Source: a virus
Virus record (IMG/VR): IMGVR_UViG_3300035670_000575
Coordinates: 1 to 39,030 of that record
Reading direction: 5' to 3' (one strand)
DNA length: 39,030 nucleotides
The notes under the pieces are model-generated. The model made no database searches and was not told the origin of the DNA. It saw only the letters and a program-made list of their open reading frames with translations. Position numbers and translations under genes: made by a program. Below are positions 1 through 39,030 of the stretch, in pieces; positions within the stretch are counted from its first letter, which is position 1; each line of letters begins with the position of its first letter.

Positions 1-269
1 TTAGTAAATAGCCAACCTATAGTTTTACGGTGAGCTTCTTCCCATGCAGCTATTCTATCATGTTTATCTAAACTTTTGTCATTATCTATCATGTGATGGC
101 ATTGATGACATAAGAACGCTATACGGTAATCGTGTGACTTTATAGATGTTCCTTTACCATCACGTAGTTGATTAGAGTGTGCAGATACTACAGTTCCATC
201 TTGTATAGAACACATCATACATGGTGCGCCATCTGCTAGTTTAAGTAATTTAGGGTTTCTATAGTTCAC
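1..269 (-). CDS. DUF1364 HNH-like nuclease, allele A (partial)
   Basis: Partial gene cut by the window start; 89 codons are visible with no stop. The protein begins (M)NYRNPKLLKLADGAP and has paired metal-binding motifs, C-x-M-M-C near the N-terminus, then A-H-S-N and C-H-x-C-H-H, as in the DUF1364 family of phage nuclease-like proteins found beside NinB. The GTG start shares one base with the TAG stop of ninB (TAGTG), so translation is probably coupled. A clearly diverged homologue lies at 37791-38072 in the same relative place, so this is the strain-A allele of one locus rather than a second gene. Nuclease activity is inferred from the family only. Confidence 0.8.
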   Translation of the reverse strand, partial: MNYRNPKLLKLADGAPCMMCSIQDGTVVSAHSNQLRDGKGTSIKSHDYRIAFLCHQCHHMIDNDKSLDKHDRIAAWEEAHRKTIGWLFT

Positions 270-625
270 TAATAGTCCCATCCCCAACCCATAGTCTGAC
301 CCCATACCTCTATCTGTTGTTGGTATTCTGTCATCTCACTTGTGGTTAGTTTAGTTGTTGACTTTATAAGCTCTACAGGCATACCTGCAATTTCTGTTTG
401 GTAGCGTAAGAATTTATATCCCATGAGTTCGTGTATCTTATCTTTCTCAATGCCTAAATGCTGACCAATGCTTGTGTATAGTTCCCATAGTCTTTCGTTT
501 TGTTCTAGGCTACGGTTTAGTTTAGCATCTGTTACTGTTACTCTCCAACGCTTAGTAAAGTCAAGTGTTTTTAACTTCTCTACTAACATTGGTAAATTGT
601 CTTTGGTTAATGCCCACTTTATCAT
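269..625 (-). CDS. ninB: NinB-like recombination protein, allele A
   Basis: 118 residues, starting MIKWALTKDN. The block T-K-R-W-R-V-T-V-T-D-A-K-L-N-R-S, followed by E-Q-N-E-R-L-W and the C-terminal K-S-T-T-K-L-T-T segment, is characteristic of the NinB family (lambda Orf), which binds ssDNA/SSB and helps phage recombination. The first base of its stop begins no new frame, but the last G is shared with the GTG of the DUF1364 gene. It sits downstream of the helicase in the replication operon. A second allele, about three-quarters identical in protein, is at 38069-38431. The start at 625 is kept because it is the same position in both alleles. The upstream part overlaps a small ORF in another frame (561-734). 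Confidence 0.9.
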   Translation of the reverse strand: MIKWALTKDNLPMLVEKLKTLDFTKRWRVTVTDAKLNRSLEQNERLWELYTSIGQHLGIEKDKIHELMGYKFLRYQTEIAGMPVELIKSTTKLTTSEMTEYQQQIEVWGQTMGWGWDY

Positions 626-734
626 CTCTCCATCCTTTCGTTTTAAATACTTGTCCGTCTTTAGAGGTTGCTTTGTATTGAATGTCGTTACCGAATACTT
701 TTTTACATTCTTTTATAAAATCATTTATAGTCAT
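561..734 (-). CDS. small 57-aa protein overlapping ninB, allele A
   Basis: 57 codons starting MTINDFIKEC; the ATG overlaps the helicase stop as ATGA, so it is positioned for translational coupling. The last 65 bases overlap ninB in another frame. The same ORF with the same length exists at the other contig end (38367-38540). Differences between the two copies in the non-overlapping part are mostly silent (GTA TTC to GTA TTT, ACC to ACT) or conservative (V to I), which supports real coding. The protein is small and charged with a K-D-G-Q-(V/I)-F-K-T-K-G-W-R core. I recognise no family. It may modulate replication or recombination given its neighbours, but that is inference. Confidence 0.6.
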   Translation of the reverse strand: MTINDFIKECKKVFGNDIQYKATSKDGQVFKTKGWRDDKVGINQRQFTNVSREVKNT

Positions 735-1224
735 GGTTTGTCCTTGTATCGTAAAGATTTAGAATTAAACCATAATGGAATAGAGCCTTCCCATTCAAAG
801 TGCCTTTGTTTATTCACAGCCATAAAACCATCTGGAACAATCTTAGCATCTTCTTCACTTAATTTACCTTCTAATAAATCTTTTTCTTTTTTCTTATTAC
901 GATATACCGAAACACAATTGTCCACTAAATTAGTTATTGTCGCAGAACCTGCCACATCAAACTTGCTTGGTGTATGAGTGGTTTCGTCTATTGTTTTTCT
1001 ACTGTGAGCCACTAAATGTATATGAACATTCAAATCCCTGGATGCAATACAGAGTTGGTCAACAAATTTCTTTTGACCATTATAATCATCTTCATTTATA
1101 GAACACTTCATTAAACTATCTACCACAAAATGCTGGATACCTAATTGCTCAGCTCCGTAGTAAATAACAGATAATACCGCAGTAGGATTAGTAGATCCTA
1201 ACTGATCGTAAAGAAATAATTTTC
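731..1224. repeat. terminal overlap, left copy (pairs with 38537-39030)
   Basis: 494 bases matching the right end at offset 37,806, with about 2% differences that are silent in the helicase. The near-identity ends around 617 on the left, where the ninB alleles diverge. Confidence 0.88.
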
Positions 1225-1639
1225 CTGTTGCATCATTACAAAACTGAGTTATTGCACTTTCAGTAGGTTCGTTAGTTCCTACAGATTGACGAATATATCT
1301 AGCTAATGTACTTCTACAACTCATCTCAAAAGAACAGATCATAACTTTATAGTTCTCAATTAGTTTAAGCGTAACATAGCTCAATAACATACTTTTGCCA
1401 TGACCGCTATAACCTGACCACGTTGTTACTTCCCCTAATCTTAACCTAAAATTTTCTGCTTTATCAAACGGAAGATACGCACCACTTTGTATTTCGCCAG
1501 AAAAATATCCAATAGTAGATTCAATAAAAGTATCTGGACTTTTAATTTTACGATACTCATCACTTTCTCTCCTAAAAAAATAATTCTTTATTTTATCCTC
1601 ATTTACAATTAGGTTCTCAACTTTTTCATCTAATGACAT
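731..1639 (-). CDS. DnaB-like replicative helicase (RecA-fold ATPase)
   Basis: 302 residues. A P-loop G-Y-S-G-H-G-K-S at residues 76-83 and a Walker B F-V-V-D at 171-174 followed by S-L-M-K mark a RecA/DnaB-type ATPase domain. A conserved H-L-V-A-H-S-R-K segment and a C-terminal V-N-K-Q-R arginine-rich strand also fit DnaB_C/T7 gp4-like helicases. It is shorter than bacterial DnaB (about 460 residues) because the N-terminal domain is reduced to about 60 residues. The start overlaps the primase-finger gene by 10 bases. That gene encodes only a zinc-finger domain, so the pair looks like a split primase-helicase. The last 164 codons recur almost unchanged at 38537-39030, where only silent changes are seen. 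Confidence 0.88.
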   Translation of the reverse strand: MSLDEKVENLIVNEDKIKNYFFRRESDEYRKIKSPDTFIESTIGYFSGEIQSGAYLPFDKAENFRLRLGEVTTWSGYSGHGKSMLLSYVTLKLIENYKVMICSFEMSCRSTLARYIRQSVGTNEPTESAITQFCNDATGKLFLYDQLGSTNPTAVLSVIYYGAEQLGIQHFVVDSLMKCSINEDDYNGQKKFVDQLCIASRDLNVHIHLVAHSRKTIDETTHTPSKFDVAGSATITNLVDNCVSVYRNKKKEKDLLEGKLSEEDAKIVPDGFMAVNKQRHFEWEGSIPLWFNSKSLRYKDKP

Positions 1640-2040
1640 AATTCATAAGCCTCTCTCAGTCTATTTACAGCAGTTAATAATCTATCTTTATCTTCTTGTG
1701 GTAATGTTTTTCCATTAGATAATTCTAATCCAGCTAATGCTACAAGCAAAGTTTCATTTGATATAGCTTTTAATACAGCATAAGGATTAAAAGGTTTTGA
1801 AACAGGTTTAAAATCACCTAAACGCTTTGGAACAATATCGTCAAATGTTAAACCTACAGCTTCCAATATATCATTAGCAGCACAACCTGCAAAGCAATGA
1901 ATTAAGATTCTACCATCTGATAAATTCTTAATACTTAAAGATGCAGTTCTATCATTATGAGCTGGACATAAACATTGATATTCATCCTTACCAGATCTAT
2001 AAGACTTTTCAAAGTATCCAAGGAAGTCATTTATATTCAT
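1630..2040 (-). CDS. CHC2-type primase zinc-finger protein (no TOPRIM)
   Basis: 136 residues. Residues 25-53 form a CHC2-type zinc finger: C25-P-A-H28, then the strand S-L-S-I, then I-L-I-H-C49-F-A-G-C53. This is the template-recognition module of DnaG/T7 gp4-like primases. The remaining 80 residues are helical and hold no TOPRIM catalytic motif (no E-G-x-x-D), so the protein alone cannot be a complete primase. The ATG overlaps the initiator stop as ATGA, and the 3' end overlaps the helicase start. It may deliver template recognition to the host primase or to an unrecognised catalytic partner; this is inference. Confidence 0.82.
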   Translation of the reverse strand: MNINDFLGYFEKSYRSGKDEYQCLCPAHNDRTASLSIKNLSDGRILIHCFAGCAANDILEAVGLTFDDIVPKRLGDFKPVSKPFNPYAVLKAISNETLLVALAGLELSNGKTLPQEDKDRLLTAVNRLREAYELCH

Positions 2041-2429
2041 GATAATGCCTTAATAAAGGTTATCTTCTCTTCTAATTTCTTCTTTTCTTTTCTCATATCA
2101 TCTACTATCTTCTCCTCTCTAGCATACTCCTTATATTCTTTGTGTATAATTTTCTCTATATCACCGTCAAACCAATCCTTTAGACTATTTAACATAGAGG
2201 TAATATATTCTGGTTCTTTATGTAACCTAAAGCATATTTTTCTTAGGTCTGGAAGTTCTCCATTACGTTCAGATGCTAAACACCATAATTCAAATAGGGT
2301 TGATTTTTGGTCAGAATTAAGCTCATGCCAATCAGGATCATTAATAATATCCCTACCATAAACCTTAAACCAAATCATAGATGATTTATTCTTAAAATGC
2401 TGAAACTTGCTCCAATTGCGGACTTTCAT
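2037..2429 (-). CDS. replication initiator-like (O-type) DNA-binding protein
   Basis: 130 residues starting MKVRNWSKFQHF; this start has an AGGAGA box seven bases upstream, while the upstream ATG at 2459 has none. The sequence W-F-K-V-Y-G-R-D-I-I-N-D-P-D-W-H-E-L-N with the following helical segment resembles the N-terminal winged-helix domain of phage replisome organiser/O proteins. The C-terminal 50 residues are Lys/Glu-rich and probably coiled. It is the first gene after the strong minus-strand promoter at 2463-2491 and overlaps the primase-finger gene by ATGA. The role in origin recognition is inferred from position and weak similarity. Confidence 0.65.
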   Translation of the reverse strand: MKVRNWSKFQHFKNKSSMIWFKVYGRDIINDPDWHELNSDQKSTLFELWCLASERNGELPDLRKICFRLHKEPEYITSMLNSLKDWFDGDIEKIIHKEYKEYAREEKIVDDMRKEKKKLEEKITFIKALS

Positions 2430-2462
2430 GGTTCTTCTCCTGTGGTTAAAATATTTCAAAAA

Positions 2463-2491
2463 ACATTATCATAGCTAATTTTCATTTGCAA
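2463..2491 (-). promoter_or_regulatory. strong sigma70-type promoter of the replication operon
   Basis: On the minus strand: -35 TTGCAA (2486-2491), 17-base spacer, -10 TAATGT (2463-2468) preceded by TGA, an extended -10 arrangement. It lies 34 bases upstream of the initiator start. The A/T-rich block up to 2540 may act as an UP element or as part of the origin. Confidence 0.7.
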
Positions 2492-2534
2492 GATATTTAT
2501 TTAAAATTATTTGTATATATTTATTATATAGCTA

Positions 2535-2562
2535 TTGTATATTTTTTTGTACGTGCTATAGT
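2535..2562 (+). promoter_or_regulatory. early plus-strand promoter 1
   Basis: TTGTAT (2535-2540), 16-base spacer, TATAGT (2557-2562), followed by a leader with AAATAACAAGGAGAGAAAAA (2578-2597), which is repeated exactly before the gene at 3293. It is divergent from the minus-strand replication promoter. Confidence 0.6.
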
Positions 2563-2596
2563 TCTGTTGTAGTAAATAAATAACAAGGAGAGAAAA

Positions 2597-2746
2597 ATGC
2601 AAGTAAATATTGACGTAAGACAGGGTAATGGAGAAAATAATGGTTGTGTATATGTAACCATAGGTGACTGGGTTGTTTATCTTGACAACTCAACAGGAGA
2701 GCAAATTATTAATAGTTATACAAAAAAAGAAGAGGAGGAAGTATGA
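2597..2746 (+). CDS. small unknown early protein, 49 aa
   Basis: 49 codons starting [12 protein letters not shown], behind an AAGGAGAG box. It is the first gene of the plus-strand operon, and its stop overlaps the next ATG (ATGA). The sequence has a beta-strand character ([13 protein letters not shown]) and a C-terminal run of Lys/Glu residues, which partly reflects the next gene's ribosome binding site. I recognise no family. First position behind an early promoter often means a host-takeover function, but nothing in the sequence identifies one. Confidence 0.65.
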
Positions 2747-2997
2747 ACTACGCAGAAGCTAAAAAAATTGTAGGAAATCAACCTACTTATGCACTAAAAA
2801 ACATGGTCAAGGCTTTACAAATGCTAACTTATCTAAATACTGCAGAAGATTGGAAAAGACTTGAAGCTGCAAAAATAGTGTTAAAAGGTAAGAAAGCAGA
2901 TAAACCAGAACCATTTAAACAATATGCACTTACTGGTGGTCCTGGTGTTAAATGTATAGCAAATGGCAATACATGGGAAGAAAGTGAGGTTGCATAA
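2743..2997 (+). CDS. unknown early protein, 84 aa
   Basis: 84 residues, [14 protein letters not shown]. The N-terminal 50 residues are predicted helical ([24 protein letters not shown]); the C-terminus is a loose G-G-P-G-V segment. Its ATG overlaps the preceding stop (ATGA), and its stop overlaps the next ATG by one base (TAATG), behind a strong AGAGGAGG box. Operon context and consistent overlaps support it as a real gene. No family recognised. Confidence 0.75.
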
Positions 2998-3221
2998 TGG
3001 AGTATCCAATAGGTACTAAATTTATAAGTATTGGTAAATATCCAAAAGAATGTACTGTAATAGACGTTTTAAAGACATATAACAGTAAAAATGAATTAGT
3101 AGAGGTAAATTATAGCGCAGTACATAATTTCTTAGGACAAGAAGTAATACAGAAATATTTGCCTGAAGCGTCAATAGCTAGGGGTGTTTTTGAGTTAGAA
3201 AGAAAGTTAAAAAAAGTTTAA
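2997..3221 (+). CDS. unknown early protein, 74 aa
   Basis: 74 residues, starting [16 protein letters not shown]. The first half reads as a small beta-barrel-like fold (G-T-K-F-I-S-I ... C-T-V-I-D-V-L-K-T-Y ... V-E-V-N-Y-S-A-V-H), and the end is a Lys-rich helix. It is linked to the upstream gene by TAATG. The phage module upstream of the annealing genes often carries such proteins, but I cannot name a family. Confidence 0.72.
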   Translation: MEYPIGTKFISIGKYPKECTVIDVLKTYNSKNELVEVNYSAVHNFLGQEVIQKYLPEASIARGVFELERKLKKV

Positions 3222-3229
3222 AAAAAGTA

Positions 3230-3257
3230 TTGCATTTATTTTTAATGTGTATATACT
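3230..3257 (+). promoter_or_regulatory. early plus-strand promoter 2
   Basis: TTGCAT (3230-3235), 16-base spacer, TATACT (3252-3257). The following leader repeats the 20-base AAATAACAAGGAGAGAAAAA block of promoter 1 (here 3273-3292). Its spacing is identical to promoter 1, so the two look like duplicated early promoter-leader units. Confidence 0.62.
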
Positions 3258-3292
3258 GTGTATATAGTAATTAAATAACAAGGAGAGAAAAA

Positions 3293-3856
3293 ATGGCAGT
3301 TAAAAAAGAAAGATACATTCCAGCAGGTTATGTTCCTTTAGTAATTGACAATCCAGCAGATGTTGTGGTTTACACAAACAATGGTGCAGATGGAAAATGG
3401 TCTGCTATTTGTTTTGCTGGTAAAGCTGTTAATGCTACTTGGTATTATTTATTTAGAAGCGAAGAAGCTATGTTGGCTCAAGTTGCTAAAACTGTTAATA
3501 ACAGAATTGCTAGAGCTGCAGAAGTTGCAAAATACAAAGCTGAAAGACTTGCTCCTACTGATCTAAAAGAAGGTGACATTCTTTACTGTAGCTGGGGTTA
3601 TGACCAAACTCAAGTAGATTTCTACAAAGTAAAGGAAGTTGTAGGTAATAATAGAATTAAAATTGTTCCTATGACAGCAGTAGTTGCTGAACAAAGTACT
3701 GGTGCTGATTATATGGTAGCTGGTGAAGAAAAAGGTGAGCCAATGTTAAAAGTTGTAAATGGCAAGCAAAATAGTGTTAAAATTACTAGCTACTCAAATG
3801 CGTATCTTTGGGATGGTCAACCTAAATATGAAACAGCTTTTGGATATGGGAGATAA
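3293..3856 (+). CDS. unknown early protein, 187 aa
   Basis: 187 residues with its own promoter and an AAGGAGAG ribosome binding site, so it is probably well expressed. The N-terminal part (M-A-V-K-K-E-R-Y-I-P-A-G-Y-V-P-L-V-I-D) leads into beta-strands with W-S-A-I-C-F-A-G-K-A and a helical segment E-E-A-M-L-A-Q-V-A-K-T-V-N-N-R-I-A-R-A. Residues about 90-125 (D-L-K-E-G-D-I-L-Y-C-S-W-G-Y-D-Q-T-Q-V-D-F-Y-K-V) look like a small SH3-like barrel. I recognise no family and give no function. Strong early expression suggests an abundant structural or takeover protein. Confidence 0.8.
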   Translation: MAVKKERYIPAGYVPLVIDNPADVVVYTNNGADGKWSAICFAGKAVNATWYYLFRSEEAMLAQVAKTVNNRIARAAEVAKYKAERLAPTDLKEGDILYCSWGYDQTQVDFYKVKEVVGNNRIKIVPMTAVVAEQSTGADYMVAGEEKGEPMLKVVNGKQNSVKITSYSNAYLWDGQPKYETAFGYGR

Positions 3857-3858
3857 TT

Positions 3859-3954
3859 ATGAAAATTAAAACAATGATTATTACTGCAATAGCTTTCTGG
3901 TGTTATGTTGCCTTATGTATATGGGTTATGGGTAAGTTAGCAGGTGCAATATGA
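3859..3954 (+). CDS. 31-aa single-span membrane protein
   Basis: 31 codons starting MKIKTMIITAIAFW, almost entirely one hydrophobic helix (residues 6-26) ending G-K-L-A-G-A-I. The ATG is two bases after the previous stop and its own stop overlaps the next ATG (ATGA). It is too short for family recognition. The pair with the next gene, also a tiny membrane protein, could be a membrane-associated host-interaction module, but this is speculative. Confidence 0.55.
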   Translation: MKIKTMIITAIAFWCYVALCIWVMGKLAGAI

Positions 3955-4016
3955 ATAAATGGATATGGCTATTCCTTTTTGTATTTTGGGGGTATATAAT
4001 ATGGCGAATGGTTTAG
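3951..4016 (+). CDS. 21-aa hydrophobic peptide
   Basis: 21 codons starting MNKWIWLFLFVFWG, aromatic-rich and membrane-spanning in character, ending W-R-M-V. It is coupled to the preceding membrane peptide by ATGA and overlaps the next gene's start (4001). The coding claim rests on the chain of overlapping starts and stops only. Confidence 0.4.
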   Translation: MNKWIWLFLFVFWGYIIWRMV

Positions 4017-4171
4017 AGCATATAGCAAATATACTTAAACGATTGAATGACGAACTTAAATTAGATAACGATAAATGGGAGAGAGCAAATGAGTCAACAA
4101 CAACATTACGATCAAGTAATGATGCAACAACATCAACAAGAACTTCAACAACAGGAGAGAAAGATGAGTAA
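4001..4171 (+). CDS. small 56-aa protein ahead of the annealing protein
   Basis: Starts MANGLEHIANILKRLNDELKLD, an amphipathic helix of about 30 residues, then a low-complexity Thr/Ser tail (S-T-T-T-L-R-S-S-N-D-A-T-T-S-T-R-T-S-T-T-G). The tail is an out-of-frame reading of CAACAA-type triplets; the same DNA in the other frame would give a Gln-rich N-terminal extension of the annealing protein from 4089. The tail overlaps the annealing protein's preferred start by eight bases. The helical N-terminus is the part most likely to be real. Confidence 0.5.
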   Translation: MANGLEHIANILKRLNDELKLDNDKWERANESTTTLRSSNDATTSTRTSTTGEKDE

Positions 4172-4559
4172 GCAAGGTATAGTAAATATTCGTGGTAAAG
4201 AATATAAAACAGTTGCATTACGTGTGCAAGAGTTTAGAGAACAGTTTCCTAACTATTTTTTAACAACAGAAATAGTCAAAATTGATGACGAACAATGTAT
4301 TGTTAAAGCTTATGCAGGTGTGCATTTAGAAGGTGGTCAAGTGCAAACATTTGCTACAGGTCATGCACAAGAGTTTAGAAAAGCTTCACAAATTAATGGC
4401 ACATCTTATGTAGAAAACTGTGAGACTTCAGCAATTGGAAGATGCCTTGCAGCTTTAGGTCTAGGTGGTACAGAATTTGCTTCAGCTAATGAAGTAGTTA
4501 ATGCTATTCATCAACAAAACAATCCTGTTAAATTAGTATCTAAAGAAGATTTTCTATGA
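4164..4559 (+). CDS. probable single-strand annealing protein (Erf/Rad52-like)
   Basis: 131 residues from MSKQGIVNIRGKEY. The core G-H-A-Q-E-F-R-K-A-S-Q-I-N-G-T-S-Y, then E-N-C-E-T-S-A-I-G-R-C-L-A-A-L-G-L-G-G, is a motif I associate with phage single-strand annealing proteins of the Erf/Sak-type superfamily. These anneal complementary ssDNA during recombination. The next gene, overlapping by ATGA, is a YqaJ-type exonuclease, the classic partner as in lambda Red alpha/beta, and an SSB-like gene follows. I chose the start at 4164, behind AGGAGA; an upstream in-frame ATG at 4089, with GGAGAG before it, would add 25 mostly Gln residues. The family name is tentative. Confidence 0.7.
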   Translation: MSKQGIVNIRGKEYKTVALRVQEFREQFPNYFLTTEIVKIDDEQCIVKAYAGVHLEGGQVQTFATGHAQEFRKASQINGTSYVENCETSAIGRCLAALGLGGTEFASANEVVNAIHQQNNPVKLVSKEDFL

Positions 4560-5179
4560 TAGAACAACGCACAGATGAGTGGTTTCAGCAGAGATTGGGA
4601 AAGGTGACAGCATCCAGAATATCGGATGTTATCGCCAAGACTAAAACAGGTGTATCTACATCACGTCAAAACTACCTTGTCCAATTAGTATCAGAACGTC
4701 TTACAGGCAAGAAAGGCGATAGTTATGTTAATCAAGCTATGTTAGATGGTATTGAAAGAGAAAGTGCTGCTAGAGAGCTTTATATGCAATCTAAAGGGGT
4801 ATCTGTAACAGAGGTAGGTTTCTTTGACCATCCTGTTATTCAGAATAGTGGTGCTAGTCCAGACGGAGCTGTAAATGCAGAAGAAGAAGGAAAGTATGCA
4901 GGTCTTATAGAGATTAAATGTCCTATAGAAACAACCCATACTAATACGCTTATGAGCAAGTCAGTTCCTAGTAAATATATACCACAGATGCAATGGCAAT
5001 TAGCTTGTACCGGTGCTAAGTGGGTAGATTTTGTTAGCTATAATCCTAATTTCCCTGTAGAATTACAGCTCTTTGTTTCTAGGATTGACAGGGATAATGA
5101 TTATATTGCAGAACTAGAAGCTGAAGTGGTTAAGTTTTTAGACGAAGTAGATCAAACAATTTTAAAACTAAAGGGGTAA
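4556..5179 (+). CDS. YqaJ-like (lambda exonuclease family) recombination exonuclease
   Basis: 207 residues. R-T-D-E-W-F-Q-Q-R-L-G-K-V-T-A-S-R at the N-terminus, G-x-x-R-E-S-A-A-R-E at 65-73, S-P-D-G at 101-104 and L-I-E-I-K-C-P at 117-123 are the conserved motifs of YqaJ/lambda-exonuclease nucleases. D103, E119 and K121 are the expected PD-(D/E)xK active-site residues, and Q-M-Q-W-Q-L follows as in the family. It would resect dsDNA 5'-3' to give the ssDNA used by the annealing protein upstream. Length is typical. It overlaps its partner by ATGA and is followed three bases later by the SSB-like gene. Confidence 0.92.
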   Translation: MIEQRTDEWFQQRLGKVTASRISDVIAKTKTGVSTSRQNYLVQLVSERLTGKKGDSYVNQAMLDGIERESAARELYMQSKGVSVTEVGFFDHPVIQNSGASPDGAVNAEEEGKYAGLIEIKCPIETTHTNTLMSKSVPSKYIPQMQWQLACTGAKWVDFVSYNPNFPVELQLFVSRIDRDNDYIAELEAEVVKFLDEVDQTILKLKG

Positions 5180-5182
5180 TAT

Positions 5183-5425
5183 ATGGCGCAATACGATAAC
5201 ACAAACACGTTTACATTAAACAAGAACGATAAGGGGGACAATCCACGCCGACCTGACTACCGAGGAAAGCTCAACCTAGATGGAATTGAATTTACATTAT
5301 CAGGCTGGGTTAGAGAAGGTGCTAATGGTAAGTTTATTAGTGGTGCTGTAGCAATAGCAGAAGCTAAGGGTGAGGCTAGAAGTAAACCTGCTGTTGAAGG
5401 TGCAGATGAGGATGTTCCTTTCTAG
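5183..5425 (+). CDS. ssDNA-binding protein-like (acidic DVPF tail)
   Basis: 80 residues. The start M-A-Q-Y-D-N-T-N-T-F-T-L-N-K-N-D-K-G-D-N leads into P-D-Y-R-G-K-L-N-L-D-G and L-S-G-W-V-R-E, a short OB-like set of strands seen in small phage proteins of the DUF736 type. The C-terminus ends in acidic residues then D-V-P-F, resembling the D-D-x-P-F tip through which bacterial SSB recruits partners. Position directly after annealing protein and exonuclease supports an ssDNA-binding role in recombination or replication. It is shorter than standard SSB (about 170 residues), so the OB fold would be minimal. Confidence 0.72.
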   Translation: MAQYDNTNTFTLNKNDKGDNPRRPDYRGKLNLDGIEFTLSGWVREGANGKFISGAVAIAEAKGEARSKPAVEGADEDVPF

Positions 5426-5433
5426 GAGCATCC
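5410..5433. terminator. hairpin between the convergent SSB-like gene and pqqA
   Basis: GGATGTTCC - TTTCTA - GGAGCATCC, a nine-pair stem (one G-T wobble) with a six-base loop. The SSB stop codon lies inside it. There is no T-tract on either side, so it may be a weak or bidirectional terminator or an mRNA 3'-end stabiliser. Confidence 0.45.
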
Positions 5434-5447
5434 CCATTGCATAACAA

Positions 5448-5519
5448 TTACTTGTTCATTACGTACATTGTGACTTCAAAGCCAAAACGCATTTCAGTAG
5501 CTGCTGGTGTTGTCCACAT
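5448..5519 (-). CDS. pqqA: PqqA, PQQ precursor peptide encoded by the phage
   Basis: 23 codons starting MWTTPAATEM and ending T-M-Y-V-M-N-K. The peptide carries R-F-G-F-E-V-T-M-Y with Glu15 and Tyr19, the two residues that PqqE (radical SAM, with chaperone PqqD) cross-links in PqqA to build pyrroloquinoline quinone. Length (22-29 residues in the family) and the spacing Glu-x3-Tyr are canonical, so it should work as substrate rather than a decoy. AAGGAG lies seven bases before the ATG and a TATAAT box 33 bases upstream. It runs opposite to both neighbours, with a hairpin behind it, like a moron. No pqqB-F genes are present, so host enzymes must finish PQQ, the cofactor of methanol and other dehydrogenases. 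Confidence 0.93.
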   Translation of the reverse strand: MWTTPAATEMRFGFEVTMYVMNK

Positions 5520-5542
5520 AGCGATTCTCCTTTCTTTTAGAT

Positions 5543-5570
5543 TTGTAATAGAATTATACGCTTATATGGT
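5543..5570 (+). promoter_or_regulatory. possible plus-strand promoter before the SleB-like gene
   Basis: TTGTAA (5543-5548), 16-base spacer, TATGGT (5565-5570). The spacer length equals that of the two early promoters at 2535 and 3230. It overlaps the pqqA promoter on the other strand, so the two transcription units would diverge here and might compete. Confidence 0.35.
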
Positions 5571-5584
5571 ATTGCTAGACACAA
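5553..5584 (-). promoter_or_regulatory. probable pqqA promoter
   Basis: Consensus -10 TATAAT at 5553-5558 on the minus strand. The -35 is weak: TGTCTA at 5576-5581 (17-base spacer) or TTGTGT at 5579-5584 (20-base spacer). Transcription would start about 25-30 bases before the pqqA ATG, giving the gene its own mRNA against the direction of the surrounding operon. Confidence 0.5.
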
Positions 5585-5605
5585 GAAAACCATGAAAGAA
5601 CTGTA

Positions 5606-5986
5606 ATGGATATACATCATTTAGAACTAGACGTAGCATGTTATGCAACTGCTGTTTATCACGAAGTTAATACAAGAACATTGGAGGAAAAAGTTGGAGT
5701 CATTAATGTTATACGTAATAGGTTACATTCTGGTCTTTGGGGTAATTCTGTATGCTCTGTCGTTTATGCTAATAATCAGTTTGCTGTGCAAGATCAGTCC
5801 CACAGTCCAGTTAATGAAAGGGCGTATTTGGAGACTAAACTTTTGGTTATTGATACGATTGTTTACAATAAATATGCAAATCCGGTTGCAAATGCTTTAT
5901 ACTTTCATGATGATTCAATACCGCCTAAAAAGGTATGGTTTGGAAAACGGAAGAAAACACACATAGGAAGGATGGTATTTTACTAA
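5606..5986 (+). CDS. SleB/CwlJ-type cell-wall hydrolase
   Basis: 126 residues. It follows the SleB-type (Hydrolase_2) pattern: A-T-A-V-Y-H-E-V-N at 15-23 with the family's catalytic Glu (E20), G-V-I-N-V-I-R-N-R-L, S-V-C-S-V-V-Y-A-N-N-Q-F, A-L-Y-F-H-D-D at the middle, and the end I-G-R-M-V-F-Y. Members cleave peptidoglycan glycan strands, often as lytic transglycosylases. No signal peptide is visible. It lies in the plus-strand operon, away from the holin cluster, so it could be an early or accessory endolysin; the DUF5675 protein at 8377 is a second lysis candidate. The next gene starts on its stop codon (TAATG). Confidence 0.83.
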   Translation: MDIHHLELDVACYATAVYHEVNTRTLEEKVGVINVIRNRLHSGLWGNSVCSVVYANNQFAVQDQSHSPVNERAYLETKLLVIDTIVYNKYANPVANALYFHDDSIPPKKVWFGKRKKTHIGRMVFY

Positions 5987-6201
5987 TGATAGATATTTCA
6001 CTAAGAATTGATAATCCATTTGGTAATTATGTAGACCAAACAATAGAATGGAGACTACATAAAGACGATGGTCCATATAATAATATAACTGTTTACAAAT
6101 ATAAACCAATGATATTACATTTAAGTTTTGCTATTACTTTGCATAGTTGTTATTTAGAAATAGGATTATTTGGATATTCATTACTATTGGATAAATCATG
6201 A
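5986..6201 (+). CDS. conserved phage protein of unknown function, 71 aa
   Basis: Starts MIDISLRIDNPFGN, one base overlapping the previous stop. D-I-S-L-R-I-D-N-P at the start and the C-terminal L-E-I-G-L-F-G-Y-S segment are recurring features of small phage proteins I have seen in this position, but no function is known to me. It is beta-rich. The preceding in-frame ATG at 5935 lies within the hydrolase gene and has no ribosome binding site, so 5986 is preferred. Confidence 0.72.
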   Translation: MIDISLRIDNPFGNYVDQTIEWRLHKDDGPYNNITVYKYKPMILHLSFAITLHSCYLEIGLFGYSLLLDKS

Positions 6202-6434
6202 AAAAAGAACCTGTAGCATGGCTTTACGAAGAGTATGATGTTAAGTCTGGTGACCTAAAGAAGTCTTATTTATGGTCGTTTCATCCTAACCAACTATCAT
6301 ATTTAAACGATTTAAAGAACACAACGCATCATATTAAGATAACACCATTAATACCTGGTGAACCTGTAGAGGAATATAAAGGATTGTCAAGATATGATAG
6401 CAAGAGATTAACGGAGGCTTATGGTGGACTCTAA
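6198..6434 (+). CDS. unknown small protein, 78 aa
   Basis: MKKEPVAWLYEEYD; the K-K-E-P-V-A-W-L-Y start is common among small phage proteins of unknown role. It has aromatic and charged residues through the middle (S-Y-L-W-S-F-H-P-N-Q-L-S-Y-L-N-D-L) and no membrane segment. ATGA overlap with the preceding gene; the next gene begins inside its 3' end. No function assigned. Confidence 0.68.
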   Translation: MKKEPVAWLYEEYDVKSGDLKKSYLWSFHPNQLSYLNDLKNTTHHIKITPLIPGEPVEEYKGLSRYDSKRLTEAYGGL

Positions 6435-6570
6435 CCCACTTACACAAGAAGAGATTATTAAAGCGTATAAAGAAGCATTTGGAAGTGGTAATGCTGTTTT
6501 AACGCTTGACAGAATATTTAGATTTGCTAGGCTTATAGAACAAGCTCATGGGATTAAAAATGTACACTAA
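6421..6570 (+). CDS. unknown small protein, 49 aa
   Basis: 49 codons beginning MVDSNPLTQEEIIKAYKEAF; mainly helical (R-I-F-R-F-A-R-L-I-E-Q-A-H-G). A GGAGG box lies four bases before the ATG, inside the preceding gene, with a 14-base overlap. The clear ribosome binding site and the operon's style of overlaps support it. It resembles small phage proteins with a conserved T-Q-E-E-I-I-x-A-Y pattern, but I know no role. Confidence 0.62.
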   Translation: MVDSNPLTQEEIIKAYKEAFGSGNAVLTLDRIFRFARLIEQAHGIKNVH

Positions 6571-6817
6571 GCTAGACGATCAAAGACAAGCAAAGTTTAT
6601 TAATGAATATATGCAAGAGCATCCTAATTGCACTATTAAGGATGTGATTCAGGGATGTGTTACAAATAGAGTGCGATTAAAGTATTTAGAAAGTCAAGGA
6701 TATTTCAGCTTACCTAAACCACTTGAACATAAAGAAATATTAGATAGAAGGTTTAAGAATAAAAATTATGTATCTGTAACTGTAGGAAGGGAGTATGGTA
6801 AATGGATAGGATATTAA
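6560..6817 (+). CDS. unknown protein, 85 aa
   Basis: Preferred start MYTKLDDQRQAKF at 6560; an upstream ATG at 6548 would add four residues. Residues 5-45 look like a helix-turn-helix-sized bundle (A-K-F-I-N-E-Y-M-Q-E-H-P-N-C-T-I-K-D-V-I), including a T-x-K-D-V-I-x-G-C element and a possible recognition helix N-R-V-R-L-K-Y-L-E-S-Q-G-Y. A small DNA-binding regulator is possible, but this is inference. Confidence 0.65.
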   Translation: MYTKLDDQRQAKFINEYMQEHPNCTIKDVIQGCVTNRVRLKYLESQGYFSLPKPLEHKEILDRRFKNKNYVSVTVGREYGKWIGY

Positions 6818-6918
6818 AAATAATTGATTATTTTATATACGCTTTAATAATTGGTAGTATAATAGGATTTTTTTATGGTACGTATCAGTTGATTGATTTA
6901 CTTTTTATAAGGGGATAG
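6802..6918 (+). CDS. 38-aa single-span membrane protein
   Basis: Starts MDRILKIIDYFIYALI; residues 7-35 are hydrophobic (I-I-D-Y-F-I-Y-A-L-I-I-G-S-I-I-G-F-F-Y-G) and the end is R-G. A GGGAG box stands eight bases before the ATG, inside the previous gene. It is a second small membrane protein of the plus-strand operon. Function unknown. Confidence 0.6.
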   Translation: MDRILKIIDYFIYALIIGSIIGFFYGTYQLIDLLFIRG

Positions 6919-6920
6919 TT

Positions 6921-7196
6921 ATGGTAGATATGGTGAATAGACCTCCACATTACATGGTAGGTGGTATTGAAGCGATAGATGTGATTAAAAGTCGTTTAAC
7001 TAAGGAAGAATACATTGGTTATTTAAAAGGATGTAAACTTAAGTATGATTTACGCTATCCGTTTAAAGATAATCCACAACAAGATTTAGAGAAGTCTGAT
7101 TGGTATAAGAATAAGTTACTAGAAGCTACAAGAGATGAAGATGCTATTAATCCACCTGAAGTAGAAGCTATTTTAGAAAGGTTTGATGATGAATAA
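6921..7196 (+). CDS. DUF3310 protein
   Basis: 91 residues. V-N-R-P-P-H-Y-M-V-G-G-I-E-A-I-D-V-I near the N-terminus and Y-L-K-G-C-K-L-K-Y-D-L-R-Y-P-F-K with D-W-Y-K-N-K-L at 60-66 are the signature of DUF3310, a phage family sometimes fused to nucleotide kinases and of unresolved activity. AGGGG lies six bases ahead of the ATG. It overlaps the small secreted-protein gene by eight bases. No kinase domain is attached here. Confidence 0.85.
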   Translation: MVDMVNRPPHYMVGGIEAIDVIKSRLTKEEYIGYLKGCKLKYDLRYPFKDNPQQDLEKSDWYKNKLLEATRDEDAINPPEVEAILERFDDE

Positions 7197-7344
7197 GATA
7201 TATTGGGTATTCGGACTTACAATGGTTGCATTAGCAATATTTGGAACAGAAAAAGCTTTTAGTCAAACTACGACTATATATGCACCAGACGGATCTGTAA
7301 CAGTATGTCAAGTAAACACTAACGGTACTGTGATCTGTCTTTAG
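7189..7344 (+). CDS. small secreted protein with two cysteines, 51 aa
   Basis: Starts MNKIYWVFGLTMVALAIFG, a hydrophobic N-terminal segment that reads as a signal peptide, with A-F-S just before Q-T-T-T as a possible cleavage site. The mature part of about 25 residues has I-Y-A-P-D-G-S-V-T-V-C and G-T-V-I-C-L, so one disulphide is possible in the periplasm. It is the last gene of the plus-strand operon, and its TAG overlaps the TAA of the convergent gene on the other strand. Similar small P-D-G-x-x-x-x-C proteins occur in other phages, function unknown. Confidence 0.65.
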   Translation: MNKIYWVFGLTMVALAIFGTEKAFSQTTTIYAPDGSVTVCQVNTNGTVICL

Positions 7345-7517
7345 TCATCTCTAGGTGTTAATTCACCATATAGAGATAATTCTTCACCACTTATTTCAAT
7401 AATAGAGTCATCATCTAGCTCTATAACAATAGTGCTATCGCCATGTAATGCTTCACATGATACGATAGTTCTACCTAGCATATGATGGCAGATAATCTCT
7501 ACTTCTGATCGTTCCAT
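7341..7517 (-). CDS. small acidic protein, 58 aa
   Basis: 58 codons, MERSEVEIICHHML. The middle is acidic (I-E-L-D-D-D-S-I-I-E-I-S-G-E-E) and beta-strand-like; two Cys and two His are near the N-terminus but not in a clear zinc motif. It is the last gene of the late minus-strand operon, eight bases after the exonuclease gene, and converges on the plus-strand operon with overlapping stop codons. No family recognised. Confidence 0.6.
   Translation of the reverse strand: MERSEVEIICHHMLGRTIVSCEALHGDSTIVIELDDDSIIEISGEELSLYGELTPRDD
7347..7377. terminator. hairpin at the convergent operon junction
   Basis: ATCTCTA-GGTG - TTAATT - CACC-(ATA)-TAGAGAT: eleven pairs with a three-base bulge, starting three bases after the plus-strand TAG and inside the 3' end of the minus-strand gene. 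It has no clear T-run. It probably ends both converging transcripts or protects their 3' ends. Confidence 0.45.
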
Positions 7518-7525
7518 AGATATTC

Positions 7526-8266
7526 CTATATTTTGACGAATTTTTCTGATTTGTCTGTGGTTAATTTTTTATTACCTCTAAACCAAGAGCCACAATCTTG
7601 ACATTGGAATCTTGGATACTTGCCAGCAGTTAATACTGCATAACCACGTTGTTGAACTTTATGACTTGCACAACTTGGACATACTCTTTCTTCTGAAAAA
7701 TGATTGTGGTTAGGATGATTACTTATCCAACCTTTAAACTTATCATATACTTTCTCTAGTAATACAACATCATTCCTATTGTATTCTTCCATGCGTTTCC
7801 ATGCTGACCTATCGTTATTCATAACTTTAAGCCATAACTCATGACCTTCATGCGCTGTCTTTTTACCAAGACCTAAACGCTGTGCAATATAGTCTAGTTT
7901 GTTAGAAACAAATCTGAATTTACTACGAGATGTTTGTAGTAAGTCTATGTGTTTAGCTGGGCTAGGAGGTGGCATACCAGCCTCTAAGAACTCTTTATTA
8001 AGCATAGGTATATCAAACCTATTGCCATTATAATGAACGATTGCATCTGCTTCATCCATGAGTTTATGGATAGACTTTAGCATTGCTTTACGATCTGTTT
8101 TATATACAGAGTCAAACATAATCTTTTTCTCACCATACCATTTAGCTGCATAGCATAATGTATAAGATGATTCTAGGAGTTGATTAAGCGCAATGTTTTG
8201 CTGCCAGATTCCCCAGACCGTTGCTAAATTAGGTGCGCATTCTATATCTAAAAGTAGTATCTTCAA
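7526..8266 (-). CDS. DEDD-family 3'-5' exonuclease (RNase H-like) with zinc ribbon
   Basis: 246 residues. L-L-L-D-I-E-C at 4-10 gives the first D-x-E motif (D7, E9); H-Y-N-G-N-R-F-D-I-P-M-L supplies the second Asp; Y-N-R-N-D-V-V-L-L-E near 182-191 is the third (Y-x-x-x-D). This is the RNase T/Pol-proofreading-like DEDD fold, here as a stand-alone phage exonuclease. The C-terminal 50 residues add a C-P-S-C ... C-Q-D-C zinc ribbon. The start is TTG at 8266, six bases after AGGAG. It lies at the end of the late operon beyond the lysis genes. The 110 bases before it hold a good TATAAT but no convincing -35, so a local promoter is uncertain. Confidence 0.85.
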   Translation of the reverse strand: MKILLLDIECAPNLATVWGIWQQNIALNQLLESSYTLCYAAKWYGEKKIMFDSVYKTDRKAMLKSIHKLMDEADAIVHYNGNRFDIPMLNKEFLEAGMPPPSPAKHIDLLQTSRSKFRFVSNKLDYIAQRLGLGKKTAHEGHELWLKVMNNDRSAWKRMEEYNRNDVVLLEKVYDKFKGWISNHPNHNHFSEERVCPSCASHKVQQRGYAVLTAGKYPRFQCQDCGSWFRGNKKLTTDKSEKFVKI

Positions 8267-8376
8267 GTAACTCTCCTAGTGTTGAGATACTTTATTATAT
8301 ATTAGATACAAGATTAGCATTAGGAAAACATATTTAAAATGCGTAATAGCGCAGAGAATATCGCAGATAAGATAAT

Positions 8377-8766
8377 CTAACATATAATTATTTTTGCTGT
8401 CTTAGCTTGTTTTAGTTTCTCAAAAAACTTCTTATAAGCTGATTTAGAATTACCGATAAAGTCACCACCTGACCATGTTGTGCCAAGTAATATACATCCT
8501 TCTGTATGTGCTGAAGTATTGCCTGAATGGATACGAACACCTGTGAAGTTAGGAACGTCTAGTATATGTGGCATATCTTGTTTAAAGCGTACAGATGCGT
8601 CTATAATGACTTTGTATTCACCGGTAGGGATAGCAGTCTTACCTATAACTTTACTGCCATTTCTTACCATATCTTCTAGTGTATAGCACTCATATACACC
8701 ATTTATGTATAATTTTCCTATCGTGTGTGTATCTTTAAACTCAAACCTTTTTACTTCAATTAACAT
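8377..8766 (-). CDS. DUF5675 protein, probable endolysin-region protein
   Basis: 129 residues from MLIEVKRFEF; a TTG at 8775 could extend it by three residues. The block G-V-R-I-H-S-G-N-T-S-A-H-T-E-G-C-I-L-L-G with conserved His and Cys is typical of DUF5675. Its H...C-x-L pattern resembles L,D-transpeptidase/peptidase active sites, so cell-wall action is plausible. The upstream genes are small membrane proteins of holin type, which supports a lysis role. Biochemical activity of the family is not established to my knowledge. The 3' end is followed by a 110-base gap before the exonuclease. Confidence 0.78.
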   Translation of the reverse strand: MLIEVKRFEFKDTHTIGKLYINGVYECYTLEDMVRNGSKVIGKTAIPTGEYKVIIDASVRFKQDMPHILDVPNFTGVRIHSGNTSAHTEGCILLGTTWSGGDFIGNSKSAYKKFFEKLKQAKTAKIIIC

Positions 8767-8914
8767 TCTTGTCAATGTAGTTAAGTGCTTGAGTTAAGTA
8801 CTGCATAGCATACATAAATAAAATAGAGAATCCCATAGCTACAAATAACAATGAAACAACTAATAATTTAAGTATAGCTAAACCGATAAAGTTTAGTATG
8901 TCTAAGACTATCAT
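8756..8914 (-). CDS. 52-aa membrane protein in the lysis cassette
   Basis: 52 codons starting MIVLDILNFIGLAILK. Residues 8-38 are strongly hydrophobic (L-L-V-V-S-L-L-F-V-A-M-G-F-S-I-L-F-M-Y-A-M), with a polar C-terminus ending N-Y-I-D-K-N-V-N. The ATG overlaps the holin stop (ATGA), and its 3' end overlaps the DUF5675 gene. It may be an antiholin, a second holin or a spanin-like helper. Identity rests on position and hydropathy only. Confidence 0.62.
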   Translation of the reverse strand: MIVLDILNFIGLAILKLLVVSLLFVAMGFSILFMYAMQYLTQALNYIDKNVN

Positions 8915-9276
8915 TTCTTTTTAATGTAGAATAAACTACGTTCCCCAAAGAGATAGAAACCAACTGCACTAGCAAAGTTATCTACTTCTTGTGTTGCAAT
9001 ACCTTGTAGGTGCATAGTTGCCCATGTTGCTAATACTAATAAACCTATAGCTGGTCGCATGAGTCTTACAATAGCTTCTACCCATGGATAAGATGGATTA
9101 CCACCACCAGCTTCATTCATAACCTTAAAGAACTCTAAATCAATTTGTTTCATTTGAGCATATTGTTCTATGGTTGCAGGTTTAAATTGGTCAGGTGCTA
9201 CAAATCTGTTTATAAGTGATTTACCTAAATCTACTGCTAATGGTCCTAATGCTGCTAGTATAGTAATTGGGTCTAT
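8911..9276 (-). CDS. three-span holin-like protein, apparent ATA start
   Basis: The frame is open from 9287 to 8913 and no ATG occurs before 9153. An AAGGAG box (9284-9289) lies exactly seven bases before ATA at 9276; starting there gives 121 residues, I-D-P-I-T-I-L-A-A-L-G-P-L-A-V-D-L-G and onward. That N-terminal hydrophobic segment plus A-I-G-L-L-V-L-A-T-W-A-T-M and A-S-A-V-G-F-Y-L-F make three membrane spans, the class I layout of 'holin of 3TMs' proteins. A start at the internal ATG (9153, 80 residues) lacks a ribosome site and loses one span. ATA is a rare start, so a sequence error or ATT/ATC start is possible. It overlaps the next membrane gene by ATGA. Confidence 0.7.
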   Translation of the reverse strand: MDPITILAALGPLAVDLGKSLINRFVAPDQFKPATIEQYAQMKQIDLEFFKVMNEAGGGNPSYPWVEAIVRLMRPAIGLLVLATWATMHLQGIATQEVDNFASAVGFYLFGERSLFYIKKK

Positions 9277-9287
9277 GATAATACTCC

Positions 9288-9647
9288 TTATAGTTCTTTA
9301 GGATCGTAGCCAAGTGTGTTAGCTACTCTCTTTTGTAGTTTTAAAAATAAACCTTTATGGCTTGTATATTTATCTGTTTTAGGTGATTCTAAATAGCATA
9401 TCATGTGTATGATTTCATGTGCTAGGGTCTTTAATACTGTATCTAAATGACCACATTTAGCTGTAGATATAGTGATAACATGAGGTTCACCAGCTTCAGG
9501 TGGCTCATATTGTCCACATATACTATCGTCATGCACTACTACGAAATCTACTTTAGATGCTGGTGGTAACTTATATTCGTCAAATACAGGGAACTCTATT
9601 AAAGCAGAATATAGGTTTGCTATATTGTTCTCTGTGATGAATGTCAT
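9288..9647 (-). CDS. SprT-like zinc metalloprotease
   Basis: 119 residues. H77-E-I-I-H81 is the zinc-binding H-E-x-x-H motif inside T-L-A-H-E-I-I-H-M-I-C-Y, followed by S-H-K-G-L-F-L-K-L-Q-K-R, where the His could be the third ligand. The layout matches SprT-like peptidases of phages, small predicted metalloproteases of unclear substrate. It lies between two small membrane-protein genes of the lysis region, with ATGA coupling to the upstream one. It could process virion or lysis proteins; no direct evidence. Confidence 0.82.
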   Translation of the reverse strand: MTFITENNIANLYSALIEFPVFDEYKLPPASKVDFVVVHDDSICGQYEPPEAGEPHVITISTAKCGHLDTVLKTLAHEIIHMICYLESPKTDKYTSHKGLFLKLQKRVANTLGYDPKEL

Positions 9648-9802
9648 TTTGTAAACTGTGTCAATAAGAATACAATAACAAAACCTGCTGTACCTAATAA
9701 GATTTGCTCTAAGCGTTTAAGCCTTGCGTTTATTTGCTCATAACGTAACGCACAAATCTCTTCATGCGTAACTAAACGTGCTTCTGTGTCGTTCTTAACC
9801 AT
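9644..9802 (-). CDS. XhlA-like small membrane protein, 52 aa
   Basis: Starts MVKNDTEARLVTHEEICALRY. A cytoplasmic helix (R-Y-E-Q-I-N-A-R-L-K-R-L-E-Q-I-L) runs into a C-terminal membrane span (G-T-A-G-F-V-I-V-F-L-L-T-Q-F). This coiled-coil-plus-anchor layout matches hemolysin XhlA-like proteins found beside holins. It is linked by ATGA to the SprT-like gene and follows the ejection-type gene by nine bases. A role in lysis is inferred from position. Confidence 0.65.
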   Translation of the reverse strand: MVKNDTEARLVTHEEICALRYEQINARLKRLEQILLGTAGFVIVFLLTQFTK

Positions 9803-9811
9803 TACTATTCC

Positions 9812-11377
9812 TTATTCTTGAATGTTAAGTAAGCCTTGATATGGCACAAAAGGTGCTGTTCTTGGCGTATATTGTGGAGTTGCAAGTAGTCTTTGACCTT
9901 GTGGTGTCATTAAACCATATCTAGCAGCAAGTCTTCCTGGTGCTAAAAGTGATAATGCAGGAACACCTGTAAGTAAATCAACACCAGCTCCAGCTCCAGC
10001 ACCGTATAAATCTAATGCTGAAAATGGTGCAGGTGCTTCTGCAACTACTTTAGTTGTCTTTGGAAATGCTTTAGCAAACTTACCTACTAAAGCTAATTCG
10101 TCTGTAATAGGAACACCCTTGTCTAATTCTTTAGCTATCTTTTTAGCATCTACAGTTCCTGTTTGTGGATTTAATGCTTTTTCTACTGTAAATGTTTTAG
10201 CAATATATCTTCTTGCATCTCTAAACTGATTGATAAGTTCAGGTTGACCTAATTTAACAACATGGTTTTCAATAGCTTTTTCTAATTTATCTGCTTCAGC
10301 TAAGTATCTATTACCACGTGCTACTTCTTTAGGATTAGGTTTCATAATGTTAGTACCTGATCTTAAATAAGCACTACCATCACTACGTAATTCTTTTAGC
10401 TTTTGAATAGCTGTTGCAGCGTCTATAGTATATGTATCAGGTATATCTTGCATAAGAGCATTTTTACCACCTGTTACTTTATTAATACCTGTGACGATAT
10501 TAGAGAATGGATTTTTATTACCTAAACTAATAGTGCCTGTTTCAGCAATAGCTTCATAAGCAGGATATACAGATGTTCTAGCATTTTCTAATACTTCAGT
10601 TGTGAGTGGTGCATCTTCAGGTAAATCTAAATATCTCTTAGTAAGATTATTTGTGACTTGTTGATTTCTAGCACTTGCTAATTCTTCTGTTTTAAATTTA
10701 CCAGAAACACCTTCTAAGAAACGACCTGCTTTTCTACCACCTACATCTGTAGGTAATGCTACATAACCAGCATCTCTACCTAGTTTTAATGTTTCATCTC
10801 TATTAGCATTTTGTACTTGTTGAGTAGATGGTCCAATAGCTTGAGGTCTTACAAGTCCTGCACCTGCTAAACCACCACCTAAACCTGCTAAAGTTTGTGC
10901 AACTGTGCCACCACCTAATTCTTGTGCTGTTGCTTGACCTAAACCACCACCGGTAGCTGCTGCTGCTTGTGTAGGTGCATTTGCAGTAAATGCTTGTTGA
11001 ATAGTTTGACCTAATTGTGATGTAGGTTTAAATGCTTGTGCAACACCTGCTGTGCCTAATGTACTTGCTAATGCTCTTGATGGACCTGCTACCATTCTTT
11101 CTAAACCTGTTGCTGGTTTAGGTAAGTTTAATGTTTCAGCAAGTGGTCTTGCTTGTAAACTTTCAGGTAATACAAGGTTTAATGCACCACGAACAGGTGA
11201 AGCTAATACGTCAGCAGCTTCTGTTAGATAACGACCTGTTAATCCTAATTGTCTTTGTAATCTATCAGTCACAGGAGGTAATGCAGGAGCTGGTGCTGCT
11301 TTCTTAACACCTAAATAGGCATCAGGGTCAAAGCCTTGAGTAGTACCTAGATATTCATCAGGGTTAAATTCTGCCAT
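9812..11377 (-). CDS. large ejection/internal virion protein (521 aa)
   Basis: 521 residues, no enzyme motif seen. The N-terminus contains two copies of F-(N/D)-P-D-x-Y-L-G (M-A-E-F-N-P-D-E-Y-L-G and G-F-D-P-D-A-Y-L-G). Residues about 95-195 are Ala/Gly/Gln-rich and hydrophobic (G-G-G-L-G-Q-A-T, A-G-L-G-G-G-L-A-G), as in proteins that enter the host envelope with podovirus DNA. The second half is alpha-helical and charged. It is one of four adjacent genes with this character between the tail genes and lysis, the place of ejection proteins in P22-like and T7-like phages. Function is inferred from composition and place. Confidence 0.65.
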   Translation of the reverse strand: MAEFNPDEYLGTTQGFDPDAYLGVKKAAPAPALPPVTDRLQRQLGLTGRYLTEAADVLASPVRGALNLVLPESLQARPLAETLNLPKPATGLERMVAGPSRALASTLGTAGVAQAFKPTSQLGQTIQQAFTANAPTQAAAATGGGLGQATAQELGGGTVAQTLAGLGGGLAGAGLVRPQAIGPSTQQVQNANRDETLKLGRDAGYVALPTDVGGRKAGRFLEGVSGKFKTEELASARNQQVTNNLTKRYLDLPEDAPLTTEVLENARTSVYPAYEAIAETGTISLGNKNPFSNIVTGINKVTGGKNALMQDIPDTYTIDAATAIQKLKELRSDGSAYLRSGTNIMKPNPKEVARGNRYLAEADKLEKAIENHVVKLGQPELINQFRDARRYIAKTFTVEKALNPQTGTVDAKKIAKELDKGVPITDELALVGKFAKAFPKTTKVVAEAPAPFSALDLYGAGAGAGVDLLTGVPALSLLAPGRLAARYGLMTPQGQRLLATPQYTPRTAPFVPYQGLLNIQE

Positions 11378-11378
11378 G

Positions 11379-12626
11379 TTATAGTCCTAATTTTTGTTTT
11401 ATTTGAACTGACCTTGGGTCTGTAGGGTTAGAATTTGCCCAATCTAAAGCCTGTTTATCTTGTGCAGATAATTCTTTAGCTTTTGGTGCAACACTACCAC
11501 CACCTTCTTTTGTCATACGTAATACATCTTGTTCTGCTTGTGCTCTAGCACGTTCTTTTTGTGCAATAATATTTGGATCAGTTTCACCAAATCTAGGGAA
11601 GAATGTTTCTACGTTCTTTCTTACCTCGTCTTTAGTTGCAGCAGCACCTGTTTTAATACGTAAGAATGATTCAGCCCATTGCTCTTGAATTTGTTTTGCA
11701 CGTTGAGCTTGTTGTCCAGCTAAACCTCTTAATGGTGTACCTGCTAAATTAACTGCTGTTTGTGCTAATGGACTAGATGGATCAAAACCTTCTGCTTGTA
11801 ATTTTCTTAACTCATCACTTGCATTAGACATTTGACTATAGAATGTTGCAGCTTTAGCTTGTGATTCTGTTGCTGCTTTTTCTGCTTTAGGTTTAATTTG
11901 TGGATTAGTAACAATATTACCTTGTAAATCTTTAATAGGTAATCCTGGTACTTTTGGTACAAATATCCAATTACCATTTACATCTTGTTGAGCTGCTTCA
12001 TAATTTTGAGTAGCTTTTATAGATTCTTGTTTTGGTTGTAAATCTTCAAAGTTACCTGACTTTTGGAATTTTGCTAATGACTTAGGCGTATAGTCAGATG
12101 TATTAATTTTACCAAATGGGCTTTCACCTTTTTCCATAGCAGATATTTGTTTAAGATCACCTAAGTTACCTGATAATTGATATGCAGCTAATGATTCAGG
12201 TGTAAATTTAGTAGGATCAATATTACCAATATTAGTGCCACGTTCTGTAGATATAGGAACTAACTTGCCATAATCTTTTGTTTTTTGAAACTCAGAAATA
12301 GATTCAGGTGTAAATTTAGCAATATCAATAGTGCCAAATGGATCATTTCTACCTGCTAATAATTGTTGTCTATATAAATTATTTAATGCAGTATCTACTG
12401 TGTTTTGAGATGAACCCATACCACCAATGTATGCTTTAGCTAGATATGGTAATGCACTACCTGCATTTAAGTTTTTAGGTGTTGCAAGATAATTAGCAGC
12501 AGTTCCAATAAGACCTGAAACCAATGCTTGATTACGTAGTTTTTCTTCTTGTTGTGGGTCTAAAATACCTGTAGGAATTGGTGTTCCAAAGATATTAATA
12601 CCACCTAAATAGTCTTGTAATGCCAT
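11379..12626 (-). CDS. repeat-containing internal virion protein (415 aa)
   Basis: 415 residues. Residues about 97-200 hold three diverged repeats of about 36 residues, with K-F-T-P-E-S at 104-109 and 140-145 and Y-T-P-K-S at 179-183, each followed by F/Y-Q-x-S-G-x-x-x-D-L. The C-terminal third is Ala/Gln-rich and helical, with K-E-R-A-R-A-Q-A-E-Q-D-V-L. It lies one base from the 521-residue protein (ATG shares the TAT context) and has a similar style. A role in virion structure or DNA ejection is inferred. Confidence 0.62.
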   Translation of the reverse strand: MALQDYLGGINIFGTPIPTGILDPQQEEKLRNQALVSGLIGTAANYLATPKNLNAGSALPYLAKAYIGGMGSSQNTVDTALNNLYRQQLLAGRNDPFGTIDIAKFTPESISEFQKTKDYGKLVPISTERGTNIGNIDPTKFTPESLAAYQLSGNLGDLKQISAMEKGESPFGKINTSDYTPKSLAKFQKSGNFEDLQPKQESIKATQNYEAAQQDVNGNWIFVPKVPGLPIKDLQGNIVTNPQIKPKAEKAATESQAKAATFYSQMSNASDELRKLQAEGFDPSSPLAQTAVNLAGTPLRGLAGQQAQRAKQIQEQWAESFLRIKTGAAATKDEVRKNVETFFPRFGETDPNIIAQKERARAQAEQDVLRMTKEGGGSVAPKAKELSAQDKQALDWANSNPTDPRSVQIKQKLGL

Positions 12627-12629
12627 GAT

Positions 12630-13166
12630 TTATCCTATGTAAATTGGTTTGCGTTGTAATTGTGCAATACTATTGAATTGTGGAGTTGGAGTTGGACCTT
12701 GTTGACCCATAAGCTGTTGTGCTGTTAAAGTTGGAGATGGTTGTAATGGAGCTTGTGATTGGTTCATTCTATCATATACACCTAAACCAAGATTAGCCGT
12801 TTGGAATGGATTATCTTTAACATAATTTATTGCAGTAGAAGGTAAGTTATACATAAATTGACCTGCTCTATCTGCAAATGTAGGTGCTACTCCAAGACCG
12901 CTAGATAATGTGCCGCCTGCTCCTTTAACTCCTGTAATTAGATTTGCACCACCTATTTCACCCATAATATTGCCAGTAGCGCCAGTAGCATTCATTGGTG
13001 TAGCTCCTGCCCCACCCATAGCACCACCTAAATAACCACCTGCACCACCTAATACACCACCTAATGCTGCATTTTGTAGAGAAGAACCTAGACTTTTACC
13101 TCTGAGTAAAGATGTACCACCACCTAAACCTGCACCTACCATTGCTGCTGTTACTGGATCACTCAT
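12630..13166 (-). CDS. glycine-rich ejection-type protein (178 aa)
   Basis: 178 residues. Residues 4-70 are dense in Gly/Ala/Leu with G-G-V-L-G-G-A-G-G-Y-L-G-G-A-M-G-G-A-G, a glycine-zipper-like membrane-seeking segment; the C-terminal half is Gln/Pro-rich. Small glycine-zipper proteins of this kind occur among podovirus ejection proteins, which form a channel across the envelope. The start codon overlaps the upstream stop (TAATG). Function inferred. Confidence 0.6.
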   Translation of the reverse strand: MSDPVTAAMVGAGLGGGTSLLRGKSLGSSLQNAALGGVLGGAGGYLGGAMGGAGATPMNATGATGNIMGEIGGANLITGVKGAGGTLSSGLGVAPTFADRAGQFMYNLPSTAINYVKDNPFQTANLGLGVYDRMNQSQAPLQPSPTLTAQQLMGQQGPTPTPQFNSIAQLQRKPIYIG

Positions 13167-14275
13167 TATTTGCCTACCTTTCCTACTACATAGCAGATTG
13201 GTTCTAAGATAGCACGATAAATCATGCCATAATTATCACGTTTTTTACCTCTTTTTTGTTTCCATATATCAGCAGTTCTATGTCTTGCGATATGCTCTAA
13301 AACACCCCTTAAAATGCGTTGTAGGGCATTCTTTTCACCTGCTTTGTAAGCATAGTTTACTAATGGTAAGAATAGAGTGTGATAACCTTTTTCGTATGCT
13401 GGGTCTAAGTCTTTAGATTGTGCTAACCAGATAGCATTACGGAAGCTACCAAAGCCATATTCAGCGTTCATAGCTGTACATACAATCTTACCACCACCAC
13501 TAGATGTTGTTTCTGATCTTGTAGTTAATGGTTGACCTGCTACTGTAGATGTAAATTGTGCAAGTCTTTGGTATGGTAAGTTTTGTTGGAAGTTAAAGCG
13601 ATCAAGTTCTGCTTGTAGAGCTTGTTGAGCATAGTTTTCACGTGCTTGACCAGTTTGTAATAGTTGGTTAATAGGTTGATAAGCTGCTTGTGCCATAGTA
13701 GGTGCATATCTAGCTGCTTGTTCTTGTAAACCACGTTCTGCTGCATAGTTTTGATATGCTGCTTGACCTGCTTGGTTTGCTAAAGCGTTAGCTAAATTTT
13801 TACTTGCTAAACCTTCTAATTGAACTTGTGCACCTGAACCATAACGACCAGCACCAGCTAAACTACTTCTTGCTCCACCAATAGCTTCATTGTATGCTTG
13901 TGTAGCTGCTTCTTGTCCTGGTCTTAATGCTGCTGCAAGATATGGATTAGCACCTAAATATCCACCACCTACAGCAGTTTGTTGTTGTGCTAGAGCTTGG
14001 TTAATAAGAGGACTACCAGCTCTTGCTTGTTTTTCTGCCATAGTAAGTGCTGCTTCTGTTTGTGCAGATGGACTTACGTATGTTTGACCTTCATAGTATT
14101 TAGGTGTGTATGTTTCGTATAGTTTTTGAGCTTCTGATAAACCTTTTTCAACATAAGGTCTCATAGACGGATCAATACCAGAAGTCGTAGTTTGTGACTG
14201 ACCGCCACCTCCGCCACCACCATAGAATGTGAATGATTGTACTAATTCTTGTACCCAATTGTGTAACTTAAACAT
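13166..14275 (-). CDS. internal virion/tail protein (369 aa)
   Basis: 369 residues. The N-terminus has a run of seven Gly (residues 19-25), then a long Ala/Gln-rich helical region (L-A-Q-Q-Q-T-A-V-G-G-G, A-N-A-L-A-N-Q-A-G-Q-A-A-Y). From about residue 270 a distinct domain begins: C-T-A-M-N-A-E-Y-G-F-G-S-F-R-N-A-I-W-L ... Y-E-K-G-Y-H-T-L-F-L-P-L-V ... R-T-A-D-I-W-K. I recognise this C-terminal domain as recurring in phage structural proteins of unknown function. AAGGA precedes the ATG. It probably belongs to the ejection/internal set. Confidence 0.68.
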   Translation of the reverse strand: MFKLHNWVQELVQSFTFYGGGGGGGQSQTTTSGIDPSMRPYVEKGLSEAQKLYETYTPKYYEGQTYVSPSAQTEAALTMAEKQARAGSPLINQALAQQQTAVGGGYLGANPYLAAALRPGQEAATQAYNEAIGGARSSLAGAGRYGSGAQVQLEGLASKNLANALANQAGQAAYQNYAAERGLQEQAARYAPTMAQAAYQPINQLLQTGQARENYAQQALQAELDRFNFQQNLPYQRLAQFTSTVAGQPLTTRSETTSSGGGKIVCTAMNAEYGFGSFRNAIWLAQSKDLDPAYEKGYHTLFLPLVNYAYKAGEKNALQRILRGVLEHIARHRTADIWKQKRGKKRDNYGMIYRAILEPICYVVGKVGK

Positions 14276-14284
14276 ATTATTTCC

Positions 14285-14683
14285 TTAAAGTGTAAATTCC
14301 CATGTTGAAGGTTTTAAACCCATTTTGATAGCTTTTCTATCCCAACCACGTCTTTGAGATGTAAAAGTAATTTTTGTTTTACTGCCTTGTTTTGCTATTG
14401 CTTGAATTTCTTGCCATGCTTGTTGAAGTAAATCTTCATCATTGATAGATGACCATGCTGCCCATACATGAAGTGCATTTCCTATAGGCTGTAATACTAC
14501 AAAACCATAAGGTTGATTATTAGTGATTGCTAAAAATGCCATAGATCGTTGTTCGTAACAATCACAATAGACATCTTCTACAATCCATTCAGGACTGCCC
14601 TTACTCCTTATAATCTCTAAACCATGCTTGATAAACTGCCAATTAGCACGTAATTGGTCTTTAGGTATATAATGTAGAATCAT
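14285..14683 (-). CDS. GNAT-like phage structural-region protein (132 aa)
   Basis: 132 residues. The order of elements (G-F-V-V-L-Q-P-I-G-N-A-L-H-V-W-A-A-W-S-S, then a helix and K-I-T-F-T-S-Q-R-R-G-W-D-R-K-A-I-K-M-G-L-K) resembles the GNAT acetyltransferase fold seen in small proteins between tail and internal-virion genes of podoviruses. The acetyl-CoA-binding R/Q-x-x-G-x-A loop is not clear, so it may be non-catalytic. It overlaps the upstream gene by ATGA. Confidence 0.55.
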   Translation of the reverse strand: MILHYIPKDQLRANWQFIKHGLEIIRSKGSPEWIVEDVYCDCYEQRSMAFLAITNNQPYGFVVLQPIGNALHVWAAWSSINDEDLLQQAWQEIQAIAKQGSKTKITFTSQRRGWDRKAIKMGLKPSTWEFTL

Positions 14684-15489
14684 CCTACTATTATATAACG
14701 ATATACCTTATTCGTGCCTGTATTTGCAGGGTGACTAATGGTTGCAGTACCTTGAGATTGTGAGCTAATGTAAGGTTCTGTAAATAAGTTTGTAGTGAAT
14801 GAATTAGCACTTAAATACTGAATAGTTAAAATAGCACTTGGTGTAGCTGGTCTAGTAGGTGTAGTTTGTGCTGCTAAATGTTCTACAGTCACTAATGTAG
14901 AGCTTGTAGCCCATGCTAAACTTACATAATCGTTTTTAGCTAGTTCTATGTTAAAGTTTAATGCTGAAATAAGATGACCTGCAACACCACCATGACTATT
15001 TGGAACAGAGAATTTACTATTAGAGCCTGCTACATCTGAACCATTCTTTCTAAACCATACATCTACGTCTTGTATTTGTGTATCTGTATTTTTAAATTGT
15101 AAACTAAATTGAACATTGTAAAGACCAGAATAATCTACCTTTACTTTATAACCATCTACAAGACTTGTACCTAGAGAATAGTCTGTAGTATTAAGTGTAA
15201 TATCACCTGTAGCTGTAATTGTAGCTAAACTTTGATCTGTGGTATCTTGAAAAGCACCGTATGGGAAGTATGTACTAGCTGCTGTTTGTGATAAAGGTTC
15301 TAACCCAATATATGAGTTATATCCTATACGTTCATCATTAATTGTAGTAGATACTGCACCACTAGCGACTAATGTAATTGTTCCGGTATTGTTAGACTTA
15401 CCTTCTACAAGATTGTTCACAATTTCTGCTACACTTCTTGCATCACCACCTGTCCAAGGTAGTTTACGGTACATATCACTACGTGCCAT
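14680..15489 (-). CDS. tail/fibre protein with jelly-roll-like domain (269 aa)
   Basis: 269 residues. The N-terminus M-A-R-S-D-M-Y-R-K-L-P-W-T-G-G-D-A-R-S-V-A-E is short and helical. Residues about 110-225 have alternating strands (Y-K-V-K-V-D-Y-S-G-L-Y-N-V-Q-F-S-L-Q-F-K and D-Y-V-S-L-A-W-A-T) resembling the C1q/TNF-like jelly roll found in phage fibre and head-decoration proteins. It overlaps both neighbours by a few bases, within the P22-like tail gene set. Exact virion place unknown. Confidence 0.6.
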   Translation of the reverse strand: MARSDMYRKLPWTGGDARSVAEIVNNLVEGKSNNTGTITLVASGAVSTTINDERIGYNSYIGLEPLSQTAASTYFPYGAFQDTTDQSLATITATGDITLNTTDYSLGTSLVDGYKVKVDYSGLYNVQFSLQFKNTDTQIQDVDVWFRKNGSDVAGSNSKFSVPNSHGGVAGHLISALNFNIELAKNDYVSLAWATSSTLVTVEHLAAQTTPTRPATPSAILTIQYLSANSFTTNLFTEPYISSQSQGTATISHPANTGTNKVYRYIIVG

Positions 15490-17099
15490 TATCTTGTTCC
15501 TTGTTCAGAGTATTCTATATCCATTCCAATTGCAGAGAACCAGTTAGCACCTGTAGGTGTTAAACTTACTCTATGATAACGACCTGCACTTCTTACAGAG
15601 CATCTGTCTTCATTATCGGTAGTTTTAGATGTAGAGTATGTAATAGTATCGTCTAGCATCTTACGACTTGCTATCTGTATAGTTGCTGATCCATTATCTA
15701 CAGATGGTCTAATAAGTGTAACTACAGAGTTATAACCATATTCTAGGTCATTAGTAATTAATGTTGCTGTAGCATTTACACCTGTGAATGTCACAATCTT
15801 AGCATCACGAACACCACCAAATAAGAACTTACCACCTTTATATAGTCTATCGTCCATAGTGGTTACAAGTGTGTCTATTGTTTTGAGAGCTGTTGCACTT
15901 GCTGCCATATCTATAGCAACACCTGTGCCTGATCCTACACCTGTAGCTGTAAATAATACGCCTACTGTGTTAGCAACTGCACCTATAAGTGTAAAGTCTG
16001 TAGTGCCTACTGTTCTAATTGTGTATGATTTACCTACTGTAAATGAACCTGCTGATACATTGTAAGCAGAATCTAGTGCGTCTAAAGATGTACCTGAAGT
16101 AGCTAATGTAGATAAGAAATCTACATCTGTATCTGCTTCACACCATTTTTTAGTTTCATAGTTATAGATAAGTAAAGCTCTATTACCTGATACTGTTGTG
16201 TAATTCCAAATAACTAGATTACGTTCAGGATCAACTGCTGCTGATATAGAGTCAATATCACCAATGTTAGCGTTAGAGTAAAAGTATCTATCTACCTTTT
16301 CTGCACCAATACCAATGATGTTTTGACCATCACAAGAATAGAATCCATCATCTGATAAGAAGTATGTAATACCACCATATTGTGCAATAGAACCACCTTC
16401 TATACAGCCAATGTTTCTTGAAATCGTGTCAAATTGGAAGAATAATGGTGAGCCAATATATGACATACGTACAATGGCTTTTTCTAAAAATACGATACCA
16501 AATTCACCACCTGTGATACCGGTTACGTCACCACCATCAGGAATATCTTGATAATCTGATTGTGATGCAGCACCTGCTGTCCAATCTGTAGGATCATTAA
16601 TATCTGACCATTGTACACGTGTAGGATATGTACCTGCACCTATATTAGCACCTACGACAAAGTCACGAACTGCTGTTACATATTTAGCAACTGGAGCTGC
16701 TGCAGATAAGTCTGCAAATAATGATGATGAGTTTACATCATAATATTGTATCTTTTCAGAACCGTTAGCAGCAAGTGCATAGTTACCAAATTGCACAAAT
16801 TGCCATCTATTTGTACCTGTATATCCACCTGATTTAGATACGTCATCTAATGATAAGTCTGAACTATCTAGTTTATATAGTTTAGTAAGACCACCTGCAA
16901 ATACAGATACGTCATTATCTACTTTAGTAGCATATACATTAGTTAAATCTTCAGATGCACTACCTGAGTAGTTTACTGCTGACTTAAATGGACCATATCC
17001 TACAGCTAATGGAATAACATTATTAGCTTCTGATACTGCGTCTAGAATAGATGGTTGGTCAGGTAACCAATCTTTAAAAGCTATGCGTTGTATAGGCAT
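15489..17099 (-). CDS. P22 gp10-like tail hub (beta-propeller) protein
   Basis: 536 residues. Start M-P-I-Q-R-I-A-F-K-D-W-L-P-D-Q-P; repeated blade-like blocks include W-Q-F-V-Q-F-G-N-Y-A-L-A-A-N-G, D-F-V-V-G-A-N and W-S-D-I-N-D-P-T-D-W, then I-S-R-N-I-G-C-I and Y-F-L-S-D-D-G-F-Y. This pattern belongs to the gp10-type tail accessory proteins of podoviruses, which stabilise packaged DNA and join the adaptor to the needle. Residues about 350-396 are a compositionally different insertion (see the separate domain entry). It overlaps its downstream neighbour by one base. Confidence 0.78.
   Translation of the reverse strand: MPIQRIAFKDWLPDQPSILDAVSEANNVIPLAVGYGPFKSAVNYSGSASEDLTNVYATKVDNDVSVFAGGLTKLYKLDSSDLSLDDVSKSGGYTGTNRWQFVQFGNYALAANGSEKIQYYDVNSSSLFADLSAAAPVAKYVTAVRDFVVGANIGAGTYPTRVQWSDINDPTDWTAGAASQSDYQDIPDGGDVTGITGGEFGIVFLEKAIVRMSYIGSPLFFQFDTISRNIGCIEGGSIAQYGGITYFLSDDGFYSCDGQNIIGIGAEKVDRYFYSNANIGDIDSISAAVDPERNLVIWNYTTVSGNRALLIYNYETKKWCEADTDVDFLSTLATSGTSLDALDSAYNVSAGSFTVGKSYTIRTVGTTDFTLIGAVANTVGVLFTATGVGSGTGVAIDMAASATALKTIDTLVTTMDDRLYKGGKFLFGGVRDAKIVTFTGVNATATLITNDLEYGYNSVVTLIRPSVDNGSATIQIASRKMLDDTITYSTSKTTDNEDRCSVRSAGRYHRVSLTPTGANWFSAIGMDIEYSEQGTR
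15912..16052 (-). other. inserted mobile phage domain within the gp10-like protein
   Basis: About 47 codons (residues 350-396) reading A-G-S-F-T-V-G-K-S-Y-T-I-R-T-V-G-T-T-D-F, then L-I-G-A, A-N-T-V-G-V-L-F-T-A-T-G-V-G-S-G-T-G. I recognise this V-G-T-T-D-F-T-x-I-G-A pattern as a short domain found in many unrelated phage tail proteins. Here it interrupts the blade pattern of the gp10-like protein between S-L-D-A-L-D-S-A and A-A-S-A-T-A-L, so it looks like an acquired module. Confidence 0.6.
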
Positions 17100-17100
17100 A

Positions 17101-17802
17101 TTAACTCTTCATTATATAGCAAAGTGCATAGTATGGAGGTAAGTTAGCATTAGTGCCACTTGAACCTGTTGTGCTATTAGATACTGTGATACCTGTGGTG
17201 GAAGAGCTTGTTGCGCTAGTTGTTATTGCAACTCCAGGATTAGCATTAATATTAGAACCTGATCCTAATATGGCAGCATTGTGAGTATGACCAGGATCGG
17301 TTACTGTTGCAGTATGGGTATGGCTTACTACAATAGCGTCTGCACTACCACCAGTAGCACCTACAGCATAAGTAGATGTAGCACCTACTACAAAACGATT
17401 ACGTAAGTCAGGTGTAGAATTTGTACCATCACATAATAACCAACCAGTAGGAATACTGGCAGATGAACCTGACCATAACATAATCATACCAGCTACAAAA
17501 GTACTACCCCATGTAGGCGTACTACTACCACCTGCTGATAATAATACTTGACCTGAAGCACCTGCTGTGCCATCTAGTTTAAAAGTACCTGTAACGTCTA
17601 ATGCGCCAGATGATACTAATGTACCTGCTACTGTAAATGGATCACCACTTGTTCCTGCTTGTTGGTCTTTAAGTAAAGCCATAAGAGAACGTATAGCATT
17701 GTTTACGTTAGCTGGTGAACATCCTTCAGCAATATTGATATTGGTAATATCGGTATTATCTGCTGCGGTTGCACTAAATTCTGAAATCTTGGTTTTTGCC
17801 AT
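17101..17802 (-). CDS. tail-collar-domain fibre protein (233 aa)
   Basis: 233 residues. The N-terminus K-I-S-E-F-S-A-T-A-A-D-N-T-D-I-T-N-I-N-I-A-E-G is the attachment part common to many short phage fibres. Residues about 104-145 hold the phage tail collar motif: I-P-T-G-W-L-L-C-D-G-T-N-S-T-P-D-L-R-N-R-F-V-V-G-A. The C-terminal third is T/S/H-rich with H-T-H-T and P-G-H-T-H, then ends L-P-P-Y-Y-A-L-C-Y-I-M-K. Such proteins bind the cell surface. It starts the fibre cluster next to the gp10-like gene. Confidence 0.85.
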   Translation of the reverse strand: MAKTKISEFSATAADNTDITNINIAEGCSPANVNNAIRSLMALLKDQQAGTSGDPFTVAGTLVSSGALDVTGTFKLDGTAGASGQVLLSAGGSSTPTWGSTFVAGMIMLWSGSSASIPTGWLLCDGTNSTPDLRNRFVVGATSTYAVGATGGSADAIVVSHTHTATVTDPGHTHNAAILGSGSNINANPGVAITTSATSSSTTGITVSNSTTGSSGTNANLPPYYALCYIMKS

Positions 17803-17805
17803 TTT

Positions 17806-18762
17806 TTATCCTTGTCTGAGCCATATATCGTTGCTTGGTGTTACTTCTGTCCATATTTCTGATCCTGCTGTTACTTCTGTCCATGTATCTGTAGATGGCG
17901 ATATTGCTGACCATACGTCTGTAGATGGTGTTGTATCTGTCCATGTTTCTGTGCCTGGTGTAACTGGTGTCCAACCTTCGCCTTGTATAACACCTTTTGC
18001 TGTAACTGTGCCTACGCCTTCTACATAAGCAAAACCTGCTAATATAGAGTTAGCACTTGCTGTAACTGTAGCGTCTGCATTTATATCTGCAACACCTGAT
18101 ACTACATAACCACCTAATGCTGTGACTGTGGCAATTCCTGTGATAGATGCACTATCAAATGTAATTCTGTTAGCGTCAGCAGTAACTGTGCCTGTAGCTG
18201 TAATACTTGCAGAGTCTGTTCTAGTTCTTTGTGCAGATGCTGTAACTGTAGCGTTAGCTGTAATAACACCGTTAGCAGAAAATATGCTATTAGCGTTTGC
18301 TGTAACAGTAGCATTACCTGTGATAGAACCAATACCAAACTGTACTCTATTGCCATTGGCAGTAACTGTAGCATCTGCTGTAATTGCACCACTACCAAAT
18401 AATGTCGTATTAGCACTAGCACTTACTGTTGCAGTACAATTTACATCTGCTATACCATAGATAAATGAGAATCCATCTACAGTTAGTATTGCAGAACATG
18501 AGATACTTGCAACACCTGTACGTTCTCTAATACCACTTGCTGATACTGTTCCTGTGCAGTTTACTACTGCATTACCGAATAGTAGCCTATTTCCACTAGC
18601 TGTTACAGTAGCATTGCCTGTAATAGCAGCACTAAATGGTAGTATTCTGTAACCTAGTGCTGTAACTGTAGCTGTTGCGTTTACACTAGCTGAAGCTAGT
18701 AGTGTTTGTCCTCCTGCTAAAGAGCTAAATGGGCTTTGAGAAAAAGCACTTATGCCAAACAT
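17806..18762 (-). CDS. tandem-repeat fibre protein, 12 x 20 and 5 x 10 residues
   Basis: 318 residues with an exact arithmetic layout. Residues 1-20 are a unique head (M-F-G-I-S-A-F-S-Q-S). Residues 21-260 are twelve 20-residue repeats of consensus x-F-x-S-A-S-I-T-G-N-A-T-V-T-A-S-G-N-R-I; residues 261-264 are G-E-G-W. Residues 265-314 are five 10-residue repeats (T-P-S-T-D-T-W-T-E-V in permuted phase), ending L-R-Q-G. A period of 20 with alternating I/V/T fits a beta-solenoid or stacked beta-sandwich fibre shaft. The repeats suggest length change by DNA slippage. Receptor role inferred from the fibre context. Confidence 0.75.
   Translation of the reverse strand: MFGISAFSQSPFSSLAGGQTLLASASVNATATVTALGYRILPFSAAITGNATVTASGNRLLFGNAVVNCTGTVSASGIRERTGVASISCSAILTVDGFSFIYGIADVNCTATVSASANTTLFGSGAITADATVTANGNRVQFGIGSITGNATVTANANSIFSANGVITANATVTASAQRTRTDSASITATGTVTADANRITFDSASITGIATVTALGGYVVSGVADINADATVTASANSILAGFAYVEGVGTVTAKGVIQGEGWTPVTPGTETWTDTTPSTDVWSAISPSTDTWTEVTAGSEIWTEVTPSNDIWLRQG
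17821..17970 (-). repeat. five 30-base tandem units at the fibre C-terminus
   Basis: Each unit encodes ten residues ending in Trp: P-V-T-P-G-T-E-T-W, D-T-T-P-S-T-D-V-W, A-I-S-P-S-T-D-T-W, E-V-T-A-G-S-E-I-W, E-V-T-P-S-N-D-I-W. Each Trp is ten residues after the last. Confidence 0.8.
17983..18702 (-). repeat. twelve 60-base tandem units in the fibre gene
   Basis: Each unit encodes 20 residues around A-(T)-V-T-A-x-(G/A)-N. Units are in register but diverged at the DNA level, so the array is old rather than a recent expansion. Confidence 0.8.
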
Positions 18763-18772
18763 TTAGTTCTCC

Positions 18773-19120
18773 TTATACTGTTATTTCTTCCCAGTTAATA
18801 ATAGATTCATTCCATTTATAAACTTTACCATCTGCAGGATATGGCACAGGTGCTTCCCATAACCATGTTGTATTATTTAATATCCATGATGGATATGGTT
18901 GTGGTGCGTAAAATACGTCATTAACAGAGTCGTATGTATAACCAATACCAGCATAGTTACCTCTTAATGGTCTTCCTTCTGGATGTTGATTACCATGTGT
19001 ATTGTATGATGTTTGTAACCAAGTGCCAGGACTTGAGTCTACAAATGTATCAAAGAATTCTTTTTCTGCAACGATAACTTGTGTTACTTTACCGTCTGTT
19101 ACTTTTGCAAAATGCGACAT
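18773..19120 (-). CDS. conserved fibre-region protein (115 aa)
   Basis: 115 residues. M-S-H-F-A-K-V-T-D-G-K-V-T-Q-V-I-V at the start, L-Q-T-S-Y-N-T-H-G at 36-44, R-G-N-Y-A-G-I-G-Y-T-Y-D and then Y-P-S-W-I-L-N and V-P-Y-P-A-D-G-K-V-Y-K-W-N-E are the marks of a widespread family in marine and freshwater phages, near tail fibres and of unproven role. Aromatic density suggests a small beta-rich fold. A structural or fibre-assembly role is inferred. Confidence 0.7.
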   Translation of the reverse strand: MSHFAKVTDGKVTQVIVAEKEFFDTFVDSSPGTWLQTSYNTHGNQHPEGRPLRGNYAGIGYTYDSVNDVFYAPQPYPSWILNNTTWLWEAPVPYPADGKVYKWNESIINWEEITV

Positions 19121-19129
19121 AACTTTTCC

Positions 19130-20047
19130 TTATGCTGTGTATGTTCCTGATGATGTAAATTTGATAATTGTATTAGAACCTGAAGTTGTAACTGTGGGTG
19201 AGCCTGTTGTTGTACTTGAATAGTTTGTTGTAGGGACTGAAATAATAACTACTCCTGAACCACCCGCTCCACCACTACCTCCACCACCGCCACTACCTGT
19301 GTTTGCAGTTCCTGCAGAAGGACCGCCAGTTTGATTAAATCCTATACCGCCACCACCAGAACCACCTAAACCACCTGAACCACTTAATTGTGCACCGCCA
19401 CCACCACCGCCAGCGTATGTTACTGAAGAGCCAGTAATTGATGAAGCAGTACCAGCACCACCAGTAGGTATAGTTGTTCCTGACGCATTTGTGCCAACTG
19501 CACTTGAACCACCACCGCCACCACCAGTTGCTCCACCATTAACAAACCCGCCGTTACCGCCTGCAAATCCTTGACCTGATGTTCCAGCACCACCAACACC
19601 TGATTGTTGACCACCGCCACCACCTGAACCACCAGAACCACCAGCTACTCCAGTAGATGAAGACCCAACACCACCACCAACAGTAGAAATTGAAGAAAAA
19701 GATGATGTGCTTCCTTGATTAGCGGCTGCTCCGCCAGCACCAACTGTTGCTGTATAAACTGTTCCACTCAAAAGTGTAATAGTTCCTGTTAATAATCCAC
19801 CAGCTCCTCCACCGCCGCCTCGTGAGTTTACGTCATTACCACCACCGCCGCCGCCAGCTATAACTAAATAAGATGCTGTATAAGATGGTCCAACACTTGT
19901 GGCTTGCCATGAAGTTCCGTTATAGACTTCTAGGTTTACAGTAGTAGTATTATACCCTTGCTGCCCTGTACTAGGAGCAGATGGTCTTGTAGCAGTTGTC
20001 CATGTAGCATTAGTTATGCCATTTGTACCAGAAATATTTACAGGCAT
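19130..20047 (-). CDS. glycine-rich adhesin-like receptor-binding protein (305 aa)
   Basis: 305 residues. After an N-terminal N-I-S-G-T-N-G-I-T-N region and Y-N-T-T-T-V-N-L-E-V-Y-N-G-T-S-W, the signature Y-L-V-I-A-G-G-G-G-G-G begins a long Gly-rich domain (residues about 63-255) with many G-G-S-G-G and G-G-G-G blocks; it ends with V-V-I-I-S-V-P. Gly-rich adhesin tips of this sort fold as a polyglycine type II bundle in T4-like and other phages, with variable loops that set host range. The shape of this gene is as expected for a receptor-binding tip. Confidence 0.75.
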   Translation of the reverse strand: MPVNISGTNGITNATWTTATRPSAPSTGQQGYNTTTVNLEVYNGTSWQATSVGPSYTASYLVIAGGGGGGNDVNSRGGGGGAGGLLTGTITLLSGTVYTATVGAGGAAANQGSTSSFSSISTVGGGVGSSSTGVAGGSGGSGGGGGQQSGVGGAGTSGQGFAGGNGGFVNGGATGGGGGGSSAVGTNASGTTIPTGGAGTASSITGSSVTYAGGGGGGAQLSGSGGLGGSGGGGIGFNQTGGPSAGTANTGSGGGGGSGGAGGSGVVIISVPTTNYSSTTTGSPTVTTSGSNTIIKFTSSGTYTA

Positions 20048-20280
20048 TATTTAATCTCCAATGCTTTTAGTTCTTCTACTGTAGTTACATTATCTACAAG
20101 TTTAGTAATATCACGAAGTCTTTGTTTCTCTGCAACAATAGCACTTGTATCTTCACCTGTTTCTAAAGCACGTTGAAAAGCTATGTCTTGAGCTAATAGT
20201 AATGGTTCACGTTCTTGACGTAACCTATCTTTAGTAATGTCTTTAGCTTTGTTTATGTCAACAATTATTGCCATGTCCAT
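20047..20280 (-). CDS. fibre-associated helical protein (77 aa)
   Basis: 77 residues, helical and charged: I-V-D-I-N-K-A-K-D-I-T-K-D-R-L-R-Q-E-R-E-P at 6-26 and a C-terminal T-T-V-E-E-L-K-A-L-E. These elements recur in small phage proteins attached to fibre genes. Start could be ATG at 20280 or 20274. Its 5' end overlaps the previous gene by 16 bases and its stop overlaps the Gly-rich protein's ATG. A coiled coil is likely. Exact role unknown. Confidence 0.65.
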   Translation of the reverse strand: MDMAIIVDINKAKDITKDRLRQEREPLLLAQDIAFQRALETGEDTSAIVAEKQRLRDITKLVDNVTTVEELKALEIK

Positions 20281-20450
20281 GCGTTCCTAAATGTTCTGTC
20301 TTCTGGGATATCTGATAAATCTACAATATGGTATTCTTTACCTTCTGGTACGTCTTTAGCAGCAATTTCTTCTATGGTTAAACCACAATCTGCTGGAACT
20401 ATAATACTAATTCCACCTTCATCATTTTGATATACAATTCTTTTGTCCAT
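20265..20450 (-). CDS. small fibre-region protein (61 aa)
   Basis: MDKRIVYQNDEGGISIIVP. It has the pattern seen in small tail-fibre neighbours: D-E-G-G-I-S-I-I-V-P-A-D-C-G-L-T-I-E-E-I-A, then D-V-P-E-G-K-E-Y-H-I-V and D-R-T-F-R-N-A-W-T-W. The R-x-F-R-x-A-W end is frequent in these proteins. Function unknown; probably a fibre or tail helper. Confidence 0.65.
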   Translation of the reverse strand: MDKRIVYQNDEGGISIIVPADCGLTIEEIAAKDVPEGKEYHIVDLSDIPEDRTFRNAWTWQ

Positions 20451-20459
20451 GATTAATCC

Positions 20460-21095
20460 TTATCTGAAAAATGCAACTTGAATTGCAACAGCATCTTGAC
20501 CTGTAAATCCAGCCGTAATTTCACCAGTACCAAATCTATAAGTAGTAGTTGTTAGCGGGTATTCTCCCATTGCATTTCCATACCTGACCATACAGTTTGA
20601 ATCAGGACCTGATCTAGTAACTGGTCCAAATACACCAACATAATTTGCATCTGGCATTGCAGTAGTAAAATTAACTGTATAATCACCTGTACCGTTATCT
20701 GTAATACTAGACACATTACCACTAGCACGAATTGCTACTGTACCTGTACCGTTAAAGTTTACCCAAGCACGACATCCGTATGCTGTTGCTACTGAACCGT
20801 AACCAGAGTTGAATTTAAAATTAGCAGATGAGTCAAATTGACCACATGCAGTACCACCTTCAGTAAAGTCTATAGTATCTGCAGCAGAGAAAAATATACC
20901 TGTGTTAGTATCACCAGAGTTAGTGATAGAAGGTGTAGATGCAGAACCGTCTGCAAACTCTATAGTTTGTGCGCCACTTGTGACTACTACTGTTCCTGTA
21001 CTTGCAGGTAACGTTAGCGTATTAGTGCCTGATACTGCTGGAGACTCTAATGTAATTGATCCTGAAGTAGAACCGTTGAGGATTAGTTTAGCCAT
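20460..21095 (-). CDS. tail fibre protein (211 aa)
   Basis: Start at 21095 (M-A-K-L-I-L-N-G-S-T-S-G), preceded by AGAGGA; a longer reading to 21134 lacks a ribosome site. The N-terminus S-I-T-L-E-S-P-A-V-S-G-T-N-T-L-T-L-P is common in marine-phage fibres. Residues about 105-150 carry W-V-N-F-N-G-T-G-T-V and S-V-N-like blocks (S-S-I-T-D-N-G-T-G-D-Y-T-V-N-F), a recurring beta-rich C-terminal domain. Receptor-binding function inferred. Confidence 0.75.
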   Translation of the reverse strand: MAKLILNGSTSGSITLESPAVSGTNTLTLPASTGTVVVTSGAQTIEFADGSASTPSITNSGDTNTGIFFSAADTIDFTEGGTACGQFDSSANFKFNSGYGSVATAYGCRAWVNFNGTGTVAIRASGNVSSITDNGTGDYTVNFTTAMPDANYVGVFGPVTRSGPDSNCMVRYGNAMGEYPLTTTTYRFGTGEITAGFTGQDAVAIQVAFFR

Positions 21096-21261
21096 TGTTT
21101 TCCTCTGCTGGTAAAGGTGTGTTGCCCTCTTCAAGCCATTTTAGGTAGGCTTGGTAGTCTGAGTTAGCTGGGTCAAATGGGATAGATAACATTATATTAT
21201 CTTTAGTTTTATTTACTGCTTGTATCTTATTAGTAATTGGGTTTTTAACAAGTTTATACAT
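21088..21261 (-). CDS. small fibre-associated protein, 57 aa
   Basis: 57 codons starting MYKLVKNPITNKIQAVNKTK. The second half S-I-P-F-D-P-A-N-S-D-Y-Q-A-Y-L-K-W-L-E-E-G-N-T-P-L-P-A is a strongly conserved phage tail-fibre helper motif (D-P-x-N-x-D-Y-Q-x-Y-L-x-W). The 3' end overlaps the next fibre gene by eight bases, and the stretch would otherwise be an unexplained gap, so it is a good small gene. Two bases lie between it and the upstream fibre's stop. Confidence 0.75.
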   Translation of the reverse strand: MYKLVKNPITNKIQAVNKTKDNIMLSIPFDPANSDYQAYLKWLEEGNTPLPAEENNG

Positions 21262-21263
21262 TT

Positions 21264-22451
21264 TTATAGCTCCGCTTGAACAGCTAAATAAGATGAAGCA
21301 TTACCTGTTCGCCAAAAACCAGCTTGACCAGCAGTTCCAGATGCTTCAGAACTATTTAAAAATTCTAGTGATTGTGGAGTAGTTCCATCTCCTACTGTAA
21401 ATGAATTAACACCATCATTATTAGAGTTTCTATAAAGTCTGTAATAATCTGTTCCTGTTGTTTGATAAATTGTAGGTGTTGTTCTCATAGTAACAGGTAA
21501 ATTAAAATTACCATACGCAGAAGTTGCAGAATAATAATAACCAACACCAGTGCTTTTTAAATCACCAGATGCAATTAAAGTAAAATACCTCTGACACAAC
21601 GCCAATTCCTGACCATACATTCTTCTCTCAAACGGTGTTGCTGTTGAGCCTACTTCTAGTTGGACACCTGTGATATACCATGTAGCTCCGTTAGTGCCAA
21701 TTACAGATGTTGCACCAGATGTAGAAAAATAATTTCCAGCACCCCATGTATTTACAGTTGATTGATAATTAGAACCAGAACCTAAATCAAAAATAACTGC
21801 TATACCACCACTATTTGTTGTATTCCATGTTCCTGTTGTATCGCCAGTAACAGTTACTGTTTTATATTCCCATGTGTTAGCTGCTGATATTGTATAGTTA
21901 AAAGGATATCCTCTATTAGCATCATAATTTCTTAAACCACCAGCAAATGTTCCTGTAAGTGAGCTTCTGACCCAAAAAGATAATGTAACTGTTTTAGCGT
22001 TAGCTGTTCCCCATCCAAGATCAGCTATATTAAAACCTTCTATATGCTGTTGCATACGACAAGTTTGTGCAGCAGATAATGATGAGTCTGCTGAAGTTGT
22101 AGTAAATTTTAAAGAATTATTAAATCCTGTTGGAGCTGATGAGTCTTGTTGGGCAGTCATTCCACCATCTGTATCTTCAAGACCAAGCCATCTATCTACT
22201 GTATATGGTGCAGATGATGTTAATGTCACACTAGCACCAGCATTTCTCTGGTCTATCCTCATATCACCATTTATAATACGGTTACGCAAGAATGATGATG
22301 ACATAGCTACTGTACCTGCAAATGTAGCATTTTGTGATGTATCTATAGTTAATGCTGTAGTAGTTCCGTTAGTTTGTAATACTAATGATCCACTATTATC
22401 TGGAGCTACTTGTAAACCATTGGTTGTGGTTGCACGAATTATACTTGCCAT
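21264..22451 (-). CDS. tail fibre protein with carbohydrate-binding-like domain (395 aa)
   Basis: 395 residues. N-terminal A-S-I-I-R-A-T-T-T-N-G-L, then N-R-I-I-N-G-D-M-R-I-D-Q-R-N-A-G-A-S-V at about 57-75, Y-T-V-D-R-W and V-T-L-S-F-W-V-R-S-S-L-T-G-T-F. Next come I-T-G-V-Q-L-E-V-G-S-T-A-T-P-F-E-R-R and E-L-A-L-C-Q-R-Y-F. This arrangement is shared by many pelagic and freshwater phage fibres, with a carbohydrate-binding-like jelly roll in the middle. The last 100 residues are variable, as expected for a host-range tip. It overlaps the next upstream gene by one base. Confidence 0.82.
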   Translation of the reverse strand: MASIIRATTTNGLQVAPDNSGSLVLQTNGTTTALTIDTSQNATFAGTVAMSSSFLRNRIINGDMRIDQRNAGASVTLTSSAPYTVDRWLGLEDTDGGMTAQQDSSAPTGFNNSLKFTTTSADSSLSAAQTCRMQQHIEGFNIADLGWGTANAKTVTLSFWVRSSLTGTFAGGLRNYDANRGYPFNYTISAANTWEYKTVTVTGDTTGTWNTTNSGGIAVIFDLGSGSNYQSTVNTWGAGNYFSTSGATSVIGTNGATWYITGVQLEVGSTATPFERRMYGQELALCQRYFTLIASGDLKSTGVGYYYSATSAYGNFNLPVTMRTTPTIYQTTGTDYYRLYRNSNNDGVNSFTVGDGTTPQSLEFLNSSEASGTAGQAGFWRTGNASSYLAVQAEL

Positions 22452-22942
22452 TATACGATCACCCAGCGAGAAGTAGAAGGAACTGTAACTGTAACACCAC
22501 CTGAAATTGTTATATCTCCAGCTTCTACAGAGTTATATCCTGTAGGAAAAGTGTAAGATGTACCTATAGTTCCGTTATTAACATTAAGTCCATTACTAGC
22601 TGCAAACTGTGGAGCATAAGCATCACTATTAGCATCTTGGTATGTAGCTTTTTCAGCAGGATAAGTAACAAATACGTTCTTTGTACCTGCACTAAAGTTT
22701 ACTAGAGAACCACTATTACTAGACTCTAATACAGTATCACGAGATAAAGTAGTGCCTGAAGATGTATAAGTACCTAGACCTACTTCCCATTCTGATCCAC
22801 CTACAATAGCATAGTAAGTAGTATTACCGTTACCGATAACAGAGAATGATTGAAAGCCAGATACTGCACCAGCAAGAGTAAACGTACCTGTGCCTGTAGT
22901 ACTAGAAGTCTCTTGGACTCTATCCTTGACGACTAACGCCAT
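22451..22942 (-). CDS. fibre/tail structural protein (163 aa)
   Basis: 163 residues. V-V-K-D-R-V-Q-E-T-S-S-T-T-G-T-G-T at the start, then N-T-T-Y-Y-A-I-V-G-G-S-E-W-E-V-G-L-G-T-Y, T-L-S-R-D-T-V-L-E-S-S-N-S-G and V-F-V-T-Y-P-A-E-K. This set is a common phage structural protein that sits next to fibres; the exact virion position is not known. Residues 100-163 form a separate beta-rich end with G-D-I-T-I-S-G-G-V-T. Confidence 0.72.
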   Translation of the reverse strand: MALVVKDRVQETSSTTGTGTFTLAGAVSGFQSFSVIGNGNTTYYAIVGGSEWEVGLGTYTSSGTTLSRDTVLESSNSGSLVNFSAGTKNVFVTYPAEKATYQDANSDAYAPQFAASNGLNVNNGTIGTSYTFPTGYNSVEAGDITISGGVTVTVPSTSRWVIV

Positions 22943-22951
22943 GGTTTATCC

Positions 22952-23350
22952 TTACGCTAATGTAACTGAAAGGTTGCCTGTTGAAATCTTAAAGATATCA
23001 CCAGTATCAATTGTTTTTGCTGTATCTAATGCTGTATGGTAAAGTAAATTAGGTCCTGAAGTAGAATCATTGATACCAATCCAACCTACTGTTCCCCATG
23101 AAGCTGTTGCTGTTGGGAAAGTTACGTCTGCATCATTTAATACGTTACCTGATGTGCCTGACGCTGTTGCAAATGATACTGCTGTTCTAGCATAGCCAGT
23201 ACCAGATGTACTAACTTCTGTACCACTACCTGCATCTGTTGGGTCTGAAGTCCATAGTGATACATAAACTGTTGCTGGTGCTGTATATGTTGTACCGTTT
23301 AGAGTAGCATTTAATAGTGCGTTCTCTAGGTAGTTACTCATTTCTGCCAT
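22952..23350 (-). CDS. conserved tail structural protein (132 aa)
   Basis: 132 residues. M-S-N-Y-L-E-N-A-L-L-N-A-T-L at 4-17, V-Y-V-S-L-W-T-S-D-P-T-D-A-G-S-G-T-E-V, and T-F-P-T-A-T-A-S-W-G-T-V form a widespread family in the tail-fibre regions of podoviruses and siphoviruses. Two-sheet beta fold expected. It follows the adaptor gene by 19 bases. Role as a fibre base or short tail component is inferred. Confidence 0.72.
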   Translation of the reverse strand: MAEMSNYLENALLNATLNGTTYTAPATVYVSLWTSDPTDAGSGTEVSTSGTGYARTAVSFATASGTSGNVLNDADVTFPTATASWGTVGWIGINDSTSGPNLLYHTALDTAKTIDTGDIFKISTGNLSVTLA

Positions 23351-23369
23351 GATGTTTTTCCTTTATAAA

Positions 23370-23978
23370 TTATCGTGGTGTTACACTTAATGTTGTGTAT
23401 GAATAGGTTTGACCTAAATCGCTTTTCTTAATATTAGCAATAGCTCTATCGTATAATGCTGACCATGTTGCAATTCTTGGGTCATTCATTAAATATGGTT
23501 CTGCTTCTGCTAGAGTTGCGTAAAGTAAAGCGTCTGGGTAGTATGCTAAGAACAAGTTACTAGCTGTTGTGCTAGAGATAAATGTAGGTTGAGCATAGTA
23601 TAAAATTTGAACTGTATATGATGTATCTTGGCTAGGTGCAAATTGGAACTCTGTACCTAACATTGTAAAGTAGTGTGAACGACCTGATAATGTTGTTTGA
23701 CCATTACGGAAGAATAGATCAGGTGTTTGAAACTCTAATAGAATTGGAGGATTGCCTTGTAAGTGCATCTCTCTTAACTCTAAGAAATCAGATGGGAACG
23801 CTACTTTGTTATCAGTTGGGCTAGTCGTTGCAACCTTTAACATTCTTTCTGTTCTTAAATCACGACTTAATCTTAACTGTGCTAACTGAACGAAGTCAGG
23901 TATAACACTTGTCAAGTCATTACGAGCTAAGTAACTTTCTACTGTCGCTGTAAACGTTGTGTATGTAGTTAATGCCAT
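23370..23978 (-). CDS. head-tail adaptor, P22 gp4-like (202 aa)
   Basis: 202 residues, mainly helical with a short beta part. F-T-A-T-V-E-S-Y-L-A-R-N-D-L-T-S-V-I-P-D-F-V-Q-L-A-Q-L-R-L-S-R-D-L-R is the marker of gp4/adaptor-type proteins in podoviruses; F-P-S-D-F-L-E-L-R-E-M and Y-Y-P-D-A-L-L-Y-A-T-L-A-E-A follow. Such proteins form a dodecamer under the portal. The gene order portal ... adaptor ... gp10-like fits, although capsid and glycosyltransferase genes intervene. Its first 59 bases overlap the 3' end of the glycosyltransferase gene upstream. Confidence 0.75.
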   Translation of the reverse strand: MALTTYTTFTATVESYLARNDLTSVIPDFVQLAQLRLSRDLRTERMLKVATTSPTDNKVAFPSDFLELREMHLQGNPPILLEFQTPDLFFRNGQTTLSGRSHYFTMLGTEFQFAPSQDTSYTVQILYYAQPTFISSTTASNLFLAYYPDALLYATLAEAEPYLMNDPRIATWSALYDRAIANIKKSDLGQTYSYTTLSVTPR

Positions 23979-24678
23979 CTAATTGTCCTTTTAATCTTTC
24001 CCAGCATTTGTCCATTTCGTCTTTATGCCATTCAGCACTAGCTAGTGAACGTAACCATTCAGTTCTATCTGGGTATTTTAAGTTTTCTATATCTTGAATC
24101 TTGTTTGAAATAGGCATTGCCGGACTATGATCTGAAACAATCACAGGGATACCATGAATACTTGCTTCTACATCTGCAACACTACCAAAACTCACAATCA
24201 CATGAGCTTTTTTCATAGTTTGCTTAAAATCACCTTCACCTTTACGCTTAACTATAACCTTACGTTCTGTATATTTGCGTATTTCCTCTATCTTTTGGTC
24301 TAACCAATTATATTTTTGGTAGATATAGGCTATTTTGTCAGCAGGTGGCAGTATTACTACGTTTTCACCTGACCGATATTCGTGTGTTTTAGGTATTTCT
24401 CTATCTGAACTACGCCAATCTGTGCAATGATAGTTATTTACGCAGAATCTAGCCCAAGATAAATCTGAAGCTCTGTGAAAATAACCATGATCTATGAGAA
24501 TATATGGTATATTTTGCTTTCTACACTCCATTTGTATGTTATCAGCACCATGTAAATTGCCAACAACTACAGGAATAGACTTACCATCCCAATCTCTTGT
24601 TAAAATACCCTTACAATGCGTTTGTAAGCGTTTTAAGACGTTATCTCTGCGTTCTATGCCACTCAGTATTAACTGCAT
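23920..24678 (-). CDS. glycosyltransferase-like protein (capsule/LPS type, 252 aa)
   Basis: 252 residues. The Rossmann-like segments V-V-V-G-N-L-H-G-A-D-N-I, Y-I-L-I-D-H-G-Y-F-H-R-A and V-I-V-S-F-G-S-V-A-D-V-E-A-S-I-H-G-I-P-V-I-V-S-D-H-S-P-A fit GT-B glycosyltransferases of the capsule-type (PF05159-like). The last element is typical of the sugar-nucleotide end. It is one of three consecutive genes of this kind. No D-x-D is needed in GT-B enzymes. Donor and acceptor unknown. The C-terminal 20 codons overlap the adaptor start. Confidence 0.65.
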   Translation of the reverse strand: MQLILSGIERRDNVLKRLQTHCKGILTRDWDGKSIPVVVGNLHGADNIQMECRKQNIPYILIDHGYFHRASDLSWARFCVNNYHCTDWRSSDREIPKTHEYRSGENVVILPPADKIAYIYQKYNWLDQKIEEIRKYTERKVIVKRKGEGDFKQTMKKAHVIVSFGSVADVEASIHGIPVIVSDHSPAMPISNKIQDIENLKYPDRTEWLRSLASAEWHKDEMDKCWERLKGQLDGINYIHNVYSDSRKLLSS

Positions 24679-25396
24679 CTAAAACCTGTTCTACGGTGAT
24701 TGCTTTCGCTTTTAGAAGGCAATGGCTACATACGCTATGAAAAGTCCCACATGGCTCTGAACCGTCATGTATATTTCTATGGGTATCATATCCTAAGTGC
24801 CTCGGTGAACTAAATCCTGTCCAAATAACCACAGATGGTATGCCTAAAGCTGCTGCTGCATGATGTAAACCACCATCTGTCCCTACAAAAACACTAGCTT
24901 TGTTTAGTATAGCTAATGCTTCCCTGAATGTTTTTGTTTCTATCCAATCTGTATATCTTTTAGCAGTAACATCACCTACTTGTTTCCAAGGTAAGTCATG
25001 CTTTACTAATTCATCCCACTTATCCCATGATTTATTTACAGTATGAATATAAGTGCGTTTTACATTAGGCTCTATAAGTATAAAAGGTTCTTTTACTCTC
25101 TTATCAGCCCACATTCTTTCGTCTTGAGATAAGTATATTTCACCAGGCTTTGGCTTATAGTTATCATTAAAGACTAGATGTCCGTCTTTAGAACCATTTA
25201 GATAAGGTCTGTGATTAGGATAATTCTTTACCCATACCACATCTGTATCTGAATTAGATGCCATGCGAGGATTGTTAGCAAATACTTGGTGATCGTAAAA
25301 CATACTTACACCATTACCAATCTTGACTTTCTTACCTGTCTTTTCGTTTGCTTCTTTGACTTCTGCTGAAGCCATGATCCAATCACCTAAGCCCAT
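24641..25396 (-). CDS. GT9-like (heptosyltransferase family) glycosyltransferase
   Basis: 251 residues. G-L-G-D-W-I at 2-7 is the N-terminal motif (G-x-G-D) of ADP-heptose:LPS heptosyltransferase-like enzymes. V-F-V-G-T-D-G-G-L-H-H-A-A-A-A-L-G-I-P-S-V-V-I-W-T-G is the GT9 donor-site motif, with the conserved D-x-G-x-x-H. Members of this family also occur in phages as modifiers of host LPS or of virion proteins. It starts on the TPR gene's stop (TAATG) and overlaps the next gene by 38 bases. The reaction in this phage is inferred. Confidence 0.78.
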   Translation of the reverse strand: MGLGDWIMASAEVKEANEKTGKKVKIGNGVSMFYDHQVFANNPRMASNSDTDVVWVKNYPNHRPYLNGSKDGHLVFNDNYKPKPGEIYLSQDERMWADKRVKEPFILIEPNVKRTYIHTVNKSWDKWDELVKHDLPWKQVGDVTAKRYTDWIETKTFREALAILNKASVFVGTDGGLHHAAAALGIPSVVIWTGFSSPRHLGYDTHRNIHDGSEPCGTFHSVCSHCLLKAKAITVEQVLDAVNTEWHRTQR

Positions 25397-26724
25397 TATA
25401 TTTGGCTAGCGACACTTTCTATAACTTCACGCCATGATCTGTCATCTTGGTAGATTAATCGCATAGAACGATACCAAGGCATACTAGGTTGAGCATAACG
25501 CCATTGGTGATACTTAGGTACTAGACACCATGTTTTAACACCCATAGCACTAGCACAATGTTGAGCTGTAGTATTGACACCTAGAACCATATCTAGTTCA
25601 GCGATCATAGCTGCTGTGTCATCATAATCTTTTGCGTCTGTTGCAAATTCAAAGTATTTTACGCCATCAATTTTGCGTTCTACGCTATAATCTAGGCTTA
25701 CTAATTGTATGTCTTTGCGTCTTAATAGTGGCTGTAAATCATCTTCTGTAAGTTTACGACCTTTAGCATTAGTAAGTTTAATACCACCTTTTGTAGTGAT
25801 GCCTATGACTTTCTTTTTATAAGAGTCAAACAAAGCTCTCCACATAATACGTTTTTCAGGATCAGCTTTTAGATAAGGTGTGCCAGGAAAGTCTTTATTA
25901 TTATGTCTAAAGAACTCTGGTAATCCACCTACACCACATCTGTAATCAAATTCTTTATCTGCTATCCATTCAGGATGAGCTTCTTTACGAGTACCATGTA
26001 CTTCTGCTTCAGGAAAGCTACGTCTAAATAATGTTTCTAGTTTAGGGTCACAGTCTATATAGACTTTCTTACTAGCTTTAATAGCGTCAGGAATACATGA
26101 GCCATAAAATATCTCATCACCTAAACCTTGTTCGCCATAGATAACTAATGTTTTATTAGGAGTTCCATCCCATCTTACTTCGTTACCATATACCCATTCT
26201 TTACGGAATTTACCACCTAAAGACTTACCCCATTCTTTCCAGCCTTTATCATATTCACCTTTAGCTAGATAACTATGTGCTAGGTTTAATTGTGCGTGTA
26301 AATCTGTAGGATTGCATTCTAAAGCCATATTACATGACTTCTCTGCATCATCCCATTTAGACATCTGTACTAGAGTTGCTGCTGCATTAGAATAAGCTAA
26401 ATTATAACTAGGGTCTAATTCTGCTGACTTTAGGAAGTATTGTATAGCTTCCTCTGGCATATCCATTTCGTGTGCTGCACGACCTAGAGATGTCCATAAT
26501 GCTTTATTGCCTGGTTGTTCTTGTAATGCTCTACGGAAGAATTGGTAAGCAAATGCTGGCTTATCACCTTGTAGCCAAATATAACCTAAGAAGTTTAGTG
26601 TAGCTGCATCATTAGGATATGTTTCTAATACTGTGTAGATTAGAGGTAATGCTTCGTCATACGCTTCCTTAGTAATAAGGTCGTGTATAGCTAATTGTAT
26701 GTTCTTTAATTCGTCTTTATCCAA
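25396..26724 (-). CDS. TPR-glycosyltransferase fusion (442 aa)
   Basis: 442 residues. Residues about 1-165 have four to five tetratricopeptide repeats (F-L-G-Y-I-W-L-Q-G-D-K, S-L-G-R-A-A-H-E-M-D-M-P-E-E-A-I-Q-Y-F, L-N-L-A-H-S-Y-L-A-K-G-E-Y-D-K-G). From about 190 a GT9/GT41-like half follows: V-I-Y-G-E-Q-G-L-G-D-E-I-F, then V-L-G-V-N-T-T-A-Q-H-C-A-S-A-M-G-V-K-T-W-C-L-V-P. This is the architecture of O-GlcNAc-transferase-like bacterial proteins, often with protein substrates. Start codon is TTG, three bases past the previous gene's stop with shared A. It may modify capsid or tail proteins or host glycans. Confidence 0.78.
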   Translation of the reverse strand: MDKDELKNIQLAIHDLITKEAYDEALPLIYTVLETYPNDAATLNFLGYIWLQGDKPAFAYQFFRRALQEQPGNKALWTSLGRAAHEMDMPEEAIQYFLKSAELDPSYNLAYSNAAATLVQMSKWDDAEKSCNMALECNPTDLHAQLNLAHSYLAKGEYDKGWKEWGKSLGGKFRKEWVYGNEVRWDGTPNKTLVIYGEQGLGDEIFYGSCIPDAIKASKKVYIDCDPKLETLFRRSFPEAEVHGTRKEAHPEWIADKEFDYRCGVGGLPEFFRHNNKDFPGTPYLKADPEKRIMWRALFDSYKKKVIGITTKGGIKLTNAKGRKLTEDDLQPLLRRKDIQLVSLDYSVERKIDGVKYFEFATDAKDYDDTAAMIAELDMVLGVNTTAQHCASAMGVKTWCLVPKYHQWRYAQPSMPWYRSMRLIYQDDRSWREVIESVASQI

Positions 26725-26925
26725 TTATTTAGCGTTCTTCCATGCGTATTTAAAACGTTCCCACCATGATAACTTGTTAATATTATCATCTACCATATTC
26801 TTTAATGCTTGATCTATACCGGCTTGCATAAGTATTCTACGACCTTCTTCATTGGTATCTACTGTAATATTCCAAGTATCACCAGAGTCTTTAACGCTTA
26901 TTACTTTTAATTTAGCTTTAGCCAC
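26725..26925 (-). CDS. unknown late protein, 66 aa
   Basis: 66 residues beginning MAKAKLKVISVKDSGDTW. The first half forms strands (N-I-T-V-D-T-N-E-E-G) and the second a helix ending W-W-E-R-F-K-Y-A-W-K-N-A-K. It overlaps the upstream gene by eight bases and is followed by the TPR gene's TTG start. No family recognised; possibly a head protein by place. Confidence 0.6.
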   Translation of the reverse strand: MAKAKLKVISVKDSGDTWNITVDTNEEGRRILMQAGIDQALKNMVDDNINKLSWWERFKYAWKNAK

Positions 26926-27241
26926 GTTTAGTAGTCAATTTTAAGTATGGATAGTTCTCGTTGATCTCTTTCATCAACTCTTTTGTTTGGTTAGGGTTAT
27001 ATATATCTATCCCTTTTTGTTTTAGCTGCATTTCCACTACTGGTGGAATACTAGCAAAGTGCGCCCATTCTTGTTTAACGCCTTTATCCCATGTATCTGG
27101 GTTATCTCTTGCTTGTTTAATCTTGTCTAACATTCCACTTATATCTTGTGTAGAAGTTAGGTAGTATGTATCTTTAGCTGGGTCGTAATCAAAGTATTGA
27201 GTTACACCTGTTACGCTATTGTGATCAAATAATATTGGCAT
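26918..27241 (-). CDS. conserved head-region protein (107 aa)
   Basis: 107 residues. P-I-L-F-D-H-N-S-V-T-G-V-T-Q-Y-F-D-Y-D at the start and W-A-H-F-A-S-I-P-P-V-V-E-M-Q-L-K-Q-K-G-I in the middle are features of a small protein placed after capsid genes in many cyanophage/pelagiphage-like podoviruses. Role in the head is likely, mechanism unknown. The gene ends directly after the capsid terminator region (27241 upward), so it may start its own translation block. Confidence 0.62.
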   Translation of the reverse strand: MPILFDHNSVTGVTQYFDYDPAKDTYYLTSTQDISGMLDKIKQARDNPDTWDKGVKQEWAHFASIPPVVEMQLKQKGIDIYNPNQTKELMKEINENYPYLKLTTKRG

Positions 27242-27277
27242 ATATAAAAATACAAAGAGGGCGAATTAACACCCTCT
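27241..27277 (-). terminator. intrinsic terminator after the major capsid gene
   Basis: AGAGGG (27256-27261) pairs with CCCTCT (27272-27277) around a ten-base loop, and on the minus strand the stem is followed by TTGTATTTTTATA. It lies 20 bases after the capsid stop, so it would end or cap the capsid transcript unless antitermination is active. Confidence 0.75.
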
Positions 27278-27296
27278 ATTGTATCACAACTACTTA

Positions 27297-28250
27297 CTAA
27301 GCACCTACGTTTTGTACTTTAGCATGAGCATCTGGGTTTTGAACCACTAATGCGTATTCTGCTGTGAGTAACCATTTTGTGCTATCGCCTGTTTTAGCAA
27401 GTTCTTCTTTGCTCATTGGGCGTAGTGAAGCTAAACCAACATAACCAGGATCAACGCAGAGAACAGCTTGATCTCTCATGAAACGGTCTAGTTTAACTGT
27501 GTGGTTACCGAAGTCTGAAACGTAAACGTCTGCAGCGCCAGTAATTGTTGCTTGTGTTGTACCTTGAACATTGTTGAACTTAGTAGCAATACCTGCAAAG
27601 CCTGAGAAACGAGCTTTGTTAGTTGCTGACATAAGGATTAATGATGGTTCGCCACCATCTGTCCAAGCTAATTGTAATGCTGATTTCAAGTCTGCTTCAA
27701 TGAATGTTACAGAAGTACCATCTGTTGGTGATGCTACTGTGCCATTTGAGAAGCCAGGTGTTGTACCTGCTGTAGAACCTGTTGCAATTACTCGGTTAGT
27801 AATCCAAGATTCAATACCTGCTGTTGATCTAGCTGTTGCTGGACCACCTGCTGATGATGCTTGGTTACGTACAATTGCATATTCCATGTCACGTTTAAGT
27901 TCTTTACCAGCTTTCATAAGTTGGTAAGCAACTTCAGACTTACGACCATACTTACGTACTACGTCGTATGTGTTTGAAATTTGAACTGTCTTGCGTGAGA
28001 TTTGTGTGTAGTTACCTAATACTGTTGTAGCAGGTAATGTTGCGAATGAAGCGTCATCACCTTCAACAGATGTATTAGTACCTGCTGCAGCGAGGCTGTC
28101 TGTCTGCCATTGGTGATAGGTCTGGCCGGCCGACATCCTCTTTGCGAGAGAAAGTAATGGTGTGTCTTCTGGAGAAATATCAAAAATGATATCCTCAAAT
28201 GATTCCGCTATACCTTTACCGGTGTAGCTATTGGTTGCTGATGCTGCCAT
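27297..28250 (-). CDS. major capsid protein, SU10-like
   Basis: 317 residues. I-F-D-I-S-P-E-D-T-P-L-L-S-L-A-K-R at 23-39, N-Y-T-Q-I-S-R-K-T-V-Q-I-S-N-T-Y-D-V-V near 80, and K-R-D-M-E-Y-A-I-V-R-N-Q-A mark the SU10-type (DUF5309) capsid family with HK97 fold. The C-terminus L-R-P-M-S-K-E-E-L-A-K-T-G-D-S-T-K-W-L-L-T-A-E-Y-A-L also matches. It follows the scaffold gene by 21 bases and ends at a terminator, as is usual for highly expressed capsid genes. Length is typical. Confidence 0.88.
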   Translation of the reverse strand: MAASATNSYTGKGIAESFEDIIFDISPEDTPLLSLAKRMSAGQTYHQWQTDSLAAAGTNTSVEGDDASFATLPATTVLGNYTQISRKTVQISNTYDVVRKYGRKSEVAYQLMKAGKELKRDMEYAIVRNQASSAGGPATARSTAGIESWITNRVIATGSTAGTTPGFSNGTVASPTDGTSVTFIEADLKSALQLAWTDGGEPSLILMSATNKARFSGFAGIATKFNNVQGTTQATITGAADVYVSDFGNHTVKLDRFMRDQAVLCVDPGYVGLASLRPMSKEELAKTGDSTKWLLTAEYALVVQNPDAHAKVQNVGA

Positions 28251-28271
28251 GATTATGGTTTCCTTTGTAAA

Positions 28272-29270
28272 TTAAAGCATGTTTTCTATGAGTTTTGCAG
28301 CCATATCTGATTTGCCTGTCTTACGTAATGATTCACGTAATTGACGCACATTAGAATTGGCTTCGGCTTTTGTATCTTTAGCTCCAGGTTTCACTACTGG
28401 TTTAGCGCTTGATACTTTTTTCTTTACAGTAGAATTTTGTTGTAGTTTGCGCCATTGCATAGCGTCATGCAATACCTTCACGTGACGAGGGTCAACAATT
28501 GCGTTGAGTTCTGCATCAGTAAAGCCATAATCCTTGCCAGTAGATAACAATGCTTGGTTAGTCTCAGGACTCCAATTTGGTATCTCTTTAGCTAGAATTT
28601 CCTTACCTTTTGCTATCTTCTCAGCCATCAATTGCGTTTGCTTCTGAACGACTTCTTGCTTCTTGGCTTCAAACTGTGAAACGAGTGTACTACGTTCTTG
28701 CTGTAGTTGGTTATATGTAAAGAAAAGTTTTTGCGCTTCCACAAAATCATTATCAGACAATTGTTGCCAATTCACGTTAGCATATTGGTTTAATTGTTGG
28801 TCTAATGCTGTGATCTTTGCTACATCTTCAATCAACACATTGTTAAGTTGCATTTGTTCTTGAAAGGCTTGCTCTTGAGCTTTTATACTCTCAGCATAGG
28901 CTTCTAGCTCTTTACGTTGTTCTGCTACTTGTTGTGTCTTTTGCGTGTAGTCTAAGCCTTGTTGTGCTAATGCTACGACTTCGTCTAGTGGCTTTTCAAC
29001 TTCTTCACCATTAACTTTTAGCTTTAGGATAGCAGGAACTTCATCTTCTTCAGACTGTTCTTCTTCCTCAGCTTCTGCTTCTGGTTCTTCGTCTGTTGCT
29101 TCTTCCTCTGTACCTTCTTCAGGTACTTCAGCTTCTGCTTCAGCCTCTAGTGGTGGTTGTTCTCTTTCTTCTTCTTGAACCTCTGTTGGTTTAACGTCAG
29201 TTACAATACTATCACCTAGCATAGCCTCTAATCGGCTTTGTGGTGACTGTTCTACGACTTGGTCACTCAT
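28272..29270 (-). CDS. scaffolding protein
   Basis: 332 residues from MSDQVVEQSPQSR, AAGGA eight bases before; an upstream reading from 29294 would start inside a terminator tail. Residues about 30-80 are nearly all Glu/Ala/Asp (acidic linker), then K-L-K-V-N-G-E-E-V-E-K-P-L-D-E-V-V-A-L-A-Q-Q-G-L-D-Y is the conserved scaffold core, and the rest is a long Gln/Glu/Lys coiled coil. A basic C-terminus (K-K-K-V-S-S-A-K-P-V-V-K-P) is expected to bind the capsid. It sits directly before the capsid gene, as in P22-like phages. Confidence 0.85.
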   Translation of the reverse strand: MSDQVVEQSPQSRLEAMLGDSIVTDVKPTEVQEEEREQPPLEAEAEAEVPEEGTEEEATDEEPEAEAEEEEQSEEDEVPAILKLKVNGEEVEKPLDEVVALAQQGLDYTQKTQQVAEQRKELEAYAESIKAQEQAFQEQMQLNNVLIEDVAKITALDQQLNQYANVNWQQLSDNDFVEAQKLFFTYNQLQQERSTLVSQFEAKKQEVVQKQTQLMAEKIAKGKEILAKEIPNWSPETNQALLSTGKDYGFTDAELNAIVDPRHVKVLHDAMQWRKLQQNSTVKKKVSSAKPVVKPGAKDTKAEANSNVRQLRESLRKTGKSDMAAKLIENML

Positions 29271-29291
29271 AATATTTTCCTTGAAATTAGA

Positions 29292-29317
29292 CAATAAAAA
29301 AGACTCCGAAGAGCCTT
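29292..29317 (-). terminator. UUCG-loop intrinsic terminator before the scaffold gene
   Basis: On the minus strand AAGGCTC (29311-29317) pairs with GAGTCTT (29300-29306) around a TTCG tetraloop, then TTTTATTG follows. A clean terminator between the portal-side genes and scaffold/capsid inside a single-direction operon. It may be read through by Q-like antitermination or be set to balance gene dosage. Confidence 0.75.
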
Positions 29318-29331
29318 AAGTGGGCTTGTCC

Positions 29332-29604
29332 TTACCCAAATATCTTAAACTTAGGTCTGTCCGTTTGGATAGATGCTAACTTACCTGTTTGCATAACGTC
29401 AGTAAGTTGTTTGTTAATTTGATTTAATAACTGTAGTGCGATTACTAATCTATTGTGAGTTTTCTCATCACCTAGTGGACTTGTTGTCATACTAGCTACG
29501 ATATTCTCACGTACTTTAGCAATAGCTTCTTGATACACAGGGTTATCTAGGATAACTGCTGCTTGTTCACCACGTTTAATTTCTTCTAATGACTTATCCG
29601 CCAT
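29332..29604 (-). CDS. conserved protein between portal and scaffold (90 aa)
   Basis: 90 residues, almost all helix: N-P-V-Y-Q-E-A-I-A-K-V-R-E-N-I and L-Q-L-L-N-Q-I-N-K-Q-L-T-D-V-M-Q-T-G-K. The pattern is one of the small proteins next to portal genes in P22-type heads of pelagic phages. It overlaps the portal gene by 11 bases and precedes a terminator. Perhaps a head completion or scaffold helper. Function unknown. Confidence 0.68.
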   Translation of the reverse strand: MADKSLEEIKRGEQAAVILDNPVYQEAIAKVRENIVASMTTSPLGDEKTHNRLVIALQLLNQINKQLTDVMQTGKLASIQTDRPKFKIFG

Positions 29605-31600
29605 ACATCATTCCTGACTGTGCTTTTATTTGTGCAATAGCTAAGTCAGTTTCTGCTTTTAATTGTGCTTTAAAGCGTTCCAACTCAGCTTGAGCTGCTA
29701 TCTTCTCACGTTCAATTATAACATCATTTTGTGATCTGAGTTGCTCTTGTTGTAGTTGTGCTTGTGCTTTCTCACGTTCAATCTGTAATTGACCTTGAAC
29801 AGCTATTTCTGCTTCTGAAGGTTTATCTTCTTGTTGACCTTCTTGTTCAGGTGTATTAGCTGGATTAACCCAGAACTCTTCAGGATTCTTAAAGCCTGCA
29901 TTTTGTGTGAGTTTAGCTAACGCATTGTAAATCTTTTCAGGATTAGTTAAGCCTACTTGGATAGCTTCTTTTTGCATATTCAAGATAGTAGTTAAGTGGA
30001 CTAATTGTTGATCCTTATTACCTGCACCTAAGCCTACAGAGATAGATAAGTCTTTACGATCTTTCCATTCTCTTGGATCAACTTCTACCCATTTATTTCT
30101 GATACGTACAATATCTGGTTTAGTAAGTGTTGTTCTAACTAATCTGTGAACTAGCTTAAATAGTTCTTTTACGCCTGTTTCAGCAAATGTTCTAGCTACT
30201 AACTCTATGCGTTGTTGTGACGCATTCATAATTTGTGCTACACCTGTAGCTGTCTTATTAAGACTGTTAGCATCTAAACCTTGATTGTATGCTGTAACAC
30301 CTGTTCTCTTCTCTTTCATAGAGTCCATGTATTCAACCATACCGAATGATGATGCTGGTAATGGTGGGTGTGATAAAGGCATAATGCCTGAACCTGGATC
30401 ACCTTCTACACGAACAATACCACCTGGTCTTGATGTAAGCATATCGTCTAGGTTTACACGATCTGATATAGCATAACGACCATTGTTAGCTAGATACATA
30501 TTATCTAACTGACCACGAATAAGTGTGGACTTGATTAACTGAATGTCCATAGTCAAATCAGCGTATGATCTACCGATATGTCTATGTGGCATAATCATAG
30601 GTGTGATGCATGCAAAAGGTACATACTCTGTTTTCTCTTTGTAGAGAATAGTATTACCTAAGATAACCACTCTATGACGTTCACCGTCTAGTTTAATATA
30701 TGTGTCTTTAACTAATGCTTCATCTGACTCAATAGCTCTGTCATATTCTTCGTCATAAATATCACGTGCATTAGATTCTTCTTCAAATGTATCACGTAAG
30801 TCTGACATAATAGACTTGATGTATTCTAGTGGCTTGTCAAATGTTTCTGCAATATCTGACAATTGCATTACTTCTCTATGTTGAACGAATCTAGCATCTT
30901 GTAGATTAGGACCTGATACTTCTACAGATACCATCATGTTTTCAGGTGCTACGTTCTCAATGTTAATCTCTGTCTTTTTCTCTGTGACTTTGAGTTTAAC
31001 GTCATGTAACATAGGTTGCATAACTGTAGCTGGATCAACACCATTAGCCATAGCTTGTTGGTAAACAACATCCATATTGACAGATGGGTCAGCGTATGCA
31101 GTATGCTCTAATACTTCTGTATTCTCATCTGAAGCCAACATTTGTAGTTGTGCGTCAGTTAAACCTTGATACTCGTATTCTTCTATTTCTTCCTCTTCTT
31201 CAGCATAGACTTTTACATAGCCATTCTTAGAGAGTAATGCGTCTTTAAACCATACGTAGAATGTCTTAAAGCCTTCATTCTTTTCCATAACAATATGGTT
31301 AATGTAATCTGTTTCTTGTTCTGCTGCTTCTTGATCTTCAGGACCTTTAGGGTCAAACTGAACAACTTTATCACCAGCTACGAATACTTTAAGTAATTGT
31401 GGTAATGCAGCTTCAATCGTATCTTGTACGTCATAGCTAACTACTTGTGAACGACCTTCTTCTTCGTTACCGAAAGGTTGACCTAAGTAGTAGTCAATTG
31501 CAGCAGCTCTGTCGTTAGATAATGCAGAGTCATTCACACCATATGCAATGTTCTCTTCAGCTTCTACACGAGCTATGATTTCCATGTCTTGTAACTTCAT
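29594..31600 (-). CDS. portal protein, P22 gp1-like
   Basis: 668 residues, typical length for P22-like portals. Conserved segments: A-I-D-Y-Y-L-G-Q-P-F-G-N-E-E-E-G at 35-50, Y-D-V-Q-D-T-I-E-A-A-L-P-Q-L-L-K-V-F, K-N-G-Y-V-K-V-Y and P-F-A-C-I-T-P-M-I-M-P-H-R-H-I-G-R-S-Y-A-D. The C-terminus is a Gln/Ala/Lys-rich coiled barrel region (Q-G-Q-L-Q-I-E-R-E-K-A-Q-A). Twelve subunits form the DNA channel. Its ATG overlaps the terminase stop by one base. Strongly supports a podovirus with headful-type packaging. Confidence 0.92.
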   Translation of the reverse strand: MKLQDMEIIARVEAEENIAYGVNDSALSNDRAAAIDYYLGQPFGNEEEGRSQVVSYDVQDTIEAALPQLLKVFVAGDKVVQFDPKGPEDQEAAEQETDYINHIVMEKNEGFKTFYVWFKDALLSKNGYVKVYAEEEEEIEEYEYQGLTDAQLQMLASDENTEVLEHTAYADPSVNMDVVYQQAMANGVDPATVMQPMLHDVKLKVTEKKTEINIENVAPENMMVSVEVSGPNLQDARFVQHREVMQLSDIAETFDKPLEYIKSIMSDLRDTFEEESNARDIYDEEYDRAIESDEALVKDTYIKLDGERHRVVILGNTILYKEKTEYVPFACITPMIMPHRHIGRSYADLTMDIQLIKSTLIRGQLDNMYLANNGRYAISDRVNLDDMLTSRPGGIVRVEGDPGSGIMPLSHPPLPASSFGMVEYMDSMKEKRTGVTAYNQGLDANSLNKTATGVAQIMNASQQRIELVARTFAETGVKELFKLVHRLVRTTLTKPDIVRIRNKWVEVDPREWKDRKDLSISVGLGAGNKDQQLVHLTTILNMQKEAIQVGLTNPEKIYNALAKLTQNAGFKNPEEFWVNPANTPEQEGQQEDKPSEAEIAVQGQLQIEREKAQAQLQQEQLRSQNDVIIEREKIAAQAELERFKAQLKAETDLAIAQIKAQSGMMYGG

Positions 31601-32856
31601 TAAACAATTCCTCTATTTGTGTATTGTATCTTCTCTCTAGACCATGATTCATTCTTCATAGCTTCTATAGAAGTACATAAATATCTGAAAGCATCTGCTC
31701 CATGAGAGAACTCATCATGCAATGGTGCGCCAGGTTCGTTAGTTGCAGAGTTTATACTTCTGCGATAATTCTTTAAACATTCCACAAGTCTATTAGCTGA
31801 CTTATCAAAGTATATACGGTGGAAGTTCATTCTTGCTAGTTTAATACCAGACTCTATATCTTGTTTAGGAACAATACGAATATCCCATCCTAGTTTACGC
31901 ATAATATCTTCTGCTGATATACCATGCTTAAAGTCTTTAGACTGTCCGTCATGTGGTAAGAACATTGTACCCCAATTGTATGGCAAGTTCTTGAGTTGTG
32001 CAGAATAACTATCTAAAGTCCTGTGGTCATCTTCTATGTAACCAATAATGCGTAAGTCTGATACACCTTTTTGGCATAGGATAACTGACATGCTATCATT
32101 CCAGCCTAAGTCCATTACTACATGAACCTTTAACATAGGATCATAAGGGACATTAGTAATACGATTATCTTCTTGTGCTTCACGTATCTCGTTAGCATAG
32201 ATAGCACCATCTACAGCAGCTTTACAATCACCTTCCCATATGTTTGCATAGTCAGGGTTAGTTTTTAAACTATGTTGGCGTTCTATCTCTAATACTTCAG
32301 GAAACCAAGGATTGTCAGTATAGTTTACTTTTACAACCTTAGCGTTCTCTGGTGGTTCTACTACGAATCTTTGGTATGTATCATCCGTATCTATGTTAGG
32401 GTTAAAGCTTACCCATATTTCTGAGTTTGGTTTACGGATTGTAGGTATAAGAATATCCCATGACTTCTTTGATACCGTTTGTGCCTCTTCCACCCAGACA
32501 ATATCACATCCTTCAAAAGACTTAATACTTTCCACAGTATTAGTAGCCAACCCAGTAAAGCTAAATGTACTACCGTTAATACCTCTAATCTCTGCTTCCA
32601 AGACTTCATAGAAAGCTCCTAGACCTAATGCTTGTATCTGGTCATTAAGTAATGTATGAACTGACTGCTTGATAGACTTTTGTATTTCACGTGCGCATAA
32701 GACACGTGTTGGCTCATTAGCTGCTTTTATAAGCAATGCCCTTGCCATAGACCATGACTTACCTGAACCTCTACCACCGTAAGCTACTTTGTAACGGTGT
32801 GGCTCAAATAAGAAGTCTAGTTTACTCGGAAACTGAGCTATCGTCTGGCTTGACAA
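31600..32856 (-). CDS. terL: terminase large subunit
   Basis: 418 residues. Walker A G-G-R-G-S-G-K-S at 27-34, Walker B I-V-W-V-E-E at 119-124 and coupling S-F-N-P at 150-153 form the ATPase half. V-V-M-D-L-G-W at 246-252 and H-D-E-F-S-H-G-A-D-A-F-R-Y at the end form the nuclease half with catalytic Asp residues. This is the Terminase_3/6 type of P22-like and PBSX-like phages. Starts with TTG at 32856, overlapping the small subunit gene by 35 bases. Circular permutation of the genome fits headful packaging. Confidence 0.93.
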   Translation of the reverse strand: MSSQTIAQFPSKLDFLFEPHRYKVAYGGRGSGKSWSMARALLIKAANEPTRVLCAREIQKSIKQSVHTLLNDQIQALGLGAFYEVLEAEIRGINGSTFSFTGLATNTVESIKSFEGCDIVWVEEAQTVSKKSWDILIPTIRKPNSEIWVSFNPNIDTDDTYQRFVVEPPENAKVVKVNYTDNPWFPEVLEIERQHSLKTNPDYANIWEGDCKAAVDGAIYANEIREAQEDNRITNVPYDPMLKVHVVMDLGWNDSMSVILCQKGVSDLRIIGYIEDDHRTLDSYSAQLKNLPYNWGTMFLPHDGQSKDFKHGISAEDIMRKLGWDIRIVPKQDIESGIKLARMNFHRIYFDKSANRLVECLKNYRRSINSATNEPGAPLHDEFSHGADAFRYLCTSIEAMKNESWSREKIQYTNRGIV

Positions 32857-33136
32857 AGCTAATTCCTATTCCAATAGGTAAATCTTTACCATCTGCACCA
32901 GTCAACTCTGTAGTTGCTACTGATTTACCATCCACTCTATCAGCAAATTCTTTTATAGCAGATACGTCACCACTAATAGCTTTATCTATAAGGGCTTGTG
33001 CTACTTGACGTGCTATTTCACCTTGACTTTGTTTATCTATCCTTTTAATCGTTTCCGCAAATAACCGATTGATTTTACTAGAATTGGTATTTCCTGGCTG
33101 TCCGCCTACTTTTCTTTCTTGTGTATCGTTATCCAT
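32822..33136 (-). CDS. terS: terminase small subunit
   Basis: 104 residues. The basic start E-R-K-V-G-G-Q-P-G-N-T-N-S-S-K-I-N-R and the helical middle I-D-K-Q-S-Q-G-E-I-A-R-Q-V-A-Q-A-L-I-D-K-A are typical of small terminases (Terminase_2/DUF5681-like). Its 3' end overlaps the large subunit. It should recognise the packaging site; that site is not visible to me. Confidence 0.75.
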   Translation of the reverse strand: MDNDTQERKVGGQPGNTNSSKINRLFAETIKRIDKQSQGEIARQVAQALIDKAISGDVSAIKEFADRVDGKSVATTELTGADGKDLPIGIGISFVKPDDSSVSE

Positions 33137-33178
33137 GATATTGCAACTCCCTTAGGTTGGTTGCCCTTTATTTTATTG

Positions 33179-33328
33179 CTATAAGTTTTTTGTTTTTGAG
33201 TTAAGAGCATTAATTAGCTCATCTGCTATTTTATTTTGAATATCATCTACTTGTTTAGTATTAATAGTCTTTTGTGCCTTTGTAGATGGCTTCTGATATG
33301 TTTGATTTTGATTGTTCAAGGGCTTCAT
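33179..33328 (-). CDS. small 49-aa protein overlapping the P-loop gene
   Basis: 49 codons starting MKPLNNQNQTYQKPS. AAGGAG stands eight bases before its ATG, inside the 3' part of the zeta-like gene and in another frame (68-base overlap). The second half N-T-K-Q-V-D-D-I-Q-N-K-I-A-D-E-L-I-N-A-L-N-S-K-T-K is a clear amphipathic helix. It fills the gap before the terminase gene. An antitoxin or chaperone for the overlapping kinase domain is an attractive guess but unproven. Confidence 0.55.
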   Translation of the reverse strand: MKPLNNQNQTYQKPSTKAQKTINTKQVDDIQNKIADELINALNSKTKNL

Positions 33329-34370
33329 TTAGTTTTCTCCTTAACTCTTTTTCATTTAATTTTGGTACATCTCTTAATTCAACTCTTTTAGCATTACCTT
33401 TGCCTAAAGAATTATCAATTGCTGTAATTTGTACATTATTATTGTTTTTATATTTATCAGCTAATTCATCTATTGTTTTTCTTGATCCAATATGAGTTTT
33501 TAAATGTTCTGATAATGGTACTGTTCTACCAGAACCAAAGTTTTTTTCCATTTTTGATGCTCTTGTTAAAGCACCTTCAGTTAAAGACTCTACTGGGTCA
33601 CGATATGTATAGAATATTCTTACATCACGACCTGCTTTTAATGCTTGTTGTATTTTATCATCTGCTGATTTAAATGTATTCATATTTGTATCATAAATCA
33701 TTTCAGCTTTATTTAAGTTATCTCCAGCATTTTTAGATGCTTGTTCAATAGCTGATGTTTTACCAGCTCCAGTACCACCTGCTGTAAATACTACAGTACT
33801 ATTATAACCTTGAGGAGTAGGTTGAGATAGTTTTTCTGCATATAAGTTTTTAACAAATGTACTTGCTGGTTCATGAACCTGTGCAGATAATGTTCTATTT
33901 GCAGCATATTCAGGAAATAACTCTCTTGCAGCATCAGTATTTAATATTCTACCACCCTTTGTTTCTGCATGGGGAACATTTAAAGTACTATATTGCTGTT
34001 TAAGTTCTGGATACTGTGTTATTAATCTATTAGTTGCTGATTGTTCAATATCTGATTTACCCAATAAAGAACTATATTTTGGTGCTTTAGTTGCTGCATA
34101 AGCACCTAATAATCCAGCTTTTGCAAGACCTGATGGACTTAACATAGAAGAAGCTAATTCAGCTCCTTGACTTAATAAACCTGTTTGTGGCTGTGGCAAT
34201 AAACCTTTATTAGTTAAGTACGCAGTAGATCCAAATATCTGTTCAGGTTGTCTTATGCCTGTCATGGTTAATGGCAATCCTGCTAAATCTACAAAACCAG
34301 TTGCTAATTGTGGTACACCACGAGCTATACTTGTTCCTAAGCTCTTAAGTACGTCTAATGTATCCGCCAT
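33261..34370 (-). CDS. ejection-type protein fused to zeta-toxin-like P-loop kinase
   Basis: 369 residues. Residues 1-100 are Gly/Ala/Leu-rich and hydrophobic (G-L-A-K-A-G-L-L-G-A-Y-A-A), like the ejection proteins of this genome. Residues 190-205 contain V-F-T-A-G-G-T-G-A-G-K-T with the Walker A at 198-205; E-M-I-Y-D-T-N-M-N and R-I-F-Y-T-Y-R-D-P-V-E-S-L-T follow, ending I-T-A-I-D-N-S. This resembles zeta-toxin-like kinases of phage proteins. Residues 142-180 (N-T-D-A-A-R-E-L-F-P-E-Y ... H-E-P-A-S) resemble the substrate segment that normally follows the P-loop, here before it. Possible ejected enzyme; substrate unknown. Confidence 0.65.
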   Translation of the reverse strand: MADTLDVLKSLGTSIARGVPQLATGFVDLAGLPLTMTGIRQPEQIFGSTAYLTNKGLLPQPQTGLLSQGAELASSMLSPSGLAKAGLLGAYAATKAPKYSSLLGKSDIEQSATNRLITQYPELKQQYSTLNVPHAETKGGRILNTDAARELFPEYAANRTLSAQVHEPASTFVKNLYAEKLSQPTPQGYNSTVVFTAGGTGAGKTSAIEQASKNAGDNLNKAEMIYDTNMNTFKSADDKIQQALKAGRDVRIFYTYRDPVESLTEGALTRASKMEKNFGSGRTVPLSEHLKTHIGSRKTIDELADKYKNNNNVQITAIDNSLGKGNAKRVELRDVPKLNEKELRRKLNEALEQSKSNISEAIYKGTKDY

Positions 34371-35078
34371 TTACAACTCGCTTTCTTGTCCGTTTCCTTT
34401 TAAAGGGTATATCATTCGTTTATAGCAGTCCCACCATTCTTGACTATAGTCTGTATTCTGATAGTCTGTAAAGCATGGTGTGCCTAATGTATGATGCACT
34501 AGTTTAGCATCTGGATTGTATTCGTATTCTGTTTCTAGCCAGTTCCATGTTTCGTCTAGCTTACCTACTTGTTCTTCTGGATACTTTAGCCATTCAAACC
34601 TGTGTAGGTATTTACCTGTCTTTTCTTGTATGAACTTAGGTGTTAGTTGTTTGTTTAGCCAATGTCCACAGTTCCATAGTATAACGCTTGACCAGTTCTT
34701 TTTAGGATAGTCCTCGTTCTTTGCACCTAGATACTTAACTGGATGCTTTGTTGTGTAGTAATGCTTTACGACTTTGACTGCTTCGTCATTATCAAAGTTA
34801 GCTAGTATCTCTGCTATATCTGTTCTGCAGATCATATCGCCATCTACAAAGAGTGCGACACCTTTAAAGTTGTTTAGATATGGCACTAAAAAGCGTGAAT
34901 AGATAAATGCGTTACTACCGTCTTTGTGTGTTTCTTCGTAGTCTTTTAAAGTATTTAGTGCTAATGGTGTAAAACTTACCGGTATAGATGACTTCTCTAT
35001 AACTGACTGGCAAAAGTTATGATAAGCAATTGGTTCTACTTTGCCATCATATCCTACATATATATCTAGTTTTTGCAT
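34371..35078 (-). CDS. GT8-like glycosyltransferase (235 aa)
   Basis: 235 residues. D79-G-D81 within L-F-V-D-G-D-M-I-C-R-T-D-I-A-E is the metal-binding D-x-D of GT-A enzymes of family 8, preceded by F-I-Y-S-R-F-L-V-P-Y-L-N. N-W-S-S-V-I-L-W-N-C-G-H follows, with H-H-T-L-G near the end as expected for the C-terminal His. Family 8 enzymes use UDP-glucose or UDP-galactose. A fourth glycosyltransferase-type gene of this phage. It is next to the P-loop gene (one base between). Acceptor unknown, perhaps host LPS or a virion protein. Confidence 0.78.
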   Translation of the reverse strand: MQKLDIYVGYDGKVEPIAYHNFCQSVIEKSSIPVSFTPLALNTLKDYEETHKDGSNAFIYSRFLVPYLNNFKGVALFVDGDMICRTDIAEILANFDNDEAVKVVKHYYTTKHPVKYLGAKNEDYPKKNWSSVILWNCGHWLNKQLTPKFIQEKTGKYLHRFEWLKYPEEQVGKLDETWNWLETEYEYNPDAKLVHHTLGTPCFTDYQNTDYSQEWWDCYKRMIYPLKGNGQESEL

Positions 35079-35371
35079 TACTTCTTTTTATTGCGTGAAC
35101 TTATAGCTTTTGCCTTTGCTTTTGCATCTGCTTTACTAGATGCTCCCCATGCTTTTAGGGATAGTAATAATCTTGTTGGTTCACCGTTAGGTTTACGTTC
35201 TGGTCCTGGCATATTACCCATACGAGCTAAGAATGATGCACGTCTAGGATTATCACCTGACTTAACTGGTGGCTTTAGATTACCTCCTGTTTCTTTATTG
35301 TAAGATGCACGACCTTTAGCGTTTAAACCGCCTTTAGGGTTCTTACCTGCTTTCTTTTGCCAGACACTCAT
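35078..35371 (-). CDS. basic conserved phage protein (DUF6321-like, 97 aa)
   Basis: 97 residues, strongly basic. W-Q-K-K-A-G-K-N-P-K-G-G-L-N-A-K-G-R-A-S-Y-N at 4-25 and S-F-L-A-R-M-G-N-M-P-G-P near 46-57 are a pattern found in marine and freshwater phages (DUF6321-type). May bind DNA. The ATG overlaps the next upstream stop (ATGA). Late operon position suggests a head or DNA-associated role. Confidence 0.72.
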   Translation of the reverse strand: MSVWQKKAGKNPKGGLNAKGRASYNKETGGNLKPPVKSGDNPRRASFLARMGNMPGPERKPNGEPTRLLLSLKAWGASSKADAKAKAKAISSRNKKK

Positions 35372-35520
35372 TTTTTCTTAGCTGGCTTTGCTGATTGTTT
35401 TAGAGCTTTAGCTGTAGGTGCGCCTTTTGTACCTGGCTTACGCATCTTTTCACCTGAGCCTGCTGCTATTCTTTTACGCTTAGCATGGATGTTAGCCCAT
35501 AAACCTGGTTTACTTGCCAC
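35368..35520 (-). CDS. small basic protein, 50 aa
   Basis: 50 codons; GTG start giving (M)ASKPGLWANIHAKRKRIAAG, then S-G-E-K-M-R-K-P-G-T-K-G-A-P-T and a Lys-rich end. This K-P-G-L-W-A-N-I-H-A-K-R-K-R-I-A-A-G-S-G-E-like pattern recurs in small phage proteins, often in the same small-basic cluster. Overlaps neighbours on both ends (ATGA downstream). It is likely nucleic-acid binding. Function unknown. Confidence 0.72.
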   Translation of the reverse strand: MASKPGLWANIHAKRKRIAAGSGEKMRKPGTKGAPTAKALKQSAKPAKKK

Positions 35521-35641
35521 GTTTAGCAGCCTTCTTCATAGGTTTAGCAGCCATAGCTTTACCTGTTTTCTTTGCGTATTCTTTAGCTTCTTTCTTACCT
35601 TTTTCTGTGTAAGCAAATTTTTTCATTCCAACCATTGGCAT
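35510..35641 (-). CDS. small Lys-rich protein, 43 aa
   Basis: 43 codons starting MPMVGMKKFAYTEKGKKE, then A-K-E-Y-A-K-K-T-G-K-A-M and K-K-A-A-K-R-G-K. It is strongly basic, mostly helix, in a chain of four basic small genes. Overlaps the GTG of the next gene by 11 bases. Comparable short M-K-K-F-x-Y-T-x-x-G-K-x-x-A proteins occur in other phages. No known function. Confidence 0.65.
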   Translation of the reverse strand: MPMVGMKKFAYTEKGKKEAKEYAKKTGKAMAAKPMKKAAKRGK

Positions 35642-35643
35642 AA

Positions 35644-35820
35644 TTATTTACCTTTCTTTTTAGACATTTTTGCTTCTGATAAAGCGATTGCTATCGCCTG
35701 CTTAGGATTTTTCACTATTTTACCACCCTTACCTGAATGTAATGTGCCAGTTTTAAACTCACGCATTACTTTCGCTACTTTCTTCATCTTGCCTGCTTTT
35801 GTCTTCGGTGCTGACTTCAT
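35644..35820 (-). CDS. DUF6496 protein (58 aa)
   Basis: 58 codons. K-V-A-K-V-M-R-E-F-K-T-G-T-L-H-S-G-K-G-G-K-I-V-K-N-P-K-Q-A-I-A-I-A-L-S-E-A-K is the full signature of DUF6496, a family of short basic phage and bacterial proteins. AAGGAAAC precedes the ATG. Role unknown; basic nature suggests DNA contact. It overlaps in part, in another frame, the small zinc protein upstream. Confidence 0.8.
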   Translation of the reverse strand: MKSAPKTKAGKMKKVAKVMREFKTGTLHSGKGGKIVKNPKQAIAIALSEAKMSKKKGK

Positions 35821-35929
35821 GTTGTTTCCTTAATTTAATAAATCTGTGGTCATACCTACAATCATTACACAGGCTATATTCTGTGAAGTCAAAAGGTTCA
35901 CCGCATTGTTCGCAAATAGATAGTTTCAT
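35759..35929 (-). CDS. small zinc-ribbon protein (56 aa)
   Basis: Start MKLSICEQCGEPFDF at 35929 (an upstream ATG at 35950 lies within the terminator). C-E-Q-C ... C-N-D-C spaced by 16 residues is a small zinc ribbon. The C-terminal third is acidic and disordered. It has no good ribosome binding site and its last 62 bases overlap the DUF6496 gene in another frame. First gene after the late promoter/terminator. Moderate support. Confidence 0.5.
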   Translation of the reverse strand: MKLSICEQCGEPFDFTEYSLCNDCRYDHRFIKLRKQHEVSTEDKSRQDEESSESNA

Positions 35930-35972
35930 AAAAAGAAAAAGCCCAACCAAGGAGAGAGTATGGTCAGGCTTT
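35930..35972 (-). terminator. terminator just after the late promoter (tR'-like)
   Basis: On the minus strand AAAGCCTGACC (35962-35972) pairs with GGTTGGGCTTT (35938-35948) in an 11-pair stem with two wobbles and a 13-base loop, followed by a T-rich run (TTCTTTTTATG). It lies about 40-50 bases beyond the expected start of late transcription, where Q-type systems place the terminator that is overcome when Q is made. Confidence 0.75.
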
Positions 35973-35987
35973 TGTGGGATTACATTA

Positions 35988-36011
35988 TTAACGGACAGGA
36001 GTTGTCCACAT
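35988..36011 (-). other. seven-codon ORF resembling the pqqA start
   Basis: ATG TGG ACA ACT CCT ... TAA reads MWTTPVR. The first five codons match the pqqA start at 5519 in amino acid and nearly in DNA (TATGTGGACAAC then A/T then CC). It starts at or near the expected +1 of the late transcript, so it would be leaderless. It also contains the short hairpin GGACA - ACTCC - TGTCC, an alternative reason for the sequence. Coincidence is possible. Confidence 0.3.
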
Positions 36012-36018
36012 AGGCGTT

Positions 36019-36048
36019 ATTATAGCATACTTTGATGCTTTTGTTCAA
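36019..36048 (-). promoter_or_regulatory. late promoter (pR'-like)
   Basis: -35 TTGAAC (36043-36048), 18-base spacer, -10 TATAAT (36019-36024) on the minus strand. It lies right after the Q-like gene, with a terminator 47 bases downstream. This is the only convincing promoter ahead of the 28-kb structural operon. Confidence 0.72.
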
Positions 36049-36053
36049 CAACA

Positions 36054-36383
36054 TTATGCGTTTATACGTCTTCCAGCAATAGTTAATAAGTTATCGTAAG
36101 CCATATCTATATTCCATTCGTAAGCTAATGGCTTTTTAGCGCCAAGATATCTAGCGTATATAGCTTCTTGTTGAGTTTTTTCTAAACTATGAATAATAGC
36201 ATGAATTGTCCTTACGTTAGACATATCTTGCGCATCAATCATCTCTGCAAATGAGTCTACAGTACTTTCACCACCTGATGACATACCTATGCTTTTAGAT
36301 GGATAACCTAATTTATGATTATCAGACTTCATCCACAAAGCCCAGTCATCCATAATAGATAATAAGCGTTCCATGCTAATCAT
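36054..36383 (-). CDS. Q-like late antiterminator (tentative)
   Basis: 109 residues. M-E-R-L-L-S-I-M-D-D-W-A-L-W-M-K-S-D at the start, A-Q-D-M-S-N-V-R-T-I-H-A-I-I-H-S-L in the middle, and A-I-Y-A-R-Y-L-G-A, a helical DNA-binding-like tail with A-Y-D-N-L-L-T-I-A-G-R-R. These fit short Q/antitermination-type phage regulators that bind near the late promoter. The gene lies directly upstream of a promoter-terminator pair, the key context. The start could be 36383 or 36374; neither has a clear ribosome site. Overlaps the winged-helix gene. Confidence 0.65.
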   Translation of the reverse strand: MISMERLLSIMDDWALWMKSDNHKLGYPSKSIGMSSGGESTVDSFAEMIDAQDMSNVRTIHAIIHSLEKTQQEAIYARYLGAKKPLAYEWNIDMAYDNLLTIAGRRINA

Positions 36384-36747
36384 ATCTTGTTAGCGTATAG
36401 GCTACGCTTTCTCCATAAGTTTCTTGTGTAGTCTTGTGTTGTAGATTATGTTTAGCGTCATCTGCGTTATAAGTTGTTACGCCCTTTATTTGGTTTGGTG
36501 TAAAGTTTACTGTATGTCCAAATATAGTTTGTAATGGATGTGGTTGTGGAACGTAATAGTGCATAAGCCTATTTTGATTATCTTTATAAGCATGGATAAC
36601 ATTTGCATCTCTCATCTCTACAAGTATGTTCTTTGTAATAGGATAGTTAGATTGTATATGTTCTGCTATGTCGTTTATGGTTCGTGGTTCTGTAAGATAA
36701 GCTAATATCTTTTCTTTCACGAGATGTCTTTCTGTTTGCAATGCCAT
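36376..36747 (-). CDS. winged-helix DNA-binding protein (123 aa)
   Basis: 123 residues. The first 60 residues fit a winged helix: K-I-L-A-Y-L-T-E-P-R-T-I-N-D-I-A-E-H-I-Q, K-N-I-L-V-E-M-R-D-A-N-V-I and Y-K-D-N-Q-N-R-L-M-H-Y-Y. The C-terminal half is disordered-looking. Probably a transcription regulator of the early or middle operon, judged by its neighbours. It overlaps both neighbours. Confidence 0.65.
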   Translation of the reverse strand: MALQTERHLVKEKILAYLTEPRTINDIAEHIQSNYPITKNILVEMRDANVIHAYKDNQNRLMHYYVPQPHPLQTIFGHTVNFTPNQIKGVTTYNADDAKHNLQHKTTQETYGESVAYTLTRYD

Positions 36748-37037
36748 TTCCTCTTATCGTCCTGAAACCATCCATGTACATGAATAGTCCACCCTGCGTC
36801 ACGAACTGCTCCTACATTTTCATGGTTACTTATTTTCTTGACCCTCGCATTGAGGTTTGTTGCTGTTGTGGTCTGTATGGCTAATGTTTCATTTGTTTTC
36901 AAAGCAAGTATATCTATAAACCCAAACAAGTCCTGCCTAGTTTTACTCCATGGATTCCAATGCTCTGTAATCCAACAAGTATATCCTTCTTCTCGTAATT
37001 TAGCTAATGATAACTGCGTAGGTGATTTACTTGCCAT
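36717..37037 (-). CDS. PD-(D/E)xK nuclease/resolvase-like protein (106 aa)
   Basis: 106 residues. S-P-T-Q-L-S-L-A-K-L-R-E-E-G-Y-T-C-W-I-T-E-H-W-N at 5-28, F-G-F-I-D-I-L-A-L then L-A-I-Q-T-T-T-A. The D-x-L-x(7)-x-A-I-Q pattern, with a preceding Glu, fits the PD-(D/E)xK fold with Q in place of K, as seen in phage Holliday-junction resolvase-like proteins. Placed with NinB-type genes. It overlaps the HNH gene by one base and the winged-helix gene by 31. Confidence 0.7.
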   Translation of the reverse strand: MASKSPTQLSLAKLREEGYTCWITEHWNPWSKTRQDLFGFIDILALKTNETLAIQTTTATNLNARVKKISNHENVGAVRDAGWTIHVHGWFQDDKRKWHCKQKDIS

Positions 37038-37576
37038 TATTTAATTTTCTTTTTAATTTCATTGTCAATGTATTTTACAATTAATTGTAATTCTTCTAAA
37101 GTAGCATCATTTTTTAATATATTAGCTCTTCTACTAATAATTTTAACATTGCCTTTTATATATCCAAAGCAAGGAATAATTCTATCTATTGATGGTGCAT
37201 TAGGATTATTTAACCCATCACTAAATATATCAATTCCAAGAACAGGGCATTTCCATATTAACTCTAAATCATCTTTTGTTATATCAAATGGAATATTTTT
37301 TTCTTTTGCTCTGTGTTTTGCAGCTCTAATTAAAGTTAATCTATAATCTTTTTGATGATTTTTTTTATGTGATTTAGCTACATGTTCTTTATTAATTTGT
37401 TTATATTTTGTTGAACATTTTTTACAATGATATTGATATCCAAATGAACCATCTTTATTAGATTTATGAAAATCAACCAATGGCTTTTCTTCATGACACA
37501 TATTACATTTTCTTGAGTAATGCAAGCCTTCATTTGAATTAGAGCCTATAATATCTATACGAGATATTTTAGCCAT
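37037..37576 (-). CDS. HNH endonuclease with N-terminal zinc motif (179 aa)
   Basis: 179 residues. C-N-M-C and C-K-K-C near residues 24-54 form a zinc ribbon. C-P-V-L-G-I-D-I-F then S-I-D-R-I-I-P-C-F-G-Y-I-K-G-N-V-K-I-I-S-R-R-A-N-I-L-K is the HNH/endo VII-like fold used by free-standing homing endonucleases. The gene is more AT-rich than neighbours, Lys-rich, and sits between normal replication genes, as mobile HNH genes do. It shares a base with the next stop. Likely a selfish insertion. Confidence 0.82.
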   Translation of the reverse strand: MAKISRIDIIGSNSNEGLHYSRKCNMCHEEKPLVDFHKSNKDGSFGYQYHCKKCSTKYKQINKEHVAKSHKKNHQKDYRLTLIRAAKHRAKEKNIPFDITKDDLELIWKCPVLGIDIFSDGLNNPNAPSIDRIIPCFGYIKGNVKIISRRANILKNDATLEELQLIVKYIDNEIKKKIK

Positions 37577-37791
37577 TATTCTGATTCCTTAAATTGACTT
37601 TCATTTGGTTTAGATACGCCATCAAGAAAACGTTTTTCAACCTCACCTGTAGATTTATTTAGTTCGTATTCATATTCAAGTGTATGTGGTGATACATCAT
37701 CACTTGGTTTTTTAGACCTAAATATCTTATCAAAGTTAGACTCAAATACTTCCCTATCTGTAAAAGGTCTAGGTGCGCTTCCTTTACCCAT
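37576..37791 (-). CDS. conserved phage protein G-K-G-S-A-P-R-P (71 aa)
   Basis: 71 residues. M-G-K-G-S-A-P-R-P-F-T-D-R-E-V-F-E-S-N-F-D-K-I-F is widely found in phage replication regions. It is probably disordered at both ends (acidic C-terminus). Function unknown. It overlaps the DUF1364 stop by one base (TAATG-type junction). Confidence 0.75.
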   Translation of the reverse strand: MGKGSAPRPFTDREVFESNFDKIFRSKKPSDDVSPHTLEYEYELNKSTGEVEKRFLDGVSKPNESQFKESE

Positions 37792-38072
37792 TATTTAACT
37801 CCTATCATTTCATGTTCCCAAAGATATTGCATAGTTTTTATATATGCTCTATTCCACATATCCCTGCGTTCTTCTTTTGTTAATTCTTTACCATTATCAA
37901 GTTTTACATGACACTCTATACATAATGCTGCACATAATGCGTCAGATACTTTAATTCCCATACCCTTACCCTCATTTCTATGTGCTGCACAAACTGTTTC
38001 AGACATAATACCACAATGTTGGCAAGGTAACTGTCTTAAAATTTTAATTATTTTAGGGTTGCGATATATCAT
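37791..38072 (-). CDS. DUF1364 HNH-like nuclease, allele B
   Basis: 93 residues, start MIYRNPKIIKILRQLPCQHC at the ATGA junction with ninB allele B (not the longer 38111 reading). C-Q-H-C, then A-A-H-R-N-E-G-K-G-M-G-I-K and C-I-E-C-H-V-K-L-D are the family's metal motifs. The allele at 1-269 has the same order but A-H-S-N-Q-L-R-D-G-K-G and different flanks, about 40% identical. This is the allele that connects to the late region of the contig. Confidence 0.85.
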   Translation of the reverse strand: MIYRNPKIIKILRQLPCQHCGIMSETVCAAHRNEGKGMGIKVSDALCAALCIECHVKLDNGKELTKEERRDMWNRAYIKTMQYLWEHEMIGVK

Positions 38073-38431
38073 TCGTAATCCCACATCCAACCCAAATTGC
38101 TTTGCGCCCAAATTTCTATTGAATTTTGATATTCTGACATTTGAGAAGTTGTCAACTTTGTGGTTGATTTTATAATTTCACAAGGCATTCCAGCTATAAT
38201 TTTTTGTTCTCTTAAAAATTTGTAACCCATAAGTTCATGGATTTGATCTTTGTCAATTCCTGTATGCCTAGAAATGCTTGTATAAAGCTCCCATAATCTT
38301 TCATTTTGTTCATGACTGCGATTAAGTTTAGCGTCTGTTACTGTAACACGCCAACGCTTAGTAAAATCAAGAGCTTTTAATTTCTCGTAAAGCATTGGTA
38401 GGTTTTGTTGTGTTAGTGACCACTTTATCAT
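38069..38431 (-). CDS. ninB: NinB-like recombination protein, allele B
   Basis: 120 residues from MIKWSLTQQN. Same core (T-K-R-W-R-V-T-V-T-D-A-K-L-N-R-S) and K-S-T-T-K-L-T-T as allele A. Differences lie mostly in the second half, with two extra residues before the stop. A longer reading to 38500 would overlap the small 57-codon gene in frame shift without a ribosome site, so 38431 is preferred, matching allele A exactly by offset. Confidence 0.9.
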   Translation of the reverse strand: MIKWSLTQQNLPMLYEKLKALDFTKRWRVTVTDAKLNRSHEQNERLWELYTSISRHTGIDKDQIHELMGYKFLREQKIIAGMPCEIIKSTTKLTTSQMSEYQNSIEIWAQSNLGWMWDYE

Positions 38432-38540
38432 CTCTCCATCCTTTCGTTTTAAATATTTGTCCGTCTTTAGAAGTTGCTTTGTATTGAATGTCGTTACCAA
38501 ATACTTTTTTACATTCTTTTATAAAATCATTTATAGTCAT
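38367..38540 (-). CDS. small 57-aa protein overlapping ninB, allele B
   Basis: 57 codons starting MTINDFIKEC, ATGA-coupled to the helicase. It matches allele A (561-734) over its first 40 residues with one change (V29 to I), then diverges where it overlaps ninB. Same length in both alleles. Confidence 0.6.
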   Translation of the reverse strand: MTINDFIKECKKVFGNDIQYKATSKDGQIFKTKGWRDDKVVTNTTKPTNALREIKSS

Positions 38541-39030
38541 GGTTTGTCCTTGTAGCGTAAAGACTTAGAATTAAACCACAATGGAATAGATCCTTCCCAT
38601 TCAAAGTGCCTTTGTTTATTCACAGCCATAAATCCATCTGGAACAATCTTAGCATCTTCTTCACTTAATTTACCTTCTAATAAATCTTTTTCTTTTTTCT
38701 TATTACGATACACCGAAACACAATTGTCCACTAAATTAGTTATTGTCGCAGAACCTGCCACATCAAACTTGCTTGGTGTATGAGTGGTTTCGTCTATTGT
38801 TTTTCTACTATGAGCCACTAAATGTATATGCACATTCAAATCCCTTGATGCAATACAGAGTTGGTCAACAAATTTCTTCTGACCATTATAATCATCTTCA
38901 TTAATAGAACACTTCATTAAACTATCTACCACAAAATGCTGGATACCTAATTGCTCAGCTCCGTAGTAAATAACAGATAATACCGCAGTAGGATTAGTAG
39001 ATCCTAACTGATCGTAAAGAAATAATTTTC
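38537..39030 (-). CDS. DnaB-like helicase, second copy cut by the window end
   Basis: About 164 codons of the helicase C-terminal half, including H-F-V-V-D-S-L-M-K. In protein it equals the copy at 731-1639 over all residues that overlap, with about a dozen silent base changes. The window end cuts codon 139. This is the same gene from the other strain end of the contig, not a true second gene. Confidence 0.85.
   Translation of the reverse strand, partial: KLFLYDQLGSTNPTAVLSVIYYGAEQLGIQHFVVDSLMKCSINEDDYNGQKKFVDQLCIASRDLNVHIHLVAHSRKTIDETTHTPSKFDVAGSATITNLVDNCVSVYRNKKKEKDLLEGKLSEEDAKIVPDGFMAVNKQRHFEWEGSIPLWFNSKSLRYKDKP
38537..39030. repeat. terminal overlap, right copy (pairs with 731-1224)
   Basis: See the left copy. 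The overlap implies a closed unit of about 37.8 kb assembled from two variants; a direct long terminal repeat with drift is less likely because the flanks carry different alleles. Confidence 0.88.

Follow-up and report, generated by a model that had tools for sequence, protein, structure and literature searches.

Does the short stretch of minus strand at positions 5519-5448 of this viral genome encode a working PqqA, the peptide that bacteria consume to make the methanol-oxidation cofactor PQQ, and, if so, is the gene peculiar to one phage or shared among phages of methylotrophs? To address this, we analyzed the whole 39,030-nucleotide stretch of DNA containing it (the window). The results show that the window carries a complete 23-residue PqqA gene, and that the same tiny, unannotated gene is present in each cultured Methylophilales phage that could be examined (nine genomes) and in well over a hundred environmental phage contigs. 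This suggests that topping up PQQ is a standard strategy of phages infecting methanol-consuming bacteria.

A preliminary description, based on the sequence alone, had proposed that this stretch encodes a 23-residue PqqA with Glu15 and Tyr19 at the positions joined by PqqE, that AAGGAG lies seven bases before its ATG, that no other reading explains the stretch and that no pqqB, C, D, E or F is present. Translation of 5519-5448 on the minus strand yields MWTTPAATEMRFGFEVTMYVMNK followed by a stop, with E15 and Y19, the residues that provide the atoms of PQQ, separated by three residues (E-x-x-x-Y), and its observation is hence confirmed. The peptide passes the curated cut-offs of both the Pfam PqqA model PF08042 (E = 3e-10, 40.3 bits against a cut-off of 21.1) and the NCBIfam equivalog TIGR02107 (E = 5.6e-10, 38.8 bits against 20), and these E-values leave chance negligible even after allowing for every short ORF of the window. 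Other mechanical ORFs overlap the stretch, such as a 52-aa TTG ORF on the plus strand, and were not themselves searched, but the surrounding genes end or begin outside it. The features of the region are as follows.

5448..5519, minus strand: pqqA ORF, 23 aa, MWTTPAATEMRFGFEVTMYVMNK, stop TAA.
5527..5532, minus strand: ribosome-binding site AAGGAG, with a 7-nt spacer.
5551..5563, minus strand: AAGCGTATAATTC, containing a -10-like TATAAT; no good -35 found.
5401..5441, no strand assigned: hairpin between the 3' ends of pqqA and the convergent ssb gene, candidate two-way terminator or RNA 3' end.
5183..5425, plus strand: single-strand DNA-binding protein (phrog_18154, phrog_7364), convergent neighbor.
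5606..5986, plus strand: cell wall hydrolase/endolysin (PF07486), divergent neighbor.
4556..5179, plus strand: YqaJ recombination exonuclease (PF09588) of the same early module.

The main ORFs of the window match phage portal, large terminase, coat, scaffold, tail fibre, helicase, NinB, YqaJ exonuclease, SSB and endolysin families, which we interpret as a podovirus with P22-like head genes and a lambda-like early module, and pqqA is hence a host-like metabolic gene within a bona fide phage genome. No integrase was detected among the ORFs tested. Searches with tblastn using Methylopumilus PqqB, C, D and E and an OM43 XoxF returned nothing in the window, so that the phage has the template only and not a PQQ biosynthesis operon. 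The window contains a single pqqA, but it has no exact terminal repeat and may be incomplete, and the absence of other genes therefore applies to these 39 kb only. Two NinB-like ORFs, one a strong and one a weak match, lie near opposite ends of the window (269-625 and 38069-38500, minus strand), and a protein with a zeta-toxin-like kinase domain (33261-34370, minus strand) is encoded between terminase and a weakly glycosyltransferase-like protein.

Alignment with nine other window-type contigs revealed that the 13-mer AAGCGTATAATTC is identical in all ten, whereas the leader between it and the ribosome-binding site changes in length and sequence, and the downstream DNA also differs in some. 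A consensus scan found neither a complete sigma-70 promoter nor a U-run terminator. The coding sequence changes almost exclusively at third codon positions, with 3-8 silent codons and 0-2 replacements in each of 16 relatives. The hairpin between pqqA and ssb is stable on both strands (-22.0 and -24.7 kcal/mol, z -4.3 and -5.1), lacks a U-run, and recurs as a near-identical sequence in several relatives. pqqA thus looks like a single-gene unit on the strand opposite to its neighbors. In other phages its orientation varies, with both neighbors opposite in 41 of 101 cases and both co-directional in 35.

To determine whether the gene is found in other phages, we performed a tblastn search against 50,697 phage records. 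The 12 hits comprised nine Methylophilales phage genomes from isolates, one spring-water phage and two mislabelled host contigs. The latter, labelled Acinetobacter phage MD-2021a, were rejected because they contain a complete host pqqABCDE operon between chromosomal genes. The isolates (P19250A, Venkman, MEP301, MEP401/402 and four Melnitz genomes) carry peptides 73-100% identical to that of the window, never annotated as pqqA, and the same peptide is present in MW202481. In P19250A, MEP301, Venkman and MEP401/402 the site is unannotated, whereas in MW202481 and Melnitz an ORF on the other strand is annotated instead. In Melnitz (locus L007, 5961-6164) this annotated ORF spans 31 codons, and pqqA lies about 14 bases upstream of a tRNA-Leu. 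Other Methylophilales phages named in the taxonomy (HIM624-A, phiMB624-A, MEP431-434 and Venkman EXVC038S) did not turn up in the searches. The position and orientation of the gene differ among the isolates, which are unrelated or distantly related genomes, and a distant search with 2 kb of the window matched them only over about 70-85 bases around pqqA, indicating a shared cargo gene in otherwise different genomes.

Environmental phages were examined by scanning IMG/VR with degenerate DNA patterns. A scan for GFEVTMY yielded at least 120 hits, essentially all of them full PqqA peptides. Across the loci read (126 copies, 115 distinct DNA sequences), W2, P5, R11 and the core G13-Y19 do not vary, the core being fixed by the search, whereas codons do (pN/pS 0.18 overall, 0.27 outside the searched core), with differences concentrated at third codon positions. 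A lack of conservation of Glu15 and Tyr19 in related phages had been named at the outset, together with the lack of a PqqA HMM match, as grounds for rejecting the assignment, and neither ground was borne out. We performed a second scan based only on the N-terminal half, leaving the core free, and all of the at least 120 copies it yielded are 23 codons long and keep G-F-E-[VI]-T-[ML]-Y. About half of these loci were also in the first scan, pattern scans select for the motif they ask for, and short IMG/VR contigs may include host fragments. An RBS-like motif precedes all 126 copies of the first set, against 12% of random 18-mers, and no pqqB-E was found in the viral loci of that set. Start codon, ribosome-binding site and purifying selection together support translation, on sequence evidence only. 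By shared gene content the carriers fall into 17 groups (at least two shared ORFs), or 23-55 under stricter cut-offs. Incomplete contigs inflate these numbers, but the isolates alone represent several unrelated types.

In bacterial genome contigs, the same motif was found mostly in Methylophilaceae and other betaproteobacterial records, and 53 of 130 host copies fetched have exactly the peptide of the window. Host and phage share Glu15/Tyr19 and orphan pqqA genes with a ribosome-binding site, but the window copy sits in a phage early region between ssb and endolysin, and whereas the host copies nearest in sequence mostly end at a stem followed by a T-run, this one ends at a hairpin without a T-run. 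All 120 Methylophilaceae genomes sampled carry pqqA, with 1-12 copies (mean 4.6), mostly 2-3 even in genomes of 1.2-1.3 Mb, while pqqB has one full-length copy in nearly all. OM43-type hosts carry two pqqA copies in tandem about 200 bases apart, unlinked to pqqB (host loci L147 and L150, and 875061-875316 of contig C1 in genome G013). The presence of 3-12 pqqA copies with single pqqB-E in Methylophilaceae was noted previously (PMC4109929), and multiple copies in Methylovorus MP688 were reported to respond to different stimuli (Ge et al. 2015, cited in PMC6520949). The family behaves as if template dosage mattered, which is the setting in which a phage copy makes sense.

To explore the link with methanol oxidation, we searched viral contigs with XoxF of an OM43 strain and identified six. 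The three that look most phage-like (72, 104 and 23 kb) each also carry pqqA. In the 72-kb contig, a formate dehydrogenase alpha subunit (884.8 bits against a cut-off of 666) lies next to xoxF. In this phage-like contig (L319, 8001-12795; the same contig as locus L050), xoxF is followed by the formate dehydrogenase alpha subunit, with a curli-repeat protein before them and pqqA at L319:15899, a methanol-oxidation cargo module. In the 23-kb viral contig (L321), xoxF at 5-1639 is followed about 200 bases downstream, on the same strand, by a pqqA encoding the peptide variant GFEITAY. The remaining xoxF hits (L318, L322 and L323) are 94-97% identical to the host protein and lie on short contigs, with no pqqA found in the two contigs searched, and were not counted because host contamination is possible.

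PqqA is cross-linked at Glu and Tyr by the radical-SAM enzyme PqqE together with PqqD, and is the only part of the pathway consumed one-for-one per PQQ; the key paper on this reaction is cited in PMC7678222. We consider it likely, with a probability of roughly 0.77, that the gene is a working phage copy of pqqA. In this view, it would be transcribed during infection from its own short unit and translated into a peptide accepted by host PqqD/PqqE and finished into PQQ by the host protease, PqqB and PqqC. A phage that has turned host transcription to itself would need only this 69-base gene, because the host enzymes persist, to keep the PQQ-dependent methanol dehydrogenase (XoxF/MxaF) supplied. 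The analysis itself establishes the identity of the gene as PqqA, purifying selection on the peptide, the ribosome-binding site, the conserved -10-like element, recurrence across unrelated Methylophilales phages, multi-copy pqqA in hosts and co-occurrence with xoxF in three contigs. The Methylophilaceae host of the window, which rests on its pqqA and on relatives, as well as expression, processing by host PqqD/PqqE, higher PQQ and benefit to the phage, are deduced. No transcript, peptide or PQQ measurements were available, and activity of PqqD/PqqE on the peptide was not assayed. Hosts already have several pqqA copies, so that one more could be redundant, and whether pqqA is limiting in Methylophilaceae is not established. 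In Acetobacter, pqqAB overexpression raised PQQ by 29%, against eightfold for pqqABCDE (PMC7936290). The published OM43 medium already contains 1 nM PQQ (PMC9004378), which could hide a benefit in culture. The promoter, moreover, has only a -10-like box. The interpretation put forward in the preliminary description, that the phage gene feeds the host pathway and is overlooked by ORF callers, is supported: PqqA identity, conservation of E15/Y19 in other phages, absence of pqqB-E in the window and oversight by ORF callers were all tested and held. The supply of PQQ to methanol dehydrogenase remains an inference, strengthened by the methylotrophic hosts of the cultured carriers (Methylophilales), by multi-copy pqqA in hosts and by the three xoxF contigs.

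Alternative explanations appear unlikely to different degrees. The peptide or its transcript might have another job in the phage, as a regulatory peptide, as a source of PQQ for an enzyme other than methanol dehydrogenase, or as an antioxidant. There is no direct evidence of use, xoxF is found in only a few of the phages and methylotrophs have several PQQ enzymes, but the conserved residues are those of the PQQ pathway and the hosts of the cultured carriers are methylotrophs. Somewhat less likely, the peptide could be a decoy that occupies PqqD/PqqE and lowers host PQQ, shutting methanol oxidation down. A competitor could use the same recognition part of the peptide, and phages often redirect host metabolism by inhibition, but no result obtained here supports this. 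A decoy has no need of Glu15 and Tyr19, yet both are kept in every copy listed by the scan that did not ask for them, and the presence of xoxF and formate dehydrogenase in some phages points to promotion of methanol oxidation. A passive fragment, picked up from host DNA by recombination or constituting an attachment site, is very unlikely. The window copy is 98.6% identical (68/69) to one Methylotenera copy, as expected of gene exchange with hosts, but identity to the hosts ends near the gene edges, no frameshift or early stop occurs in the 120 copies of the second scan, no integrase was seen among the ORFs tested, the gene is conserved across unrelated lineages, and the pN/pS values and third-position changes disfavor lack of function; the attachment-site idea was rejected. 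Misclassified host DNA, suggested by the mislabelled Acinetobacter hits and by orphan pqqA genes away from pqqB-E in about 91 of 120 host loci, which mean that lack of pqqB-E alone does not prove phage origin, is refuted for the window by its portal, terminase, coat, scaffold, SSB and endolysin genes and for the isolates by their being sequenced isolates, and remains possible only for individual short IMG/VR contigs.

Phage-encoded PqqA has been reported once in detail, in the Lake Baikal T4-like virus population VP_266 (PMC7678222), a predicted Methylophilaceae virus in which it was proposed as an auxiliary metabolic gene, a precedent that the preliminary description could not take into account. 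There it accompanies methanol dehydrogenase in a T4-like genome, whereas here it stands alone in a podovirus. The same paper states that P19250A encodes none of the putative genes it describes, which the sequence contradicts, as P19250A has a peptide-identical pqqA at 28153-28085. In the open-access literature searched, the isolate papers PMC8024684, PMC8163748, PMC10580990 and PMC9004378 do not mention phage pqqA, and PMC13188868 (2026) lists pqqA, pqqD and pqqE among virus-encoded phosphorus-cycling genes of reservoir sediments. Hence, phage pqqA as such was known, while its breadth and stand-alone form appear to be new. As with psbA and other auxiliary metabolic genes of cyanophages, a host gene is kept by phages to sustain host energy metabolism, but here the cargo is a consumed precursor peptide rather than an enzyme or photosystem protein.

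These findings change the known picture from one environmental T4-like virus with pqqA to a trait of each cultured OM43/LD28 phage examined, overlooked because the gene is 69 bases long. They offer a minimal auxiliary metabolic gene, a substrate rather than an enzyme, in phages for which phage-host cultures exist, so that the question of whether a cofactor precursor limits infection can be tested directly. They also provide a short marker for finding phages of methylotrophs in metagenomes, and show that small peptide genes are missing from phage annotation. A broader hypothesis, which we regard as about as likely as not, is that a stand-alone pqqA is a near-universal core trait of Methylophilaceae phages across tail types. 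Under this hypothesis, supply of the consumed precursor would limit PQQ, and so methanol oxidation, once host transcription falls, and phages of unrelated descent would each have solved this by carrying the one consumable part of the pathway, with some adding xoxF, formate dehydrogenase or, in other hosts, pqqE.

Beyond the Methylophilaceae, a scan with the Methylobacterium-type motif GMEVT-x-Y-E gave one true PqqA among three viral hits, so the phenomenon is not obviously general to all methylotrophs. A Methylobacterium-type PqqA (MKWSAPIVQEVCVGMEVTSYESAEIDTFN) is encoded in an 18-kb contig classed as viral (L310; L327:1498), which could be phage or host DNA. Single-sequence scans for phage PqqE and PqqC found none, but a PqqE alignment scan identified two 5-kb contigs (L328 and L329) from two metagenomes, in which no pqqA was seen. 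Both encode a full PqqE (L328:1933-3051 and L329:477-1595; TIGR02109, 500.6 bits against a cut-off of 381) with the aligned invariant cysteines kept and up to 74% identity to a betaproteobacterial PqqE. This phage-encoded PqqA-modifying enzyme lies directly after a T4-like large terminase in L328 and before tail sheath and tail tube genes in L329.
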